In this document: positions 1-64,000 of the stretch, one piece after another
Numbering within the stretch: position 1 is the first letter of the stretch
How the letters are laid out: each line of letters begins with the position of its first letter
DNA from: Flavobacterium ammonificans
GTDB taxonomy: Bacteria > Bacteroidota > Bacteroidia > Flavobacteriales > Flavobacteriaceae
Assembly: GCF_020885975.1 (NCBI RefSeq)
Contig: NZ_AP025183.1
Span: 1,674,001 to 1,738,000, forward strand
Direction: 5' to 3'
DNA: 64,000 bases
Notes under the pieces: model-generated
Databases searched by the model: none
The model's input: the letters and a program-made list of their open reading frames with translations, nothing else
Told to the model about the DNA's origin: nothing
Program-made: the position numbers and the translations under genes

Positions 1-1101
1 GAACAAGAATACAACACCTTTTTATTGAACGAATTAGTTGCTGCTCAATTAAAATCCGGTGAACAAGAACAATTAGAAGCTGATTTTGAAAAGCTGAATA
101 ATGTAGAAACCATTAAAGAAGCGGTAGATAAATCGCTGGCTCTAGCCAATGAAGAGCAAATAGGAGCCTTGTCTACTTTGAAAGAGATTAAAATTGCCTT
201 GCAAAAAATTGCCTCTTTTGCGCCAGAATATGCTTTGCTGTTAGAACGTATCAGTAGTTTAGCTATTGAATTAGACGATATTTCAGATGAATTGACCAAT
301 TGTTCCGAAAAACTAATTAATGATCCAATTCAATTGGACTTGATTAGTGAGAAACTACAATTGCTATTCAATCTGCAAAAGAAACATCAAGTCACCACTG
401 TAGACGAATTATTGGAGATACAAAAGACTTTAGAAACGACTCTTTTTGAACTAGGAAATCTAGAAAGTGACATTGCTTCTTTAACCCAAACAATTCAAGA
501 AAAAACGATTCAATTGGATACTTTAGCTTTGGCTATTCATCAAAAAAGAACCAAAGCCGTTCCGGTTTTATCAGACAAATTGATTACCATTTTAGCTACT
601 TTGGGAATGCCAAACGTTCGTTTTAATATTGAAATTAAAGCTACTGAAACCTATTTCCAAAACGGTAAAGACGAAATTCAGTTATTGTTTTCGGCGAATA
701 AAGGAACTGATTTTGGTTTGCTTAAAAAGGTAGCTTCAGGAGGCGAGATGTCACGTATTATGTTGGCTGTTAAGGCGATTTTGGCGCAGTATTCCAAATT
801 ACCTACATTAATTTTTGACGAAATAGATACCGGAGTTTCTGGAGAAATCGCCATTAGAATGGGTGAGATTATGAAAGAAATGAGTCAGACGATGCAAATT
901 TTTGCCATTACGCATTTGCCACAAATTGCGGCTAAAGGAAATGCACATTTCAAAGTGTTTAAATCGACAATTGGAGACGCTACACTATCGGAATTGAAGT
1001 TATTAAATGAGGATGAAAGAGTTTTAGAAATTGCCCAAATGTTATCCGGTGCAGTTGTTTCTGATTCGGCTCTAAATCACGCCAAATCCTTGTTGAACTA
1101 A
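1..1101 (+). CDS. recN: DNA repair protein RecN, C-terminal part (5' end outside window)
   Basis: These are the last 366 residues of RecN, an SMC-like ATPase that works on double-strand break ends during recombinational repair in the cytoplasm. RecN is usually about 550 residues, so the first third, with the Walker A lobe, lies outside the window; the frame is open from base 1. The visible part is a long helical, coiled-coil-like stretch followed by the ABC signature SGGEMSR (nt 736-756), a Walker B segment LIFDEIDTGVSGEIA (about nt 810-855) and the H-loop region ITHLPQIAA. fabV downstream has its own promoter, so the two are probably not co-transcribed. Identification is secure; nothing is unusual. 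Confidence 0.97.
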   Translation, partial: EQEYNTFLLNELVAAQLKSGEQEQLEADFEKLNNVETIKEAVDKSLALANEEQIGALSTLKEIKIALQKIASFAPEYALLLERISSLAIELDDISDELTNCSEKLINDPIQLDLISEKLQLLFNLQKKHQVTTVDELLEIQKTLETTLFELGNLESDIASLTQTIQEKTIQLDTLALAIHQKRTKAVPVLSDKLITILATLGMPNVRFNIEIKATETYFQNGKDEIQLLFSANKGTDFGLLKKVASGGEMSRIMLAVKAILAQYSKLPTLIFDEIDTGVSGEIAIRMGEIMKEMSQTMQIFAITHLPQIAAKGNAHFKVFKSTIGDATLSELKLLNEDERVLEIAQMLSGAVVSDSALNHAKSLLN

Positions 1102-1119
1102 AGATTTGGTTTATATTTG
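1090..1119 (+). promoter_or_regulatory. Candidate Bacteroidota promoter for fabV
   Basis: TATATTTG at 1112-1119 fits the Bacteroidota -7 element TAnnTTTG, with a TTG at 1090-1092 placed 19 bases upstream as the -33 element. It begins inside the last codons of recN and leaves a leader of about 35 bases before the fabV ATG. Confidence 0.65.
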
Positions 1120-1157
1120 CACACTACTAAACAAGAATATTAATTAGAATTAAAGAT

Positions 1158-2348
1158 ATGATTATAGAACCTAGAATGAGAGGATTTATTTGCTTGACAG
1201 CGCACCCAGCTGGATGCGAGCAAAATGTAAAAAATCAAATTGCTTACGTACAATCTAAAGGCGCTATTGATGGTCCAAGACGCGTATTGGTTATTGGTGC
1301 TTCTACAGGATTTGGATTAGCATCAAGAATTACAAGTGCGTTTGGTTCTAATGCAGCAACATTAGGTGTTTTCTTTGAAAAAGCACCTTCAGAAGGGAAA
1401 ACAGCTTCACCAGGTTGGTACAATTCTGCTGCTTTTGAAAAAGAAGCAACCAAAGCAGGTTTGTATGCTAAAAGTATCAATGGAGATGCTTTTTCTAACG
1501 AAGTAAAACAACAAGCGATTGATGTAATCAAAGCGGATATGGGTCAGATAGATTTAGTGATCTATAGTTTGGCTTCGCCAGTCCGTATGCACCCATCAAC
1601 AGGAGTATTGCACCGTTCTAGTTTGAAACCAATCGGAGGGACGTTTACGAACAAAACGGTTGATTTCCATACCGGAAATGTAACACAAGTTTCTATCGAA
1701 CCAGCGGTTCAAGAAGATATCGATAACACGGTTGTGGTTATGGGTGGTGAAGATTGGGCGATGTGGATGGACGCTTTGAAAGGGGCTAATGTTTTGGCGG
1801 AAGGCGCTACAACAGTTGCCTATTCGTATATTGGACCTGAAGTTACTGAAGCGGTTTACAGAAAAGGAACTATTGGTCGTGCCAAAGATCATTTGGAGGC
1901 AACTGCTTTTGAAATTACAAAAGACTTAGCTTCTTTGAATGGTAAAGCGTATGTTTCTGTTAACAAAGCGTTGGTTACCCAAGCGAGTTCAGCTATTCCA
2001 GTGATTCCATTGTATATTTCATTATTATACAAAATCATGAAAGCCGAAGGCATTCACGAAGGGTGTATCGAACAAATCCAACGTTTGTACCAACAACGTT
2101 TGTACTCAGGACAAGCCGTTCCAACAGACGATCAAGGAAGAATTCGTATTGACGATTGGGAAATGCGTGAAGATGTTCAAGCTCGTGTAGCTGCATTGTG
2201 GAAAGAATCTACTACAGAATCGTTACCAGAAATTGGTGATTTAGCTGGATACAAACAAGATTTCTTGAACTTATTTGGTTTTGGTTTTGAAGGAGTAGAT
2301 TATCTTGCTGATGCTAACGAGATGGTACAAGTACCAAGTATTTCGTAA
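1158..2348 (+). CDS. fabV: FabV-type NADH-dependent trans-2-enoyl-CoA/ACP reductase
   Basis: The protein (396 residues, the normal length of the family) reduces the trans-2 double bond of enoyl-ACP or enoyl-CoA with NADH, the last step of each fatty acid elongation cycle. It opens with the family hallmark MRGFICLTAHPAGCE, followed by a Rossmann segment VLVIGASTGFGLASR (about residues 44-58). The catalytic Tyr-x8-Lys of FabV/TER enzymes is seen as YRKGTIGRAK (about residues 235-244), in place of the Tyr-x6-Lys of FabI. Relatives from Flavobacterium have been studied as trans-2-enoyl-CoA reductases, so CoA substrates are as likely as ACP ones. It is monocistronic: its own promoter lies upstream and a strong terminator follows. 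ATG 1158 is the only sensible start. Confidence 0.96.
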   Translation: MIIEPRMRGFICLTAHPAGCEQNVKNQIAYVQSKGAIDGPRRVLVIGASTGFGLASRITSAFGSNAATLGVFFEKAPSEGKTASPGWYNSAAFEKEATKAGLYAKSINGDAFSNEVKQQAIDVIKADMGQIDLVIYSLASPVRMHPSTGVLHRSSLKPIGGTFTNKTVDFHTGNVTQVSIEPAVQEDIDNTVVVMGGEDWAMWMDALKGANVLAEGATTVAYSYIGPEVTEAVYRKGTIGRAKDHLEATAFEITKDLASLNGKAYVSVNKALVTQASSAIPVIPLYISLLYKIMKAEGIHEGCIEQIQRLYQQRLYSGQAVPTDDQGRIRIDDWEMREDVQARVAALWKESTTESLPEIGDLAGYKQDFLNLFGFGFEGVDYLADANEMVQVPSIS

Positions 2349-2370
2349 TTTATAGTTACATAATTATATA

Positions 2371-2397
2371 AATGCACCCGATTGGGGTGCATTTTTT
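2371..2397 (+). terminator. Rho-independent terminator of fabV
   Basis: AATGCACC pairs with GGTGCATT (2371-2378 with 2386-2393) around a short loop and is followed by a T-run. It lies 22 bases after the fabV stop codon. Confidence 0.85.
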
Positions 2398-2534
2398 ATT
2401 GTTGCCTTCGAGTTCAGTTTATATTGTTGCCTTCGAGTGTTTATTAATTGTTGCCTTCGAGAACCTCAGGCAACAATAACACGTTGACTGAGCTGAGGCA
2501 CTCGATGGTGGCTGAGGCTCTCGAAGCCACCATC
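2394..2534. repeat. Hairpin repeat cluster on the 3' side of the GIY-YIG gene
   Basis: Two left half-copies of TTGTTGCCTTCGAG (near 2399-2412 and 2425-2437) precede two complete hairpins. Hairpin one (2447-2477) has a perfect 10-bp stem ATTGTTGCCT/AGGCAACAAT around the 11-base loop TCGAGAACCTC. Hairpin two (2504-2534) has a different perfect 10-bp stem, GATGGTGGCT/AGCCACCATC, around GAGGCTCTCGA, which is the reverse complement of the first loop with one change. The second hairpin ends at 2534, immediately next to the stop codon of the minus-strand GIY-YIG gene (2535-2537). Confidence 0.85.
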
Positions 2535-2828
2535 TTACTTCCCTAAATCTCTGTACGCTTTTGCTAATTCGGGTAATGAATCCATTTTACCTTCAATTAG
2601 AGCCTCTTTCTTTTTTCTACTCCAACCTTGTACTTGTTTTTCACGATAAAAAGCAGTGTCTATTCTTGGGTATTCTTCATAATAAACTAAAGTAACAGGT
2701 AAATTCTTTTTAGTATGATTTGCACCTTCACCATTTTGATGTTGTTTCAATCTGCGTTCTAAATCTATTGTACTTCCAGTATAATAACTTCCGTTAGCAC
2801 AAAGTAAAATGTACATATATCCTTTCAT
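2535..2828 (-). CDS. GIY-YIG nuclease domain protein (UPF0213-like)
   Basis: This 97-residue protein is a stand-alone GIY-YIG nuclease domain of the small UPF0213/YhbQ-like type. The visible motif parts are YMYILLCANGSYYTGST (residues 4-20, the GIY...YIG strands), the catalytic Arg region DLERRLKQH, and the metal-binding Glu in FYREKQVQGW followed by the basic helix SRKKKEALI. No DNA-binding domain is attached, so its target cannot be read from the protein. The gene is bracketed by hairpin repeats: one abuts its stop codon and another starts 16 bases upstream of its ATG. That suggests it travels with, or acts on, these repeats, which is inference only. The known general role of these small proteins is poorly defined (structure-selective or DNA-repair nuclease activity). 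Confidence 0.88.
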   Translation of the reverse strand: MKGYMYILLCANGSYYTGSTIDLERRLKQHQNGEGANHTKKNLPVTLVYYEEYPRIDTAFYREKQVQGWSRKKKEALIEGKMDSLPELAKAYRDLGK

Positions 2829-2844
2829 AACTTAGATATTAATA

Positions 2845-3178
2845 GCGTTGCCTTCGAGAACCTCAGGTAACAACGTTAACATAATAATTGTTGTCTTGTA
2901 GTTCGTTTATATTGTTGCCTTCGAGTATTTCTTACTTGTTGCCTTCGAGAACCTCAGGCAACAATAACTTGCTCTCGATGATGGCTGAGCTCTCGAAGCC
3001 ATCATCTGCTTTTCTAATATATTTATATTGTTGCCTTCGAGTATTTCTTACTTGTTGCCTTCGAGAACCTCAGGCAACAATAACTTGCTCTCGATGATGG
3101 CTGAGGCTCTCGATGATGGCTGAGGCTCTCGAAGCCATCATCAACTCTCGAGGGTAGCTGAGGCTCTCGAAGCTACTC
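2845..3178. repeat. Hairpin repeat cluster between the GIY-YIG and type IIG genes
   Basis: This 340-base gene-free stretch is almost wholly repeat. It holds an imperfect hairpin (2845-2876); TTGTTGCCT/AGGCAACAA hairpins at 2936-2964 and 3052-3080; GATGATGGCT/AGCCATCATC hairpins at 2977-3006 and 3112-3142 (the latter with an extra left arm at 3093-3102); and a shorter (G)GGTAGCT/AGCTACTCC hairpin at 3152-3178. All share the loop GAGG(C/T)TCTCGA or its reverse complement, except that the 2977 copy has lost one G. The block 2936-3006 is repeated as 3052-3142, so it grew by segmental duplication. The last right arm contains the stop codon (3173-3175) of the next minus-strand gene. Confidence 0.85.
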
Positions 3179-5692
3179 CTTCAAAAACCCATACTCATAC
3201 ACTTTCGGTTTAATGTCATCCGCGAGGATGGCGAGTTGTGAACGCAAGTTGCCGATTAATTCCATATACGTAGCATCATCGCTTTTGGAATTCATTCTGC
3301 CTTTTTCGTTTCTACCTTGGAAGTACTCGCGGATGTCGTACAAACTTGCGTTGGCGTTGTAAACGTCATTGCGAGTTTGCGAAGCCATCTTGTGGTAATA
3401 TTTCCACAATTCACGACCAGCATTGAAAACGGCGGTGGCTTCTGGTGAGAAAACCAACGCTTTGTCATTCCGAACTTGTTTATTCTTGTCATGCTGAACT
3501 TGTTTCAGCATCTCTGGGGAACCTGAAACAAGTTCAGGTTGACAAGCGTTACTAAATAAATCATTTGTAACTGCTACCCCTTTGGGGGTTGGGGGGCTCT
3601 TCATAAAATCTGTCATAAAGTTGCTGGCAAACTTGTCTTGGGCATTGACTTCATACTCCGTAAACGGAATCCAGTGGTTGGTGCCGAATTGACTTTGGAT
3701 ATTATTATTAAATAAAGTATAGGTTAAACAATTAGATTGAAATTCAGTATCACTAAGCCAGCCATCATCTGGGTATAAAAATTGGTCTCTGTCGTTAAGC
3801 CAAGTTGCTTGTAAACATTTTCGTACTGTAAAATACGTACTTGCAATAATTAAATTGTATTCATTTATTAAAAACTGTCCTGCAGCTTTATTATAAATCA
3901 TATCAGGATGATTTATTTGAATTATATTTTGTTGTTGGAAATCATTACCCATAAATGGAAATTTTCCAATTATTCTATTCGAAGTTTTACTTGCTCTATA
4001 TGGCTTTATCCATTCATTGATGAAATTACTATTATCATAAGCTATGATTTTTTTTTGTAAAATGTATTGACCATCTTTATTATAAACATCAGCTTCAACT
4101 TCTTTGAAAGAATTTCTGTAATCAGTATTCCATATCATAAATCCAATCGGAAATTTCCCTTTCACATTATCAAAAGTATCTGCAGGGACAATAAAAACAG
4201 TTTCAATTTTTGCTTTAAAATTAAGTCTGAAATCTGAAAAGTGTTTTCCTTGTAGTATTTTTAAAGTTGAGAACTCAGCAAGTATACATCCTGGAATTTC
4301 TTTATTAATTCTAATTAGAAATTGAGCAAAAAGTTCTCTATTACCTTGACCTAAAATTGATGCATATTTTTTATTTACATAAGATTGTTCTACACCAGCT
4401 TTTCCATCTTTATTAAAGTTTCTATCTGGTGCCTCCGCGTACGGAGGATTGATATACACCACTAACTTCTTGCGTTTTTCTTCGTCGTTAATAATGTCTT
4501 GTAGGCTTTGGGGTAGTTTGCTAAAATCGTCGTTTAAAAAATCAAACTGAAATACGTTTTTTTTGATCAGGTTGGCACCACCATCAATACGTTCGTGCAT
4601 TACGCTAATGTCGGCTTGGTCAAGTGTGCTAGCATAGATGTGGTATTTGTTGGTTAAACCCACCAATAAATTACCAGTTCCTGCGGCGCAATCCCAAATA
4701 TAATAGTCGTCTTGCCAGTTTTGTCCCAAATAATCGGTGAGGTATTTTTGGGATAATTCTACCCATTTTCTTGGGGTAAAAAACGCCCCTTTTCGTTCGC
4801 GAATGTCTTGCGGCACCAACAAATCACGTCGCTCAATAATGTAATCTTGAAACTCTTTTAAAGGCGGTCGTTTGTAGCGTTTCCAAAACTGCAAATAGGC
4901 TTCTTTGTTTTTTAGGTTAATGGTGGCGTCAAACATTTGTTTGATGTTTTCCTTGGCAATTTTATAGCCTTGGTTTTGAAACACCACAAACAAATTATCG
5001 CGAATGCTCGAATCATCTTCCAGTGCCTGCGTGTCTTTGTCGTCTACAAATAAGTCGGCAAGGTAAAAATCACTGTCCATAATATTCGCCTGTTTCAAGT
5101 CGTCCCAGTTGACATCGATAATGGGTTTCACCACTTCGAGCCATCTCAAATAAATAGGAATAAAATTGTTTTTATCAATCTTTAATTTGTTGGCAGTTGT
5201 AGCTTTGGCAACATTATTTTTAATGAAGGTTTGTAGTTCTTTTTCGTCCTTTTCGTAGTCGTACACATAGGTGTTTTTGTTAAGAATGGACTCAATTCGC
5301 TCTTTAATCAACAGGAATTCTTTGGTTTCGTGATTGCTTGGCGTTACGTTCCAATTGAAATCGTTCATATAAAAAATATCCGAAATATTAATGTAGGGCA
5401 CAAAGGCAATTTTCTTAAAATCGAACGCGCCTAAAAACGCCGGTGGCATCGTTTTGTCAAAGGTTCGCGCTTTCCCAATGGTCAAAATCAATTGGACAAA
5501 CATAGTAGGAATATCGAAGTTGCCCGTTTTGGCTTCTGCCCAAAGCAAAGGAGTTCTGCCAAATATATTGTCTTGTTTTGGAAAGACGGTAAAGTCAATA
5601 TTACCTAGAATTTCTGTAGTATCAAAAGCGGCAAACCAGTCGGCGCCTACTTTGTTCTTTAACTCTTCTTCACGAATGTTTTTGTATTTCAT
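3173..5692 (-). CDS. Single-chain restriction-modification enzyme, type IIG-like (PD-(D/E)xK nuclease + N6-adenine methyltransferase)
   Basis: The protein has 839 residues. The N-terminal part looks like a PD-(D/E)xK nuclease: Asp33 in NIDFTVF, then Glu53 and Lys55 in LLWAEAKTG, followed by a helix VQLILTIGKAR. The central part is an N6-adenine methyltransferase: SAM-binding motif I in WDCAAGTGNLLVGL (about residues 334-347) and catalytic motif IV NPPYAEAPD (about 414-422). The remainder should hold target recognition. It would cut and methylate DNA at the same site in one chain; no separate R, M or S gene is adjacent. Residues about 698-775 contain peptides typical of dispersed repeats (SPPTPKG, QPELVSGS, LKQVQHDK, ASQTRNDV), so this part has been invaded by repeats without breaking the frame. 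The TAG stop lies inside a hairpin repeat. Nuclease activity is inferred; the methyltransferase call is firm. Confidence 0.85.
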   Translation of the reverse strand: MKYKNIREEELKNKVGADWFAAFDTTEILGNIDFTVFPKQDNIFGRTPLLWAEAKTGNFDIPTMFVQLILTIGKARTFDKTMPPAFLGAFDFKKIAFVPYINISDIFYMNDFNWNVTPSNHETKEFLLIKERIESILNKNTYVYDYEKDEKELQTFIKNNVAKATTANKLKIDKNNFIPIYLRWLEVVKPIIDVNWDDLKQANIMDSDFYLADLFVDDKDTQALEDDSSIRDNLFVVFQNQGYKIAKENIKQMFDATINLKNKEAYLQFWKRYKRPPLKEFQDYIIERRDLLVPQDIRERKGAFFTPRKWVELSQKYLTDYLGQNWQDDYYIWDCAAGTGNLLVGLTNKYHIYASTLDQADISVMHERIDGGANLIKKNVFQFDFLNDDFSKLPQSLQDIINDEEKRKKLVVYINPPYAEAPDRNFNKDGKAGVEQSYVNKKYASILGQGNRELFAQFLIRINKEIPGCILAEFSTLKILQGKHFSDFRLNFKAKIETVFIVPADTFDNVKGKFPIGFMIWNTDYRNSFKEVEADVYNKDGQYILQKKIIAYDNSNFINEWIKPYRASKTSNRIIGKFPFMGNDFQQQNIIQINHPDMIYNKAAGQFLINEYNLIIASTYFTVRKCLQATWLNDRDQFLYPDDGWLSDTEFQSNCLTYTLFNNNIQSQFGTNHWIPFTEYEVNAQDKFASNFMTDFMKSPPTPKGVAVTNDLFSNACQPELVSGSPEMLKQVQHDKNKQVRNDKALVFSPEATAVFNAGRELWKYYHKMASQTRNDVYNANASLYDIREYFQGRNEKGRMNSKSDDATYMELIGNLRSQLAILADDIKPKVYEYGFLKE
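3366..3390. repeat. Dispersed repeat inside a coding region (GCGAGTTTGCGAAGC type)
   Basis: GTCATTGCGAGTTTGCGAAG resembles a dispersed element I recall from many Bacteroidota genomes. Read on the minus strand it encodes ASQTRNDV within the type IIG protein. This is recognised from memory; copy number in this genome cannot be seen here. Confidence 0.5.
3488..3543. repeat. Double-hairpin dispersed repeat inside the type IIG gene
   Basis: Two 6-bp stems, GCTGAA-CTTGT-TTCAGC (3493-3509) and CCTGAA-ACAAG-TTCAGG (3522-3538), have complementary loops, giving an imperfect inverted pair bounded by GTCA and TGAC. Minus-strand translation gives QPELVSGSPEMLKQVQHDK, a peptide signature commonly seen where this element lies in open frames. 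Confidence 0.75.
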
Positions 5693-5747
5693 TTTGGGGG
5701 CGTTATTGTACTAAAAGGTGGGGTCTTTTAGAGATTTGGTTATTTGT

Positions 5748-6224
5748 TTATTGCGTTATTAGGTTATTGGTTGTCTGTTGTCTGTTGTCGGTTTGTTGAA
5801 AAGGTGTTTTATCAGCGGGCAAATCGAGTTCAGATAAAATGCGTTTTAGTTCTTCAAGCGAATCGTCAGCTATGAGTTCGACTTGAATTTTGAGTTTTGT
5901 GGTTTCGGAAAAAACAATGTAATCATTCGCAACGCTTTTGATTTCAATGATATTTTGAAGTTCAATATCTTTATGAAATGCCCAAAAGCTATATTTTCTG
6001 AGAGTACCGTTTTTAATAACTATATAGTGCGTGATGATTTCAAAAAGAGCATTAATTAAATACAGTATTCCTATGACAAAAAAACCAGATTTAATCCAGT
6101 TGATATGTTCGTTTGAGACTATTCGGTAAAGTCCAACTGCAACATATATAGTGCTAAATATTAGATTGTACACTATTCTTTTTTTCTGGAATTTGATTTT
6201 TATTATTGGGGGCGATTGGTTCAA
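5748..6224 (-). CDS. Membrane protein with PH-like domain, paralogue of the next gene
   Basis: Not assigned to a named family. The 158-residue protein starts with a basic segment (KIKFQKKRIVYN), has two membrane helices (about residues 18-35 and 43-68) and then a beta-rich cytoplasmic domain ending in a helix (SLEELKRILSEL), an arrangement like small bacterial PH-domain membrane proteins. It is a diverged duplicate of the gene at 6237-6650: both share the basic start, the TM hairpin and the ending LPADKTPF. After that shared end this copy carries about 17 extra Gln/Asn/Thr-rich residues encoded by a short tandem repeat (GTCTGTT units near 5770-5795), so the original stop has been lost. The genes are 12 bp apart and likely co-transcribed. 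Confidence 0.7.
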   Translation of the reverse strand: MNQSPPIIKIKFQKKRIVYNLIFSTIYVAVGLYRIVSNEHINWIKSGFFVIGILYLINALFEIITHYIVIKNGTLRKYSFWAFHKDIELQNIIEIKSVANDYIVFSETTKLKIQVELIADDSLEELKRILSELDLPADKTPFQQTDNRQQTTNNLITQ

Positions 6225-6236
6225 CTTGCAAATGGA

Positions 6237-6650
6237 TTAGTTATAAAAAGGTGTTTTGTCAGCAGGTAAATCAAGCTCTTTTAATAAGCTATGTAGGTGT
6301 AGGAGGGAGCTGGTGTCAATTAAATCGGTATCGATTTTAAATACTGTTTTATCTGTTTTAAGATAATAGGTGCCTTGTATCTCTTTTATAGCATAGACTT
6401 CTTTTAAATTGATTTTTCTGTGAAAATGAAAAAGGCCGCTTCGTTGTAGCGTCCCATCTTTAATGATGATGTACTGGTATTTCATTTCGTAGAGAAATTT
6501 GGCTAAATAGGATATTCCTAGACCTAAAACGATATATTTTGTCCAACGAATTTTTTCTAATGCTAGAATACTGTCCAAAGCTATGCCTGTCCAAAATAAT
6601 CCTAATAGTAAATTATAAATGAATCTTTTTTTCTTGAATTTCAGTTTCAT
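6237..6650 (-). CDS. Membrane protein with PH-like domain (paralogue of preceding copy)
   Basis: This 137-residue protein of unknown function has the same plan as its 3' neighbour: basic N-terminus KLKFKKKRFIYN, a TM hairpin (about residues 13-55) and a beta-rich C-terminal domain with the motif YIIIKDGTLQRSG and the ending LPADKTPFYN. It probably represents the unextended form of the family, because it stops two residues after LPADKTPF. Tandem position and sequence similarity show a local duplication. Nothing in the sequence points to a substrate or partner; proximity to the restriction-modification gene may be incidental. Confidence 0.7.
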   Translation of the reverse strand: MKLKFKKKRFIYNLLLGLFWTGIALDSILALEKIRWTKYIVLGLGISYLAKFLYEMKYQYIIIKDGTLQRSGLFHFHRKINLKEVYAIKEIQGTYYLKTDKTVFKIDTDLIDTSSLLHLHSLLKELDLPADKTPFYN

Positions 6651-6752
6651 AAATGGGATAGTTTTGGTTACACATTCATAGATTGCTAGTAAAAATTCGC
6701 TTTTAGAATTGATGTGCTTAGTATAGTTCTAGCAACATATTCTCTCAGCAGT

Positions 6753-7013
6753 TTATTTTGTTTGTTTTAATGCTATTTTCTTGTGGTTGATAAATAATCT
6801 ACAACTCACCCTAGTGAATCCAGATAAATTAGCTTTTATGTTCAGAGTATTTCCATTTGCATCGACAAGACTTCCAGTCAGATTGGGTGGTGTCATAAAA
6901 TTTATTTGTTCGTCTTGCAATTCATTGTTTACATACAGTCGTTCGCCATGAAACCAGCTGTTTGTTATTTTTATTTCATTTCCTTCGTAATTGGCGATCC
7001 ATTCACTTTTCAT
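6753..7013 (-). CDS. Small hypothetical protein, all-beta
   Basis: This 86-residue soluble protein belongs to no family I can name. It has no signal peptide or membrane helix. It reads as alternating strands with Trp/Tyr/Asn-Gly turns (WIANYEGNEIKITNSWF, LYVNNELQDE, GSLVDANGNTLNIKANL, CRLFINHKKIAL), suggesting a small beta-sandwich or barrel; the layout loosely recalls FAIM-like domains, but I would not assert that. It lies about 100 bases upstream of the paralogous membrane pair on the same strand and just downstream of the transposase gene. Base composition resembles the neighbours. The frame is intact with ATG start and TAA stop, so it is likely a real gene. Confidence 0.6.
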   Translation of the reverse strand: MKSEWIANYEGNEIKITNSWFHGERLYVNNELQDEQINFMTPPNLTGSLVDANGNTLNIKANLSGFTRVSCRLFINHKKIALKQTK

Positions 7014-7053
7014 ATTGTTTTGGTTTTTGGGTTCGTTTTATTAATTTCTCTAT

Positions 7054-7515
7054 TTATTGTAATTTTTCAAAAACATAACTCTCGTTATATTGAATATTGA
7101 ATTTCTTTAATGTGGACAAATATTCTTCTTGAAATGTTCTATCTCTATGATGGTTTTCTTGATTTTTGATATAATTATAGACAACATCCAATTGTTTATG
7201 ACTATATGAAAACACACCATAGCCTTCTTGCCATTCGAAGCGATTCAATAGAAATCGGTTATCATTGATGTATTTTGAAGATTTCGCTTTTACTATTTTC
7301 ATTAATTCTGAAATAGAAACAGTGGGTTTTAAACCAAATAAGCAATGTACATGATCTTCTACGCCGTTAACAATGATGGTTTTACAACCCGTTTCATTGA
7401 TTAGATTTCCAATAACACTAAACACACTAGCTCTCCATTCTTTATCCAAAACCGCAGCTCTATATTTCACTGCAAACACAGCTTGTATGTATACTTGATG
7501 ATAGGTATTTGCCAT
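7054..7515 (-). CDS. REP-associated / IS200-like tyrosine transposase (RAYT, Y1 HUH family)
   Basis: The 153-residue protein is a complete transposase of the IS200/IS605 TnpA fold in the single-copy REP-associated subgroup. It shows the HUH motif as HVHCLFGL (about residues 54-61) and the C-terminal helix with the candidate catalytic Tyr in VVYNYIKNQENHH (about residues 110-122). Y1 HUH enzymes nick single-stranded DNA at hairpin feet through a 5'-phosphotyrosine. No accessory TnpB and no IS200-like terminal hairpins are seen. Instead, two long blocks of perfect palindromes sit directly upstream (7547-7856), as in REPtrons where the RAYT gene is next to the repeats it mobilises. The frame is undamaged, so the enzyme may be active. 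The N-terminus MANTYHQVYIQAVFAVK matches Bacteroidota members of the family. Confidence 0.9.
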   Translation of the reverse strand: MANTYHQVYIQAVFAVKYRAAVLDKEWRASVFSVIGNLINETGCKTIIVNGVEDHVHCLFGLKPTVSISELMKIVKAKSSKYINDNRFLLNRFEWQEGYGVFSYSHKQLDVVYNYIKNQENHHRDRTFQEEYLSTLKKFNIQYNESYVFEKLQ

Positions 7516-7546
7516 TTTATATTTTTATTAGGTATCGATAGCTCCG

Positions 7547-7856
7547 TGTTCATTATACCCAACGGATTAAAATCCGTTGTTATGATATGGGTCGTACCGA
7601 TGGGACTATCACATCACGAGCGAGAGCCGTAGGCTCGGTTTATTTTATAGAGCCGTAGGCTCGGTTTATTTTGTACGGCTGGACTTCAGTCCAGTCGATA
7701 TTAGCATGTTCATTATACCCAACGGATTAAAATCCGTTGTTACGATATGGGTCGTCCCGATGGGACTATCACATCACATGTGAGAGCCGTAGGCTCGGTT
7801 TATTTTATAGAGCCGTAGGCTCGGTTTGTTTTGTACGGCTGGACTTCAGTCCAGTC
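7547..7856. repeat. Tandem duplication of a 150-bp multi-palindrome REP-like block
   Basis: Copies at 7547-7696 and 7707-7856 are near identical with a 160-base period. Each copy contains four perfect palindromes: AACGGATT-AA-AATCCGTT (7561-7578), GAGCC-GTA-GGCTC twice (7624-7636 and 7650-7662), and CTGGACT-TC-AGTCCAG (7679-7694). The few differences fall mostly outside the stems (for example GTACC versus GTCCC, and CACGAGCG versus CACATGTG). The block lies between the RAYT gene and the DUF2490 gene, contains no gene, and is the likely substrate family of the transposase. Confidence 0.9.
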
Positions 7857-8076
7857 CTAATCGATTCTAACAAAAAAAAAACGGCAAAGCCATTCCATTG
7901 CTAGACTAATCTATTTTACCTCTTTTGTGAAAATACAATGACAGAAAAGTCACTGTAGTGCAGTTGTGTATTGTGGGGAGTACAACTGCATTTATAATAA
8001 AAACGTAATCAAAAGTAATTCAATTATTTTAAATAAAAGCTATGTAGCGTAAGTTTTTTATGCTATTTTTTGAACA
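7857..8076. other. Gene-free stretch with one isolated hairpin
   Basis: Downstream of the REP-like block there is no coding frame. The only structure seen is a perfect 9-bp stem TGCAGTTGT/ACAACTGCA at 7959-7990 with a 14-base loop. No T-run follows on either strand, so it is not a standard terminator. Confidence 0.5.
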
Positions 8077-8847
8077 CTACTTAGTCAAGTCAAAATTAAA
8101 GTTGGCACTCAACACCAGACCATTATTGTTTTGAATGATGTTTTTGCCATTAATTAAGCGCCCAAATTGAATTACTTGGTTTAGATAACCTGCTTCAAGT
8201 CGGAAGCCTTTATTAAAGCGATATCCTAAAGCTACACCTAATCGGTTTTGATCAAAAATATTCGCATTTACATTTTCTCCAAAACCAATAATGATTTCGT
8301 CATAAACAGCTATATAGGGCGTTTTATCTTTCATCTCTTTTCCTTTCAAAGGCATTTGAACCCGAATCATGTACCTCGCTCGGTTGGAAAAAGGGAATTC
8401 GTCTTCTGAAGTTAAATTAGCATTACTATAACGACCAATAAATCTTTGTTCAAGCATAAAACGATGAGAAATATCTATACTACCTTCTTTGTGCGAAAGT
8501 TGTAGCATTTCATAAGCACGATGTTCTGTAAAATCTTTACCCATACCGTTCAAAGGAACATCACCATAAGGATAGGTTTCTGCCATTGCATATCCTACAC
8601 GAACTAAAACCCTTGGATTGACTGAGTAGTTTAGTCCTACACGCAAAAGTCCTTGTTGCCAATTGGTAATCAATTCTTCTCTACGAAATTGATATTCCGT
8701 ATGAATACCCCATTTTTCAGACAGTTTAAAAGTTCCGAAATAGTTATACCATCCAATGGTGTTGTTATGATGTAATCTTGAATTTTGAGAGAAACTTAGG
8801 TTGGTAATAAAAACAACTAGTAGTGTAAAAATTAATTTTTTATTCAT
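8077..8847 (-). CDS. DUF2490 family outer-membrane beta-barrel protein
   Basis: The protein has 256 residues from the ATG at 8847, chosen because it begins a signal peptide (MNKKLIFTLLVVFITNLSFS, cleavage near SQN); the frame is open further upstream but without a plausible leader. The mature part alternates aromatic and polar residues in strands (GWYNYFGTFKLSEKWGIHTEY, then repeated 'R-V-G' strands) and ends in a short strand LSANFNFDL, as in outer-membrane barrels. DUF2490 proteins are common in Bacteroidota; their function is unknown, so transport or a structural role cannot be chosen. It is transcribed alone; the next gene upstream is divergent. Confidence 0.82.
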   Translation of the reverse strand: MNKKLIFTLLVVFITNLSFSQNSRLHHNNTIGWYNYFGTFKLSEKWGIHTEYQFRREELITNWQQGLLRVGLNYSVNPRVLVRVGYAMAETYPYGDVPLNGMGKDFTEHRAYEMLQLSHKEGSIDISHRFMLEQRFIGRYSNANLTSEDEFPFSNRARYMIRVQMPLKGKEMKDKTPYIAVYDEIIIGFGENVNANIFDQNRLGVALGYRFNKGFRLEAGYLNQVIQFGRLINGKNIIQNNNGLVLSANFNFDLTK

Positions 8848-9035
8848 GGGATTCTTTAGCTTCAGTAGATTTATTTCTATAATTGGATATAAATTTGTTG
8901 GGATTAGTGCAGAAATAATGTCATGAATTCCCAATAAAAATAAGAGTTCAAAAATAGTCGAATTATTGAGTTTAATCCATTTTGAAATGATTTTTTTTAA
9001 TTGGTTTACTACTTATTGTATCGACCCAACTATTT

Positions 9036-9068
9036 TTTGCTGCCAATTGCCTTTAAACACTATATTTG
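9036..9068 (+). promoter_or_regulatory. Candidate promoter of the glycosyltransferase-coaE unit
   Basis: TTTG at 9036-9039 and TATATTTG at 9061-9068 are separated by 21 bases, a good match to the Bacteroidota TTTG-N19-21-TAnnTTTG promoter. It lies 39 bases before the ATG at 9108 and rules out the earlier start codon at 9066. Confidence 0.7.
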
Positions 9069-9107
9069 TGCTACAATCCTTTATGGAATCAACTTTTAAC
9101 TTTGAAT

Positions 9108-10106
9108 ATGCATTTTTCTCTTATTATACCGGTATATAACCGTCCTGACGAAGTAGATGAGTTATTGGAAAGCTTGTCAAAAACAACTTATCAAAATGAT
9201 TTTGAGATTGTTATAGTAGAAGATGGATCGACAATTCCTTGTGGTGAAGTGATTCAGAAATACCTAGCGCAGTTAAACATTTCCTATTTTTATAAAGAAA
9301 ATTCAGGGCCTGGAGATTCTCGTAATTACGGAATGACAAAGGCGAGTGGGGATTATTTCATCATTTTTGATTCGGATTGTATTATTCCTGAACAGTATTT
9401 GAATGAAGTAGATAAGGCATTGAAGCAGGATTATGTGGATTGTTTTGGAGGACCAGACAAAGCTTTAGATAGTTTTTCAGATATTCAAAAAGCAATCAAT
9501 TTTGCTATGACATCTTTCTTAACTACAGGTGGAATTCGAGGTGGTTCAGAGAAAATAGGAAAGTTCCAACCACGAAGTTTCAATATGGGATTGTCTCGAA
9601 AAGCGTTTGAAGCTTCCAAAGGTTTTGGTAATATTCACCCAGGTGAAGATCCAGATTTATCTATTCGTTTGTGGAATTTAGGTTTTGAAACTCGTTTGTT
9701 TTCAAAAGCGTTTGTGTACCATAAACGCCGAATTGATTGGGATAAATTCTCTATTCAAGTAAGTAAGTTTGGTAAAGCCCGACCTATTTTGAACAGTTGG
9801 TATCCAGAACACAACAAGTTGACTTTTTTCTTTCCAACGGTTTTTATTTTAGGATTCTTTCTTTCGGTAGCTTTGTTGTTATTGACATTTGATCTTTTAT
9901 TACAATTGTATATGTTGTATTTTTTCATCTTGTTTGTAACTTCTACTATTCAAAATCGAAGCGTTAAAATTGGCTATTTATCTTTAATTGCTGTTTGGAA
10001 ACAATTTTATGGCTATGGTTTAGGTTTTTTAGATTCATATGTTAAAGTGATTATTTTGAAACAACAACCTGAAGTTGCTTTCCCTAAATTGTTTTTTAAA
10101 AAATAG
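9108..10106 (+). CDS. Family 2 glycosyltransferase
   Basis: A membrane-associated GT2 enzyme of 332 residues that would transfer a sugar from a nucleotide-activated donor to a surface glycan acceptor. The start ATG 9108 (MHFSLIIPVYNRPDE) is chosen because the GT-A fold starts there and the promoter overlaps the earlier in-frame start. Motifs: IVIVEDGS (donor binding), FDSDCI (DxD-like metal site, about residue 88), and GEDPDLSIRLW (catalytic Glu-Asp region, about residue 182). Two or three hydrophobic helices close the protein (about residues 244-295), as in GT2 enzymes anchored to the inner membrane. The stop is followed two bases later by coaE, so they are co-transcribed although functionally unrelated. 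The exact sugar cannot be told. Confidence 0.88.
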   Translation: MHFSLIIPVYNRPDEVDELLESLSKTTYQNDFEIVIVEDGSTIPCGEVIQKYLAQLNISYFYKENSGPGDSRNYGMTKASGDYFIIFDSDCIIPEQYLNEVDKALKQDYVDCFGGPDKALDSFSDIQKAINFAMTSFLTTGGIRGGSEKIGKFQPRSFNMGLSRKAFEASKGFGNIHPGEDPDLSIRLWNLGFETRLFSKAFVYHKRRIDWDKFSIQVSKFGKARPILNSWYPEHNKLTFFFPTVFILGFFLSVALLLLTFDLLLQLYMLYFFILFVTSTIQNRSVKIGYLSLIAVWKQFYGYGLGFLDSYVKVIILKQQPEVAFPKLFFKK

Positions 10107-10108
10107 TA

Positions 10109-10690
10109 ATGGCAAAAATCATTGGAGTCACTGGCGGAATAGGAAGCGGTAAAACTACCCTAGTTCGGTATTTTGAATCCTTAGGAATTCCTGTATTTAT
10201 TGCTGATGATGAAGCAAAAAAGGTGACACAGTTGCCAGAAGTTTTGGATCAGATCAAATCTGTTTTTGGCGATATTGTTTTTGAAAACAAGCAATTGAAT
10301 AGGCAAAAACTGGCGGCGATCGTTTTTACAGATGCAGAAAAGTTAGATCAATTAAACCGTATTATTCATCCTGCGGTGCGATCCCAGTTTCAACTTTGGC
10401 TTGACCAATACCAATCAGCACCTTTTGTGATTTATGAGGCAGCAATCTTATTTGAAAGCGGTAGTTACACTATTTGTGATTATACGATTACTATTACTGC
10501 CCCTTTAGTGGATAGAATAAACCGTGTGATACTTCGAGATAATTGTACCCGTGAACAGGTTTTGCAACGCATCAGTGCACAATGGACTGATGAAGAGCGT
10601 ATCGCTAAAAGTGATTTTGTTGTTGAAAATGCAGATACTGAAACTGCGAAACAACAAATAGATCATATTCTTAAAATTTTATACAATTAG
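10109..10690 (+). CDS. coaE: Dephospho-CoA kinase
   Basis: CoaE phosphorylates the 3'-OH of dephospho-CoA with ATP, the final step of coenzyme A synthesis. The 193-residue protein has the P-loop GVTGGIGSGKTT (residues 6-17), the LID/substrate segment with IHPAVRSQF (about residues 90-98), VIYEAAILFESG and the C-terminal DFVVENADT motif of the family. Length is normal. It starts two bases after the glycosyltransferase stop. The downstream two-component genes have their own promoter. Confidence 0.96.
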   Translation: MAKIIGVTGGIGSGKTTLVRYFESLGIPVFIADDEAKKVTQLPEVLDQIKSVFGDIVFENKQLNRQKLAAIVFTDAEKLDQLNRIIHPAVRSQFQLWLDQYQSAPFVIYEAAILFESGSYTICDYTITITAPLVDRINRVILRDNCTREQVLQRISAQWTDEERIAKSDFVVENADTETAKQQIDHILKILYN

Positions 10691-10695
10691 CAATA

Positions 10696-10759
10696 TACAT
10701 TAAAGATGTTAATCTTTGGTTAATGTATCATTAACTATATTGTTAAAATACTAATTTTG
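10696..10759 (+). promoter_or_regulatory. Two-component operon promoter with 11-bp-spaced hexamer repeats
   Basis: GTTAAT at 10708-10713 and 10719-10724, then its reverse form ATTAAC at 10730-10735, are placed exactly 11 bases apart. The same bases form palindromes AAAGAT-GTTA-ATCTTT (10702-10717), TTAATG-TAT-CATTAA (10720-10734) and the wider ATACATTAA/TTAATGTAT pair (10695-10728). The -7 element TAATTTTG is at 10752-10759. OmpR-family regulators usually bind direct repeats with 10-11 bp spacing, so this is a candidate autoregulatory site for the adjacent response regulator. Confidence 0.55.
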
Positions 10760-10764
10760 TTTTG

Positions 10765-12348
10765 ATGAGTAAGCTGTTTTTTAGATTATTAGTTTTGTTA
10801 ATGAGTCTGTCCCTAATAGGGATTATTCTCGTGCAAGTCTATTGGTTTAATACTTCGTTTGAAAATAATGAAGAACAATTTAAGTTTCATGTGAAGCAGG
10901 TTTTAGGTAATGTTGCCGAAAAATTGCAAAAGCAAGAAGCTTACAGTTTTTACGATAGATACAATAAGTTAAAAGATAGTACGGGTAAAATCCCACAGAA
11001 AGATGATTTACTTGAATTTACTTATGTACAAAAGAATTTAAAAACCAATAAAACTATTGTGTACTCCAATAGTATTATTGCTGAGGATTTTAATATTAGT
11101 TCTTCGCTCTTTGACAAGAAAACGGATAGTTCAAAGTTTAAAAATTTTAGTTCGAAGAGAATTACTGAAATTTATAACAATAAGCCGCTGGATAATTCAA
11201 TGTTGGATCAAAGTTTGATTCCAGATGAACGCATTGAGAAATCAGGAAGTTTGGATGTTTTAGACAATGCACAATTTGAAATCTTTTATAAAGATATTGC
11301 TTCAGCTATGCCTTTAGAAGAGCGTGTTAGTATAGAAAATATTCAAAGTTTAATTAAGAGAGAGTTAGAAGAATACGGAGTAAAAATAAATTTTGAGTTT
11401 GGTGTATACAATAGTGGTGCTGCTACTAAAGTAGCCTCTGCTAATTTTAAATACAATCCAAAGAACAGTTATTCCATTCCAATTTTAACAGATAATGAGG
11501 AACATGAACAATATAAGTTGATGGTCAGTTTTCCTCAAAAGAAGCGATTCTTATTGTCTGAGTTGGTAAGTATTACTATTTTGTCGATTATTTTTACACT
11601 CATTATTATCATTGCTTATTCAAGTGCTTTAAGTCAATTAATTCGACAACGTCAAATTTCTGAAATCAAGACGGATTTTATTAATAATATGACGCACGAG
11701 TTTAAAACACCAATAGCAACAATTAATTTAGCTTTGGACGCTATTCGGAATCCAAAAATAATTGATGACAAAGAGAAGGTATTGCGTTATTTAGCTATGA
11801 TTCGCGACGAAAATAAGCGCATGCATGCTCAAGTGGAAAATGTTTTGCGAATTTCTAAATTAGAGAAAAAAGAATTAGAGATAGAAAAGGAATCGATACC
11901 AATTGAAGATGTTATTAACGATGCAATTGAGCATGTTAGTCTAATTTTAGAGGATCGTAATGGTACCATTAAAACGCATTTTAATGCTACCCGAACTTCT
12001 GTTTTAGTGAACGATAATCATTTTACAAATGTTATCGTGAATATTTTAGAGAACGCTGTAAAGTATTCTCCTAATCCGCCAGAGATTGATGTTTACACAG
12101 AAAATATTAAAGATATGGTATTGATTAAAGTTCAAGATAAAGGATTGGGAATGAGTAAGATTGCTCAAAAACGAATTTTTGAGAAGTTTTACAGAGAACA
12201 TACAGGTGATATTCATAATGTAAAAGGACATGGCTTAGGTCTGGCCTATGTTAAGAAAATAGTTGACGACCATAACGGTCAAGTTTACGTAGAAAGTGAA
12301 AAAGGAAAAGGAAGTACCTTTACCATAAAATTACCATTAATCAATTAA
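10765..12348 (+). CDS. Sensor histidine kinase (RprX-like)
   Basis: A 527-residue inner-membrane kinase. A first helix (residues about 7-27, LLVLLMSLSLIGIILVQVYWF) and a second helix (about 270-288) enclose a 240-residue periplasmic sensor region that matches no domain I recognise. The cytoplasmic part has the dimerisation H-box NNMTHEFKTPIATINLALD with the phospho-accepting His (about residue 311), then N-box ILENAVKYSP, G1 DKGLGM, F-box KRIFEKFYR and G2 GHGLGLAYVKKI. No HAMP domain is visible. The response regulator starts 3 bases after the stop. The -7 element lies only 5 bases before ATG 10765, so the message is nearly leaderless, or an upstream promoter is used. The signal sensed is unknown. 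Confidence 0.93.
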   Translation: MSKLFFRLLVLLMSLSLIGIILVQVYWFNTSFENNEEQFKFHVKQVLGNVAEKLQKQEAYSFYDRYNKLKDSTGKIPQKDDLLEFTYVQKNLKTNKTIVYSNSIIAEDFNISSSLFDKKTDSSKFKNFSSKRITEIYNNKPLDNSMLDQSLIPDERIEKSGSLDVLDNAQFEIFYKDIASAMPLEERVSIENIQSLIKRELEEYGVKINFEFGVYNSGAATKVASANFKYNPKNSYSIPILTDNEEHEQYKLMVSFPQKKRFLLSELVSITILSIIFTLIIIIAYSSALSQLIRQRQISEIKTDFINNMTHEFKTPIATINLALDAIRNPKIIDDKEKVLRYLAMIRDENKRMHAQVENVLRISKLEKKELEIEKESIPIEDVINDAIEHVSLILEDRNGTIKTHFNATRTSVLVNDNHFTNVIVNILENAVKYSPNPPEIDVYTENIKDMVLIKVQDKGLGMSKIAQKRIFEKFYREHTGDIHNVKGHGLGLAYVKKIVDDHNGQVYVESEKGKGSTFTIKLPLIN

Positions 12349-12351
12349 ATT

Positions 12352-13053
12352 ATGGAAAATAATAAGAAAATCCTACTGGTTGAAGATGATCTTAACTTTG
12401 GAGCAGTATTAAAAGATTATTTAATACTAAATGACTTTGATGTTGTTTTGGCCAAAAATGGTATGGAAGGCTTTGAGAAATTTAAGAAGGAAAGTTATGA
12501 CTTATGCATTTTAGATGTCATGATGCCTTATAAAGATGGATATACATTAGCTAAAGAAATTAGAGAGAAAAATGCCGAAGTGCCTATTATCTTTTTGACT
12601 GCTAAATCCATGAAGGAGGATGTATTGAAAGGATACAAAGCGGGTGCAGATGATTATTTGAACAAACCATTTGATTCAGAGGTTTTGTTAATGAAAATCA
12701 AAGCAATTATTCAGAGAAAATCATCTGATGTGAAAACTGAGCAAGTACAGTTTGAGTTTAACATTGGTAAATTTCACCTAAATTCTAAGTTGCGTTTCTT
12801 GACCTTTGAAAATGATGCGCCTATTAAATTATCACCTAAGGAGAATGAATTACTAAGAATGTTAATTCTTCATGAAAATGATTTAATGCCAAGAGAATTG
12901 GCTTTAACTAAAATTTGGAGAGACGATAATTATTTTACTTCTCGTAGTATGGATGTGTATATTGCCAAACTAAGAAAGTATTTAAAATCAGATGAGAATG
13001 TTGAAATTTTGAACATTCACGGAGAAGGTTTCCGACTGGTTGTAAAAAAATAA
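12352..13053 (+). CDS. OmpR/PhoB-family response regulator (RprY-like)
   Basis: The 233-residue transcription factor has a receiver domain (LLVEDD, phospho-acceptor Asp in CILDVMMP at about residue 55, conserved Thr in FLTAKS, Lys in YLNKPF) and a winged-helix DNA-binding domain from about residue 130 (KLSPKENELLRML ... TSRSMDVYIAKLRKYL ... ILNIHGEGFRLV). The sequence closely follows Bacteroides RprY as I remember it, including the DDNYF-RSMDVYI segment. It is co-transcribed with and presumably phosphorylated by the upstream kinase. A terminator follows the stop. Confidence 0.94.
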   Translation: MENNKKILLVEDDLNFGAVLKDYLILNDFDVVLAKNGMEGFEKFKKESYDLCILDVMMPYKDGYTLAKEIREKNAEVPIIFLTAKSMKEDVLKGYKAGADDYLNKPFDSEVLLMKIKAIIQRKSSDVKTEQVQFEFNIGKFHLNSKLRFLTFENDAPIKLSPKENELLRMLILHENDLMPRELALTKIWRDDNYFTSRSMDVYIAKLRKYLKSDENVEILNIHGEGFRLVVKK

Positions 13054-13069
13054 GATGTATAAAAACATA

Positions 13070-13100
13070 AAAAAAGCTCCAAGAAATTGGAGCTTTTTTT
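13070..13100. terminator. Bidirectional terminator between response regulator and argH
   Basis: Perfect stem GCTCCAA-GAAA-TTGGAGC (13076-13093) is flanked by an A-run and a T-run, so it can end both the plus-strand two-component operon and the minus-strand arginine operon. Confidence 0.9.
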
Positions 13101-13116
13101 TATGCAACTATTTGAA

Positions 13117-14397
13117 TTAAAAGGATTGCATCATTTTATCTTTTATAGCATCCAAACATAAGTTGTTGATACTTCCTTCATGAGTGTGTTTGGTAGCTTT
13201 AGGCGATTGAAAACTTCCGTTTTCTAATTGCTCTGCCACGGCTTTATAAGCATCTCTGAACGGAATTCCTGCCACTACCATTTCGTTTAAGGAATCCACC
13301 GTAAATAAATAGTCGTATTTTTTATCGTCTAAAATATGTTCTTTTACTGTAATGTCTTTGATAGCGAAAATTGCAATATCCAAACAGGCTTTTAAATTTT
13401 GAATCGCAGGAAATAACCCTTCTTTCAATAATTGTAAGTCTCTATGATAACCGCTTGGCAAATTGTTGGTAATCAAAGTGATTTCATAAGGTAGGGCTTG
13501 GATTTTGTTGCATTTTCCACGAATCAACTCAAATACATCTGGATTTTTCTTGTGAGGCATAATGCTAGAACCCGTCGTAAGATGAGACGGCAAACTGATG
13601 AAATCAAAATTCTGACTCATATACAAACATACATCCATAGAAAATTTGGACAAAGTGGCTGCTACGCTACTCATTGCAAAAGCGACTGTTTTCTCCGCTT
13701 TTCCGCGACTCATTTGAGCAGCTACCGCATTGAATTTTAAGGTTTCAAATTGCAATTCCTTAGTAGTAAATGAACGGTTAATAGGGAAGGAGCTTCCATA
13801 ACCTGCAGCAGAACCCAATGGGTTTTGATCTACTACTTTTAGAGCGGCATTCAACATTGTAATGTCGTCAATCAAACTTTCAGCATAAGCCGAAAACCAC
13901 ATTCCAAAAGATGATGGCATTGCAATTTGTAAATGCGTATATCCAGGTAATAAAACGTTTTGATGTTTCTCCGCCGATTCCATCAATACATCAAAAAGCA
14001 CCCTTACTTGTTCTTTTAGTTCTTTGACTACGTCTTTTAAATACAAATGGACGTCAACTAAAACTTGGTCATTTCGAGAACGTGCTGTGTGGATTTTCTT
14101 GCCAGCATCACCTAATTTGACAGTTAATAGGTATTCGATTTTGGAATGAACGTCTTCAAAACTATCTTCAATTTCAAAATTTCCAGCTTCAACATCAGAA
14201 ATAATCTCTTCCAATGCTAATACTAATGAAGTAGTCTCTGATTCACTTAATAAACCAATTTGACCTAACATCTTCGCATGGGCAATAGAACCTAGTGCAT
14301 CGTATTTGGCTAAAACTAAATCTAATTCTCTGTCGTTTCCAACAGTGAAATGTTCGATTTGTTTGTCGGTGGCAATTCCTTTTTCCCAGAGTTTCAT
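13117..14397 (-). CDS. argH: Argininosuccinate lyase
   Basis: ArgH cleaves argininosuccinate to arginine and fumarate, the last step of arginine synthesis. The 426-residue protein has the fumarase/aspartase superfamily signature GSSIMPHKKNPD (about residues 273-284, with the catalytic Ser), the conserved HTARSRNDQV (about residues 102-111) and LPGYTHLQ (His general acid/base region). It is a little shorter than the 450-460 residues of enterobacterial ArgH, as is common in this phylum. It is the last gene of the minus-strand arginine operon, 11 bases after argE, and is followed by a terminator. Confidence 0.97.
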   Translation of the reverse strand: MKLWEKGIATDKQIEHFTVGNDRELDLVLAKYDALGSIAHAKMLGQIGLLSESETTSLVLALEEIISDVEAGNFEIEDSFEDVHSKIEYLLTVKLGDAGKKIHTARSRNDQVLVDVHLYLKDVVKELKEQVRVLFDVLMESAEKHQNVLLPGYTHLQIAMPSSFGMWFSAYAESLIDDITMLNAALKVVDQNPLGSAAGYGSSFPINRSFTTKELQFETLKFNAVAAQMSRGKAEKTVAFAMSSVAATLSKFSMDVCLYMSQNFDFISLPSHLTTGSSIMPHKKNPDVFELIRGKCNKIQALPYEITLITNNLPSGYHRDLQLLKEGLFPAIQNLKACLDIAIFAIKDITVKEHILDDKKYDYLFTVDSLNEMVVAGIPFRDAYKAVAEQLENGSFQSPKATKHTHEGSINNLCLDAIKDKMMQSF

Positions 14398-14408
14398 AGG
14401 CGTATTTT

Positions 14409-15479
14409 TTATTGCTTGAAAAAGTCAGTTAGTATTTTGATATACAATTGAATTCCTTCTTCTATTTCGTTAATAAATATAAATTCGTCAGCCGAGTGGG
14501 AGCGAAGCGTTTCTCCTGGACCCAATTTTAAGGATTGACAACTCAATACTGACTGATCTGAAAGGGTTGGCGAACCATAAGTAGTTCTTCCTAATGCAAT
14601 TCCAGCTTGAACTAAACCGTGTTCCAACGGAATAGAAGAAGCGTTTAAATTCATTGAACGCGGATTAACTTCTGCTTGAACATGAGTTTTTACTGTTTCT
14701 AAAATTTCAACATTGCTATAGCAATCATTCACTCGAATATCGATAACCAAATGACATTCGGCAGGAACCACATTGTGTTGTTTTCCAGCATTCACTTGGG
14801 TTACAGTCATTTTTACAGGTCCTAAAACCTCAGAAATTTTTTCAAATTGATAAGAATTGAACCAATCAATTATAGGCATTGCTTTGTAAATTGGGTTGTC
14901 ATTGTTTTGGTGCGCCGCATGACTGGCTGTTCCTTTGACGATAACATCCAATACTAATAAACCTTTTTCGGCTATAGCCAATTGCATTAAAGTAGGCTCG
15001 CCGACAATGGCACAATCCAATTCAGGTAAATGTTGTAAAACACTGTTTAAGCCATTTTTGCCGCTGCTTTCTTCTTCTGCCGATGCTACAATAACTATAT
15101 TATAAGGTAAATTTTCTTGTCCATAAAAATGAACAAATGTTGCTAGAAGCGAAACCAAACAACCTCCTGCATCATTACTTCCTAGACCAAATAACTTACC
15201 GTCTTTTACAATGGCTTCAAAAGGATCGTTCGTATAACCTTGATTGGGCTTTACTGTATCGTGATGCGAATTCAATAAAAGTGTTGGTTTGCTTTCGTCA
15301 AAATGTTGGTTGAAAGCCCAAATATTGTTATTCTCTCTTTGAAAAGGAACTCCATTTTGAGTAAACCAATTCTCTATTAATAAAGCGGTTTGATTTTCTT
15401 CACTAGAAAAGGAAGGCGTTTCAATTAGCGCTTTTAACAAGTCAATAGCTTCTAGTGTAAGTATTTCTATAGTCTTCAT
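14409..15479 (-). CDS. argE: M20-family N-acylornithine/N-acylcitrulline deacylase (ArgE-like)
   Basis: This 356-residue zinc peptidase-fold enzyme removes the N-acyl group late in the linear arginine pathway. Metal ligands are visible: His in LLNSHHDTVKP (about residue 73), Asp in LGSNDAGG, the catalytic Glu pair in VASAEEESSG, Asp/Glu in VGEPT and a C-terminal His in RSHSADE. In Bacteroidota the transcarbamylase acts on N-acylornithine, so the substrate is probably N-acylcitrulline rather than acetylornithine; whether the acyl group is acetyl or succinyl cannot be told from this protein. No argJ is present, which agrees with a linear pathway. It overlaps argB by 4 bases. Confidence 0.9.
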   Translation of the reverse strand: MKTIEILTLEAIDLLKALIETPSFSSEENQTALLIENWFTQNGVPFQRENNNIWAFNQHFDESKPTLLLNSHHDTVKPNQGYTNDPFEAIVKDGKLFGLGSNDAGGCLVSLLATFVHFYGQENLPYNIVIVASAEEESSGKNGLNSVLQHLPELDCAIVGEPTLMQLAIAEKGLLVLDVIVKGTASHAAHQNNDNPIYKAMPIIDWFNSYQFEKISEVLGPVKMTVTQVNAGKQHNVVPAECHLVIDIRVNDCYSNVEILETVKTHVQAEVNPRSMNLNASSIPLEHGLVQAGIALGRTTYGSPTLSDQSVLSCQSLKLGPGETLRSHSADEFIFINEIEEGIQLYIKILTDFFKQ

Positions 15480-16273
15480 AAAGTAATTGTCGTATAAGTC
15501 GCCCTTTTGTTTTGTAACATGCGATGGTGTCCAATTCGGATTTGTTGTACTCCTTTAGATAAGCTGTTGAAACAGTTGTCTAATTTCGGAATCATACCGG
15601 AATGAATCGCTTGTTCCGCTTTTAATTTGGAATACAAATCGGGATGGATTGCTTCAATAACCGAATTATCGTCTTCAGCATCAAACAAAACACCTGGTTT
15701 TTCAAAGCAATAAATTAGTGTTACATCATATATTGCCGACAAAGCAATGGCTAATTCGCTTGCAATGGTATCGGCATTCGTGTTTAATAGTTGTCCTTTT
15801 CCATCGTGCGTAATAGCACAAAAAACGGGTGTAATGCCATTATCAAGTAAACTAGCTAATAAGTTGGTATTTACTTTTTTTACATCGCCTACAAAACCAT
15901 AATCGATAGTAGCATGATTTCGTTTATCGGACAGAATTAAATTTCCATCTGCACCTGAAAATCCCATTGCATTCAATCCATTAGCTTGTAATCTTGCCAC
16001 TATTTCTTTGTTGATTTGCCCAGCATAAACTCCTACCACAACTTCTAGCATTGGTGCATCGGTGATTCGACGACCTTCAATCATTTGAGGAGCTAATCCC
16101 ATACTTTGCGCTAATTTAGTTGCTGATTTTCCACCACCATGAACTAGAATCGTTTTGCCTTCCAAAGCTGCAAAATCAGCTAAAAAAGAAGCTAATTCCG
16201 CAGGATTATCAATGATATTTCCTCCGATTTTGATGATAGTTACGAATTCTTTGTCTATATTATTTTCTACCAT
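15476..16273 (-). CDS. argB: N-acylglutamate kinase
   Basis: ArgB phosphorylates N-acylglutamate with ATP, the second step of arginine synthesis. The 265-residue amino-acid-kinase protein shows the ATP-binding start TIIKIGGNIIDNP (residues 11-23), the glycine-rich substrate loop LVHGGGKSAT, and the LLNTNADTIASELA segment that binds substrate and nucleotide. It is missing the N-terminal helix of arginine-inhibited hexameric NAGKs, so feedback inhibition by arginine is less likely (family-based inference). A 282-base repeat-filled gap separates it from argF', unlike the tight spacing of the rest of the operon. Confidence 0.95.
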   Translation of the reverse strand: MVENNIDKEFVTIIKIGGNIIDNPAELASFLADFAALEGKTILVHGGGKSATKLAQSMGLAPQMIEGRRITDAPMLEVVVGVYAGQINKEIVARLQANGLNAMGFSGADGNLILSDKRNHATIDYGFVGDVKKVNTNLLASLLDNGITPVFCAITHDGKGQLLNTNADTIASELAIALSAIYDVTLIYCFEKPGVLFDAEDDNSVIEAIHPDLYSKLKAEQAIHSGMIPKLDNCFNSLSKGVQQIRIGHHRMLQNKRATYTTITL

Positions 16274-16299
16274 TTTTTATAATTTCTAACTTGTTATTG

Positions 16300-16535
16300 T
16301 ACATACTGTTGAAACTGTGGGCTATGTTTTTAGCATTTTTTTTTAATCACTTATAAACTTTTAATTCAATTTAATCCCACGGTTGAAACCGTGGGCTATG
16401 TTATGAGCAACTTTCTTTTTGAATTAATGACTTTGTTAATTTATAAACTATTAATTCTATTTTAATCCCACGGTAAAAACCGTTGGCTATGTTTTGAGCA
16501 TTTTTTTTTGAATAAAATGACTTATAAACGTTTAA
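16300..16535. repeat. Three degenerate tandem hairpin repeats within the arginine operon
   Basis: The gap between argF' and argB holds three copies of a unit running from CCCACGG-TTGAAA-CCGTGGG through GGCTATG, 'gagca', a T-run and 'gacttataaac'. The middle copy (hairpin 16376-16395) has a perfect 7-bp stem; the third (16467-16486) has one mismatch; the first (near 16303-16320) is eroded. Unit starts are 75 and 91 bases apart. There is no coding frame here. Confidence 0.85.
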
Positions 16536-16555
16536 ACAGATAAACTAATAACCCA

Positions 16556-17506
16556 CTAACTTCTAATTTCTTCCAAAATTTTTTGCAAAACCAGTTGTGC
16601 TGCATAGGTTCTGTTATTAGCTTGTTCAATCACAATTGAATTTGCATTGTCAATCACTTCGTCTGCTACAATTACATTACGTCTAACGGGCAAACAGTGC
16701 ATAAATTTAGCAGTATTAGTGAGTTGCATTTTTTCGGCTGTAACCGTCCAGTTCGGGTCTGTATTGGTTACTTTTCCGTATTCCTTATAACTACTCCAGT
16801 TCTTGGTATAAATGAAATCGGCATTCTCAAACGCTTTGTTTTGGTCGTACTCAATTTTAGAATCCTTTGTAATCTCAGGATTTAATTCATATCCTTCCGG
16901 ATGCGTGATAACAAAATCAGCGTCTTGTAATTGCATCATTTGCACAAATGAATTGGCAACAGCCTGTGGCAGTGCTTTTGGATGAGGCGCCCAAGATAAA
17001 ACTACTTTTGGACGGTGAACTGTTTTGTGTTCTTCCATCGTGATAGCATCTGCCAACGCTTGTAAGGGGTGTCCCGTAGCACTTTCCATATTCACAATGG
17101 GGACAGTAGCGTATTTTAGAAAGCCAGAAAGAACAGTTTCGGCATTGTCTTTTTCTTTGTCTTTCAGCTCAGCAAAAGCTCTAATGGCAATGATATCACA
17201 ATATTGAGATACTACTTGAGCTGCTTCTTTGATGTGTTCAGACGCTCCTTGATCCATGATGGATCCATCTTCAAATTCGAGTGTCCAACCTTCATTGGTA
17301 AAGTTCATCACCATCACATTCATTCCTAAATTCAAAGCCGCCTTTTGCGTACTCAAACGCGTTCGTAAACTAGGATTGAAAAACAACATTCCTAAGGTTT
17401 TATTTTCGCCTAAGGCTTTGTTTTGCAATGGATTTTTTTTGATTGCAATGGCTTCATTTACCCATTCTTGAAGCGAATCTATTTCTTGTATAGTAGTATA
17501 ATTCAT
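16556..17506 (-). CDS. argF': N-acylornithine transcarbamylase, ArgF' type (Ser at the acyl-specificity position)
   Basis: The 316-residue enzyme joins carbamoyl phosphate to an N-acylated ornithine, giving N-acylcitrulline. The carbamoyl-phosphate motif is FFNPSLRTRLST (residues 42-53; S-x-R-T-R). Late conserved motifs are WAPHPKALPQAV and FMHCLPVRRN, the latter with the active-site Cys. Compared from memory with Bacteroides fragilis SOTCase, the specificity residue Pro90 aligns with Ser89 here (DQGASEHIKE, residues 85-94). In published swaps of Xanthomonas AOTCase, changing the equivalent Glu92 to Ser, Pro, Ala or Val gave N-succinylornithine preference. So succinylated intermediates are predicted; acetyl use is not excluded. 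It starts 32 bases after argD. Confidence 0.93.
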   Translation of the reverse strand: MNYTTIQEIDSLQEWVNEAIAIKKNPLQNKALGENKTLGMLFFNPSLRTRLSTQKAALNLGMNVMVMNFTNEGWTLEFEDGSIMDQGASEHIKEAAQVVSQYCDIIAIRAFAELKDKEKDNAETVLSGFLKYATVPIVNMESATGHPLQALADAITMEEHKTVHRPKVVLSWAPHPKALPQAVANSFVQMMQLQDADFVITHPEGYELNPEITKDSKIEYDQNKAFENADFIYTKNWSSYKEYGKVTNTDPNWTVTAEKMQLTNTAKFMHCLPVRRNVIVADEVIDNANSIVIEQANNRTYAAQLVLQKILEEIRS

Positions 17507-17538
17507 TTTATTTGTTGATTAATGCGGCAACGAATTGG

Positions 17539-18672
17539 CTATATTTCTTTTAAGCTTTCTTTTAAAGCAATAATTAAAGTATCGATACCTTTCTTATTGA
17601 TTGTCAATGGAGGAAGTATTCGTAATAGATTTTTGTTATTGGCATTTCCAGTGAAGATATGCTTGTCAATAATCATTTTTTTACGCAGCTCATTGATTTC
17701 AAAATCAAATTCAACACCAAGCATTAAACCTTTTCCTTTTACTTTTTTTACTTCTGGAATTTGTTGAATGACTTCTAAGAAATAAGCATATATCTCATTT
17801 GCATTGTCCATTAACTTTTCCTCTTTAATGACATCCAAAACAGCAATTCCTGCGGCACAAGCCAAATGACTTCCGCCAAAAGTAGTTCCTAATAAACCAT
17901 AAGTCGCTTTGAATTTTGGTGAGATTAAAATACCGCCAATAGGGAAACCATTCCCCATTCCTTTTGCTAAACAAATAATGTCGGCTTTGATATTGTGGTG
18001 TTGGTGTGCAAAGAATTTTCCAGTTCTTCCGTAACCAGATTGTACCTCGTCTAAAATTAGGACTACTTCGTATTGTGCGCATATTTTTTCTAAGGCTTGG
18101 AAGAATTCGGTAGTTCCTTCGTCCAAACCGCCCACGCCTTGAATTCCTTCAATGATAACAGTACAAACATCACCTTTTTGAAGTTCAGCTTCGACCAATT
18201 CAATTTGGTTCAAAGGCAAAAAGGTAACTACTTGTTGTGCATTTAATGGCGCTACAATTTTTTTGTTATCAGTTACCGCTACTGCTGCCGATGTTCTTCC
18301 GTGGAACGAATTGTCAAAAGCAATTACACGCGATTTGTTGTTGTGGAACGAAGCTAGTTTTAGTGCGTTCTCATTGGCTTCAGCCCCAGAACTGCACAAA
18401 AACAAACTATAATCCTCATAACCAGATAATTTTCCAAGCTTTTCGGCTAATTCTACTTGCAATGGATTCTGAATAGCATTGGAATAAAACCCAATGGCAT
18501 CCAGTTGTTCTTTCAATTTTGACACATAATAGGGGTGAGTGTGACCAATCGAAATTACACCGTGACCACTATATAAATCTAGGTATTCCACACCCTTATT
18601 GTCTGTAATTGTGCAATCCACCGCTTTTACAGGGGTGATATTGTATAAAGGATAAACGTCAAATAAGTTCAT
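17539..18672 (-). CDS. argD: Acylornithine aminotransferase (class III, PLP)
   Basis: ArgD swaps the aldehyde of N-acylglutamate semialdehyde for an amino group from glutamate, giving N-acylornithine. The 377-residue PLP enzyme shows the phosphate-binding CSSGAEANENALKLA (about residues 93-107), LILDEVQSGYGRTG with the PLP Asp, and the Schiff-base Lys in CLAKGMGNGFPIGG (about residue 237). Length is slightly below the 400 of E. coli ArgD. It sits between argC (86 bases upstream, gap filled by a short repeat) and argF'. Confidence 0.95.
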   Translation of the reverse strand: MNLFDVYPLYNITPVKAVDCTITDNKGVEYLDLYSGHGVISIGHTHPYYVSKLKEQLDAIGFYSNAIQNPLQVELAEKLGKLSGYEDYSLFLCSSGAEANENALKLASFHNNKSRVIAFDNSFHGRTSAAVAVTDNKKIVAPLNAQQVVTFLPLNQIELVEAELQKGDVCTVIIEGIQGVGGLDEGTTEFFQALEKICAQYEVVLILDEVQSGYGRTGKFFAHQHHNIKADIICLAKGMGNGFPIGGILISPKFKATYGLLGTTFGGSHLACAAGIAVLDVIKEEKLMDNANEIYAYFLEVIQQIPEVKKVKGKGLMLGVEFDFEINELRKKMIIDKHIFTGNANNKNLLRILPPLTINKKGIDTLIIALKESLKEI

Positions 18673-18679
18673 TTTTTTA

Positions 18680-18753
18680 AAGTTTAAAGTTTGAAGTTTC
18701 AGGTTTCAGGTTTCAGGTTTCGAGTGAACTTTAAACCTTAAACTTGAAACAAT
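18680..18753. repeat. AAGTTTAAAGTTTGAAGTTT-type dispersed repeat with CAGGTTT tandem units
   Basis: The argC-argD gap contains AAAGTTTAAAGTTTGAAG, then three copies of the 7-mer CAGGTTT (18700-18720), then GAACTTTAAACC and AAACTTGAAAC. The two ends are roughly inverted repeats of each other. A related string with AAACTTGAAAC occurs upstream of miaE (24650-24680), so this is a dispersed intergenic element. Confidence 0.7.
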
Positions 18754-18758
18754 TTTAT

Positions 18759-19736
18759 TTAGAATCCACAAGGCTTTAAATGCAATCCTGTGGTTTCTTC
18801 TAAGCCAAATAACAAGTTCATATTTTGAACGGCTTGTCCTGAGGCGCCCTTGGTTAAATTGTCAATTACTGACGTAATCAAAAGCCGGTTTCCTTTTTTC
18901 ATTAAACTGATGATGCATTTGTTGGTTTGCACTACCTGCTTCATATTGATATTCGTAGTAGTCACCGTTACAAAGGGTTGGTCAGCATAATAGGCTTCAT
19001 ATTTTGCTACGATATCTTCTAAACTTTCTTCAACTTTAGTGTATAAAGTGGCAAAAATTCCTCTTGCGAAATCCCCTCTATTAGGAACAAAAATCAATTC
19101 GTTTGGATATCCCGCTTGTAATTGCTGAATGCTTTGATTGATTTCTCCCAAATGTTGGTGTTCAAAGGCTTTGTAATGCGACATATTATTGTTCCTCCAA
19201 CTGAAATGTGACGTTTCTGAAGGACTCACTCCAGCTCCTGTACTCCCAGTGGTAGCGTTAATATGCACATCTTCGTTTAACAATCCACTTTTTGCCAATG
19301 GCAATAAAGCCAATTGAATTGCCGTAGCAAAACAACCCGGATTGGCAATATAATTAGCGGATTGGATTGCTGTTTTGTTCAATTCTGGTAAACCATACAC
19401 AAATTGCTTTCCGTCGAATTCAGCGTCTTTTGTCAATCTAAAATCGTTTCCTAAGTCAATGATTTTAGTGTGATTTGAAAATTGGTTTTGTTCTAAAAAC
19501 GCTTTTGATTTTCCGTGACCCAAACACAAGAAAACCACATTGACATTAGGATTTACTTGGTCGGTGAAATTCATTTCAATATCGCCCATCAAATCGTGAT
19601 GTGCTATAGATAAGGGTTTGCCAGCATTAGTCGTGCTGTAAACAAAATCTAGAGTCGCATTGGGATGAAACATCAAAATCCTAATGAGTTCGCCAGCTGT
19701 GTATCCAGAACCTCCAATTATTCCAACTTTAATCAT
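18759..19736 (-). CDS. argC: N-acylglutamyl-phosphate reductase
   Basis: ArgC reduces N-acylglutamyl phosphate with NADPH to the semialdehyde. The 325-residue protein starts with the Rossmann motif VGIIGGSGYTAGELIRIL (residues 3-20) and carries the active-site Cys in NPGCFATAIQLA (about residue 133), plus the conserved His in VPNRGDFARG-type C-terminal elements. It overlaps argG by 8 bases, so translation is likely coupled. Confidence 0.96.
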   Translation of the reverse strand: MIKVGIIGGSGYTAGELIRILMFHPNATLDFVYSTTNAGKPLSIAHHDLMGDIEMNFTDQVNPNVNVVFLCLGHGKSKAFLEQNQFSNHTKIIDLGNDFRLTKDAEFDGKQFVYGLPELNKTAIQSANYIANPGCFATAIQLALLPLAKSGLLNEDVHINATTGSTGAGVSPSETSHFSWRNNNMSHYKAFEHQHLGEINQSIQQLQAGYPNELIFVPNRGDFARGIFATLYTKVEESLEDIVAKYEAYYADQPFVTVTTTNINMKQVVQTNKCIISLMKKGNRLLITSVIDNLTKGASGQAVQNMNLLFGLEETTGLHLKPCGF

Positions 19737-20922
19737 GACTCAATTGGTTTACAGATGAAAATATATTTTGTGCATTTCCTAAAATCTTAATGAATCCTTT
19801 GGCATCATCGGATGTCCAAGCATTGTTCATTTCGCCATATTGTCCAAATCCTGTATTCATTAAATCGTTTTTAGATTCGATTCCGTCCAATGAGAAATGA
19901 TAAGGTTTTAAAGTTACCGTTACGGTTCCGTTGACAGTTTTTTGAGTGTCTTCTAAGAAGGTTTCGATATTACGCATGACTGGATCTAGAAATTGTCCTT
20001 CGTGGAATAACATGCCGTACCAGTTACCTAATTGTTCTTTCCAATATTGTTGCCATTTTCCTAAAGTATGTTTCTCCAGTAAATGGTGTGCTTTGATGAT
20101 AATTAATGGTGCAGCGGCTTCAAAACCAACTCTTCCTTTGATTCCGATAATAGTATCACCCACATGAATGTCTCGACCAATAGCATAGGCATTTGCCAAT
20201 TTTTCTAAAATCACAATGTTGTTTGGAGGCGTGTTTTTTTTACCATTCACAGCAACCAATTGTCCTTCGTGAAATTCTAAAGTTACTATTTCCTCTCCTT
20301 GTTTTTGCAATTGAGAAGGGTAGGCTTCACTTGGTAAAGCTTGGTGTGATGTTAAGGTCTCTTTTCCACCTACACTTGTTCCCCATAGTCCTTTGTTGAT
20401 CGAATATTGTGCTTTTTCCCAAGAATAGTGTACGCCGTTTTTAGCCAAATAATCGACTTCTTCCTGACGTGATAATTTTAAATCACGAATAGGAGTGATA
20501 ATCTCAATTTCAGGAGCGATGGTTTGGAAAATCAAATCAAAACGAATTTGGTCGTTTCCAGCACCCGTACTTCCGTGAGCAATAGCGCTTGCGCCAACTG
20601 ACGTTGCATATTTAATCGCTTCAATAGCTTGAAAAACACGTTCTGCACTTACAGAAAGTGGGTAGGTGTTGTTTTTCAATACGTTGCCATAAATCAAATA
20701 TTTAATGGCTTTATCGTAGTATTTGTCCAGAATAGTAAGGTTTGCGTGTTGCGCACTTCCTAATTCGTAAGCTCTCTCTTCGATAGCTTTCAATTCCGCT
20801 TCGTCAAAACCACCTGTATTGATTAATACAGTATGCACTTCATATCCTTTTTCATTTTTTAAATATTTCAGGCAATATGAGGTATCTAATCCTCCGCTAT
20901 AGGCTAATACAACTTTTTTCAT
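19729..20922 (-). CDS. argG: Argininosuccinate synthase
   Basis: ArgG condenses citrulline and aspartate with ATP to form argininosuccinate. The 397-residue protein has the N-type ATP pyrophosphatase motif LAYSGGLDTSYCLKYL (residues 6-21), AHGSTGAGNDQIRFD (citrulline/aspartate binding) and the region YSINKGLWGTSVGG. Length is normal. It begins 4 bases after the GNAT gene stop and is the second gene of the operon. Confidence 0.97.
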   Translation of the reverse strand: MKKVVLAYSGGLDTSYCLKYLKNEKGYEVHTVLINTGGFDEAELKAIEERAYELGSAQHANLTILDKYYDKAIKYLIYGNVLKNNTYPLSVSAERVFQAIEAIKYATSVGASAIAHGSTGAGNDQIRFDLIFQTIAPEIEIITPIRDLKLSRQEEVDYLAKNGVHYSWEKAQYSINKGLWGTSVGGKETLTSHQALPSEAYPSQLQKQGEEIVTLEFHEGQLVAVNGKKNTPPNNIVILEKLANAYAIGRDIHVGDTIIGIKGRVGFEAAAPLIIIKAHHLLEKHTLGKWQQYWKEQLGNWYGMLFHEGQFLDPVMRNIETFLEDTQKTVNGTVTVTLKPYHFSLDGIESKNDLMNTGFGQYGEMNNAWTSDDAKGFIKILGNAQNIFSSVNQLSHD

Positions 20923-20926
20923 AGTT

Positions 20927-21544
20927 TTATTTTTTTAAGAATAAGGCTTCTTTTATTTTCTTTAATCTATTGAGAACTTTTAGGTTAAATGGATGTTTAG
21001 GTGGAATTTTTTGTTTCTCTTTTGGATCGTACAACATTCCAGTGCACAGGCACATTTTATTGTCTTTACTCTTTAATATTTCATAATTAGTACAGGTTTT
21101 ACATCCTTTCCAAAAGCTTGGATCAGTTGTTAACTCTGAAAATGGAACAGGTTTGTATCCTAAATCTGAATTAATTTTCATTACGGGTAAACCAGTAGTG
21201 ATTCCAAAGACTTTGGCATTAGGGTATTTTCTAAGTGAGTAATCAAAAACTTTGGATTTGATTTTTTTAGCAAGGCCTAAATTTCTGTATTTAGGATGAA
21301 CAATTAAACCTGAATGTGCCACAAACTTGGCGTGCTCCCAACTTTCGATATAACAAAAACCTGCAAATTCGTTATTGACCAAAGCAATGATAGCATCTTT
21401 GGCTTGCATTTTTTGTAAAATATAGTCGGGTGTTCTTTTGGCTATTCCAGTACCTCTTAATTTCGCAGAAATTTCAATTGTATTGCAAATTGTTTCAGCG
21501 TATTGATAATGCTCTTCTTGGGTTACAACTATTTTGATATCCAT
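20927..21544 (-). CDS. GNAT acyltransferase heading the arginine operon (candidate N-acylglutamate synthase) with a C-terminal Cys4 motif
   Basis: The 205-residue protein has a GNAT fold: the acyl-CoA-binding loop is HPKYRNLGLAKKIK (residues 83-96), preceded by the usual strand HSGLIV. It is first in an operon that has every other arginine gene but no argA or argJ, so it is the best candidate for making the N-acylglutamate (acetyl or succinyl) that starts the pathway; this is inferred from context. After the GNAT core come four cysteines, C148-x2-C151 and C165-x-C167, in a short segment that looks like a metal site, and a basic C-terminal tail. That appendix is unusual for a GNAT enzyme. No promoter match was found just upstream. 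Confidence 0.8.
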   Translation of the reverse strand: MDIKIVVTQEEHYQYAETICNTIEISAKLRGTGIAKRTPDYILQKMQAKDAIIALVNNEFAGFCYIESWEHAKFVAHSGLIVHPKYRNLGLAKKIKSKVFDYSLRKYPNAKVFGITTGLPVMKINSDLGYKPVPFSELTTDPSFWKGCKTCTNYEILKSKDNKMCLCTGMLYDPKEKQKIPPKHPFNLKVLNRLKKIKEALFLKK

Positions 21545-21942
21545 TTTAAGCGTTTGAATTTAAATTTAATGATTGATAATTATTTGTTTTGAATGCAACT
21601 GATCAATAAAATAGACTACCCAAAAGGGAAACAATTGTTGCAAAAAGATAATTCTTAGTGATTTAGAATTAGTAATAACTAACTCCAAATGAATTGGTAA
21701 AATTTTCAAAATAAAAAAAGGATTGTATGAATAAATAATTTATTTCTGAGGAAACTATGATTATAGTGTCCGTACCTCGGGAGAGGCAGAAAATAAAATT
21801 GTCCGTGACAATGAAGTAGTATGTAGACTCTTGTTATTCATTTGAAATGCAATAGTACTACTTTTTTACGATTAAACGTAACACTTTTAAATATCTAACA
21901 TATTTATAAGCCTTTGTTATGATTTAAATAGATCTCTTGAAA
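21545..21942. other. 398-base gap between the arginine operon and a lipoprotein gene
   Basis: There is no coding frame. The control region of the arginine operon must lie here, but I see no clear TAnnTTTG on the minus strand. The only dyad is an A/T palindrome AATAAAT-A-ATTTATT at 21730-21744; it does not match the ArgR box closely enough to name it. Confidence 0.5.
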
Positions 21943-23127
21943 TTATTTATCAAAATTATTTCGAGATAAAATGGATTTAAGTTTTTGTTTTAAATCTTCT
22001 CCTGTATCATAAATCATTTGTTCATTTGTAGGGAATGGAATGCTTCTTTTATCAAAAACGGAGTAGTAATTATCTTCTGCAGCTCTTCGATCTCCTTTAT
22101 AATTGGCATAAACATGTTCAAAAATAAATTCGCTACGCAACGGAAAACTTTGCAACAATTCATTCGTTTTCCAATTCGAATATTCTACTTTCGCCTCAAT
22201 CTGACAGGATTTGAATTGTCTAAATTCATTAATTCGTACCGTAATGTCTTTTAAATTATCTACAAAAACTACTTTTCCTTTTTCGTCTATAACCTCTTTT
22301 CCATTCGCGTCAATCAATTTCTTTTGACCGTCTTTGATTCTACGTTCTTTGATAAATTCTCTTTCTTTGATTTGTTCTGGCGAAATGAACACATCTCTAA
22401 AACGAATAGAAATTCCATAATCATAAGTAATGCCATTTTGTTCCAAATTGTGGTATACAGTCCATTTATCGTTTAACCCATAGGTGTTGAAATCCAATAG
22501 ATCGCTTTGCAATCGGGCAGGAATAATCATATTGGTTTCATTTTTAGTGCTAACTACAACATAATCTGAGCCTTTGAATTTAGCTTCATTAAGGAGTTCG
22601 TTGACCTCTTTAAAATTAGGATTGATTCGATTTAAATAGTATAAGTCATCAAATGCTTTGCGATAATCCTTTTTGTTATTTTTCTTAAGTAACGCTTTCG
22701 CATTATCTAACAAATAATTTGAAAGTGCATTTTTAGTACCTACTAATTTTTCATTGTAATCGTCAAATTGGAATACTGCCTCTCGGTTTTGGTTGATTAT
22801 TTGAAGTGGAAGCAAAGGTTTTATCTTTTCTTGGCGATTGTTTAACCCAACATAGATTTCATATAAGCGTTCTATTTGTGTTGGGTTAGCTTCTTTTTCG
22901 AGTAGTGAAATGGAATTTAAATCTCTTTCTTTCGCTTTTGCGAAAGCTTCTTCTAAAAGCAAAACGTATTCTTGCTTACTCTTCTTATCTTTATTTGATG
23001 CTAAACTTGAAACGGCTATTGTGATGGCATTATCATAGTCGCCAGAATAGACTAATTTTTGGGTGTGTTTGACAGCGCAATTACTAACTAGTAAACTGAT
23101 GATGAGTATGGTAATAATTTTTTTCAT
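21943..23127 (-). CDS. Hypothetical lipoprotein
   Basis: The protein has 394 residues from ATG 23127, chosen because it starts a lipoprotein signal peptide (MKKIITILIISLLVSNC, lipobox Cys at residue 17). No family is recognised. The N-terminal half (about residues 20-180) is helical with regular spacing of Leu/Ala and 'Y-Y-L' segments, suggesting TPR-like helical hairpins (EYVLLLEEAFAKAKERD, YRKAFDDLYYLN). The C-terminal half is beta-rich with segments KWTVYHNLEQ and IEAKVEYSNWKTNELL. It is probably an inner- or outer-membrane-anchored protein facing the periplasm. It is transcribed alone from the promoter at 23227-23257. Confidence 0.8.
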   Translation of the reverse strand: MKKIITILIISLLVSNCAVKHTQKLVYSGDYDNAITIAVSSLASNKDKKSKQEYVLLLEEAFAKAKERDLNSISLLEKEANPTQIERLYEIYVGLNNRQEKIKPLLPLQIINQNREAVFQFDDYNEKLVGTKNALSNYLLDNAKALLKKNNKKDYRKAFDDLYYLNRINPNFKEVNELLNEAKFKGSDYVVVSTKNETNMIIPARLQSDLLDFNTYGLNDKWTVYHNLEQNGITYDYGISIRFRDVFISPEQIKEREFIKERRIKDGQKKLIDANGKEVIDEKGKVVFVDNLKDITVRINEFRQFKSCQIEAKVEYSNWKTNELLQSFPLRSEFIFEHVYANYKGDRRAAEDNYYSVFDKRSIPFPTNEQMIYDTGEDLKQKLKSILSRNNFDK

Positions 23128-23226
23128 TGGGCTTGGTTTAAATTTGGGATACTTTATTTTTTCGAAAACGATACTAGCGAATGGCAAGATGTCTGTTGTT
23201 AATTAGTTTGTTAAAAAGTACTCTGC

Positions 23227-23257
23227 CAAATATAGACTTACCACATTATTTAGACAA
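23227..23257 (-). promoter_or_regulatory. Candidate promoter of the lipoprotein gene
   Basis: On the minus strand TATATTTG (plus 23227-23234) follows a TTG (plus 23255-23257) with a 20-base spacer, matching the Bacteroidota promoter. It is divergent from the glyA promoter 34 bases away, and the leader is about 100 bases. Confidence 0.65.
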
Positions 23258-23267
23258 GCTTTTTTTG

Positions 23268-23275
23268 TAATTTTG
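23268..23275 (+). promoter_or_regulatory. Candidate -7 element of glyA
   Basis: TAATTTTG at 23268-23275 matches TAnnTTTG, 25 bases before the glyA ATG. No convincing -33 element was found. Confidence 0.55.
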
Positions 23276-23300
23276 CAGTTCAATAACAAAAACTACACAC

Positions 23301-24575
23301 ATGCAACGCGACGAACAAATTTTTGACCTTATTTTAGAAGAACAAGAAAGACAAATTCACGGAATAGAACTAATTGCATCAGAAAACTTTGTAAGTGACG
23401 AAGTAATGGAAGCTGCTGGTTCTGTTTTAACCAATAAATATGCTGAAGGATACCCTGGAAAAAGATACTACGGCGGTTGTGAAGTAGTGGATGTTGTAGA
23501 ACAAATTGCTATTGACAGAGCTAAAGAATTATTTGGAGCTGAATATGCTAACGTGCAACCTCACTCTGGATCTCAAGCCAATACAGCAGTATATCACGCT
23601 TGTATTAAACCAGGCGATACTATTTTAGGATTTGATTTGGCACACGGTGGTCACTTGACTCACGGTTCGCCAGTAAATTTTTCTGGACGTTTGTATAACC
23701 CTGTTTTTTACGGTGTTGACAAGGAAACAGGACGATTGGATTACGATAAAATTCAAGAAATCGCGACTCAATCACAACCAAAATTAATTATCGCTGGAGC
23801 TTCGGCTTATTCTCGTGATATGGATTTTGCTCGTTTCAGACAAATTGCAGATAGCGTTGGCGCTATTTTATTAGCTGATATTTCGCATCCTGCAGGTTTG
23901 ATTGCTAAAGGATTGATGAACGATCCATTGCCTCACTGTCATATTGTTACAACTACAACTCACAAAACATTACGTGGGCCACGTGGCGGTTTGATCTTGA
24001 TGGGTAAAGATTTTGAAAATCCATTTGGACTAACTACTCCAAAAGGAGAAATCAGAATGATGTCTAATTTATTAGACTTGGCTGTTTTTCCAGGAAATCA
24101 AGGTGGACCATTAATGCACATCATTGCTGCTAAAGCAGTTGCTTTTGGTGAAGCATTACAAGATGAGTTTTTTACATATGCGATGCAATTGCAAAAAAAT
24201 GCGAAAGCAATGGCTGACGCTTTTGTGAAAAGAGGATACGAAATCATTTCTGGTGGTACAGATAATCACATGATGTTGATTGACTTAAGAAACAAAAATA
24301 TTTCAGGTAAAGACGCTGAAAATGCGTTGGTAAAAGCCGAAATTACTGTAAATAAAAATATGGTTCCATTTGATGACAAATCGCCATTTGTTACTTCAGG
24401 AATTCGTGTTGGAACTGCTGCTATCACTACTCGTGGTTTAGTAGAAGAAGATATGGAAACTATTGTAGCACTTATTGATAAAGTCTTGATGAATCATACT
24501 GACGAAGATGTAATCGAAGAAGTTGCTGCTGAAGTAAATGAAATGATGATCGAAAGACCTATTTTCGTTTTCTAA
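23301..24575 (+). CDS. glyA: Serine hydroxymethyltransferase
   Basis: GlyA interconverts serine and glycine with tetrahydrofolate, the main source of one-carbon units. The 424-residue PLP enzyme begins with the conserved [16 protein letters not shown], has [12 protein letters not shown] (substrate/folate contact), the PLP Asp in [13 protein letters not shown] and the Schiff-base Lys in [14 protein letters not shown] (about residue 227). Length is normal. It is monocistronic with its own promoter and a terminator 20 bases downstream. Confidence 0.97.
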
Positions 24576-24596
24576 ATTTTTTTTAAGTTAAATGAT

Positions 24597-24641
24597 AAGG
24601 TTTTGTTTTTACGGAAAGTAATTGCAAAACCTTATTTTTTT
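24597..24641 (+). terminator. Rho-independent terminator of glyA
   Basis: AAGGTTTTG (24597-24605) pairs with CAAAACCTT (24625-24633) and is followed by ATTTTTTT. The loop is 19 bases. Confidence 0.75.
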
Positions 24642-24687
24642 ACTCCTAAACTGAACTTGAAACCCTAAACTTGAAACAAAATTTTTT

Positions 24688-25281
24688 ATGTCCATACTGA
24701 GATTGAAATTGCCAACCGACCCAAGATGGGTAAATATTGTAGAAACAAATATTGAAGAAATTCTGACAGATCACGCTTGGTGCGAACAGAAAGCAGCTAC
24801 CAATGCGATTACAATAATTACACACAATTCGGAGCATCAAGATTTAGTTCAGGATTTATTGGCTTTGGCCAAAGAAGAAATCGACCATTTTGAACAAGTA
24901 CACAATATCATTATCAAACGCGGACTTAAATTAGGTCGCGAACGCAAAGACGATTATGTGAATGAGTTGTATTTGTACATGAAACGCAGCAATACTGGGA
25001 GTAGGGTTTCGGGATTGGTAGAACGTTTGTTGTTCTCTGCTATGATAGAGGCGAGAAGTTGTGAGCGTTTTAAAGTACTTTCTGAAAATATTGAAGACGA
25101 AGAATTAGCTACTTTTTATAGAAATTTGATGGAAAGTGAAGCGGGTCATTACACTACTTTTATTGGTTATGCTCGAAAATACGGAGAAGGAATCGATGTA
25201 GAAAAACGCTGGAGAGAATGGTTGGATTTTGAAGCCTCTATTATTTCCAACTATGGTAAAAACGAGACTATTCACGGATAA
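24688..25281 (+). CDS. miaE: tRNA-(ms2)io6A hydroxylase, MiaE family
   Basis: MiaE is a ferritin-like diiron monooxygenase that hydroxylates the isopentenyl side chain of (ms2)i6A at tRNA position 37. The 197-residue protein shows the diiron ligands spaced over four helices: Glu in DHAWCEQKAA, the ExxH pair in AKEEIDHFEQVH, Glu in MIEARSCERF and the second ExxH in LMESEAGHYTTF. It would depend on MiaA/MiaB products encoded elsewhere. It follows the glyA terminator, and the intergenic sequence contains a copy of the AAACTTGAAAC-type repeat. Confidence 0.92.
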   Translation: MSILRLKLPTDPRWVNIVETNIEEILTDHAWCEQKAATNAITIITHNSEHQDLVQDLLALAKEEIDHFEQVHNIIIKRGLKLGRERKDDYVNELYLYMKRSNTGSRVSGLVERLLFSAMIEARSCERFKVLSENIEDEELATFYRNLMESEAGHYTTFIGYARKYGEGIDVEKRWREWLDFEASIISNYGKNETIHG

Positions 25282-25347
25282 ATCAATATCAATATCAAAG
25301 TTCTTCAATATCAAAAATCAATTTCAATTTCAAATTTAAAAACACAA

Positions 25348-25917
25348 TTACTCCACAATGATATTGTGTTTATACAGCAATCCTTTTAAACCTTCTAAAG
25401 CGAAAGTGGCTTTTTTTATTTTGGTCTTTTCTGGGTCAATGGTGTAATTGTAGCTGGTTCTAAAATCGGCTTTTGTGGCGTTCGCTTTGTCAAACTCTGC
25501 GCGATACAAATCACAGTTATCAAATACTACTTCACATAAATCGGTTGCCATAAAATCAACGGCAATCAAACTACAGTTTTTAAACAGTGTTTCTTTTAGT
25601 TTTAGTGTATAAAATTTAGAGAAATCCAAGTTGCAACGGCTAAACGCTATTTCAAAAATCAATTTGTCGCACATGGCAAAATTAATGTCTTGCATTTTGC
25701 AGTTATTGAACTGTACGGTTCGTAAAGCAGTATGATTGAGTTTGGTGCTATTAAAATTGCAATTGGTAAACGTGCAGTCAATAAAGGTAACCCCAATGAA
25801 ATTACAAGCGGTAAAATCACAATTGATAAACTGACAGGATTCAAATTCTTTGAGATGCATTTCTTCCTCACCATAAGTGGTGTCTTGGTAAGTGATATCA
25901 AAGAAATAGGCTGTCAT
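25348..25917 (-). CDS. Pentapeptide-repeat protein
   Basis: The 189-residue protein is built almost wholly of pentapeptide repeats with the Phe/Cys-rich flavour A/C-(N/D)-F-x-x (for example FESCQFINCDFTACNF, residues 25-40, and VFDNCDLYRAEF), predicting a right-handed beta-helix. There is no signal peptide or membrane helix, so it is cytoplasmic. Some such proteins mimic DNA and protect gyrase (Qnr/MfpA), but Cys-rich repeats of this kind are widespread with no known role, and I do not assign one. A repeat cluster and a tRNA lie upstream of its start. Confidence 0.85.
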   Translation of the reverse strand: MTAYFFDITYQDTTYGEEEMHLKEFESCQFINCDFTACNFIGVTFIDCTFTNCNFNSTKLNHTALRTVQFNNCKMQDINFAMCDKLIFEIAFSRCNLDFSKFYTLKLKETLFKNCSLIAVDFMATDLCEVVFDNCDLYRAEFDKANATKADFRTSYNYTIDPEKTKIKKATFALEGLKGLLYKHNIIVE

Positions 25918-25940
25918 AATATGAAGGGATTTATATTTTA

Positions 25941-26172
25941 CTGGATTATATTTCCAGCAAAGCTCCGCTTTGAAAAAACAAAAAATCCAAAAACAATTTC
26001 AAGCAAGCTTGATTATTTTATAGACTGGATTATATTTTCAGCAAAGCTCCGCTTTGAAAATACAATTAAAATAAAAAAACGCTCAAGCTGTTTCTGGATT
26101 ACATATCCAGCAAAGCTCCGCTTTGAAAAAACAAAAAATCCAAAAACAATTTCAAGCAAGCTTGATTATTTT
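25941..26172. repeat. Three-copy hairpin repeat between the pentapeptide gene and tRNA-Arg
   Basis: Units begin CTGGATTATATTTCCAGCAA and continue into the palindrome CAAAGC-TCC-GCTTTG. Copies one (25941-26019) and three (26094-26172) are nearly identical over 79 bases and end in the palindrome TCAAGC-AA-GCTTGA. The middle copy (26025-26093) shares the start but diverges in its second half. A plus-strand open frame through this block encodes only repeat-derived sequence and is not a gene. Confidence 0.85.
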
Positions 26173-26194
26173 TGGATTGTTTTGTTTTTATTCG

Positions 26195-26268
26195 TGACCT
26201 CGACTGGATTCAAACCAGTAACCTTCTGAGCCGTAATCAGATGCGCTATTCAGTTGCGCCACGAGGCC
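26195..26268 (-). tRNA. tRNA-Arg (anticodon ACG)
   Basis: The minus strand folds as a 74-nt cloverleaf: acceptor GGCCTCG with CGAGGTC (one G-T pair), D-stem GCGC/GCGC, anticodon stem TCTGA/TCAGA with loop TTACGGC (anticodon ACG), variable AGGTT, and T-stem ACTGG/CCAGT with loop TTTGAAT. The discriminator base is A. CCA is not encoded (the next bases are CGA). It would decode CGN arginine codons after A34-to-inosine editing. Confidence 0.95.
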
Positions 26269-26363
26269 TTGTTGCGGGTGCAAATATAGCTAAAATTGAT
26301 AGATATCCAAATCGAAAATTAAAAAATAACGGCTTTTTTTGGACTACTACTGCTTTTTGGTAT

Positions 26364-26507
26364 TTATTTATCTAAGGCTCTACAAGTTACATAATAACGG
26401 TATCCTAACAATGCCATCTGCCACTTCTTTGCTTTGGTCACATCCAAGCGTTGTTTGGTTAAACTTGGTAACAGCACTTTATTAATTTTAGCTAAGACTT
26501 TGAACAT
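26364..26507 (-). CDS. Small basic protein, 47 residues, conserved-looking
   Basis: A minus-strand ATG at 26507 opens a 47-residue frame ending in TAA at 26364. It begins MFKVLAKINKVLLPSLTKQR, continues KKWQMALLGYRYYVTCRALD and ends in Lys. The protein is basic, with an amphipathic N-terminal helix and an aromatic 'GYRYYVT' segment. I recall very similar short proteins in other Flavobacteria, some misannotated as SsrA-binding protein, with no known function. It sits between tRNA-Arg and the terminator of the next minus-strand gene, so it must have its own promoter. Codon use looks like its neighbours. Confidence 0.7.
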   Translation of the reverse strand: MFKVLAKINKVLLPSLTKQRLDVTKAKKWQMALLGYRYYVTCRALDK

Positions 26508-26530
26508 TGCTTTTTTTTTGGTAAAAATAA

Positions 26531-26557
26531 AAAAGACCATCAATATAATGGTCTTTT
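26531..26557 (-). terminator. Terminator of the BlaR1-tail-like gene
   Basis: AAAAGACCAT/ATGGTCTTTT forms a perfect 10-bp stem with a 7-base loop, 5 bases after the stop of the minus-strand gene at 26563; a U-run is present on that strand. Confidence 0.85.
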
Positions 26558-26562
26558 TTAAT

Positions 26563-27465
26563 TTATTTCTTTTTTGATTTCGATTGGGTAGCTTTCTCTA
26601 AAGCGATACGGGCTTTTTCCAATTCTTCTTTTGCTTTGATCATTTCGTCTTTGGCTTTAGCTAATTCTGATTTTTCGTCAGCATCGGAATCTTCAGAATT
26701 AATCATTTTTTTGATTTTCTTTTTGAACTCTTTAACTCCATTTTCGTTTCGTAAATCAAATTCCCCTAATTCACTCAGGTCGGAATTATCAAATATATTG
26801 GGATTTTTTGGAGCATCTTTTTTAAAATTTTTTATTTCTTCTTCAGAATAATCTTCAGCACCAGAGATAACAATTCCATCTTCGATAATCAAATCTTTTT
26901 TGTTGGGTTTTTTAATAACTATTTTGGACTTTTTAATAGATTTTGGCGAATCGTTTTTGTCTGAGAAATTAAATCGGAAGTTCTCGTTTGATGGATTTCC
27001 TTCTTCATCATGGAATCCAAATTGTTTCAATACTTTTCCATTTGGCACCCCATTAAAGAAAAAATTATTCATTCCATTAGAATTGGTAGGTGTCCCAAAA
27101 CCAATTTCATTACCTGATTTGTAAAAGTTGATGGTCGAAATAGGAGATTGTTGGTTGAGTTTCAATTCGCCTTTGTTTCCCTTTTTATCTTCGTAACTTA
27201 CTTTTAAACTCGTAATTTCGTTTTTATCATTGCGTTTTACATCCGAATAGTTTATGGTAACGCCATATTCTTTAAGCGCTTTTACATCGTCATTCATTTC
27301 TGATTCAGGCGTGGTTTTGTTCCAAGTCATCACCACATCGTTATTTTCATTGTTGATTTCGATGAGTTCTCTTTTTTTCTGATTTTGTGCCAAAATAGAA
27401 ATAGAACCACCAATGATTAAGCTAAAAGATATAGCTAATGTTAAGTACTGTTTTTGGAAATTCAT
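26563..27465 (-). CDS. Exported protein related to the C-terminal region of BlaR1-like M56 proteins
   Basis: The 300-residue protein has an N-terminal signal peptide (LTLAISFSLIIGGSISILAQ, cleavage near residue 27). No known family covers it fully, but two parts resemble the M56 protein at 31179-33221. A region at about residues 48-115 (KTTPESEMNDDVKAL ... VKRNDKNEITSLKVSYEDKK) matches its extracytoplasmic domain (KTTDDKIKAI ... IKRNKVGEIIAIRLEFSSKK), and both end in a Lys/Glu/Ala coiled coil closing in SKSKKK or SKSKNKKK. It therefore looks like a free-standing version of the sensor tail, in the periplasm. It has its own promoter and terminator, so it is not in the blaI operon. Confidence 0.8.
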   Translation of the reverse strand: MNFQKQYLTLAISFSLIIGGSISILAQNQKKRELIEINNENNDVVMTWNKTTPESEMNDDVKALKEYGVTINYSDVKRNDKNEITSLKVSYEDKKGNKGELKLNQQSPISTINFYKSGNEIGFGTPTNSNGMNNFFFNGVPNGKVLKQFGFHDEEGNPSNENFRFNFSDKNDSPKSIKKSKIVIKKPNKKDLIIEDGIVISGAEDYSEEEIKNFKKDAPKNPNIFDNSDLSELGEFDLRNENGVKEFKKKIKKMINSEDSDADEKSELAKAKDEMIKAKEELEKARIALEKATQSKSKKK

Positions 27466-27509
27466 AGTAAAAAATAAATTAAAAGTTGTGATTTATGTTA
27501 TTAAACAAG

Positions 27510-27538
27510 CAAACCTATTAATTGATTTCTACACTCAA
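27510..27538 (-). promoter_or_regulatory. Candidate promoter of the BlaR1-tail-like gene
   Basis: Minus-strand TAGGTTTG (plus 27510-27517) with a TTG at plus 27536-27538, spacer 18 bases; 45 bases upstream of ATG 27465. The rest of the gap to 27764 holds no gene and no repeat that I could recognise. Confidence 0.55.
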
Positions 27539-27764
27539 AAACACCTTTACAAAAATTTAACGTAATTAACTTTTTGATAAGAAAACATTCTAAATTTAGA
27601 ACCTTTAATTAAACTCGTTGGGTATAATAAATTTTTTATGATAATTTCACGTCAGTTCGTGTGATTTTCAAAAAAAAATGTCCTTCTTCTTTGTACAGGA
27701 TGATAGAACAAGTTAAATTTCATTAATATTGGCTCTCGATATATTTTTTGTTCCATTTATTAAA

Positions 27765-27799
27765 CAAAAAAAACTCTCGTCTCTATGCGTAGGGAGACG
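27765..27799 (-). terminator. Terminator of the blaI-blaR1-GLPGLI-barrel operon
   Basis: On the minus strand CGTCTC pairs with GAGACG around a 10-base loop (plus 27778-27799) and is followed by AGAG and eight T residues. It lies just beyond the stop of the outer-membrane barrel gene. Confidence 0.8.
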
Positions 27800-27823
27800 T
27801 TATTAACAATTACACCCAAAGGG

Positions 27824-30433
27824 TTATTTTATATTAAAGCCAACCCCAAGTCCAATATAACCAGCTAACCTATTTATTACTTCTGTTGAAGTGAAGTTGT
27901 TTTTAGAAGTGAATTTTAGTACCTGAGCATTATTGATGTTGAGAATATTGTTTCCTTCAATCCAAAATTTCATTTTATTGGTTTTATAATTCAATTTAAA
28001 ACTTAGATTATAAAAATTGGTAGTTTCAATTTTTGAGATAAATTTTTCAAACGAATGATCTATAAAATAATTGAATTTATTTTTTAGATTCCCGTTGAAT
28101 GATAGAAATGGATTTACTTGAACGATTTTATCATGATTGTTAAACAAGGTCAAATTGTTGTTTTGTTGGCTGTAGTTCAAACCGAATTCATAATTGAACA
28201 ATTCATTTTTAAAGATACTTATCAATGATGTTCTTAGACTTGTGAATTCTGTTTTTTGAATATTAAATTGGGAGTTTATTTGATTATTAAAATTTGAATT
28301 GATATGATTTAGTGTCAATTTGAATTTGTTTTTAATCTTTGAAATACGGGTTTCGAAAGAGAATACATTATTCCAAGAATACTGATTTTCAGTATTGATT
28401 TGTTGTATTTGAATATAGTTTCCAGCGTTTGTAGTATTGTTTGATAGACGATTGCCAAATTGGGTGTACGATGAATTGGCCATAATTACAACTCCATTGT
28501 ATAAATCAAATTTGAAATAATTTACAGCATAAATGTTTTGAACCACTGGTTTTGAAAAATTAATAGTAGATCGAGTATAATAATTTCTGAAGTTTTCAAA
28601 AAATGGATTCTCATTTAAATTACTCGATGAGTAAAAGTCGATTGTTTTTGAAAAATTAGCCATTATATGGTGGATTTCACTGAAATTGTATTTCAACTGC
28701 AGCGTTGGCAAAATGAAGGAAGTATTTTCAGCTTCTGTCTTGAATTTAAGGAAGTAGTTACGCCATTCTGATTTGACCTTGTAATTTAATTTTCCTTGAT
28801 TTTTTTGGATAACTACATCAGAGGTAGCATAATTTGAATCAAAATTGATTTGATTTGAACTTATAGTATTCCTAGTATTGAAAGTTGAATTTTCAACAAT
28901 ATACCCTATGTTCCATTTGAAAATATGATTATGATGCTTTACTGTTAGTTTTGTGTAGAATCCATAATCATTATTTTTTTCTATTATGTCTTGGGAGATC
29001 TTGTTTCCGGTGTTGAACAGATCATAATTAGCATCGAGTCTTATGTCATTTTGATTTTTATTGAATTCTTGAAATAGATTAAATGACAGTAATTTATTTT
29101 TAGCAATTTTATTTATCCAACTGAGTTGGTGTCCAAATTTGAAATTTACTTTATCAAAGTATTCGTTTATACTATTTTGATTATTACTTATATTGTTTTC
29201 TAAATTAGTATAGGTATTGATGGTATTTGGGTCAAAAAGCAGGGTGTAATTGACAAGGGAGTTGTCGTTACTTTTGTAATCAATATTCAGTTTAGTTTGG
29301 TTATACAATAAATCGTTGTTGCTTGAAAAAAATTCTACAACATTGTTTGTAGAATTACTATCAAAGAAAGTCTTGAAGGTTCTTGAAATTTCATTGGTTT
29401 TCAGCCTTGAGACTATCGAAAAGCCATTCATTGACAGTTTGTTAGAGGACTGGAATGCAAAATCTAGGGCTAAGAACTCATTCGATTTACTATTTACATT
29501 ATTGTCGGATAATAAAAATTTTGGTATTTCATTGGTATCCAAAGAATTGGATTGTCCATCATTATTTCTAAGTTCTTGTCTGACACTTCTATTCATTGAA
29601 AAATATTCCTTCATTGAAATCGGCTGGTATCCTGTATTATTAACATTTAGTATAGCTGATAGATTAAGCTTTTGATTGAATTTGAATAAATTACTATTGG
29701 CTTGATAGCGCTTATCATGGGCTCCAAATACTTCTAGGTTTCCGGTAATTTTGCCTAAATATTCTTCTTTGATATTGATGTTTAAAGCTGTTTTATTACT
29801 GCCTTCCACGTCTTTAATGGCAGCAAAACTTTCGAAATTACTTAGTAAATCAATCCCTTTTAGCATCTCAGCATTAATATTTTCGGTTGCTATTTTATGA
29901 TTGTCACCAAACATTTTTTTACCGTTCACCAATAAGTCATTGATTACTTTACCTTGTGAAATTATCTTACCGTCCGGATTAATATCAATACCAGGAAGTT
30001 TTTTTAGAACATCAACTAATTTTTCTTCATTACCGGTAGTAAGTGCCTTGAGGTTATAGCTTAGGGTGTCTCCTTTTACTTTGGCGTAACTCAGTTTGTT
30101 TTGAACCGTAACCTCATTGAGGGTTTCTGTTTTTTCTACTAGACTAAGTACTATTTTATCTTTTAGATCTAAAGAATTCAGTTCCCAATTTTTGGATACA
30201 AAACTCATGTGAGTTACTTTCAAAAGACCATTTGCACTAGTAGTTGGGTTGTAGTTTATTTCAAAATATCCATTTTCATCGGTAGCAGTGTATTCGATAA
30301 CTTTATCCTTTAGAATCATTTGGACAGTTGCAAAAGGAACTTCGCCTCCAGTAGTATTGACTACTTTACCGATGATTGTTTTTTGACAGAAACAAAAGTT
30401 AGCAATGAAAAGGAAGGAGATAAGGATCTTCAT
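27824..30433 (-). CDS. TonB-receptor-like outer-membrane beta-barrel protein with carboxypeptidase-like N-domain
   Basis: The protein has 869 residues: a signal peptide (MKILISFLFIANFCFC), a carboxypeptidase-regulatory-like beta-sandwich (about residues 18-95: IIGKVVNTTGGEVPFATVQM ... GYFEINYNP), a plug-like domain (KLPGIDINPDGKIISQGKVI, about 145-165, then VNGKKMFGDN), and a long Asn/Tyr/Phe-rich barrel ending GYIGLGVGFNIK. This is the 'outer membrane beta-barrel family' common in Bacteroidota, related to SusC/TonB receptors but usually smaller. I see no certain TonB box. It is the last gene of the BlaI/BlaR1 operon, starting 3 bases after the GLPGLI gene, so its amount is probably controlled by BlaI. 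Cargo unknown. Confidence 0.88.
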   Translation of the reverse strand: MKILISFLFIANFCFCQKTIIGKVVNTTGGEVPFATVQMILKDKVIEYTATDENGYFEINYNPTTSANGLLKVTHMSFVSKNWELNSLDLKDKIVLSLVEKTETLNEVTVQNKLSYAKVKGDTLSYNLKALTTGNEEKLVDVLKKLPGIDINPDGKIISQGKVINDLLVNGKKMFGDNHKIATENINAEMLKGIDLLSNFESFAAIKDVEGSNKTALNINIKEEYLGKITGNLEVFGAHDKRYQANSNLFKFNQKLNLSAILNVNNTGYQPISMKEYFSMNRSVRQELRNNDGQSNSLDTNEIPKFLLSDNNVNSKSNEFLALDFAFQSSNKLSMNGFSIVSRLKTNEISRTFKTFFDSNSTNNVVEFFSSNNDLLYNQTKLNIDYKSNDNSLVNYTLLFDPNTINTYTNLENNISNNQNSINEYFDKVNFKFGHQLSWINKIAKNKLLSFNLFQEFNKNQNDIRLDANYDLFNTGNKISQDIIEKNNDYGFYTKLTVKHHNHIFKWNIGYIVENSTFNTRNTISSNQINFDSNYATSDVVIQKNQGKLNYKVKSEWRNYFLKFKTEAENTSFILPTLQLKYNFSEIHHIMANFSKTIDFYSSSNLNENPFFENFRNYYTRSTINFSKPVVQNIYAVNYFKFDLYNGVVIMANSSYTQFGNRLSNNTTNAGNYIQIQQINTENQYSWNNVFSFETRISKIKNKFKLTLNHINSNFNNQINSQFNIQKTEFTSLRTSLISIFKNELFNYEFGLNYSQQNNNLTLFNNHDKIVQVNPFLSFNGNLKNKFNYFIDHSFEKFISKIETTNFYNLSFKLNYKTNKMKFWIEGNNILNINNAQVLKFTSKNNFTSTEVINRLAGYIGLGVGFNIK

Positions 30434-30435
30434 GT

Positions 30436-31161
30436 TTAATTACGCAATGAATTGCCTACACCTCTTTTTAATTCATTGATTTTTTCTTCTACAATTTTTA
30501 GATATTCTGATTTGGATACTTTGGTTCCCTCTGTTGGTTTTTTAATATCAAGATTAGAGTTTGTTTCGGTAATTTTGATTGCATGGTATGTCTTTTTTTC
30601 GGCAATTAATTCCATAATAAGACCTGGTAAGCCATAAAAGTCTTTAGGACCGTCTTGTAATGCTACTTCATCTGTGAACCAAGCTGTAATTTCTTCATTG
30701 TTAATTGTCGCTACTGCATTCTTGCATTTGTAGTTTCCAATTGTTTTTTCCTCGCCAAGCAGCTTCCATTGTATTTTATTTAACTTATCGACTACCAGTA
30801 ATTCTTTGCCTAAAACATCTGCTTCATGAAGGTATTCTTTAGTTTTGAAGTTTTTATAAATCCCACCACCATTTTTACCAATTTCAATTTTTTTTGAACT
30901 TTGATTTTGAATATTTAAGTCTTCATTTTGAGCAATTTTTTCTTTCTCTTCAATGTATAATGATTCCCCATTTTTGTAGTATAAATAGAAAGTTGTGGCT
31001 TTAGATAGATAGGCGCTTACTCTTTTTCTAGTTTCAGGATCGGTTACATTCTTGAGTTGGTTGTTGATGTTGGCACGTTCTTCATATTCTATTTTATACG
31101 ATTGTGCAATGGTGAAATTAGAAATCATCATAATGCTGAGTAGGTTGAAAAGGTTCTTCAT
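30436..31161 (-). CDS. GLPGLI family protein
   Basis: The 241-residue exported protein is named after its signature FYGLPGLIMEL (about residues 180-190). It has a signal peptide (MKNLFNLLSIMMISNFTIAQS) and the conserved context GNYKCKNA and ITAWFTDEV of the family. GLPGLI proteins are Bacteroidota-specific, periplasmic, and often sit beside TonB-receptor-like barrels; their biochemical role is not known. Here it lies between blaR1 (17 bases upstream) and the barrel gene (2 bases downstream), consistent with a periplasmic partner of the barrel. Confidence 0.92.
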   Translation of the reverse strand: MKNLFNLLSIMMISNFTIAQSYKIEYEERANINNQLKNVTDPETRKRVSAYLSKATTFYLYYKNGESLYIEEKEKIAQNEDLNIQNQSSKKIEIGKNGGGIYKNFKTKEYLHEADVLGKELLVVDKLNKIQWKLLGEEKTIGNYKCKNAVATINNEEITAWFTDEVALQDGPKDFYGLPGLIMELIAEKKTYHAIKITETNSNLDIKKPTEGTKVSKSEYLKIVEEKINELKRGVGNSLRN

Positions 31162-31178
31162 AGTTACTGTTTATTGAT

Positions 31179-33221
31179 TTATTTCTTTTTGTTTTTAGAT
31201 TTTGATTTAGCTATTTCAAGTTTGGCTTTTTCCAATTCTATTTTGGCCTTTTCAATTTCAGTTTTTGCTTTTTCTAATTCGATTTTTGCTTTGATTAATT
31301 CGATTTTTGCTTCTTCTGTTCCTGAAACATATCTTACTTCTTTTAAGGAATTATCATTAATCGCTTTAGCGTTTTTATTCAGTATTTCAATGGATTTTTT
31401 ACCATTATTATTTTTGATTTGAATAGATTCAATTTCATTTTTATCTAATTTCTTTAACTCTTCGTAAGAAATTACTTTGTCATCGAGTAGGATTTCAGTA
31501 TCTTTATTTAGATCATTATAACTAGTTACTATCCTAATTTCTCCATTTGATTTTTCTTTCTTGACATCAACCGATTTTATTGTTTTAGGATTAATTTTAT
31601 CCATTTCGATTTTAGAAATCTCCTTATCATTAAGGTAAATTATTGTTTCAGGATTAATTGTAGACGGTGAATTACTTTTAATAGCGGTAATTTTTATATC
31701 ATTTTTTTCATCATCTTTAGAATCTAAGTATTTTGCAATAGCAATATTACTTTTCTCATTTGACTTGACAGTTTCAACCTCGAGGTAATATTTATTTTTA
31801 TCTGCTTTTTGATTGTATTTTTTTTCAAACTCCTGAGGTGTAATCTCTACCATATCACCTAAATCCTGATCCAATGACATTTTGAACTTTTGTGTAGAAC
31901 CTTTTATTTTTCCATTTATTATTAATACAACCTCTTTTCCATTTTTTACCATATTATCCAAACTCCAATAATTTTCAGTTGGATTATTGTTATCTTTTTT
32001 AATTTCAAAACTATCAACAACTGCACCATTGCTATTCTCTACAAATCTGCAATAAAAAGAATTGTCTTCATTTTCACTAATTAAAATTTCTATAGTCTTA
32101 ATAGGTTTGTCTCCTCTAACTTCTTTGATAATTTTTCTTTTGGAATTCTTTTTTGAAGAAAACTCTAAACGTATGGCTATGATTTCTCCGACTTTATTAC
32201 GTTTAATATTATTTATTTTTAAATTGTAATCCTCTGTATCAAAACTTTTCTGAATTGCTTTAATTTTATCATCTGTTGTTTTAGAAGTGATTAAATTATC
32301 TAATTCAACCTCGACAGAGTAACTAACAATTTTTGAATTATCTTTTACTTGAGCAATAGTTTCAATTTGAAATAATAACATAAAGCCAACTAATACTGGA
32401 ATAATGGTGGCGTACTTCCAAGCATTTCTTTTGTGAGATTGATTTGTGTGTAGCATAATAATTCTTTTTTTTATTAATGATTGATAAAAGGGATTGGTAA
32501 TACTTAATGATTGTTGATTAGCGACTACCTTTAGAAGTGTTTTTTGATATTCGTATTTACTTTCAATTTGTTCCAAAGAGTGATTGTCGGCAATGAATTC
32601 TAAATTTTGCAACATCGCTTTTCGGTACAACCAAATGATCGGATTAATCCAAAACAATGCGCAGAAAACTTTTGAGATTAATACATCAATGGAATGGAAC
32701 TGTTTGACGTGAATACGTTCGTGCGTTATAATGTGTTCGTATTCCTCTTTAGAAAAAAGAGTAGGATTAATAACTATGTACTTAAAGAAAGAAAATGGAT
32801 TTTCTGTCGAGTTAGAATAAATCAAAGTGAAATTGGTGTCTTTCTGTTTGTTCAATTTGATAATCTTATTAAAAAAAGAAGCAATTTCGATTCCTACTTT
32901 TAGTATAATAATTAGGGAAACCAACACATAAGCTGAGCTCAAAATTAGCGACCAATCTATAGGTTCTTCTGAAACAGTTCTAATTGTTGTATCGTCAACT
33001 AGTGGAACCACTTCGATGTATTTAGAAATCGGTTCTGGGTCAACCCAGACGAATTTAGTAAAAGTAATTAAAGGTAAAATAATTGACGTTACGAGTCCTG
33101 CTAACAAATACCAACGATTGCCAACGTAAAAAGTTTCTTTACGTAGGAATACCCAATACAATAAATAGAACGCTATGATGAGTCCATTTACTTTAGCAAA
33201 ATAGAGTAGGAAGTTTTCCAT
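31179..33221 (-). CDS. blaR1: BlaR1-like M56 membrane metallopeptidase with long C-terminal tail
   Basis: The 680-residue inner-membrane protein has helices at about residues 4-27, 36-60 and 90-112, then the M56 zinc site HERIH (about residue 168) with the downstream Glu in NLEFIADNH, and a last helix at about 272-290. M56/BlaR1 proteins relay an external signal by cleaving the repressor BlaI. The extracytoplasmic part is not a penicillin-binding domain: it is a Lys/Glu/Asn-rich region ending in a repeating coiled coil (ELEKAK units, about residues 640-672), so the ligand is unlikely to be a beta-lactam. A similar tail exists as a separate exported protein at 26563-27465. blaI ends 1 base upstream. 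Confidence 0.9.
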   Translation of the reverse strand: MENFLLYFAKVNGLIIAFYLLYWVFLRKETFYVGNRWYLLAGLVTSIILPLITFTKFVWVDPEPISKYIEVVPLVDDTTIRTVSEEPIDWSLILSSAYVLVSLIIILKVGIEIASFFNKIIKLNKQKDTNFTLIYSNSTENPFSFFKYIVINPTLFSKEEYEHIITHERIHVKQFHSIDVLISKVFCALFWINPIIWLYRKAMLQNLEFIADNHSLEQIESKYEYQKTLLKVVANQQSLSITNPFYQSLIKKRIIMLHTNQSHKRNAWKYATIIPVLVGFMLLFQIETIAQVKDNSKIVSYSVEVELDNLITSKTTDDKIKAIQKSFDTEDYNLKINNIKRNKVGEIIAIRLEFSSKKNSKRKIIKEVRGDKPIKTIEILISENEDNSFYCRFVENSNGAVVDSFEIKKDNNNPTENYWSLDNMVKNGKEVVLIINGKIKGSTQKFKMSLDQDLGDMVEITPQEFEKKYNQKADKNKYYLEVETVKSNEKSNIAIAKYLDSKDDEKNDIKITAIKSNSPSTINPETIIYLNDKEISKIEMDKINPKTIKSVDVKKEKSNGEIRIVTSYNDLNKDTEILLDDKVISYEELKKLDKNEIESIQIKNNNGKKSIEILNKNAKAINDNSLKEVRYVSGTEEAKIELIKAKIELEKAKTEIEKAKIELEKAKLEIAKSKSKNKKK

Positions 33222-33222
33222 A

Positions 33223-33582
33223 CTAGTCCTTTTTTTCGATTAAAGCTAAAATTTCACGTAGCTCTTCAGCTGAAATTTTTTCTTCTTCAGCAAAACAGGA
33301 AACTAGATTTTTGTACGAACTATTAAAGTAATTAGTAATAGCGGTATTCATAAATACTTTTCGATACTCCTCAATTGGAACAATAGGGAAGTACTGGTGG
33401 GTTTTACCGTAGGCATTGTAACCTACATATCCTTTCTCTTCTAAATTTCGAACAATAGTTGAGAGTGTATTGTAGTGTGGTTTATCCTCTACAATTTCTT
33501 CCATAATGTCTTTTACAAAAGCTCTTTTCAGCTTCCATAAAATGTGCATTATTTCTTCTTCTTTGTTGGTCAGTTTTTGCAT
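33223..33582 (-). CDS. blaI: BlaI/MecI-family repressor
   Basis: The 119-residue winged-helix repressor has the usual start KLTNKEEEIMHILWKLKRAF (residues 3-22), recognition region YNTLSTIVRNLEEKGYVGY, and the short dimerisation C-terminus. In known systems the M56 partner triggers cleavage of BlaI, freeing the operon; here the partner gene follows directly. Three inverted repeats upstream of its start, one inside the promoter spacer, are the likely operators, so the gene should repress its own operon. No beta-lactamase is near, so the regulated trait is probably envelope-related (barrel and GLPGLI proteins). Confidence 0.94.
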   Translation of the reverse strand: MQKLTNKEEEIMHILWKLKRAFVKDIMEEIVEDKPHYNTLSTIVRNLEEKGYVGYNAYGKTHQYFPIVPIEEYRKVFMNTAITNYFNSSYKNLVSCFAEEEKISAEELREILALIEKKD

Positions 33583-33601
33583 GGCTATAAATTTTATAGA
33601 C

Positions 33602-33666
33602 CAAACGTAAAACTATTATTTTAGTTATACAACTATTTTTATAGTTATTTAACTAATTTTTTAGTT
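33602..33666 (-). promoter_or_regulatory. blaI promoter with three 20-bp-spaced operator dyads
   Basis: The minus-strand -7 element TACGTTTG (plus 33602-33609) and a TTG (plus 33630-33632) are 20 bases apart. Three inverted repeats of the form AACTA-N6-TAGTT lie at 33611-33626, 33631-33646 and 33651-33666, with starts exactly 20 bases apart (about two helical turns), so all face the same side of the DNA. Dyad one fills the promoter spacer and dyad two starts at the -33 element, a classic repressor placement. Confidence 0.75.
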
Positions 33667-33677
33667 TTTAAGCTAAT

Positions 33678-34892
33678 TTATTGGGCTTGTTTAAGTAAAC
33701 GTTGCAACCAAATACAACACAATACAGCAATAACTCCCAATGTTCCCATTACAAACCAGTTAGCTTGGTAGTTGAAGTGGCTAATAATTTCTAACCCCAT
33801 TTTGGAACTGGCAATGTGCGCCAAACTGAAACTCATGGTAAATAAAGCCATATAACGGCCTTCGTGGCCTTTGGGAGCACGACTCAATGCAAAAGAATTG
33901 GAGAAGGGGAAAATAAACATTTCGCCAAAAGTAATGAAGAGTAAACTCACAATTAAGATCCCTGCCCAGGCATTCAATAGCAATACATAAAAACTAATTG
34001 ACATTAGTATGCTTCCCCACAAAATAATCTTGAGTTTACTAATCTCTTTGCGTTGGCAATAGCTAACGATGGGCATTTCTAGAAAGAAAATAAGAATTCC
34101 GTTGAAAGACAAAATCAGTCCGCTTTGAAACTCGGTTAAGCCAAAATGTTCGCTGTGATAGAGCGGTAGCGTAGTAAATAATTGAAAGAATAAAACCGCT
34201 GTTATGAAACAAACGAATAAGAAAATCCAAAATATTTTGTCTTTAAAAACGGATTCTCTTTTGGCTTCAGCTTCTTTTTTGGCAATTAAATCTTCAGGGA
34301 CTTTCTTTTCTTTTACCAATACTGCAAAAAGAACAATCGCTATAATACAAGAACTTCCATCTACCCAAAATAAAGCTTGGTAGCCTTGGCTTAATATAAT
34401 CAAACCACCTAAGGCGGGTCCAGCTGCAAAACCTAGATTGACAGCTAAACGAACTAAGGTCAAAGCGCGCGTACGATTTTCGGGTTTGGCATAGGTGCCT
34501 AATGACACAAACATGGCGGGACGAAACATATCGGCAATCACCATAATGGTAAACATACTGACGCATAAGGCCCAAAAAGATGTAATGTATTGCAAGAAAA
34601 AGAACATCACACCACTAGTAAATAAACTGAAAATCATGATTTTGTAAAACCCAATTTTGTCAGATAATTTTCCGCCTAACCAGGAGCCAAGCATCGAGCC
34701 AAAACCAAAACACACCATAATCCATCCTACTTGAGAATAGGAAAGATGCAAGTCTTCTTTGAGGTATTTGGATAGAAATGGCAAGACCATTGTTCCGGCG
34801 CGATTGATAAAAGTAATCAACGCCAAAATCCAAACCTCTCTTCGAAAGCCTCTAAAATTATTGATGTATCGTTGCAGTCCTGACTGAATCAT
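33678..34892 (-). CDS. Major facilitator superfamily transporter
   Basis: A 404-residue inner-membrane transporter with about 12 helices. The MFS signature between helices 2 and 3 is GGKLSDKIGFYKIM (about residues 75-88), with DMFRPAMF and RLAVNLGFAAGPALGG in the N-terminal half, as in drug-efflux-like (DHA1/YceE-like) members. A central cytoplasmic loop is charged (KEKKVPEDLIAKKEAEAKRE). Substrate cannot be told. It is a single gene: a -7 element (minus-strand TACCTTTG, plus 34909-34916) lies 17 bases upstream of its start, and the blaI control region begins just after its stop. Confidence 0.88.
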   Translation of the reverse strand: MIQSGLQRYINNFRGFRREVWILALITFINRAGTMVLPFLSKYLKEDLHLSYSQVGWIMVCFGFGSMLGSWLGGKLSDKIGFYKIMIFSLFTSGVMFFFLQYITSFWALCVSMFTIMVIADMFRPAMFVSLGTYAKPENRTRALTLVRLAVNLGFAAGPALGGLIILSQGYQALFWVDGSSCIIAIVLFAVLVKEKKVPEDLIAKKEAEAKRESVFKDKIFWIFLFVCFITAVLFFQLFTTLPLYHSEHFGLTEFQSGLILSFNGILIFFLEMPIVSYCQRKEISKLKIILWGSILMSISFYVLLLNAWAGILIVSLLFITFGEMFIFPFSNSFALSRAPKGHEGRYMALFTMSFSLAHIASSKMGLEIISHFNYQANWFVMGTLGVIAVLCCIWLQRLLKQAQ

Positions 34893-34987
34893 AGTAAAAA
34901 TTGTGTGGCAAAGGTACCAACTTTTAGCTAAGGATTTAGTCTTGAATTTAGGATGTTTTAAATTAATTTCATTTGCTTTTAAATTGC

Positions 34988-35017
34988 TTTGTTTTCTATT
35001 GGATTGTAGTATTTTTG
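34988..35017 (+). promoter_or_regulatory. Candidate promoter of the DUF1684-tatD-tcdA unit
   Basis: TTTG at 34988-34991 and TATTTTTG at 35010-35017 with an 18-base spacer; 17 bases before ATG 35034. Confidence 0.6.
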
Positions 35018-35033
35018 CTGAAATAATTTTCAG

Positions 35034-35636
35034 ATGAAGAAGGTAGTTGCTTTATTAATGATGATGCAATTTGGTTTTGGCTTTGCCCAAGCCCAATTTG
35101 ATTTGGCTAGTGTAGAAAAATTCCAAAAGGAATTGAATGCCGAATATGCCGATGCTAAAACGAGTCCGCTTTTACCCGAAGATTTAAAAGATTTCCAAAG
35201 CTTGGATTTTTATCCTGCTAATGCCCAATTTTTTGTAGTGGCTAAATTCATTCGCACTGAGAACGAGCAACCTTTTGAAATGAAGACTACTACGGCTAGA
35301 AAACCCGTTTATGTAAAATACGGAGAAGCGCATTTTAGTATTTACGGTCAAGATTTTAAGTTGAATATCTACAGAAATATAGAATTGTCTAAAAAAGAGC
35401 AATACAAAGACTATTTGTTTTTGCCTTTTTCGGATTTGACTTGTGGGAACGAAAGTTATATTGGGGGAAGATACCTTGATTTGGAAATCCCTCAAGCTGA
35501 TACTATTGTGATTGATTTCAATAGATCATACAATCCGTATTGTGCTTATAATCCTAAATATTCATGTCCGAAAGTGCCTTTGGAAAACGATTTAAAAATT
35601 GAAATTCGAGCGGGGGTAAAAAAGTTTCATGATTAA
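35034..35636 (+). CDS. DUF1684 family exported protein
   Basis: The 200-residue protein has a signal peptide (MKKVVALLMMMQFGFGFAQA) and then the DUF1684 domain, recognisable by the C-terminal block DLTCGNESYIGGRYLDLE and DFNRSYNPYCAYNPKYSCP with its conserved Asn/Tyr/Cys residues. Members are found across bacteria; function is not established. It is periplasmic or surface-exposed. Its stop overlaps the tatD-like start by 1 base, so the pair is translationally coupled. Confidence 0.9.
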   Translation: MKKVVALLMMMQFGFGFAQAQFDLASVEKFQKELNAEYADAKTSPLLPEDLKDFQSLDFYPANAQFFVVAKFIRTENEQPFEMKTTTARKPVYVKYGEAHFSIYGQDFKLNIYRNIELSKKEQYKDYLFLPFSDLTCGNESYIGGRYLDLEIPQADTIVIDFNRSYNPYCAYNPKYSCPKVPLENDLKIEIRAGVKKFHD

Positions 35637-36310
35637 TGCAGTACTTTAATTTACATACGCATTCGTATAGCAATCAATCAGATGTGATTGAATTAGTCAA
35701 TCAATATCCTCAAGAATTTAATGATGAAATTCCGAATTATTCTATTGGAATTCACCCTTGGTTTATTGTGGAAGATCGTATCGAAAGTGATTTGGCTATT
35801 ATTGAAAGTAAATTAAAAGAAAAAAATTGTTTGGCAGTAGGCGAGTGCGGTTTGGACAAGCGAATTGAAATTCCGGTTCAATTACAGCAAGCCGTTTTTG
35901 AACGTCAATTGCTTTTGGCAGAACAATACCAAAAACCAGTTGTAATTCATTGTGTAGCGGCTTTTCAGGAGTTGATTGCGATTAAAAAGCGATTGAAAAT
36001 TTCGGTTCCTTTTCTCATACATGGATTTTCTAAAAATGAATCCGTAGCCAAGGAATTAGTAGCAAATGGTTGTTGTATTTCATTTGGAAAATATTTATTG
36101 CGAATGCCCCAATTAGAATCTGTTTTTTGTGCCATGCCTAACGACCGATTTTTTTTGGAAACCGATACAGACGAACAAACGATTCAAGAAGTGTATGATT
36201 TAGCTGCACAATATAAAGGGCTTTCAGTTGCTCAAATGCAAGAAATAGTGAATACTAATTTTAATACCATTTTTGCTACCCATTTAACAAATAACCAAAT
36301 AAACTTATAA
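35636..36310 (+). CDS. TatD-family metal-dependent hydrolase
   Basis: This 224-residue TIM-barrel amidohydrolase-like enzyme has metal ligands visible in NLHTHSY (residues 4-10), VGECGLDKR (Glu), PVVIHCV and FLIHGFSK (His) and LETDTDE (Asp). It is about 35 residues shorter than E. coli TatD/YcfH, as is usual for Bacteroidota members. TatD proteins are reported as metal-dependent 3'-5' deoxyribonucleases with roles in repair; the precise substrate here is unknown. It is in an operon with the DUF1684 gene and probably tcdA (20 bases downstream). Confidence 0.88.
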   Translation: MQYFNLHTHSYSNQSDVIELVNQYPQEFNDEIPNYSIGIHPWFIVEDRIESDLAIIESKLKEKNCLAVGECGLDKRIEIPVQLQQAVFERQLLLAEQYQKPVVIHCVAAFQELIAIKKRLKISVPFLIHGFSKNESVAKELVANGCCISFGKYLLRMPQLESVFCAMPNDRFFLETDTDEQTIQEVYDLAAQYKGLSVAQMQEIVNTNFNTIFATHLTNNQINL

Positions 36311-36330
36311 ACTAATAAACAATCAATAGT

Positions 36331-37050
36331 ATGGCAGAGTGGACAGAAAGAGCCGAATTATTATTTAAAAAAGAAGGATTAGAAAAATTACAAAACGCTA
36401 AAGTATTAGTCGTTGGCTTAGGAGGTGTGGGTTCTTTTGCGGCTGAATTTTTAGCAAGAGCAGGAGTTGGCACTATGACTATCGTTGATGGAGATGTAGT
36501 GGATATTACCAATATTAACAGACAATTACCTGCTTTACATTCTACCGTTGGTCAACCTAAAATTTCCATTGTGGGTGATCGTTTAATGGACATTAATCCC
36601 GAATTACAATTGACTCGAATCCAAGAATTTTTATCGCCAGAGCGTGCGTTTGAATTGGTTTCAACAGAATTTGATTATGTTTTGGATTGTATCGATAGCG
36701 TTACACCCAAATTGAATTTAATTATCGCTGCCAAAAGAAAAGGGGTAAAAGTAATCAGCAGTATGGGCGCTGGAGGTAAAATGGAAGCGGCTAAAGTAAA
36801 AGTTTCTGATATTAGTAAAACAGAAAATTGCTTTTTAGCGCGAACCATCAAACGCCGTTTGAAAGAAGTAAAAATTGACAAAGGAGTGAAAGTAGTTTTC
36901 TCTTCAGAAATTCAGGACGAAACAAGTTTAAAAACAACTGACGGAAAGAATTTCAAGAAATCATTTTACGGCACTAACAGTTATATGCCTGGATTGTTTG
37001 GCTTGTATGCAGCAGAAACCGTGATTCGCTATTTATTAAACAGAGACTAA
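36331..37050 (+). CDS. tcdA: tRNA threonylcarbamoyladenosine dehydratase
   Basis: TcdA is an E1-like (ThiF/MoeB fold) ATP-dependent enzyme that cyclises t6A37 of tRNA to ct6A. The 239-residue protein has the nucleotide-binding VVGLGGVGSFAAEFLARAG (residues 26-44), the conserved DGDVVDITNINRQ (Asp and Arg for ATP) and SMGAGGKMEAAKVKVSDI that separates TcdA from ThiF and MoeB. The CxxC zinc pairs of ThiF/MoeB are missing, as expected. The length agrees with the family. Confidence 0.92.
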   Translation: MAEWTERAELLFKKEGLEKLQNAKVLVVGLGGVGSFAAEFLARAGVGTMTIVDGDVVDITNINRQLPALHSTVGQPKISIVGDRLMDINPELQLTRIQEFLSPERAFELVSTEFDYVLDCIDSVTPKLNLIIAAKRKGVKVISSMGAGGKMEAAKVKVSDISKTENCFLARTIKRRLKEVKIDKGVKVVFSSEIQDETSLKTTDGKNFKKSFYGTNSYMPGLFGLYAAETVIRYLLNRD

Positions 37051-37071
37051 TTAGTTTTAGATAAATCAACT

Positions 37072-37728
37072 ATGATACAGACGGTGATTTTTGACATGGA
37101 TGGAGTAATTGTGGATACCGAACCGGTTCATCGCTATGCCTATTTCAAACAATTTGAGGAACTGAATATTGAAGTAACCGAGGCAATGTATACTTCGTTT
37201 ACTGGATTTTCGACTCGAAATACGTTTCAAACTTTAAAAGAACAATTTCAATTAGAGCAGGAGGTAGAAGACTTGATTCAGCGAAAGAGAAGTATCTTTA
37301 ATGATGCTTTTGATACCAAAGAAGATTTGGAATTGCTTGAAGGTGTAAGAGCTTTAATAGAAGATTTACATCAAAACGGAATTCAATTGATTTTAGCTTC
37401 TTCGGCTTCGAAAGTGACGATTGATCGCGTTTTTACTCGTTTTGGCTTACATGACTATTTTACTCATATTGTCAGTGGAGAAGATTTTCCAAAATCCAAA
37501 CCACATCCAGCAATTTTTGAACATGCGGCTTCTTTATCAATTGCGCCAAAAGAAAATTGTATTGTGATTGAAGATAGTACGAATGGCGTAAAAGCAGCCA
37601 AAGCCGCCGGAATTTTTTGTGTGGGATATGTAAGTGCACATTCAAAAGATCAAAATCTTGATGCAGCAGATTGTATCATTAATCATTTTAATGAGCTAAA
37701 TGCTCAAGCTGTCAAGATATTAAATTAA
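37072..37728 (+). CDS. HAD-superfamily phosphatase / beta-phosphoglucomutase-like
   Basis: The 218-residue HAD hydrolase of subfamily I has a helical cap. Motif I is FDMDGVIVDTEPVH (residues 6-19), motif II LILASSAS, motif III Lys in GEDFPKSKPHPAIF and motif IV VIEDSTNGVKAAKAAG. The pattern fits the beta-phosphoglucomutase / 2-deoxyglucose-6-phosphatase group; the substrate is probably a small sugar phosphate but cannot be fixed. It follows tcdA by 21 bases and may be co-transcribed with it. Confidence 0.9.
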   Translation: MIQTVIFDMDGVIVDTEPVHRYAYFKQFEELNIEVTEAMYTSFTGFSTRNTFQTLKEQFQLEQEVEDLIQRKRSIFNDAFDTKEDLELLEGVRALIEDLHQNGIQLILASSASKVTIDRVFTRFGLHDYFTHIVSGEDFPKSKPHPAIFEHAASLSIAPKENCIVIEDSTNGVKAAKAAGIFCVGYVSAHSKDQNLDAADCIINHFNELNAQAVKILN

Positions 37729-37786
37729 AATTAACACTTCGCATTCATTTGAATTTGTAAATTTGGAATCAATTAAAAATAAAACT

Positions 37787-38632
37787 ATGAAAAAAATAAT
37801 TTTTGCATTAGCCGTATTAATTTCTCAATTTGTTGCACAAGCACAAATCAAAACACCACAGTCTAGCCCTAGAGCTATAGTTAGTCAAATGGTTGGATTA
37901 ACAGAAGTTGATTTAAATTATTCGCGTCCAGGAGCAAAAGGAAGACCTGTTTTTGGAAATTTGGTTCCTTTTGGTAAACTTTGGAGAACGGGTGCCAATG
38001 AAAATACAACAATCTCATTCAGTGATGATGTAGTTATTGATGGCAAAACCTTAAAAAAAGGAAAATATGCCTTGTATACAGTGCCAAGAATTGAAAGTTG
38101 GGATGTTATTTTTTATACAACAACTGACAATTGGGGGTTACCTCAAGAATTCAATGAAGCCAATGTTGCCTTGAAAACTACTGTTAAGGAAGAAGCTTTA
38201 TCAAAACCAGTTGAGAACTTAACTATTGCCATTTCTAATCTGGACAATAATTCGGCTAAATTAGAAATCTCTTGGGAGAACTCTTTTGTAAGTTTGAAAT
38301 TTGAGGTTCCAACTCAAAAAACGGCTATGGCTAGTATAGATAAAGTTTTAGCTGGACCAACCGCTAATGATTATTATTCGGCTGCCAATTATTTGTTCCA
38401 GTCTAATTCTGATATGGGTAAATCCTTAGATTACGTTAATAAATCGTTGGAGATGAGTAAAGTTAAACCATTTTGGTATTTACGCCTTAAATCTGTAATT
38501 CAAGCTAAAATGGGAGATAAATCAGGAGCAATTGAAACTGCTAAACTATCGCTTGAAGCTGCTGAAGAAGCTAAGAATCAAGATTACGTTAAGATGAATA
38601 AAGATAGTATTGCTGAATGGAGCAAAAAATAA
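37787..38632 (+). CDS. DUF2911 family exported protein
   Basis: The protein has 281 residues from ATG 37787, chosen because it begins a signal peptide (MKKIIFALAVLISQFVAQAQ); the upstream in-frame start would place extra residues over the -7 element TAAATTTG (37758-37765). The DUF2911 domain (about residues 22-165) carries the conserved YSRPGAKGRPVFG, GKLWRTGANENTTI and GKYALYTVP blocks. The C-terminal 100 residues are TPR-like helices (YFYSAANYLFQ-like, YVNKSLEMSKVKPFWYLRLK). Function is unknown; it is periplasmic. It is followed by a strong terminator. Confidence 0.88.
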   Translation: MKKIIFALAVLISQFVAQAQIKTPQSSPRAIVSQMVGLTEVDLNYSRPGAKGRPVFGNLVPFGKLWRTGANENTTISFSDDVVIDGKTLKKGKYALYTVPRIESWDVIFYTTTDNWGLPQEFNEANVALKTTVKEEALSKPVENLTIAISNLDNNSAKLEISWENSFVSLKFEVPTQKTAMASIDKVLAGPTANDYYSAANYLFQSNSDMGKSLDYVNKSLEMSKVKPFWYLRLKSVIQAKMGDKSGAIETAKLSLEAAEEAKNQDYVKMNKDSIAEWSKK

Positions 38633-38650
38633 TTAGAAATTCATTTCATT

Positions 38651-38683
38651 AAAAATCCCGTTTCAATTGAAACGGGATTTTTT
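38651..38683. terminator. Bidirectional terminator between DUF2911 gene and symporter
   Basis: Perfect stem ATCCCGTTTC-AATT-GAAACGGGAT (38655-38678) with an A-run before and a T-run after, serving the converging genes on both strands. Confidence 0.92.
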
Positions 38684-40408
38684 TTAGTCTATAAAAGCTT
38701 TCTGATTTTTGAATACCAATCGTTCTAATAACCAAGACAAGATCATTGTTAATAGTGCACCTATGAAATTAAGCCATAAATAGCCTAGTTTTTCTTCGCC
38801 ACTTGGATAAATATAAATAGCAAAGTAATAGATGATGAATATAGTAATTTGGCTAAAAACAGCACTGTAAAAAATGGCATCCGATTGAATTCGTTTAGAG
38901 TAAACACCTACTAAGAATATTCCCAAAACAGTTCCGTAAAAAATGGAGCCAATAATGTTAACCAATTGGATTAAGTTTTCGAATAAAGTGCCAATACAAG
39001 CAAATAGAATCGCCACAATTCCCCAAAAAAGTGTGAAAATTTTACTGGCTCTAAGATAATGTTGGTCTGATTTTTCTTCTACTAAATTACGTTTATAAAT
39101 ATCAATGGTTGTGGTCGAAGCCAATGCATTCAAACCGGAAGCTGTGGATGACATGGCTGCTGAAATGATTACAGCTAATAACAATCCAATGAGTCCTTTG
39201 GGTAAGTAATTTAAGATAAAATGAAAAAAGACATAATCTTTATCATTCGTTTCATTGTTTTTATTGGCTTTAGAGATCAATTCTTTAGCACGATCGCGTA
39301 AATCTTTTTCTTTATCTGATAAAGATATCATTTCTTTACGCAGAATAGGATTGTCATAATCCTGATTCAACTGTTCCATGTACAAGAGGTTGATTACTTT
39401 CTTGTCTTCCGATATTAGCTCTAATTTTTTTTCGAGTAGATTGTATTCACTTTTATAGGGTGAATTTTCAACACTAATTTTGTTATTCGGATTAAAATTT
39501 AAAGGTACTGGGTTAAATTGGAAAAAGACAAAAACAAGTACACCTGTTAACAAAATAAAGAATTGCATAGGAACTTTGAGTATGCCGTTCATTATTAAAC
39601 CCATCTGACTTTCTTTTACCGTTTTCCCAGATAAATAACGTCCTACTTGAGATTGATCTGTACCAAAATAAGCCAAAGCCAAGAAAAAACCTCCTGTAAT
39701 TCCACTCCAAAAAGTATATTTTTCTTCTGGATCAAAAGAAAAATTGACAATATTCATTTTATCATTGGCGCCAGCAATATGCATGGCATTACTAAAACTC
39801 ATATCATTTGGCAAGTAATACAGTATCCAAAAAAAGGTGATAAGCATTCCTAACAAGATGATAAACATTTGTTGCTTTTGGGTTACGTTCACCGATTTAG
39901 TTCCGCCAGTTACAGTGTAAACAATTACCAATAGGCCGATAATGATATTAAGGTAGTTAATATTCCAACCTAATAAACCAGATAAAATAATTGCTGGAGC
40001 GTAAATAGTTAATCCAGTACCTAATCCTCTTTGGAACAAAAATAGAAAGGCCGCTAATGAACGTGTTCGAGTATCGAAACGTTTTCCTAAATATTCGTAA
40101 GCGGTATAGACTTTGTATTTATGATAAATTGGAATAAATGTTAAGGAAACAATCACCATGGCTATGGGTAAACCAAAATAAAACTGTACAAAACCCATTC
40201 CGTCATGATAGGCTTGACCTGGAGTAGATAAAAATGTGATAGCACTTGCTTGAGTCGCCATAACGGATAGACCTATGATATGCCAAGGTGTTTCATTACT
40301 ACCTAAAATATAATCTTGGACATTTTTACTTCCATTGGTTTTCCAAACGCCATATATTACTATAAATAGTAAGGTAACAATTAATATTATCCAGTCAAAT
40401 AATTGCAT
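38684..40408 (-). CDS. Sodium:solute symporter (SSS family) with a charged insertion
   Basis: This 574-residue inner-membrane transporter uses a sodium gradient to import a small solute. SSS hallmarks are LGSNETPWHIIGLSVMATQASAITFLSTPGQAY (the first part of the unwound helix region, residues 36-68), YLGKRFDTRTRSLAAFLFL and GGTKSVNVTQKQQMFIIL. About 13 helices are seen. Between two C-terminal helices is an unusual 90-residue hydrophilic insertion (about residues 306-393) rich in Lys/Glu and likely coiled-coil. The substrate cannot be told (sugar, sialic acid or amino acid in relatives). A 34-residue membrane peptide gene ends 3 bases before its start. Confidence 0.9.
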   Translation of the reverse strand: MQLFDWIILIVTLLFIVIYGVWKTNGSKNVQDYILGSNETPWHIIGLSVMATQASAITFLSTPGQAYHDGMGFVQFYFGLPIAMVIVSLTFIPIYHKYKVYTAYEYLGKRFDTRTRSLAAFLFLFQRGLGTGLTIYAPAIILSGLLGWNINYLNIIIGLLVIVYTVTGGTKSVNVTQKQQMFIILLGMLITFFWILYYLPNDMSFSNAMHIAGANDKMNIVNFSFDPEEKYTFWSGITGGFFLALAYFGTDQSQVGRYLSGKTVKESQMGLIMNGILKVPMQFFILLTGVLVFVFFQFNPVPLNFNPNNKISVENSPYKSEYNLLEKKLELISEDKKVINLLYMEQLNQDYDNPILRKEMISLSDKEKDLRDRAKELISKANKNNETNDKDYVFFHFILNYLPKGLIGLLLAVIISAAMSSTASGLNALASTTTIDIYKRNLVEEKSDQHYLRASKIFTLFWGIVAILFACIGTLFENLIQLVNIIGSIFYGTVLGIFLVGVYSKRIQSDAIFYSAVFSQITIFIIYYFAIYIYPSGEEKLGYLWLNFIGALLTMILSWLLERLVFKNQKAFID

Positions 40409-40411
40409 TGC

Positions 40412-40516
40412 TTAAGCGTATAATTGCATTATGAAATAAAAAAATAGAATATACACCGCATTAATTAGGAGTACCCAAGTATATCTTTTTTTCCAAACGG
40501 TATTTTTTAAATTCAT
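40412..40516 (-). CDS. 34-residue single-pass membrane peptide coupled to the symporter
   Basis: A short minus-strand frame from ATG 40516 to TAA 40412 encodes 34 residues: MNLKNTVWKKRYTWVLLINA then a hydrophobic segment with VYILFFYFIM, ending LYA. The positive cluster KKR before one membrane helix predicts N-in topology. The stop is 3 bases before the symporter ATG and the start is 25 bases after the upstream mechanosensitive-channel gene, so it fills the gap exactly. By analogy with small partners of SSS transporters (YhdT with PanF, YjcH with ActP) it may be an accessory subunit; this is inference, as no sequence family is recognised. Confidence 0.65.
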   Translation of the reverse strand: MNLKNTVWKKRYTWVLLINAVYILFFYFIMQLYA

Positions 40517-40540
40517 ACTCTATGCGTTTGAGTGTTCTCT

Positions 40541-41080
40541 TTAGTCTGTGAATTCAGAGGATAGAAATTCGGTTTTAACAATAGAAATTCCTTTTTGTAA
40601 TACTAAAGAGTTGGGGTATATTACTAACTCACCTTCCTTTGTAATCATACTTATATAAAAAGCACCAATATCATCAATTTCAGCTATAATTGAAAAATCT
40701 TTATCGTGAATTTGAATTGTATCTCCAATTTTGAAAGGATACGAAAAAAACAATATTATTCCTGAGGTAATGTTACTCAAGATAGACCATTGGGCAACCA
40801 TAGCGACACCCACAACTGTTGCCAATGAGGAAACTGCAATAATAATATCTTTTGCATCAACTCCCCAAATTATGGTAAGAGCAATAATTAGAAATATATT
40901 AATTAGCAAATGGAGGTATTTGATAACTAAATTAGTTCTACGTTCGACAGTTTGGCTTAAACGAGCGTATCGGCGAACTAATTTTGTTGTAATGACACGT
41001 AAAACGACCAATAAAATCAACACAATTCCAGTAGCTATGGCTTCTCGGGCATAATCATCAAATAATGTAGTAGTCATCAT
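40541..41080 (-). CDS. Small MscS-like mechanosensitive channel
   Basis: The 179-residue inner-membrane protein has helices at about residues 14-30, 52-70 and 75-105, followed by an MscS beta-domain (NITSGIILFFSYPFKIGDTIQIHD, residues about 106-129 in part, then VIYPNSLVLQKGI). The pore helix is rich in small residues (SSLATVVGVAMVA). It lacks most of the C-terminal alpha/beta vestibule of E. coli MscS (286 residues), so it is a minimal member. Role: pressure release on osmotic downshift, inferred from the family. It lies 1 base after the maf stop. Confidence 0.85.
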   Translation of the reverse strand: MMTTTLFDDYAREAIATGIVLILLVVLRVITTKLVRRYARLSQTVERRTNLVIKYLHLLINIFLIIALTIIWGVDAKDIIIAVSSLATVVGVAMVAQWSILSNITSGIILFFSYPFKIGDTIQIHDKDFSIIAEIDDIGAFYISMITKEGELVIYPNSLVLQKGISIVKTEFLSSEFTD

Positions 41081-41081
41081 A

Positions 41082-41669
41082 TTATTTATCTAAATTGTTT
41101 AAATACTCAAAAACTTTATCCGTAGGCATTCCCATTACATTGGTATAGGAACCTTCTACTTTAGCAACGCCAATAAAACCAATCCATTCCTGAATACCGT
41201 AAGCACCCGCTTTATCAAAAGGTTTATAATGCTCCAAATAGTAGTCAATCACCGCATCGGTTAGTGGGTTAAATGTCACTTTTGTAATTTCAGAAATCAG
41301 TTCTGTGTTGGTTTTTGTTTTAAAACAAACCGAAGTAATCACTTCGTGCGTTGCATTTGAAAGTGATTTTAATATTGCAAAAGCATCCTCATTATCTCTG
41401 GGTTTACCCAAAGCTTTATCGTTGTGCCAAACAATAGTATCACTTGTGATTAGGATTTCGTTATCGTTTAATTCCCCTTCAAAAGCATTGGCTTTTAGCT
41501 CGGCTAAATAATTGGTAATTTCACCTGCCTTCAATTCCGGTGGATAGATTTCTTCAATTTCTTTAAGACGAATTTCAAAATCCAAATCCAAATCTTTGAA
41601 AAACTGTTGGCGTCTCGGTGAACCCGAAGCTAAAATTATGGAATAGTTGGCTAATTTGTGTTTAAGCAT
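41082..41669 (-). CDS. maf: Maf-family nucleoside triphosphate pyrophosphatase
   Basis: The 195-residue enzyme hydrolyses (mis-made) nucleoside triphosphates such as dTTP/UTP to monophosphates and pyrophosphate. The family start is IILASGSPRRQQFFKDL (residues 12-28), with the catalytic Asp in LITSDTIVWHNDKALGKP and KAGAYGIQEW (YGIQ) near the C-terminus. The gene follows the HAD phosphatase gene by 9 bases, an order often seen in this phylum. Confidence 0.94.
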   Translation of the reverse strand: MLKHKLANYSIILASGSPRRQQFFKDLDLDFEIRLKEIEEIYPPELKAGEITNYLAELKANAFEGELNDNEILITSDTIVWHNDKALGKPRDNEDAFAILKSLSNATHEVITSVCFKTKTNTELISEITKVTFNPLTDAVIDYYLEHYKPFDKAGAYGIQEWIGFIGVAKVEGSYTNVMGMPTDKVFEYLNNLDK

Positions 41670-41678
41670 TTGTTGGTT

Positions 41679-42206
41679 TTAATCGTGTTTTCCGTCAAAA
41701 TTTTCCATCCATTTTCCTTGCACTTTCATCACTTGTTCAATTACATCTCGAACAGCTCCTTTTCCGCCTTTTTTATGTGAAATGTATTTTGAAATGGATT
41801 TTATTTCTGGACAAGCATCCTGAGGGCAAGTTGGTAAACCTACTAATTTCATTACGTGATAATCAGGGATATCATCGCCCATATAGAGCACTTGTTCCGG
41901 TTTAATGTTATAAATATCGGTGTATTCATCAAAAGTTGCAACTTTATCAGGGGTTCCTAAATGAATATCCGTAATTCCTAAATTGCGTAAACGAACACGA
42001 ACTCCCTCGTTGCTTCCGCCCGAAATGATACATACATTATATCCGCAATCTATGGCTGATTTTAAAGCATATCCATCTCGAATGTTCATAGTTCGTAACA
42101 TTTCTCCTTCGTTTGAAACAAAAACGGAACCGTCAGTAAGAACACCGTCCACATCAAAAACAAAAGTCGTGATGTCGTTCATTATTTCTTTATAGCTTTT
42201 TGCCAT
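41679..42206 (-). CDS. kdsC: KdsC-type HAD phosphatase (KDO-8-phosphate phosphatase-like)
   Basis: The 175-residue capless HAD protein shows motif I VFDVDGVLTDGSV (residues 12-24), GYALKSAIDCGY, motif II CIISGGSN, Lys in LGTPDKVATF and motif IV MGDDIPDYHVMK; this is the C0 tetrameric phosphatase family of KdsC, which dephosphorylates KDO-8-phosphate for lipopolysaccharide core synthesis. No kdsA or kdsB is near, so a related sugar-acid phosphate is possible. The start overlaps the preceding DUF2520 gene by 17 bases, indicating coupled translation. Confidence 0.85.
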   Translation of the reverse strand: MAKSYKEIMNDITTFVFDVDGVLTDGSVFVSNEGEMLRTMNIRDGYALKSAIDCGYNVCIISGGSNEGVRVRLRNLGITDIHLGTPDKVATFDEYTDIYNIKPEQVLYMGDDIPDYHVMKLVGLPTCPQDACPEIKSISKYISHKKGGKGAVRDVIEQVMKVQGKWMENFDGKHD

Positions 42207-42951
42207 TATTTAGTATGGATTGAGTTAATATTTTATACACATTAGCTTGATTTTCGTCAGTTAAAAATTGTTGATGTGCTTCAATTGTTTTTAAGTCGTT
42301 TCGCTTTGCTGGACCTGTTTGCGCATCTTTTGGCGAAAGCGTTATAATTTTATGTGCTGTTTCTTGAATTAATGGTTTCAAAATTTCAAAAGGGACTTGG
42401 TTGTTTTCACAAATTTCGTTGCCCATTTGGTACAAATGATTCACAAAATTGTTTACAAATACGGCTGCTATATGCAAGGCTTTTCGCTGTTCAGAATTAA
42501 TTTTGTACACAGCATCAGAAATAGTAGAGGCTATTGAGCTTAGAGTTTCGAAATCCTTTTCATTCTCGGCTTCCAAGCAAATAGGAATTGTTTTAAAATT
42601 CACTGCTTTGTCTTTAGAAAATGTTTGTAAAGGATAAAAAACACCACGGCGATTTGTAATTGCAATCGATGTTAAAGCAACTGTTCCTGAGGTATGAACT
42701 ACCAATTGGTTATTAAAAGGTAAAGCCGAAGAAACCTCAGCAATGGCATCATCTGAAACGGCTATGATGTAAACATCCGCAGCTTGTAATTGCGAATAGT
42801 CGGAAATAATACGATCTGTATGGAGTAGGTGTGCCAAATTCTTTTTAGTTCGCGCAAATACCTGAACTATTTCAATTGAATTATCCAATTGAAAAGCCTG
42901 AATTAAATGTTGTGCTACATTTCCAGAACCGATTATACTAACTTTAGTCAT
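42190..42951 (-). CDS. Rossmann-fold / DUF2520 oxidoreductase-like protein
   Basis: The protein has 253 residues from ATG 42951; an in-frame GTG two codons earlier lies inside the -7 element TAAATTTG (plus 42957-42964, minus strand), so the message is nearly leaderless. The N-terminus is a Rossmann domain (VSIIGSGNVAQHLIQAF, residues 3-19; YIIAVSDDAIAEVS; LVVHTSGTVAL) of the F420/NADP oxidoreductase type, and the C-terminal DUF2520 helical domain has HIAAVFVNNFVNHLYQ. Reaction and substrate are unknown. It heads the unit DUF2520-kdsC-maf-mscS-small peptide-symporter. Confidence 0.88.
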   Translation of the reverse strand: MTKVSIIGSGNVAQHLIQAFQLDNSIEIVQVFARTKKNLAHLLHTDRIISDYSQLQAADVYIIAVSDDAIAEVSSALPFNNQLVVHTSGTVALTSIAITNRRGVFYPLQTFSKDKAVNFKTIPICLEAENEKDFETLSSIASTISDAVYKINSEQRKALHIAAVFVNNFVNHLYQMGNEICENNQVPFEILKPLIQETAHKIITLSPKDAQTGPAKRNDLKTIEAHQQFLTDENQANVYKILTQSILNNGKKL

Positions 42952-43067
42952 AGCCACAAATTTAACAAAAAAATGGAGAGTGCAACTGCTATATCGGGAA
43001 TTCGTAAATGGATTTAATTTTGGATTTAATTAACAACTGTAGGATTATGGAAGTCAACATTTTTAAG

Positions 43068-43075
43068 TACTTTTG
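43068..43075 (+). promoter_or_regulatory. Candidate -7 element of the cytochrome c assembly gene
   Basis: TACTTTTG at 43068-43075 matches TAnnTTTG, 32 bases before ATG 43108. It overlaps an in-frame GTG at 43075, which therefore cannot be the start codon. Confidence 0.6.
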
Positions 43076-43107
43076 TGCCACATATACTAAAATACAACTC
43101 CTTAGAA

Positions 43108-46100
43108 ATGGATAAAAAAGTAAGCTCAATTTTGTTTTCTACCCGCTTAATGGCGGTTTTATTTATAGTTTTTGCTGTAGCAATGGGTGCAGGAACATTT
43201 ATAGAAAGTAAATACAATACCGATACGGCTCGTATATGGATTTATAACGCTTGGTGGTTTGAAGTGATTATGGTCTTTTTTATGATTAATTTCTTTGGCA
43301 ACATTAAACGATACCAATTGTTAAAGAAAGAAAAATGGGCTACTTTATTAGTGCATTTATCATTTATCTTGATTCTTTTGGGTGCTTTTATTACACGATA
43401 CATTAGTTATGAAGGAGTAATGCCTATTCGTGAAGGAGCTACTGAGAATAAAATATACTCAGATAAAACTTTTTTGACTGTATTTGTGGATGGAGAATAC
43501 AAAGGAGAACCAAGACGTAGAGTTTTTGAAAAACCATTACTGCTTTCACCGGTTACTGATAATGATTTTACACTTTCGGGTGAATTTGCCGACAGTCCTT
43601 TTAAAGTGAGTTATGTCAATTATATTATGGGTGCCAAACAAAAAATCAATCCAGATAACAAGGGTGAATTGTACCTAAAATTAGTTGAAGCAGGCGAGGG
43701 TGGAAGAGAGGAACATTTCTTAAAAGAAGGAGAAGTGCAAAACATTCATAATGTATTATTTGCATTAAATAAACCTACGGAAGGTGCAATTAATATCAAT
43801 ACTACGGGAGCTACGCCAACCATTCAGACTCCTTTTGAGGGGAATTTTATGCGAATGGCAGATAAATTACAGGGGACAGTTGCAAAAGATATCGTTCAGC
43901 CTTTGATGATGCGATCGTTATATTCTATTGGCGAAAAGCGCTTTGTTTTTCCTGACATGCCTATTAAAGGTGTAATTGCTTACGAATCCAATAATGATTT
44001 TAAAGCAAAAAATCATGACGATGCATTAGTATTGAAGATTCAAGCAGCAGGTCAAGAAAAAGAAGTAACGCTTTTGGGTTCAAAAGGAAAAACAGGCGAA
44101 CCACAAACGGTTAAAATCGGAGATAAAGACTACTCGTTCTTTTTTGGAAGTAAAACCTACGAACTTCCCTTTACAATTAAGTTGAATGATTTTATTGCTA
44201 CCAAATATCCCGGAACCGAAAAAAGTTATTCTGCTTTTGAAAGCCAAGTAACCGTTAAAGATTCGGTTGAAACCTTTGATGCTCAAATTTATATGAATCA
44301 TGTTTTAGATTATGATGGCTATCGTTTCTTTCAATCTGGATTTGATCCGGATGAGAAAGGAACAATATTGTCTGTGAACCATGATTTTTGGGGAACCAAT
44401 ATTACTTACTTGGGCTATTTCCTTTTATACATAGCTATGATGGCGATTTTATTTACCAAACATTCTCGATTTGCTGATATCAAACGTAAGTTAGAAGTTG
44501 TAAAGTTGAAGAAAGCTAAATTACTTACAATTCTCTTTTTCCTTTTTTCTGGGACAGTATTCGCGCAAGAGCACGATCACGATCATGACCACGAAGGGCA
44601 TCAACATGCTTCCAAAGAGGAAAAAGCACCGGCTCATTCTAACAAAATGATGTCATTACAAGAAACAGAAAAATTAATATCAAAATTTACTGTTGACAAA
44701 GAACATGCTGCAAAATTTGGACGTTTGATTATTCAGGATGCAGGCGGTCGAATGAAACCTATCAATACGTTTTCATCTGAATTGTTACGAAAAGTTAGTC
44801 ATTCTGAGACTTTTAAAGGAATGAATTCGGATCAAGCCTTTTTATCAATGACGCAATATGCTAGTGCTTGGATTCAAATTCCAATAATCTATATAAAAGC
44901 TAGTAATGATAGTATTCGTAAAATAATTGGTATCGATTCTAAAGCAGAGTTTGCTCCTTTTGTTTCCTTTTTTGATGCCAAAGGCAATTACAAATTAACT
45001 CCTTATTTAGAAGAAGCATTTAAAACTGCTAATCCGAACCAATTTGAGAAAGATTTTATCGAGACGGATAAGAAAGTAAATCTTTTGGAATCTGCCTTGA
45101 GTGGCCGAATCTTAAAAATATTTCCTATTCCAAATGATCCAAATAATAAATGGATTTCCTATTTAGAATTGAATGAATCGGGAATGAAAGGGATGGATGC
45201 TACCTACACTAAAAGTATTTTACCACTTTATTTTGGCACACTGAGTAATGCAGTTACTACAAATGACTATAAATCAGCCAACGAGTTATTGGCTAGTTTG
45301 AATGGTTTTCAAAAGAAATTTGGAAGTAGTGTCATGCCAACTGACGATAAAATTGATTTAGAGATTGCTTATAATAAATATGATGTTTTCAAGAAACTTC
45401 CGTATTGGTTTATCACAGCATCAATAATAATGTTGTTGTTGTGTATAGTTGACATTTTTAAATCTAGAAAATCACTACGTATTGCAATTAATGTAATGCA
45501 CATTAGTATTGGGCTATTATTTTTGCTACACACTTTAGGATTAGTTGCACGTTGGTTAATTTCAGGTCATGCGCCATGGAGTAATGCCTACGAATCTATC
45601 ATTTATGTAGCTTGGGCAACCATGTTCTTTGGATTAGCCTTTGACAGAAAATCAAAGTTAACAGTAGCTTCTTCGGCTTTTGTTACGGCGATGATTTTGA
45701 TGGCAGCTTATATGAATTGGATTGATCCAGAAATTGCGAATTTAATGCCCGTTTTGAATTCGTATTGGTTGATGATTCACGTGGCAGTAATTGTGGCGAG
45801 TTATGGACCATTTGCTTTAGGAATGATATTAGGATTAGTTTCATTGGTGTTGATTTTCTTTACTAATGAGAAGAACAAAGCAAGAATGGAATTGAATGTT
45901 CAGGAGTTGACATATATCAATGAACTAGCATTAACAGTAGGTTTGATTATGTTAACCATTGGAAATTTCCTTGGTGGACAATGGGCTAACGAAAGTTGGG
46001 GACGTTACTGGGGCTGGGACCCAAAAGAGACTTGGGCTTTAATCAGTATTTTTGTTTATGCTTTTGTAATTCATGCGCGATTTGTTCCTGTTTTAAGAGG

Positions 46101-46305
46101 TAAATGGGTATTTAATGTGTTGAGCATGCTCGCTTTCATATCTATTTTGTTTACTTATTATGGAGTGAATTTCCATTTGGTTGGCTTACACTCGTATGCT
46201 AGTGGAGAGGCTAAATCGTTAAGTTGGATTTGGCAATCCATTGGAGCAATTGTATTGCTGGCTGCTATTACTTATCCTAAGTATCGTAAATACTACAAGA
46301 AATAA
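43108..46305 (+). CDS. ccsBA: Fused ResB-CcsA cytochrome c biogenesis protein (CcsBA)
   Basis: This 1065-residue inner-membrane protein carries heme to the periplasm and attaches it to apocytochrome c (System II). The ResB/CcsB half (residues 1 to about 465) has four helices and a large periplasmic domain. The CcsA half (from about 770) has the heme-handling WWD segment GRYWGWDPKETWALI (about residues 968-982) and the flanking His residues, e.g. in LIHVA-like and IHARF. Between the halves is a signal-peptide-like helix (ILFFLFSGTVFAQ) directly followed by a His/Asp cluster EHDHDHDHEGHQH (about residues 488-500) and a soluble region. This His-rich segment could bind metal or heme; that is inference. 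Start ATG 43108 chosen from the promoter position. Confidence 0.94.
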   Translation: MDKKVSSILFSTRLMAVLFIVFAVAMGAGTFIESKYNTDTARIWIYNAWWFEVIMVFFMINFFGNIKRYQLLKKEKWATLLVHLSFILILLGAFITRYISYEGVMPIREGATENKIYSDKTFLTVFVDGEYKGEPRRRVFEKPLLLSPVTDNDFTLSGEFADSPFKVSYVNYIMGAKQKINPDNKGELYLKLVEAGEGGREEHFLKEGEVQNIHNVLFALNKPTEGAININTTGATPTIQTPFEGNFMRMADKLQGTVAKDIVQPLMMRSLYSIGEKRFVFPDMPIKGVIAYESNNDFKAKNHDDALVLKIQAAGQEKEVTLLGSKGKTGEPQTVKIGDKDYSFFFGSKTYELPFTIKLNDFIATKYPGTEKSYSAFESQVTVKDSVETFDAQIYMNHVLDYDGYRFFQSGFDPDEKGTILSVNHDFWGTNITYLGYFLLYIAMMAILFTKHSRFADIKRKLEVVKLKKAKLLTILFFLFSGTVFAQEHDHDHDHEGHQHASKEEKAPAHSNKMMSLQETEKLISKFTVDKEHAAKFGRLIIQDAGGRMKPINTFSSELLRKVSHSETFKGMNSDQAFLSMTQYASAWIQIPIIYIKASNDSIRKIIGIDSKAEFAPFVSFFDAKGNYKLTPYLEEAFKTANPNQFEKDFIETDKKVNLLESALSGRILKIFPIPNDPNNKWISYLELNESGMKGMDATYTKSILPLYFGTLSNAVTTNDYKSANELLASLNGFQKKFGSSVMPTDDKIDLEIAYNKYDVFKKLPYWFITASIIMLLLCIVDIFKSRKSLRIAINVMHISIGLLFLLHTLGLVARWLISGHAPWSNAYESIIYVAWATMFFGLAFDRKSKLTVASSAFVTAMILMAAYMNWIDPEIANLMPVLNSYWLMIHVAVIVASYGPFALGMILGLVSLVLIFFTNEKNKARMELNVQELTYINELALTVGLIMLTIGNFLGGQWANESWGRYWGWDPKETWALISIFVYAFVIHARFVPVLRGKWVFNVLSMLAFISILFTYYGVNFHLVGLHSYASGEAKSLSWIWQSIGAIVLLAAITYPKYRKYYKK

Positions 46306-46313
46306 TATTGCAT

Positions 46314-46343
46314 AAAAAAAGGTTCCTAGTGGAACCTTTTTTT
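46314..46343. terminator. Bidirectional terminator between ccsBA and the AraC-type regulator
   Basis: GGTTCC-TAGT-GGAACC (46321-46336) between seven A and seven T residues; works for both converging genes. Confidence 0.92.
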
Positions 46344-46350
46344 ATGCTGT

Positions 46351-47526
46351 TTAATTTGCCCCTTTATTTTTTAATAAATTAATTAAATATTCATGAGGGG
46401 TGACCCCAGTAAAATCCTTGAAGCTGACAAAAAAAGTATTATAGGATTTAAAACCCACTTCTTTGGCTAAGGAATCAAAGGTATTTGTTGCTAAGTAACC
46501 TTCACTAATTAGCGCTAAACTATCATGAATACGAACGATTTTCTTGTATTCTGAAAAAGAAATTTTAGAATGGTATTTAAATATATAATGAAGATGACTT
46601 TTGGGAATATTAAGTTTATTGGACAAATCGGTTATGGAGAATCCCATACTTCTGTAAAAATTGTTGTGAAACGAAAATTGATCAACTAGCTCCATATAAT
46701 TAGAAATACTGTCTTTAATTTTTGCTTTTAATTGTTTGTCTTGAATGTTAGCAATAACAATGTTCGAATTAGTATTCCAAAAGGAGATTGTTGTTTTGTC
46801 CCCTTTTTTCTTTTCACTTATTGCAGTATTCAAATAAGTAAATCCATAGAGTATTTCAGGAGAAATAATTATTTTAAAGTACAATACCAACCAGAATAAT
46901 CCAGATATCCACAAGAAACTAGCTCCAAAAGAATAGTTGTCATTATTAATTTCCCAATATAAAACAATGATAATTCGAATTGCATTGATTACAAACATTG
47001 AAAACAAGAAAATACTCCATTTTTTTATGAGTTGATTTTGCTTCACAACTATTCCAATATCTCCTTTTCTATTCCAAATATTTTTATTCAATAAATTAAA
47101 ATTAAGTGCCAGATAGGTTATGGTATACAGCGTAAAAAATGTATAATAGTAAAAATCAGATCGCATAATATCAATATACTTTTTATCTAAAACGAAATCA
47201 ATTCCATTAAAAAGTAAAGGAATAATAAAATGTTTTACATTATCTAAATCCATCATTTTACGATCCTTAACTAGATTTAGAAAATACAAATAACTACAAG
47301 GTATTACTACAATTAAAAGATTGTTGTATTTGTCTAATAATGAAGTGATAAAGTCATTGTTTTCTAAATTAAAAGCACCAATCAATAACATTCGAGTGGA
47401 AACAATACTATAGATAATCACCAAATAAATGTTGGTAATTCGATTGGTTTGGTAGCGAACAAGAATAATAAATATGGTTAAAAAACCCATTAATCCCGAA
47501 AAAGCAACAATTAAATTTTCAATCAT
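46351..47526 (-). CDS. Membrane-bound AraC-type regulator with seven predicted helices
   Basis: The 391-residue protein starts with about seven hydrophobic helices (roughly residues 2-22, 32-52, 67-87, 98-113, 126-147, 170-191, 203-226) and ends in an AraC/XylS DNA-binding domain: first helix-turn-helix SITDLSNKLNIPKSHLHYIF (about residues 297-316) and second FDSLAKEVGFKSYNTFFVSF (about 352-371), followed by TGVTPHEY. So it is a one-component regulator tethered to the inner membrane, sensing something at or in the membrane. A -7 element (minus TATATTTG, plus 47580-47587) lies 54 bases upstream. It is divergent from a surface-protein operon, its most likely target. Confidence 0.88.
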   Translation of the reverse strand: MIENLIVAFSGLMGFLTIFIILVRYQTNRITNIYLVIIYSIVSTRMLLIGAFNLENNDFITSLLDKYNNLLIVVIPCSYLYFLNLVKDRKMMDLDNVKHFIIPLLFNGIDFVLDKKYIDIMRSDFYYYTFFTLYTITYLALNFNLLNKNIWNRKGDIGIVVKQNQLIKKWSIFLFSMFVINAIRIIIVLYWEINNDNYSFGASFLWISGLFWLVLYFKIIISPEILYGFTYLNTAISEKKKGDKTTISFWNTNSNIVIANIQDKQLKAKIKDSISNYMELVDQFSFHNNFYRSMGFSITDLSNKLNIPKSHLHYIFKYHSKISFSEYKKIVRIHDSLALISEGYLATNTFDSLAKEVGFKSYNTFFVSFKDFTGVTPHEYLINLLKNKGAN

Positions 47527-47824
47527 TAAGTGCTATTTGTTATGAGGTAATGTGGGGGAAGAAACTTTTGAGATACATACAAATATACGATTAAATCATT
47601 TCGAGTTCAGGTATTGGTGATACTTATAAACTATTAAATGCTCACGTTTAATTTGTAAAGCTAAATTAAAAGAATTTGTTCAAATTGTCCTTTCTTATTA
47701 AAAATAGGAGTTACTAAAAACCGAAAAGCTTTTACTTATTTATTGAAATTAATCTGACTACCACTGTTGTCTATTGTATACCACCAACTCGAGTTGTACT
47801 ATTGTTTCAATTAAACTCAAATGA
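47527..47824. other. Divergent control region between the AraC-type gene and the surface operon
   Basis: Holds a minus-strand -7 element (plus 47580-47587) for the regulator, and a weaker plus-strand pair TTG (47774-47776) and TACTATTG (47797-47804, one mismatch to TAnnTTTG; spacer 20) for the surface operon. No coding frame and no clear dyad were seen. Confidence 0.5.
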
Positions 47825-48304
47825 ATGAAATATTTTTATCTTTTACTACTATCTTTTTGCGGACATGGACAGCAACTTCATCACCAAATGATAGCTGCAC
47901 AAGGAGGCTCCAATTTATTCCATAAAGGTGTAATAATACATCAATCCATTGGACAGCAGTCGGTTTTTGGAAACTACTCCACTCCTAAAGCTTTTCTTGG
48001 TCAGGGGTTCATACAAAGTTTGGTTATGAATTCAAAAAAGAGTTTTGAAACTAACAATGTACTAACTAAAGTGTATCCCAATCCATTTGTGGATCAAATT
48101 CAATTTGAATTCTCTCAACCTGTTTCTGGTTTCATCTCAGTTTCCATTTTTGATATGTTAGGACGGTTAGTCTACTCTGTTAAAAAAGAAACTAGTAATA
48201 ATCAGTTACTACTTGAAAACCTTGGCTTTGCTCAAAACCAATACATCATAACATTAGTTTCTCAAAATTATAAATACAGTACACAAATAATCAAAACCAA
48301 ATGA
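47825..48304 (+). CDS. Small exported protein with T9SS type A sorting domain
   Basis: The 159-residue protein has a short signal peptide (MKYFYLLLLSFCGHGQQ) and ends in a type A C-terminal sorting domain of the type IX secretion system: VYPNPFVDQIQFEF (about residues 80-93), SVSIFDMLGRLVYSVK and a final YKYSTQIIKTK. Nearly the whole mature protein is sorting domain plus about 60 residues (IHQSIGQQSVFGNY, AFLGQGFIQ), so it has little room for an enzyme; such short proteins are usually gene partners of larger surface proteins. The stop overlaps the next start by 4 bases. Confidence 0.88.
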   Translation: MKYFYLLLLSFCGHGQQLHHQMIAAQGGSNLFHKGVIIHQSIGQQSVFGNYSTPKAFLGQGFIQSLVMNSKKSFETNNVLTKVYPNPFVDQIQFEFSQPVSGFISVSIFDMLGRLVYSVKKETSNNQLLLENLGFAQNQYIITLVSQNYKYSTQIIKTK

Positions 48305-48918
48305 AATTAAAATTACTATTAATTATCAGTTTGTTTGTAGCAAACACAATTAGTTCACAAGAATTATCATTTAATATTGGGACTAACTTTTCTCAGTTTA
48401 ATTTAAAAAATCCTGAAAGTTATACCAATACTGATGTTCAAACAGGTACTGGTTCCTTTATCGAAATTGGATACTTGTTACCTTCCAAAAAAGAAAAACT
48501 GAACTATATTTTCGGTTTAGGAATAAATGAGTTCAATGCATTAGCGGGGACTTCTGCTAATTCGTACCGTTGGAACACCAAGTATTTAGGGCTCCGAACA
48601 GGATTTGAATATGATTTTTTAGACATAAACAAACTGCAAATTGTACCCTTGTTTGGGATTAATTTCTCTACAATTATATATGGTAAACAAGAAACCAATG
48701 GTGTTGTATATGACATTAAGTCCAATAAAGAGTTTACAGGAATCAAATTGATTCCCTACTTGGGATTGAAAGTTAAATATAAAATTAATGAATTGGGTTA
48801 TGCTTCATTAAGCTACAATCATTCGACCACTTTTAAACCCAATTTATCTTATAAAGAACATTTGACTATAGTAACCAACCAAATTGTTTTTGGTTTACAA
48901 TTTAACTTAACAAAATAA
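48301..48918 (+). CDS. Outer-membrane beta-barrel (porin-like) protein
   Basis: This 205-residue exported protein has a signal peptide (MKLKLLLIISLFVANTISSQ) followed by eight or so alternating amphipathic strands (SFNIGTNFSQFNL, GSFIEIGYLLP, NYIFGLGINEF, LGLRTGFEYDF, IVPLFGINFS, YLGLKVKYKI, YASLSYNHS) and a terminal strand VFGLQFNLTK. This is the small 'PorT-like/outer membrane protein beta-barrel' style. Given its position between a T9SS cargo-type gene and a fibre-like protein, it may anchor or help export the fibre. That is inferred from order only. Confidence 0.82.
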   Translation: MKLKLLLIISLFVANTISSQELSFNIGTNFSQFNLKNPESYTNTDVQTGTGSFIEIGYLLPSKKEKLNYIFGLGINEFNALAGTSANSYRWNTKYLGLRTGFEYDFLDINKLQIVPLFGINFSTIIYGKQETNGVVYDIKSNKEFTGIKLIPYLGLKVKYKINELGYASLSYNHSTTFKPNLSYKEHLTIVTNQIVFGLQFNLTK

Positions 48919-48924
48919 TCTGCT

Positions 48925-51228
48925 ATGAAAAAAACACTACTCTTTTTAGCTTTTATACTTTCGACTTTTAGCTTTGCTCAAACTAATGGAATTACCTATC
49001 AAGCTGTTATCTATAGCGCTAATGGTGAATCAGTTCCGGGGATTAATAATGCGAATGCTCCTCTTGCCAACAGAAAAATTTGTTTACAATTTAGTATTGT
49101 TGATGATTTTTCACAAACTGAATACCAAGAGAAAGTCATAGTAACCACTGACGATTATGGTATGGTGAATTTAATTATTGGCACCGGAATTCAAACTGGT
49201 GGTTATGCTAATTCTTTTGAATCCATCGTTTGGAATTCAGCAAAGAAATATCTAAAAGTAAGTTTAGATCAATCAGGAAACTGTAATTCATTTGATGAAA
49301 TTAGCAATCAGGTTTTAAGTTATGTCCCTTTTGCTCTGGCAGCTAATAGTGCAACTTCTGTTTCCGGGATTGTAGGGATCGCTAATGGTGGTACTAATGC
49401 TTCAACAGTTTTAGGCGCAAAAACCAACTTGCAATTGCAAAATGTAGATAATACAGCTGATTTAAATAAACCCATTTCTACATTGACTCAACTTGCTTTA
49501 GATTCTAAAGTAGATAAAGTCGTAGGTAAAAATTTATCAACAGAAGATTTTACTACAGCTGAGAAAACTAAGTTGGCTTCTCTTGGAGGTGCTCAAGATT
49601 TAAGCTTATTTGCTCCACTTTTATCTCCGTCATTATCGGGAATTCCAACGGCTCCTACAGCTACGTTTGGAACTAATTCTACCCAACTTGCAACTACAGC
49701 TTTTGTTGCAAATGCTTTGAATAATTCAGTTGGTGGAAGTTTTGTGGATTTGAATACCAATCAAACTATTGGAGGGAATAAAACTTTTAACTCTGATATA
49801 ATTGCAAACGGCTTAATTATTGGTAAAGGAAAAGGTCAAAATAATTACAATACTGTCTTTGGTGCAGGTGCTTTAAATTCGAGTAATGCCAACGGAACAA
49901 GAAATACTGCTATTGGGTATTTAGCACTAACTCAATATGCAGGAACTACATTCGATAATAATACTGGTGTGGGTTATTTCAATATGATAGGTTTAACAAC
50001 GGGTTATGGAAATACCTCTATTGGTGCAGAAACTATGTTTAATGTAGGTACCGCCTCGAATAATACAGGTATAGGAAATCAATCTTTGATTAATGCAGCT
50101 GGAGATAATAACGTAGGGGTTGGTGCTCGATCTGGAGATGGACTGACTACTGGAACTAATAACACTTTTATTGGAACACAAGCAAGAACTACTAGTGCAG
50201 GCGCTACTATTACTAATGCAACTGCTTTGGGATATGGTGCAGTTGTTACCGAAAACAATACAATTCAATTAGGTAATTCTTCGATTACATCTGTAAAGAC
50301 TAGTGGATCTGTATTAGCTTTTGGATTTAAAACTCCTACAGGTACTTCTACACAATATTTAATGGCTGATGGATCTGTGTCAAGTTCAACTTTATCAAAT
50401 TACTTACCTTTAAGTGGTGGAAATATGACAGGCCAATTATCAATTGGAACTAATTCTCCAGAGTCTTCTGCGGTATTAAATGTAGCTTCTACAACGCAAG
50501 GTTTTTTGCCTCCTAGAATGAATAAAGATCAAAGAAATGGAATAAATAATCCATTAGCTGGCCTAATTGTTTGGTGTAAAAACTGTGGAGAAAATGGAGA
50601 ATTGCAAGTATATAACGGTACTAATTGGACTAATTTTATTGGAGGTGCAACATCAGAACCTTTGGTTGTTGGATCTAGTTACAAAGGGGGTAAAATCGCA
50701 TATATCTTTCAATCAGGAGACCCTGGATATGTAGCAGGTGAATTTCATGGAATTATAGCTTCAAATTCAGATTTAAGTAATGGAATAAGATGGGGCCAAG
50801 GTAATGATGGTTTGTCAACAACATATGATTGTGTAAATAGACATAGTGCTTCTGGATTTGCATTACCATGTGCAATAGGAGCAGGAAGATCAAATACTAG
50901 TCTAATTATTGCTTCGAATACTGAAAGTTCACCGACTGATTACGCAGCATTAATATGCTCTAACTATAGTGTAGTGTCAAATGGAGTAACTTATAATGAT
51001 TGGTTTTTACCAAGTAAAGATGAAATGTTAAAGTTGTATCAAAATAAAAATTTGATCGGCGGACTTTTTTATGATTCAACTAACGCTTCTAGTAAAAGTA
51101 ATTGGTATTGGACATCATCAGGCGATGTCTTTCAAGATAGAGCTACAGATGTAAATTCTAGCAATGCAAATAATTCTAGAAGTTTTAGAGGGAGTTTACT
51201 AAGCGTAAGAGCAGTTATGTATTTTTAA
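48925..51228 (+). CDS. Large surface fibre-like protein: tail-fibre motif, beta-roll head repeats, DUF1566-like C-domain
   Basis: The 767-residue protein has a signal peptide (MKKTLLFLAFILSTFSFAQ), an N-domain starting GITYQAVIYS (residues 22-31, typical of large Flavobacterial exported proteins), then a phage-tail-fibre-like segment with GIPTAPTATFGTNSTQLATT (about 235-254). Residues about 310-445 are short repeats of the form N-T-x-(I/V)-G-x-x (NTAIGYLAL, NTGVGYFNM, NTSIGAET, NTGIGNQS, NVGVGARS, NTFIGTQA), the pattern of YadA/Hia-type left-handed beta-roll heads. The C-terminal 150 residues resemble a DUF1566/Lcl-type domain (DWFLPSKDEMLKLY ... WYWTSSGD ... LLSVRAVMYF). It is probably a surface adhesin; how it leaves the cell is unclear, since it has no sorting domain of its own. 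Confidence 0.85.
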   Translation: MKKTLLFLAFILSTFSFAQTNGITYQAVIYSANGESVPGINNANAPLANRKICLQFSIVDDFSQTEYQEKVIVTTDDYGMVNLIIGTGIQTGGYANSFESIVWNSAKKYLKVSLDQSGNCNSFDEISNQVLSYVPFALAANSATSVSGIVGIANGGTNASTVLGAKTNLQLQNVDNTADLNKPISTLTQLALDSKVDKVVGKNLSTEDFTTAEKTKLASLGGAQDLSLFAPLLSPSLSGIPTAPTATFGTNSTQLATTAFVANALNNSVGGSFVDLNTNQTIGGNKTFNSDIIANGLIIGKGKGQNNYNTVFGAGALNSSNANGTRNTAIGYLALTQYAGTTFDNNTGVGYFNMIGLTTGYGNTSIGAETMFNVGTASNNTGIGNQSLINAAGDNNVGVGARSGDGLTTGTNNTFIGTQARTTSAGATITNATALGYGAVVTENNTIQLGNSSITSVKTSGSVLAFGFKTPTGTSTQYLMADGSVSSSTLSNYLPLSGGNMTGQLSIGTNSPESSAVLNVASTTQGFLPPRMNKDQRNGINNPLAGLIVWCKNCGENGELQVYNGTNWTNFIGGATSEPLVVGSSYKGGKIAYIFQSGDPGYVAGEFHGIIASNSDLSNGIRWGQGNDGLSTTYDCVNRHSASGFALPCAIGAGRSNTSLIIASNTESSPTDYAALICSNYSVVSNGVTYNDWFLPSKDEMLKLYQNKNLIGGLFYDSTNASSKSNWYWTSSGDVFQDRATDVNSSNANNSRSFRGSLLSVRAVMYF

Positions 51229-51306
51229 TACTACTATTTATCAATTGTTTAACGTTGGGTTTCATTTATAAATTTTACATTTACAATTCATTTAAAACGA
51301 ATACTA

Positions 51307-51891
51307 ATGAAACTAGCTGCATTAACCTGTTGTATTGCATTGTTGTTTAGTTGCCAAAACAAGGCACAAACTGCTATGTCAACCACTACTAATTCTTCTG
51401 TACCAATGACTAAAAAATCTATTCACCAATTTAAAGTGACTGATTTATCAGGAAACACTTTTGATTTTGCTACCCTTAAAGGTAAAAAAATACTAGTGGT
51501 AAACACCGCTTCTAAATGTGGTTTGACACCTCAGTATAAAGATTTAGAGACTTTGTATACTACTTACAAAGACAAAGGACTTGTAATTGTAGGTTTTCCT
51601 GCAAACAACTTTTTTTCTCAAGAACCTGGAACCAATGAAGAAATCGCACAGTTTTGCCAATTGAATTATGGAGTTACTTTTCCGATGATGGCAAAGGTTT
51701 CTGTAAAAGGAAAAGACATGTGTGAGGTATATCAGTTTTTGACGCAACAAGCTAAAAATGGAGTGGAAGATTCTGATGTAGAATGGAATTTCCAAAAATA
51801 TTTATTGAATGAAAACGGGGAGTTAGAGAAAGTGATTTCGCCAAGAACTAAACCGCTAGACGAAGAAATTGTCAATTGGGTAAAAGGATAA
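51307..51891 (+). CDS. Lipoprotein glutathione-peroxidase-family protein
   Basis: The 194-residue thioredoxin-fold peroxidase reduces hydrogen peroxide or lipid peroxides, in bacteria usually with thioredoxin. The peroxidatic Cys is in NTASKCGLTPQYKDL (about residue 73), with conserved Gln/Trp partners in GFPANNFFSQEPG and DVEWNFQKYLL. The second block FCQLNYGVTFPMMAKV is typical. The N-terminus is a lipoprotein signal (ALLFSCQNK, lipid-modified Cys at residue 17), so it acts in the periplasm, which is not typical for cytoplasmic GPx. It is a single gene ending in a terminator shared with dus. Confidence 0.93.
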   Translation: MKLAALTCCIALLFSCQNKAQTAMSTTTNSSVPMTKKSIHQFKVTDLSGNTFDFATLKGKKILVVNTASKCGLTPQYKDLETLYTTYKDKGLVIVGFPANNFFSQEPGTNEEIAQFCQLNYGVTFPMMAKVSVKGKDMCEVYQFLTQQAKNGVEDSDVEWNFQKYLLNENGELEKVISPRTKPLDEEIVNWVKG

Positions 51892-51912
51892 GTTTTTCAA
51901 TTATAACATTGT

Positions 51913-51950
51913 AAAAAAAGAGATTTTCATTAACTGAAAATCTCTTTTTT
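51913..51950. terminator. Bidirectional terminator between the peroxidase and dus genes
   Basis: GAGATTTTCA-TTAAC-TGAAAATCTC (51920-51944) between an A-run and a T-run. Confidence 0.9.
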
Positions 51951-52895
51951 TTATTCGGCAGCTATAATTTCTTTCACAGCCAATTCGTAATTTCGAATGT
52001 TTTTAGTCTTGTTGATTTTCTTCAACACCTTATGTGGATTGGAGAAGATTACCGAAAAGTAGTCCCATAAATGGTGCATCTTCAATAAAATATGCGATGG
52101 TCCCGAAAGCGTTTCGCTATACCCTTGGTATAAAGTTTCATGGAAGTCACTGAATAAAGCCATTTTATTTGTTGGGTACTCTGTTGTGTCATTTTTTATC
52201 ATATTAGGTAAGAATGGGTCAGCTATTAACCCTCTACCAATCATCCAATGATCTATACTTGGAAAACGCTCTTGCATTTCTCTAAATTTGTTTACAGATG
52301 TGATATCTCCATTATAATACAACTTGTGCTTGGTTGAATTAATGCATTCCTGAAAAGCATCTAAATGCACACCTCCTTTGTACAATTGCTTACCAAGACG
52401 AGCATGAATAGCAATGTTTTTTAGGGGAAACTTATCTAAAATAGGAAAAACATCTAAAATTTCTTGAGTTGTTTCGTATCCCAAACGCATTTTCATAGAA
52501 ACCAGAATATCCGATTCAGCATGCGCTCTTTCTAAAATCGTATTAATTTTTTCGGTATTACTAATTAAACCGGATCCCATCCCGGATTTAGTTACCATAG
52601 GATAAGGACAACCCAAATTCCAATTCAGTTCTTTATACCCTAATTCTCTAACATATTTGGCAACAAATAAGAATTCATCGGCATCATTGGTGATAACTTG
52701 TGGAATCACTTCTAAGCCTGAATTATTTTCGGGTAATAAATCCCGTTCGTAAGACGATTTGATAATCATTTTACCATTCAATCGAATATAAGGAGAGTAA
52801 TAGGTATCAATGCCTCCAAAATAGGTATTAATAGCATTTCTAAAGCGAAAATCAGTAAATCCTTGTAGCGGAGAAGAGAGTAGGGTAAAATCCAT
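51951..52895 (-). CDS. dus: tRNA-dihydrouridine synthase
   Basis: Dus reduces specific uridines in tRNA D-loops to dihydrouridine with FMN and NADPH. The 314-residue TIM-barrel protein shows SSPLQGFTDFRFR (residues 6-18, FMN site), the catalytic Cys in NWNLGCPYPMVTKSG (about residue 98), KMRLGYE (Lys), IHARLGKQLYKGG (His) and YNGDI. Which position it modifies cannot be told from sequence alone. A -7 element (minus TATCTTTG, plus 52912-52919) lies 16 bases upstream, so it is transcribed separately from the GNAT gene. Confidence 0.93.
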   Translation of the reverse strand: MDFTLLSSPLQGFTDFRFRNAINTYFGGIDTYYSPYIRLNGKMIIKSSYERDLLPENNSGLEVIPQVITNDADEFLFVAKYVRELGYKELNWNLGCPYPMVTKSGMGSGLISNTEKINTILERAHAESDILVSMKMRLGYETTQEILDVFPILDKFPLKNIAIHARLGKQLYKGGVHLDAFQECINSTKHKLYYNGDITSVNKFREMQERFPSIDHWMIGRGLIADPFLPNMIKNDTTEYPTNKMALFSDFHETLYQGYSETLSGPSHILLKMHHLWDYFSVIFSNPHKVLKKINKTKNIRNYELAVKEIIAAE

Positions 52896-52928
52896 AATTG
52901 TAGTTAGACTACAAAGATACGATTGTTT

Positions 52929-53426
52929 TTAGTCTAAAATCAGTTGAACAAAAACGGAATCCAACCAGCGATTGAATTTGAATCCAGATTCCTTAATTAT
53001 ACCCACGGTTTTAAATCCAAATTGATGATGAAAATCAATACTATTTTGGTTCTCGGCATCAATCACGCCAATCATGGTATGTAATCCTTGTTGTTTTGCC
53101 AACTGAATTAATTCGGTTAACAATAGTTTTCCAATGCCTAATCCTTGATGGTTATGGCTTACATAAATCGAATGCTCTACCGTAAATTTATACGCTTCTC
53201 TAAAGCGAAATTCAGCATACATTCCGAAACCCACAACTTCACCATTAGTTTCGGCAACAATAACGGGAAAACCGCTTTGTAATTTGGCTTCTAAAATAGC
53301 TTCTTGTTGCTCTAAAGTTCGAATAGTATAATCGTATAAAGCTGTAGCATTCAAAATATTATAATTAATAATATCAAGTATAGCTAAAGCATCTGATTTT
53401 TGGTATTTCCTAAGGGTAATTCCCAT
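52929..53426 (-). CDS. GNAT acetyltransferase, phosphinothricin-acetyltransferase-like
   Basis: The 165-residue GNAT enzyme is close to the PAT/MnaT group that acetylates L-amino acids and analogues such as phosphinothricin or methionine sulfoximine. Recognisable are ATALYDYTIRTLEQQ (residues 32-46), SIYVSHNHQGLGIGKLLLTEL with the acetyl-CoA loop (about 88-108), and GVIDAENQNSIDFHHQFGF. Its ATG overlaps the stop of the upstream thioredoxin-like gene by 1 base, so the two are coupled. Substrate is a prediction from the family. Confidence 0.9.
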   Translation of the reverse strand: MGITLRKYQKSDALAILDIINYNILNATALYDYTIRTLEQQEAILEAKLQSGFPVIVAETNGEVVGFGMYAEFRFREAYKFTVEHSIYVSHNHQGLGIGKLLLTELIQLAKQQGLHTMIGVIDAENQNSIDFHHQFGFKTVGIIKESGFKFNRWLDSVFVQLILD

Positions 53427-54652
53427 TATTCTTTTGGTTTAGCAATAGGTTTAGCAGCGGCTTTTTTTCGAATCATAAGATCAGCTAGTAATTTGTCGGC
53501 TTCTTTACCGTCCCATCCCATTGAATCACTATATGCTTTTGCTTTTTTGGTCATTGTAATGGCAACGGGAATATTATTTAGTTTTCGTTGCACACGAGCT
53601 TCAAGCAATAGTCCATCATACGACTCTTCCAATTCATTAGAATGTTTAATCCAACTTAACGATTGATTCAAACTCGGTGCATCAGATGAATTACGCATTA
53701 CATTCAACACTATCTCTTTGATTACTTTAGGAGTATTCCAAGCATGTTTTTTGATGTTTTGGGATGCTACTTTTTTGTACTTTGTCCAATCTTTATTAGT
53801 TTCATAATGATTTAAATCATATTGAAAAACTAACGAATCAATTACTGGCGCTGTAATCATTTTTGCAATTGCACGTTGCTTAGTATAATTGGCAGTATCG
53901 TTCGTTTTTACAATTGGTTTTAGCAGTTCAACAACGCTATTGACAAATTTATCATTCACTCTTTTTTGGGAAGTAATAGCCGCAAAGGCTTGTTGATTGG
54001 TAATAACAAATTTATATTCTCTCGATTCGATATCAGTAACACCATTGGTAAAGATTTTCCAATTGACTTCATTCACCATTTTATCGTCAGCAACTTTTTC
54101 AAAGTAATCATGAGCAATTGGATTCAATTCTTTACGTTCGTTTCCTTTCTTCAAAGCTATTAAATAACGCATCAAAGCGATTCCGTTGGTTTTGTCTTTT
54201 TCATACTCAGCTTTTAGAAAAGGCAATTGTTGCTTTGGATTTAAAGCTAGTTTTGCTTCCGAAAGAAATTTTTCTTTCTTTAATTCTCCCGTTAAACGAG
54301 CTAATTCAATTCCATTTTCATCTAACACAATAAAAGTTGGAAAGGTTTTAACTTTGTATTTTGTTTTAAAATCTTCCGAACCTGGTTTTTCAAAATCCAA
54401 TCCAGCAAAAATATAATTTGCATTCATATAATTAATTACCTCAGGATCCTTCAATACATTTTTCTTGATGTTGTTACAATACACGCACCAATTGGCGTAT
54501 ATCATATAAAAAACAGGTTTTTTTTCAACTTTGGAACGCTGAATTACTGACTCTAATCCAGTTTCATCAAAACGAATGGAGTCTTGAGCTTGTGATATGA
54601 ATACACTAAAAAAAAGAATACAAATAAATAAATACTTTGAGTGGGGCTTCAT
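53426..54652 (-). CDS. Exported thioredoxin-like protein
   Basis: The 408-residue protein has a signal peptide (YLFICILFFSVFISQAQ, residues 6-22) and a thioredoxin-fold domain (about residues 28-145) with the redox motif YANWCVYCNNIKK (about residues 52-64, CVYC) and cis-Pro in KTFPTFIVLD. The remaining 260 residues are helical, TPR-like, with a Lys/Ala/Pro tail. This plan (thioredoxin plus long helical part) is seen in Bacteroidota periplasmic proteins of unknown partner; it could reduce or isomerise disulfides. A -7 element (minus TATATTTG, plus 54677-54684) lies 25 bases upstream. Confidence 0.88.
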   Translation of the reverse strand: MKPHSKYLFICILFFSVFISQAQDSIRFDETGLESVIQRSKVEKKPVFYMIYANWCVYCNNIKKNVLKDPEVINYMNANYIFAGLDFEKPGSEDFKTKYKVKTFPTFIVLDENGIELARLTGELKKEKFLSEAKLALNPKQQLPFLKAEYEKDKTNGIALMRYLIALKKGNERKELNPIAHDYFEKVADDKMVNEVNWKIFTNGVTDIESREYKFVITNQQAFAAITSQKRVNDKFVNSVVELLKPIVKTNDTANYTKQRAIAKMITAPVIDSLVFQYDLNHYETNKDWTKYKKVASQNIKKHAWNTPKVIKEIVLNVMRNSSDAPSLNQSLSWIKHSNELEESYDGLLLEARVQRKLNNIPVAITMTKKAKAYSDSMGWDGKEADKLLADLMIRKKAAAKPIAKPKE

Positions 54653-54749
54653 TTAGAATAATTTTTTATTAGATAACAAATATATTTTCTTTTTTAAAAC
54701 CATCTAGAAAAATATACCAGAATTTACTAACAGATTAGAATTACAATCG

Positions 54750-54757
54750 TAAATTTG
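54750..54757 (+). promoter_or_regulatory. Candidate -7 element of menD
   Basis: TAAATTTG at 54750-54757 matches TAnnTTTG, 30 bases before ATG 54788; it overlaps the earlier in-frame TTG at 54755 and so rules that start out. Confidence 0.6.
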
Positions 54758-54787
54758 TTACTTATTCTAATTGAATTACCATTCGTT

Positions 54788-56443
54788 ATGATCTACCCCA
54801 AAATACCTTTAGCACAAAGTATCCTTGAGATTTTTTTAGCCAAAGGAATTACTAACATAATTATTTCTCCAGGTTCAAGAAATGCGCCTTTGACTATCGG
54901 TTTTGCTTCTAATCCTGCTTTCCAATGTTACAGTATTGCTGATGAGCGTTCTGCTGCTTTTTTTGCACTTGGAATTGCCCAACAAACAAAAAAACCGGTG
55001 GCTCTAGTTTGTACATCTGGATCTGCTTTATTGAATTACTATCCTGCTTTTGCGGAAGCCTTTTATAGCCAAATTCCGTTAATCGTTCTCTCTGCCGATC
55101 GTCCACAAAGCAAAATTGATATTGGTGACGGACAAACGATTCGTCAGGAAAATGTGTTTGCCAATCATTCCTTGTACAATGCTAATTTAAATGAAGCAGT
55201 AAGTAGAGAAAACGATCTAAAAATTAATGAAGCCTTGGATACGGCTTTCGCCCAAAAAGGGCCAGTCCATATCAACGCACCTTTTGAAGAACCCTTGTAC
55301 GAAACTGTCTCGCAACTTGAGGTACAATCGTATATTTCCACTTTAAAAGTTGATGCTGCAAAAACACTGGACTTAACTCCATTTGCTGATATTTGGAACC
55401 AATCCAGTAAAAAAATGATTCTTGTAGGGGTGAATGATCCCCATGCTATTGATGCTGCTACAATTGATTTTTTAGCTAATGACGAGTCGGTAACGGTTTG
55501 GACAGAAACTACTTCGAATCTGCATCATACTAGTTTTATCACTAACATTGATACTATAATTACGCCTTTTACAACTGAAGATTACGAAAATTTCCAGCCT
55601 GAAATACTCATCACTTTTGGCGGAATGGTGGTATCCAAACGCATCAAAGCTTTTTTGCGAAAGTACAAACCGAAACACCATTGGCATATTGATTGCCATA
55701 GAGCTTATGATACATTTGGGGCGTTATCACAGCATTTTGAAGTCGATCCACAAGTATTTTTTAATCAGTTTATTCCATTAACAAAGGGTGTCGAAAGTGA
55801 TTATTCCAGAAGTTTGGCTGCAATTCAATCTGTTAGAAAATCCAAACACGAAGCGTATTTGGCTTCCATTCCCTTTTCTGATTTTACAGTATTTGAATCA
55901 ATTATTCCAAGACTACCTAACAATAGTCAATTACAAATTGGAAATAGTTCTGCCATTCGCTACGCGCAATTGATTCCTATTGATCCTTCCATAGAAGTGT
56001 ATTGCAACAGAGGTACGAGTGGAATTGACGGTTGTACGTCAACAGCTATTGGTGCTGCTGTAGCCAATAATAAACCAACGATTCTAATTACAGGAGATAT
56101 TGGTTTTTTATACGATACTAACGCGCTGTGGAACGATTACATTCCTAAGAATTTTAAAATTATTTTAATTAATAATGGAGGAGGAGGTATTTTCAGAATT
56201 CTTCCTGGACATCAAGAAACGCCTGTTTTCAATACTTTTTTTGAAACCTCACATTGCCATACGGCAGAACATTTGGCAAGAATGTATGGATTCAATTATG
56301 CTATAGCAAGTGATGCTACTACTTTAGACAAAGCGTTAACTGAATTGTATGCCAATAATGAGCAACCTCAATTACTAGAGGTATTTACACCCACACGGAA
56401 AAACGATTCTATTTTATTGAATTATTTTAAAAATTTGGTATAA
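54788..56443 (+). CDS. menD: SEPHCHC synthase MenD
   Basis: MenD adds 2-oxoglutarate (decarboxylated on thiamine diphosphate) to isochorismate, the first committed step of menaquinone synthesis. The 551-residue protein has the ThDP-enzyme N-domain with IISPGSRNAPLTIGF (about residues 26-40) and the conserved Glu/Ser region IADERSAAFFALG, and the C-terminal ThDP motif GDIGFLYDTNALWN ... ILINNGGGGIFRIL (about residues 436-470). Start ATG 54788 (MIYPKIPLAQSI) was chosen from the promoter and family alignment. Other men genes are not in the window, so it stands alone and ends in its own terminator. Confidence 0.95.
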   Translation: MIYPKIPLAQSILEIFLAKGITNIIISPGSRNAPLTIGFASNPAFQCYSIADERSAAFFALGIAQQTKKPVALVCTSGSALLNYYPAFAEAFYSQIPLIVLSADRPQSKIDIGDGQTIRQENVFANHSLYNANLNEAVSRENDLKINEALDTAFAQKGPVHINAPFEEPLYETVSQLEVQSYISTLKVDAAKTLDLTPFADIWNQSSKKMILVGVNDPHAIDAATIDFLANDESVTVWTETTSNLHHTSFITNIDTIITPFTTEDYENFQPEILITFGGMVVSKRIKAFLRKYKPKHHWHIDCHRAYDTFGALSQHFEVDPQVFFNQFIPLTKGVESDYSRSLAAIQSVRKSKHEAYLASIPFSDFTVFESIIPRLPNNSQLQIGNSSAIRYAQLIPIDPSIEVYCNRGTSGIDGCTSTAIGAAVANNKPTILITGDIGFLYDTNALWNDYIPKNFKIILINNGGGGIFRILPGHQETPVFNTFFETSHCHTAEHLARMYGFNYAIASDATTLDKALTELYANNEQPQLLEVFTPTRKNDSILLNYFKNLV

Positions 56444-56475
56444 AAAAAGGAGTTCATTTTTGAACTCCTTTTATT
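56444..56475. terminator. Bidirectional terminator between menD and the M28 peptidase
   Basis: AAGGAGTTCA-TTTT-TGAACTCCTT (56447-56470) flanked by A- and T-rich runs; serves both converging genes. Confidence 0.92.
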
Positions 56476-57828
56476 TTATTTAACAGGTATAGGAAAGACA
56501 GGTAAACTGGCATGACCTAGCTCATCAACGGATTGTATCGCAAACAAAAAATTATCTTTTGAATACGGAATCGTTGCGGATGTATTTTTTACAAAAATTG
56601 TTTTTTCCCAGTGTGAAGCCGAAGTTTCGCGAACTAAGACATTATAACCATAAACAGCTTTCCCTTCGGGAGCAGTCCAAACTAAATCAGAAAAATTAGT
56701 TAACTCAGTGACTTTAATACCTACATTTTTTGGTGCTTTTGGCGACCAAGCTAAATTACTTAAGGTAGCCAAGTTAGAAGCGGTTACTTTTCGCATGTAT
56801 TCAAAATCCATGAATTCAGGTAAATCGCCAAATTGAGTTCCATTTTCTAAACGAACATCTTGGTGTTGGTGATCGTAGTTTTCATTCATTTCGCAAAAGC
56901 GAATGGCTGTGAATCCGTTTTGAGAAAATGGTGTGTGATCTCCACCACGTAAAAAGCGGTCGTTTCGGTACACTAAATTGATATTCAATTGGTCAACGTA
57001 TTGGTTGGTTGTTGTCTTAATATAACGTGCTAATAATCGGGAAGGACTGTCATTTTCACGGTTGGTTGATTTTCTTACTTTGGCTTCAGCCTCAGTTTCA
57101 AGATAGGGAATGGCTTCGCTAAAAACGCGCACATTAATATTGTCACGTAATCCGGTACCGTTAGACAAACTATTACCAATCATGTCATTATTCAACATAG
57201 CAATAATATTCCAATTTTCAGCCTTGGCTTTTTCAGCCAAATGCCTAGCGCCATAGAGACCTTGTTCTTCACCAACTACAGCAACGAAAATAATGGTAAA
57301 TGGGAATGATCTTTTGCTCATAATTCGGCTAATTTCCATTACCGCCGCCACGCCTGATCCATCATCATTAGCACCAGGAGCATCAATTTTAGAATCCATT
57401 ACATCAGAGGCACGTGAATCCAAATGCCCACTGATAATCAATACACGATTGTCAGTTGGATCTGTTCCTTTTAAAGTTGCCATTACATTCCCTAACTGAC
57501 TGTCAACAGCGATTCTTCTACCATCGGCTTTAATGGTAAAATAATCTATTTCAGCCGTCAATCTTCCATTGGAATCTTTAGCATATTTATCAAATTCTGC
57601 TTTCACCCAACGTTGTGCAGCTCCAATTCCACGGGTAGTACTTTTGGTATCGCTCAAAGTATGTCGTGTGCCAAAAGAAACTAATTTACGAACAGTGGAT
57701 TCCATGTTGGAGGCACTAATTTCGCTTACCATTTTTGAGATCTCTGCATCGCTAACAGTGGTTTGCGAATAGCTATTTTGCGTAATCAATCCCAAAAAGA
57801 GTGCGCATATAATAGAAGTAATTTTCAT
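56476..57828 (-). CDS. Secreted M28-family aminopeptidase with C-terminal fibronectin-like domain
   Basis: The protein has 450 residues from ATG 57828, which starts a signal peptide (MKITSIICALFLGLITQNSYS); the upstream in-frame codons overlap a -7 element (minus TAAATTTG, plus 57850-57857). M28 zinc ligands and catalytic residues are visible: His/Asp in LIISGHLDSRASD, Asp in PGANDDGSGVAA, Glu-Glu in VAVVGEEQGLYGARH, Asp in AMLNNDMIGNS and His in RGGDHTPF. The last 90 residues read as a fibronectin type III-like domain (PKNVGIKVTELTNFSDLVW ... YGYNVLVRETS). It probably digests peptides outside the cytoplasm. No T9SS sorting domain is present. Confidence 0.92.
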   Translation of the reverse strand: MKITSIICALFLGLITQNSYSQTTVSDAEISKMVSEISASNMESTVRKLVSFGTRHTLSDTKSTTRGIGAAQRWVKAEFDKYAKDSNGRLTAEIDYFTIKADGRRIAVDSQLGNVMATLKGTDPTDNRVLIISGHLDSRASDVMDSKIDAPGANDDGSGVAAVMEISRIMSKRSFPFTIIFVAVVGEEQGLYGARHLAEKAKAENWNIIAMLNNDMIGNSLSNGTGLRDNINVRVFSEAIPYLETEAEAKVRKSTNRENDSPSRLLARYIKTTTNQYVDQLNINLVYRNDRFLRGGDHTPFSQNGFTAIRFCEMNENYDHQHQDVRLENGTQFGDLPEFMDFEYMRKVTASNLATLSNLAWSPKAPKNVGIKVTELTNFSDLVWTAPEGKAVYGYNVLVRETSASHWEKTIFVKNTSATIPYSKDNFLFAIQSVDELGHASLPVFPIPVK

Positions 57829-57849
57829 ATTTTCAAGTATTTGTATTTT

Positions 57850-57857
57850 CAAATTTA
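57850..57857 (-). promoter_or_regulatory. Candidate -7 element of the M28 peptidase gene
   Basis: Minus-strand TAAATTTG, 21 bases upstream of ATG 57828. Confidence 0.55.
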
Positions 57858-57878
57858 GTAAAAGAGATTGAATAAATT

Positions 57879-58739
57879 TTATTTTATAAATTCAATTATC
57901 TTATAAATCACATTGGCATCGCCCAATATTTTTCGATGACCTAATCCTTTTGTAATCATCAATTCACCGTTTTTGACATGCTGATGAATATTTATTCCTG
58001 CTTTTACAGGCACTTCATAATCATTCTCATCATGAACGACTAAAATAGGTTTTTCAATTGCTTCTGCTGCTTTGAAAGCGGAATAATTATCCATTGCTTC
58101 ATTAAATTTGTTTTCAAAGTGAGCTCTTAATTTTAAACTGATTACTGGCTTTAATTGTAATTTTTTAATAAAATCATCAATAATATCGTGAACAATATCA
58201 CCGCTACCAATAACAATAATTTTGTCAGTTTTAAATCCTGATTTTGCTGCGTTGAGTACTGCCATTCCGCCTAGGGAGTGACCAATAGCCACTTCAAATG
58301 GGCCATATTGCTTATCTAATTCAAAAATAGAAGCAATAAATTCCAACATGATACTAGAATTTCCAGGTGATTTTCCATGAGCAGGCGCATCAAAACTTAC
58401 TGTTGCATAACCTTCTTTAAGCAAAGCATCTGCAATTTTAAAAAGTTGCGTTCCACGTCCTGACCAACCGTGAACTAAAAGCACTTTTTTATCACTTTTG
58501 CCATATTGATATACCATTATGGATTTATTAATCGAGGGAACAGGAATCAATTGTTGAATACTATTGGTATCCATTTCCAATTCACGTTTTGGAATTCTGT
58601 GTTTAATTGGAGTGGTGAATAATTTGGCAGCATATAAAACGACTGCCTTGGTTGAAATTAGGTTTAAAAACTGCCCAGTTCTTATAATAAATTTAGGAAT
58701 TGGTAAAGGATCTATTTTTTTATTTTTCTTCTTAGTCAT
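57879..58739 (-). CDS. Alpha/beta-hydrolase
   Basis: The 286-residue alpha/beta-hydrolase shows the oxyanion segment LVHGWSGRGTQLF (about residues 91-103), nucleophile Ser in IGHSLGGMAVL (about residue 150), acid in VVHDENDYEVPV and His in GLGHRKIL. A basic start (MTKKKNKKIDP) and a hydrophobic stretch near residue 30 suggest membrane association rather than export. Likely an esterase or lipase-like enzyme; substrate unknown. The M28 promoter lies just after its stop, so the two same-strand genes are probably separate units. Confidence 0.88.
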   Translation of the reverse strand: MTKKKNKKIDPLPIPKFIIRTGQFLNLISTKAVVLYAAKLFTTPIKHRIPKRELEMDTNSIQQLIPVPSINKSIMVYQYGKSDKKVLLVHGWSGRGTQLFKIADALLKEGYATVSFDAPAHGKSPGNSSIMLEFIASIFELDKQYGPFEVAIGHSLGGMAVLNAAKSGFKTDKIIVIGSGDIVHDIIDDFIKKLQLKPVISLKLRAHFENKFNEAMDNYSAFKAAEAIEKPILVVHDENDYEVPVKAGINIHQHVKNGELMITKGLGHRKILGDANVIYKIIEFIK

Positions 58740-58875
58740 GATTCATTTTTGTGAGTTCTAAAGTAGTTGTTTTTTCAATAACAATTGACTTTTTTTAGTT
58801 TAAATTGTTAATTTTTAGATTTAGATTGTAGTAAAATAGCGATTAACATTTTTTCAATTACCATTGTAAAAAATG

Positions 58876-58883
58876 TAATTTTG
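58876..58883 (+). promoter_or_regulatory. Candidate -7 element of the M48 protease gene
   Basis: TAATTTTG at 58876-58883 matches TAnnTTTG, 20 bases before ATG 58904. No good -33 element was seen. Confidence 0.5.
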
Positions 58884-58903
58884 TAATTCTTAAATCTTTA
58901 AAA

Positions 58904-59719
58904 ATGAAAAAACGTTTATTTATTGGATTTGCTATAATCCTAGTTTTAGTTTCTTGTAAAACGAATCCGTTAACAGGAAAATCTACCTTGAATTTTGTTT
59001 CTAATTCTGAACTATTTCCTTCTTCTTTCCAACAATATGGAACATTCTTAAAGGAAAATAAAGTAGTAAATGGTACTACTGAAGCTAAATTAGTAGAAAA
59101 TGTGGGTTTTAAAATTAAGTTGGCTGCTGAGAAGTATTTGAATTATTTAGGGCAAAACCAATACTTAAAGGACTATGCATGGGAATATAAACTAGTCGAA
59201 AATGAACAAGTAAATGCTTGGTGTATGCCTGGCGGTAAGATTGTTGTCTATTCAGGTATTTTGCCTGTAACATTAAATGAAGCTGGTTTAGCCACAGTTA
59301 TGGGGCATGAAGTATCTCATGCGTTAGCCAATCATGGTGCACAACGAATGAGTGCTGCTAAATTACAACAACTAGGAGCAGTTGGGGTTACTTTGGCAAC
59401 AGCGAAACAAGGTGAAGCCAAACAAAATCAATGGTTGGAGTATTACGGAATAGGTTCTCAAGTAGGAGGAATGCTGCCTTTTAGCAGAAGTCACGAGAGT
59501 GAAGCAGATAAAATTGGTTTAGCTCTTATGGCAATTGCAGGATATGATGTAGAAGAATCAGTTTTGTTTTGGGGAAGAATGGCTGCAAAATCGTCCGGAA
59601 AATCACAGCCCGAATTTATGAGTACACATCCCTCTGATGCAACTCGAATTGCCAATTTAAAAGCATTAATCCCAGAAGCTAAAGCAATAGCGTTGAAAGT
59701 TGGCATTATTTCAAATTAA
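58904..59719 (+). CDS. M48-family periplasmic metalloprotease, lipoprotein
   Basis: The 271-residue protein has a lipoprotein signal (FAIILVLVSCKTNPLTGK, Cys at about residue 18) followed by an M48 protease domain of the BepA/LoiP type: zinc site HEVSHALANH (about residues 131-140), third ligand region SRSHESEADKIGLALMA and the terminal STHPSDATRI. Relatives degrade or help assemble misfolded outer-membrane proteins. The TPR domain of BepA is missing, so it is closer to LoiP. It is transcribed alone between its own promoter and terminator. Confidence 0.93.
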   Translation: MKKRLFIGFAIILVLVSCKTNPLTGKSTLNFVSNSELFPSSFQQYGTFLKENKVVNGTTEAKLVENVGFKIKLAAEKYLNYLGQNQYLKDYAWEYKLVENEQVNAWCMPGGKIVVYSGILPVTLNEAGLATVMGHEVSHALANHGAQRMSAAKLQQLGAVGVTLATAKQGEAKQNQWLEYYGIGSQVGGMLPFSRSHESEADKIGLALMAIAGYDVEESVLFWGRMAAKSSGKSQPEFMSTHPSDATRIANLKALIPEAKAIALKVGIISN

Positions 59720-59743
59720 ATTCCAGATGCACTTTATATATAT

Positions 59744-59772
59744 AAGGCTATTTTTACGAATAGCCTTTTTTG
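59744..59772 (+). terminator. Terminator of the M48 protease gene
   Basis: AAGGCTATT-TTTACG-AATAGCCTT (59744-59767) followed by a T-run. Confidence 0.9.
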
Positions 59773-59851
59773 ATAAAATGAGGTAAAATAGAATAGTTTT
59801 CTTTTTAGTGACAAAAAAATAAATAAATTAGCCACTTAAACTAAACTGATT

Positions 59852-61183
59852 ATGCCAAATTTACAAAAAGGAGATACTAAATTATTGAATGCTTGGGCTT
59901 TTTACGATTGGGCCAATTCGGTTTATTCATTAGTAATTTCTTCAGCGGTATTTCCAATATTTTTCGAAGCACTTTTTACAGATCGCAGTCATTATATTAT
60001 GATATTTGGGTATTCTCTTAAGAATTCGGCCTTAATAAGTTTTGTAACTGCTTTTGCTTTTTTGGTGGTTGCCTTTGTTTCCCCTTTGCTTTCAGGTATA
60101 TCAGATTATGTAGGAAACAAAAAATCATTTATGAAGTTTTTCTGCTACTTAGGTGCTTTGTCATGTATTGGTTTGTATTGGTTTAGCCTTGAAAGTATTT
60201 ATATCAGTTTAGTATTTTACTTTTTAGGATTGGTAGGCTTTTGGGGAAGTTGGGTTTTTTATAATTCCTATCTTCCAGACATTGCCTATGCGAATCAACA
60301 AGATGCAATCAGTGCTAAAGGTTTTTCATATGGCTATGTTGGCAGCGTAATTTTGTTAATCGTTAATTTGGCAATGATTATGATGCCAGATCTATTTGGT
60401 ATATCAGGAACCAAAGGAGAAGCCGCTATGAAAGCAATGCGATATTCTTTTGTTATGGTTGGCGTATGGTGGATTTTGTTTAGTCAATATACCTATTATT
60501 ATTTACCAAAAGGGAATAAGATTGTAGCCAGTAGTATAAAGAAACATATTATTTTTAATGGGTTTAAAGAACTGAAAAAAGTTTGGTTATTATTGGCAGA
60601 CAATTCCCCATTAAAAAAATATCTTGGTAGTTTTTTTGTATATAGTATGGCAGTTCAAACGGTAATGTTGATTGCTACTTATTTTGGAGCACAAGAAATT
60701 CAATGGGCATCACAAAGCGAAAGTACCACTGGATTAATTATTTGTATTCTTTTGATACAATTGGTTGCAATTATTGGAGCAACATTTACTTCTAAAGCTT
60801 CAAAAAAGTACGGTAATATCCCTACTTTGGTTGCTATTAATGGGTTTTGGATTGTTCTTTGTGTTTTGGCTTATTTTATTTATTTACCAATTCATTTTTA
60901 TGTAATGGCTTCTTTAGTAGGTTTAGTGATGGGAGGAATTCAAGCTTTGTCTCGATCTACGTATTCTAAATTATTACCTGAAACTGAGGATACAGCTTCC
61001 TTTTTTAGTTTTTACGATGTAGCTGAGAAAATTGGAATTGTTATTGGAATGTGTGTTTATGGAATTATAGACCAAATTACTGGAAGTCCGAGATTTGCTA
61101 TTGTTTTTTTAGGTATCTTCTTTGTAATTGGTTTGCTATTATTAAAGCGTGTTCCAAAAACAGCTGCTTTATCAACTAAATAA
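59852..61183 (+). CDS. UMF1-family (Atg22-like) MFS transporter
   Basis: The 443-residue inner-membrane transporter has about 12 helices. The N-terminal motif LLNAWAFYDWANSVYSLVISSAVFP (first part residues 10-28) is the hallmark of the UMF1/Atg22 MFS subfamily, whose eukaryotic members export amino acids from vacuoles. Other conserved parts are PLLSGISDYVGNKKSFMKFF (MFS loop 2-3), FYNSYLPDIA and GGIQALSRSTYSKLLPE. Substrate in bacteria is not known. Lon follows in the same direction after 121 bases, probably as its own unit. Confidence 0.92.
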   Translation: MPNLQKGDTKLLNAWAFYDWANSVYSLVISSAVFPIFFEALFTDRSHYIMIFGYSLKNSALISFVTAFAFLVVAFVSPLLSGISDYVGNKKSFMKFFCYLGALSCIGLYWFSLESIYISLVFYFLGLVGFWGSWVFYNSYLPDIAYANQQDAISAKGFSYGYVGSVILLIVNLAMIMMPDLFGISGTKGEAAMKAMRYSFVMVGVWWILFSQYTYYYLPKGNKIVASSIKKHIIFNGFKELKKVWLLLADNSPLKKYLGSFFVYSMAVQTVMLIATYFGAQEIQWASQSESTTGLIICILLIQLVAIIGATFTSKASKKYGNIPTLVAINGFWIVLCVLAYFIYLPIHFYVMASLVGLVMGGIQALSRSTYSKLLPETEDTASFFSFYDVAEKIGIVIGMCVYGIIDQITGSPRFAIVFLGIFFVIGLLLLKRVPKTAALSTK

Positions 61184-61304
61184 TCAATTGTACTTTTTGG
61201 CACAAAGATTGACCTACTTATCCTCGGTTATGAAAAAGCTACGTCTCGTAGTTTTTATCTATTGAATTTCGAAAAATTAATGACAAAACGACTTATTATA
61301 CTTT

Positions 61305-63758
61305 ATGTCAAATCATAAAATACTTACCATTGACAATCTGTCACTTCAAGAATTTGATTCGGAGGCAGAATTAATTCCATTATTGACGCCAGAAGATGAA
61401 GAGGAAATGAACAACGAACTCTTGCCTGATTCACTGCCAATTTTGCCTTTGCGAAATATGGTCTTGTTTCCAGGCGTTGTTATTCCAATTACTGCCGGAC
61501 GTGACAAGTCTATTAAATTGATCAATGATGCCAATGCGTCTGGGAAGAATATTGGTGTTGTTGCACAGAAAAATGAAGAAGACGAAGATCCAACCAAAGA
61601 TGATATTCACACTGTAGGAACTGTAGCTCGAATTCTTAGAGTGCTAAAAATGCCTGATGGCAACATTACTATTATACTCCAAGGAAAAAAGCGTTTCGAG
61701 ATTGCAGAAGTAGTTTCGGAAGAACCCTATATTACTGCTACAGTAAAAGAAGTTCCTGAAAAACGTCCTAAAAAGAACGATACCGAATTCAATGCGATTA
61801 TTGATTCACTTAAAGAATTAGCGGTTAAGATTATCCAAGAAAGCCCTAATTTACCTAGCGAAGCGACTTTTGCTATTAAGAATATTGAAAGCAAATCGTT
61901 TTTGGTCAATTTTGTTTCATCTAATATGAACCTTTCGGTAAAAGAGAAGCAAGATTTATTAAAAATCAATGATCTTAAAGACCGTGCTTTAGAAACTTTA
62001 CGTTTTATGAACGTAGAGTTGCAAAAATTGGAATTAAAAAATGACATTCAGTCAAAAGTGCGTTTTGATTTAGACCAACAACAACGTGAATATTTCCTTC
62101 ACCAACAAATGAAAACCATTCAAGAAGAATTGGGTGGTGTTTCACATGAAGAGGAGTTTGACGAAATGAGTCAGCGTGCAAAAACTAAAAAATGGGACGA
62201 AACAACGCAAAAGCACTTCGAAAAAGAATTGTCAAAATTGCGCAGAATGAATCCGCAAGCGCCTGATTTTAGTATCCAAAGAAACTATTTGGATTTGTTT
62301 TTGGATTTGCCTTGGAATGAGTTTTCCGAAGATAATTTTGATTTAAAACGCGCGCAAAAAATTCTGGATCGCGATCACTTTGGTCTAGAAGAAGTAAAGA
62401 AAAGAATGATTGAACATTTGGCAGTTCTGAAATTGCGAAATGATATGAAGTCACCCATTATATGTTTAACAGGACCTCCAGGAGTAGGTAAAACTTCTAT
62501 TGGACGTTCTATTGCTGAGGCGTTAGGTAGAAAATATGTTCGAATTTCACTAGGCGGATTGCGTGATGAGGCTGAAATTAGAGGACATAGAAAAACATAC
62601 ATTGGCGCTTTGCCAGGTCGAATTATTCAAAGTTTGAAAAAAGCGGGAACTTCTAATCCAGTTTTTGTTTTGGACGAGATAGATAAGCTTTCAAATAGCC
62701 ATAGTGGAGATCCTTCTTCTGCCTTGTTAGAAGTGTTGGATCCAGAGCAAAACAATTCATTTTACGATAATTTCCTTGAAATGGGATACGATTTATCTAA
62801 AGTAATGTTTATAGCTACTTCTAATAATATGGCTACCATTCAACCTGCTTTACGAGACAGAATGGAAGTGATTAAAATGTCAGGCTACACTATTGAAGAG
62901 AAAGTAGAAATTGCTCGTCAGCATTTGTTTCCAAGACAATTGAAAGAACACGGACTAACTTCGAAAGAGTTGACAATTGGAAAAAAACAATTAGAAAAAA
63001 TTGTAGAGGGTTATACGCGTGAGTCTGGTGTTCGTGGTTTAGAAAATAAATTAGCACAAGTAATCCGAAATGCAGCAAAATCTGTTGCAATGGAGGAGGA
63101 GTACAATAAAAAAGTAACTGATGAAGACATTGTAAAAGTATTAGGAGTTCCAAGATTGGAAAGAGACAAATACGAAAGCAATGATGTTGCAGGAGTGGTT
63201 ACAGGTTTGGCTTGGACAAGTGTTGGTGGCGATATTTTATTTATCGAATCCTTACTTTCTCCAGGAAAAGGAACCATGACTATTACTGGAAATTTAGGTA
63301 CAGTAATGAAGGAATCAGCTACAATTGCTTTGGAATTCATTAAAGCTAATGCGCAAGCTTTAGGACTTGATTCTGATATTCTAAATAAATTCAATATTCA
63401 TTTGCACGTTCCAGAAGGGGCTACCCCAAAAGACGGTCCAAGTGCTGGAATTGCTATGTTAACTTCTTTAGTTTCCTTATTTTCTCAAAAAAGAGTAAAG
63501 AAAAACTTAGCCATGACAGGAGAAATAACATTAAGAGGAAAGGTATTGCCTGTGGGCGGAATAAAAGAGAAAATATTAGCAGCTAAAAGAGCGAATATTA
63601 AGGAAATTATTTTATGTCACGAAAACAAAAGGGATATAGATGAAATCAAACCGGAATATCTGGATGGTCTTACTTTTCATTATGTGAAGGAGATGAGTGA
63701 AGTATTGCAAATAGCAATAACCGATCAGAAAGTTAAAAACGCTAAGAAACTAGATTAA
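61305..63758 (+). CDS. lon: ATP-dependent protease Lon
   Basis: Lon is a cytoplasmic AAA+ serine protease that degrades misfolded and regulatory proteins. The 817-residue protein has the N-terminal substrate domain (LPILPLRNMVLFPGVVIPI, residues about 44-62), coiled-coil region, Walker A CLTGPPGVGKTS (about residues 387-398), Walker B FVLDEIDKL, sensor region and the C-terminal protease domain with the Ser/Lys dyad in PKDGPSAGIAML (Ser about 710) and GGIKEKILAAKRA (Lys about 753). An acidic N-terminal extension of 40 residues (LTPEDEEEMNNELLPD) precedes the Lon domain, as in other Bacteroidota. A hairpin terminator follows. Confidence 0.97.
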   Translation: MSNHKILTIDNLSLQEFDSEAELIPLLTPEDEEEMNNELLPDSLPILPLRNMVLFPGVVIPITAGRDKSIKLINDANASGKNIGVVAQKNEEDEDPTKDDIHTVGTVARILRVLKMPDGNITIILQGKKRFEIAEVVSEEPYITATVKEVPEKRPKKNDTEFNAIIDSLKELAVKIIQESPNLPSEATFAIKNIESKSFLVNFVSSNMNLSVKEKQDLLKINDLKDRALETLRFMNVELQKLELKNDIQSKVRFDLDQQQREYFLHQQMKTIQEELGGVSHEEEFDEMSQRAKTKKWDETTQKHFEKELSKLRRMNPQAPDFSIQRNYLDLFLDLPWNEFSEDNFDLKRAQKILDRDHFGLEEVKKRMIEHLAVLKLRNDMKSPIICLTGPPGVGKTSIGRSIAEALGRKYVRISLGGLRDEAEIRGHRKTYIGALPGRIIQSLKKAGTSNPVFVLDEIDKLSNSHSGDPSSALLEVLDPEQNNSFYDNFLEMGYDLSKVMFIATSNNMATIQPALRDRMEVIKMSGYTIEEKVEIARQHLFPRQLKEHGLTSKELTIGKKQLEKIVEGYTRESGVRGLENKLAQVIRNAAKSVAMEEEYNKKVTDEDIVKVLGVPRLERDKYESNDVAGVVTGLAWTSVGGDILFIESLLSPGKGTMTITGNLGTVMKESATIALEFIKANAQALGLDSDILNKFNIHLHVPEGATPKDGPSAGIAMLTSLVSLFSQKRVKKNLAMTGEITLRGKVLPVGGIKEKILAAKRANIKEIILCHENKRDIDEIKPEYLDGLTFHYVKEMSEVLQIAITDQKVKNAKKLD

Positions 63759-63780
63759 AACTATTTTTTTCAAAATAAAC

Positions 63781-63832
63781 AATTCCAAATTTCAAACTGA
63801 TTATTTTTCAGTTTTGGAGTTTGGAATTTTTC
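63781..63832 (+). terminator. Probable terminator of lon
   Basis: AATTCCAAA (63781-63789) pairs with TTTGGAATT (63820-63828), with an inner partial stem CAAACTG/CAGTTTTG, followed by TTTTTC. Confidence 0.7.
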
Positions 63833-63897
63833 ATTTATTGTATTTATAATTTTATCTTCGCAACGCAAGATTTAAAAAGCAACATAAATTTACCATT

Positions 63898-64000
63898 TTG
63901 ACTAAGAAAATAACAATAGCGATTGACGGATTTTCATCTACTGGAAAAAGTACTTTGGCAAAGCAACTGGCAAAGCACTTAGGTTATATCTATGTAGATA
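63898..64000 (+). CDS. cmk: Cytidylate kinase, N-terminal fragment (3' end outside window)
   Basis: The first 34 residues are visible: a start followed by [20 protein letters not shown], then [13 protein letters not shown]. The P-loop GFSSTGKST is that of CMP kinase, which phosphorylates CMP/dCMP. The only start codon in frame ahead of the P-loop is TTG at 63898; no ATG or GTG is available after the preceding stop, so a TTG start is required. A weak -7-like element TATCTTCG lies near 63852-63860. Confidence 0.85.

Follow-up and report, generated by a model that had tools for sequence, protein, structure and literature searches.

REPs are widespread bacterial repeats. Among the closest systems described are the REP/RAYT (TnpA-REP) REPtrons, in which small palindromes with a 5′ tag form inverted pairs and the enzyme gene is flanked by its own repeats; enzyme and repeat are reported to co-evolve (PMC8266576). 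A survey by Di Nocera and colleagues sorted REPs into GTAG- and CGTC-tagged repeats, the latter (which include dRS3 of Neisseria) apparently without a dedicated transposase (Di Nocera 2013, PMC3733652). Apart from a few cases put down to chance, that survey found no transposase gene with CGTC repeats on its flanks, and it held that the CGTC families are possibly heading to extinction or borrowing transposases (PMC3733652).

In the current study, we characterized a hairpin array around a small nuclease gene of Flavobacterium ammonificans. The locus and its relatives share with REPtrons the small 5′-tagged palindromes, their occurrence in inverted pairs and the placement of the enzyme gene among its own repeats. 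Unlike REPtrons, they have a GIY-YIG enzyme (PF01541, not PF01797) rather than an HUH Y1 transposase, and their tags are of the GTC type or a lone G, not GTAG. Most of the proteobacterial loci and many of the Bacteroidota loci studied here carry CGTC-tagged REPs; whereas the survey reports no dedicated enzyme for these (PMC3733652), here they flank GIY-YIG genes, as an association. The family of the Flavobacterium locus itself lacks the GTC tag, the AT stem start and the CCA tail of such repeats, and was therefore not filed as a CGTC REP. The UPF0213 small GIY-YIG proteins (YhbQ, YazA; 1zg2, 1ywl) have the same fold and are sequence relatives, but five control loci of this type held no tagged perfect hairpin within 450 bp, and in YhbQ and YazA Leu replaces a Trp that is common in the hairpin-flanked proteins. 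As with GIY-YIG homing endonucleases, the nuclease gene lies inside the repeat it would target and may spread by cutting and repair; in contrast to them, no intron or intein was seen at the Flavobacterium locus, and recognition would be of a folded hairpin whose stem is free to vary in sequence.

Hairpin Array at the Flavobacterium Locus

The window is the whole 64,000-nt stretch of contig NZ_AP025183.1 that was analyzed. Its positions 2394–3178 hold eight strict CTGAG-N-TCGAAG hairpins (core CTGAGGYTCTCGAAG) surrounding a GIY-YIG nuclease gene. The features are as follows.

2398–2437, minus strand: two half-elements (CTCGAAGGCAACAAT, without partner arm), read from the sequence
2447–2477, minus strand: hairpin, core 2455–2469, stem ATTGTTGC/GCAACAAT
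2504–2534, plus strand: hairpin, core 2512–2526, stem GATGGTGG/CCACCATC; adjoins the stop of the nuclease gene
2535–2828, minus strand: GIY-YIG nuclease gene, 97 aa (PF01541, 68.7 bits)
2844–2874, minus strand: imperfect hairpin, core 2852–2866, with a stem mismatch; upstream of the nuclease ATG
2936–2964, minus strand: hairpin, core 2943–2957, stem TTGTTGC/GCAACAA
2977–3006, plus strand: hairpin, core 2985–2998, loop one base shorter, stem GATGATGG/CCATCATC
3052–3080, minus strand: hairpin, core 3059–3073, stem TTGTTGC/GCAACAA
3112–3142, plus strand: hairpin, core 3120–3134, stem GATGATGG/CCATCATC
3152–3178, plus strand: hairpin, core 3158–3172, 6-bp stem GGGTAG/CTACTC; overlaps the end of an 839-aa ORF
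3487–3544 (3487–3508 plus, 3523–3544 minus): second hairpin family (TGTCA-NN-CTGAACTTGTTTCAG), two copies in inverted orientation inside the 839-aa ORF

With at most one mismatch, the window has 11 matches to the loop GAGGYTCTCGA where 0.60 would be expected, a count that none of 100 shuffles reached, and nine of the 11 matches lie within 2457–3170; the strict core, CTGAG-N2..8-TCGAAG, is found eight times, always at 2455–3172. An initial annotation had counted at least six hairpins with a common loop and had described the nuclease gene as bracketed by them, one adjoining its stop and one near its ATG, and both descriptions hold. Its further claim, that every hairpin has its own complementary arms, is true of seven: the arms ATTGTTGC, GATGGTGG, GATGATGG and GGGTAG are present, with contiguous stems of 8, 8, 8, 8, 7, 7, and 6 bp beyond the closing CT/AG, whereas in the eighth (core 2852–2866) a mismatch interrupts the stem after 1 bp.

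Across the 2.27-Mb genome, the strict core occurs 34 times vs. four times for the reversed pattern, and the exact 11-mer loop 15 times vs. none for its reverse. Stems elsewhere in the genome had likewise been expected to be complementary; by script, some copies do pair well, but several have a mismatch beside CT/AG or little contiguous pairing. The second family, TGTCA-NN-CTGAACTTGTTTCAG, has 17 genomic copies (at most two mismatches), three of them around another GIY-YIG gene (G000:C1:1310886-1311140), which is likely its cognate.

Several other observations were made in this genome. The 839-aa ORF (3173–5692, minus strand) reads through the TGTCA-NN-CTGAACTTGTTTCAG inverted pair and resembles by eye an adenine methyltransferase/restriction enzyme (NPPY motif), with no Pfam match at E 0.001. 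Nine of ten GCGGCATCCTTTT..AAAAGATA palindromes (L243–L252) have a CTGAGG..CGAAG core, and another GIY-YIG gene (L011) has one such palindrome at a distance of 229 bp.

The GIY-YIG Protein

The AlphaFold2 model of the window protein has a pLDDT of 90.9, and its nearest folds are UPF0213 1zg2 and 1ywl, followed by Slx1. In the numbering of this protein, Y6, Y16, G18, T20, and R26 are present in all 117 aligned proteins flanked by hairpins, H30 in 116/117 and E63 in 116/116; Y6, Y16, R26, and E63 are the catalytic Tyr, Tyr, Arg, and Glu of GIY-YIG enzymes. Trp69, which is Leu in YhbQ and YazA, is found in 136 of 142 flanked proteins, the other six comprising four gaps and two other residues. Since the Trp is shared by 29 of the 50 proteins outside the flanked class (21 of these 29 belonging to the 26 loci that were judged by eye) and by one of five UPF0213-type controls (L185), we regard it as no more than a hint.

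Covariation of the Stems and Structure of the Element

Copies near GIY-YIG genes in relatives bore out the complementarity of the arms, with pairing far above that of shuffled arms. Among 206 A-loop elements (CTGAGGNNCTCGAAG) within 500 bp of GIY-YIG genes at 61 loci, stem pairs 1–4 are Watson-Crick in 180, 194, 180, and 154 elements, against shuffled means of 76, 148, 118, and 65. When a single element was taken per locus, the counts were 53, 60, 52, and 44 of 61 vs. 20, 45, 30, and 17 after shuffling. Each pair occurs as three or four Watson-Crick types, and there are 18 different perfect 4-bp stems, the complement being exact in 115/206 elements. Position −5 is G in 205/206, its pairing not being beyond chance, and position −6 is C in 111/206. 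The stem of these relatives is thus a covarying duplex without fixed sequence, while the loop and a single 5′ base hardly vary; taken together, covariation and the G at −5 define an element consisting of a near-fixed G, four free complementary pairs, CT/AG and a near-fixed loop. At four loci (L077, L078, L095, L124), even the closing CT/AG has become TT/AA, with both sides changed. Inverted arrangements are the commonest among 303 neighboring pairs of A-loop elements, 129 having their 5′ ends facing and 65 outward, with 109 in tandem.

Linkage of the Gene and the Hairpins

A link between this nuclease clade and the hairpins across genomes, also predicted from the window, was found at two scales. 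The best 80 of 531 relatives were analyzed, with the far flanks of the same loci serving as controls. A strict hairpin lies within 500 bp of the gene in 71/80 loci, and the density of strict hairpins falls from 5.86/kb at 0–250 bp to 1.10 at 250–500 bp, 0.16 at 0.5–1 kb and 0.04 at 7–10 kb; the reversed motif has no occurrence within 7 kb and two at 7–10 kb in these 80 loci. With one-base variants allowed (relaxed motif), 79/80 loci are positive within 500 bp, and the density is 7.74/kb near the gene vs. 0.08/kb at 5–10 kb, a ratio of ~94; at the sole exception (L130), the contig begins 288 bases before the gene. In a survey of 101 genomes of the genus, a clade-A gene (identity of at least 73%) was present in eight, and at least five A-loop copies were found in 7/8 genomes with the clade-A gene vs. 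5/93 genomes without it (Fisher p = 3.5e-7). Six genomes (G079, G057, G077, G053, G063, G004) have 26–154 CTGAG-N5-TCGAAG copies with no examined GIY-YIG gene beside one. As a separate observation, a GIY-YIG remnant with several stops lies beside CTGAGCGAAGTCGAAG-type hairpins in G060 (L189/L204), a genome with 13 CTGAG-N5-TCGAAG copies.

Most often, the gene is bracketed by hairpins whose 5′ ends point outward. Among loci with a hairpin on both sides, this arrangement was seen in 7/12 of the CG set, 11/14 fresh loci (see below), 24/53 of hairpin class A and 10/12 of class B4, but in only 4/17 of class B5.

Nuclease Subfamilies and Hairpin Families

Relatives from the genus at 39–49% identity have other hairpin families beside them, such as TGTCA-tagged CTGAGCGAAGTCGAAG or CTGAGCTTGTCGAAG hairpins. 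A likeness of the window loop to CTTCGACAGGCTCAG palindromes had been noted at the outset, and indeed CTGAGCCTGTCGAAG and CTGAGCTTGTCGAAG were found beside further members of the nuclease family. A further type, T2, has the form GTCA-(S)TTCGAGTG-(inner hairpin, variable)-TGTATCGA-GAA(S); its outer pair S varies, with the two sides changing together. Paralogs within one genome mostly lie beside different hairpin families: G068 has five genes, one with an internal stop, and four families, namely A-loop, T2, CTGAGCGCAGTCGAAG and, for two genes, CTGAGCCTGTCGAAG or CTGAGCTTGTCGAAG; in G067, an A-loop gene and a T2 gene lie 14 kb apart; and G040 has A-loop, T2 and CGTC-type families, the last read by eye.

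The matching of nuclease and hairpin families is loose, not strict. The 80 loci comprise 63 of class A, 12 of B4, four of B5 and one without a class, 12 of them being mixed, and 16/142 classed loci hold more than one hairpin class. Even among the eight clade-A loci of the genus survey, L137 has B4 hairpins (CTGAGCCTGTCGAAG-type), L138 has B5 hairpins (CTGAGCGGAGTCGAAG-type) and L136 is mixed. When hairpin class was mapped onto a tree of 179 proteins, 17 changes were counted vs. 99.4 after shuffling, with none of 200 shuffles as low, and nine changes fall among flanked proteins; because the tree was built from few columns, with many close copies among its rows, and because at least three rows with very long branches (L126, L165, L170) are probably in the wrong frame, only the size of the contrast was used. 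B5 copy number also differed (11/20 vs. 4/81 genomes in a hand tally covering part of the GIY-YIG loci, 14/20 vs. 5/81 in a looser one), and this contrast carries no weight in our argument.

Two side observations concern the breadth of the family. Six Bacteroidota genomes (G163, G241, G152, G185, G246, G285) have 9–10 GIY-YIG matches of this branch each, at E up to 1e-8, and a locus of the alphaproteobacterium Sphingomonas (L162) has the loop CTGAGCGAAGTCGAAG, as in many Flavobacterium loci, with a CGTTCA-like start.

CGTC/TGTC-Tagged REPs Beside Distant Relatives

Relatives of the nuclease were drawn from a plasmid collection (79 and 45 records, overlapping), the loci being sampled by hand rather than at random. 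In the first 12 loci, tagged perfect hairpins were detected by script in five (L163, L164, L166, L168, L169), tagged or CTGAG-type families were recognized by reading or scan in four (L161, L162, L167, L172), and no such hairpins were found in three (L165, L170, L171). All ten further loci (L173–L182), some closely related to each other, have tagged perfect hairpins, vs. 0/5 UPF0213/YhbQ/YazA-type control loci within 450 bp. The proteobacterial repeats have a CGTC, TGTC or CCTC tag, an 8–9 bp stem usually starting with AT, a 4–5 base loop and a CC/CCA tail. In a 3.72-Mb record of S. meliloti Ak57, 5/5 copies of one REP (at most three mismatches) lie within ~0.8 kb at the gene, and in the 1.76-Mb Neorhizobium EC2-8 plasmid 3/3 copies of one REP, at the same threshold, lie at the gene. 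In three Shinella records, 4/12, 4/12, and 2/47 REP copies are at the gene. Away from the gene, 9/10 Shinella REP pairs less than 100 bp apart have their tags outward (by eye), and the Shinella gene, too, has a REP on either side with its tag pointing outward. As far as these few cases indicate, a unit carrying the gene would therefore look like an outward REP pair with the gene in its spacer.

For a wider comparison, a fixed rule ([CT]GTC followed by five perfect pairs, with a loop of 4–18) was applied unchanged to fresh loci, namely the best-scoring 30, and thus not a random sample, from a phylum-wide search with the L222 protein that matched 155 genomes. A [CT]GTC hairpin lies within 400 bp in 28/30 loci (none in L266 and L278), although chance alone would give about 30% of these loci a hairpin and a few of the 28 may be due to chance. 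The rule found 94 hairpins in 23,897 bp near the genes (3.93/kb) vs. 18 in 41,300 bp far from them (0.44/kb), while five other tags gave 0.25–0.80/kb near and 0.12–0.56/kb far, with 2.2 and 2.4 as the largest ratios. Under a stricter rule (six perfect pairs, loop of at most 14, CCTC allowed, 500 bp), 21/30 fresh loci were positive. In an earlier set of 26 loci, tagged hairpins were recognized in 26 by eye and in 15 by the fixed rule (1.73 vs. 0.31/kb). Near and far densities per kb by this rule were 3.25 and 0.71 in the CG set, 0.91 and 0.32 in the B set, 0.42 and 0.20 in the T2 set, and 0.23 and 0.27 in 22 GIY-YIG controls; at the 80 loci of the A-type clade, [CT]GTC hairpins showed no enrichment (0.24 vs. 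0.22/kb). Sharing of 12-mers was found in 22/26, 13/15, 21/26, 14/15, and 49/76 loci vs. 8 to 13% of shifted intervals; 13/22 controls were also positive, probably because there are tandem GIY-YIG paralogs among them. A first detector (GTC with 7-bp arms and one mismatch), which gave 4.42/kb near vs. 1.95/kb far in the CG set, was replaced; near and far were not clearly separated by it in the other sets, with values per kb of 0.96/0.86 for the 26 loci, 1.15/1.02 for B and 0.84/0.60 for T2.

Presence/Absence Sites

Sister strains had been proposed as a source of empty sites, and two sites differing in the presence of the gene were found, one of which keeps its REPs without the gene; at neither was an insertion junction or target duplication readable to the base. 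Between gltA and lpxB, the gene is present in S. meliloti Ak57 together with several REPs and the 3′ fragment of a second gene copy, and Sinorhizobium sp. M103 has REPs and lacks the gene, which fits a simple deletion. At the other site, Shinella HZN7 and WSD5-1 have four REPs and the gene, and S. oryzae and S. sumterensis have neither in the compared stretch.

Discussion

We consider it probable that the hairpins are a REP-like family around a GIY-YIG gene, whose nuclease is predicted to recognize the tag and loop and to cut there. The nuclease would thus bind its own hairpin, a prediction that, like that of cutting, is drawn from the association of gene and repeat, the family matching and the conserved active site. 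Specifically, the enzyme would recognize the constant tag and loop in a folded single strand or a cruciform and cut it; after a cut at tag or loop, the broken end would be mended with another copy as template or through fold-back synthesis along the arm that is left. Such repair may duplicate the repeat at new sites, at times together with the gene, and would restore one arm on the model of the other, so that the arms could change yet stay complementary. GIY-YIG enzymes hydrolyze DNA and are not known to carry a strand as HUH transposases do. For this reason, spread would occur by cutting and by copying during repair, a route closer to homing than to the strand transfer of RAYTs. We read the locus as a REP-enzyme system in which a GIY-YIG nuclease probably takes the place of the HUH transposase of REP/RAYT.

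Alternatively, intergenic hairpin clusters might simply collect genes, the GIY-YIG gene being a passenger that does not act on the hairpins. REPs are known insertion targets for other elements (PMC1525189), and the M103 site has REPs and lacks the gene. We nevertheless think a passenger gene quite unlikely, given that in two replicons all copies found of one REP lie at the gene (5/5 and 3/3), that paralogs of one genome have different hairpin families beside them, and that no tagged perfect hairpin lies near the five UPF0213/YhbQ/YazA-type controls. Control by the nuclease is also conceivable: it might remove or trim the hairpins of its family, as a check on cruciforms or REP number, without spreading them. 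The same recognition data would fit, and the near folds include Slx1, a branched-DNA nuclease; yet copies cluster at the gene, and copy number is higher, not lower, where the clade-A gene is present, which makes this role unlikely.

The hairpins might instead act as RNA, serving as terminators or regulators of the nuclease gene rather than as its DNA substrate. They lie near the gene's start and stop, and covariation alone cannot tell DNA from RNA. However, runs of at least four T after the stem are equally rare on the two sides (26 and 25 of 206), copies lie far from any GIY-YIG gene, and the window region 2300–3300 has no Rfam match at E up to 1; the share of G-T among non-Watson-Crick pairs (0.155 vs. 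0.105 shuffled) decides nothing on this point. We judge an RNA function very unlikely. A Y1 transposase of the IS200/RAYT type could also be imagined to move the hairpins, the nuclease being incidental. An IS200-like Y1_Tnp gene does lie at 7054–7515 in the window, and GTAG-tagged REPs are known partners of such enzymes (PMC3733652). The 2013 survey, on the other hand, found no transposase gene among CGTC repeats except for the few chance cases (PMC3733652). Neither of the two Y1_Tnp genes of the window genome (L241, L242) has a T1 or T2 hairpin within 1.5 kb, and on this ground the Y1 transposase was rejected as the mobilizer; we hold it to be extremely improbable.

Several observations were counted against the REP-like reading with an acting nuclease, namely the copy-rich genomes without an examined cognate gene, the M103 site, the loose matching of clade A, the 5/93 genomes with A-loop copies and no clade-A gene, the reduction to 21/30 fresh loci under the stricter rule and the few columns of the tree.

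No earlier description of GIY-YIG genes with REPs was found in the titles and abstract openings among the matches listed, preprints and most subscription papers being outside the scope of that search. Because REP-enzyme systems as such are already known, the novelty lies in an unrelated enzyme in place of the transposase. From their position beside the repeats, GIY-YIG nucleases are likely the missing partner enzymes of CGTC-tagged repeats. With somewhat less assurance, we lean toward a broader proposal, in which the CGTC/TGTC REP superfamily as a whole, along with sister families such as that of the window, would have them as its dedicated enzymes, making up a second, HUH-independent class of REP system: a hydrolytic nuclease would read tag and loop of a hairpin with a freely varying stem and spread it by cutting and repair, and gene-free inverted pairs would be short derivatives. 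The proposed range covers Bacteroidota and Proteobacteria, with Cyanobacteria and Planctomycetes included from one locus each. A named enzyme family with many swappable nuclease-hairpin pairs makes the question of the CGTC enzyme directly testable. If the proposal is true, these would be small nucleases that read structure plus loop, and their activity would explain the repeated CTTCGAC..GCTCAG and TGTCATTCC..GGAAT palindromes in many of the loci described here.
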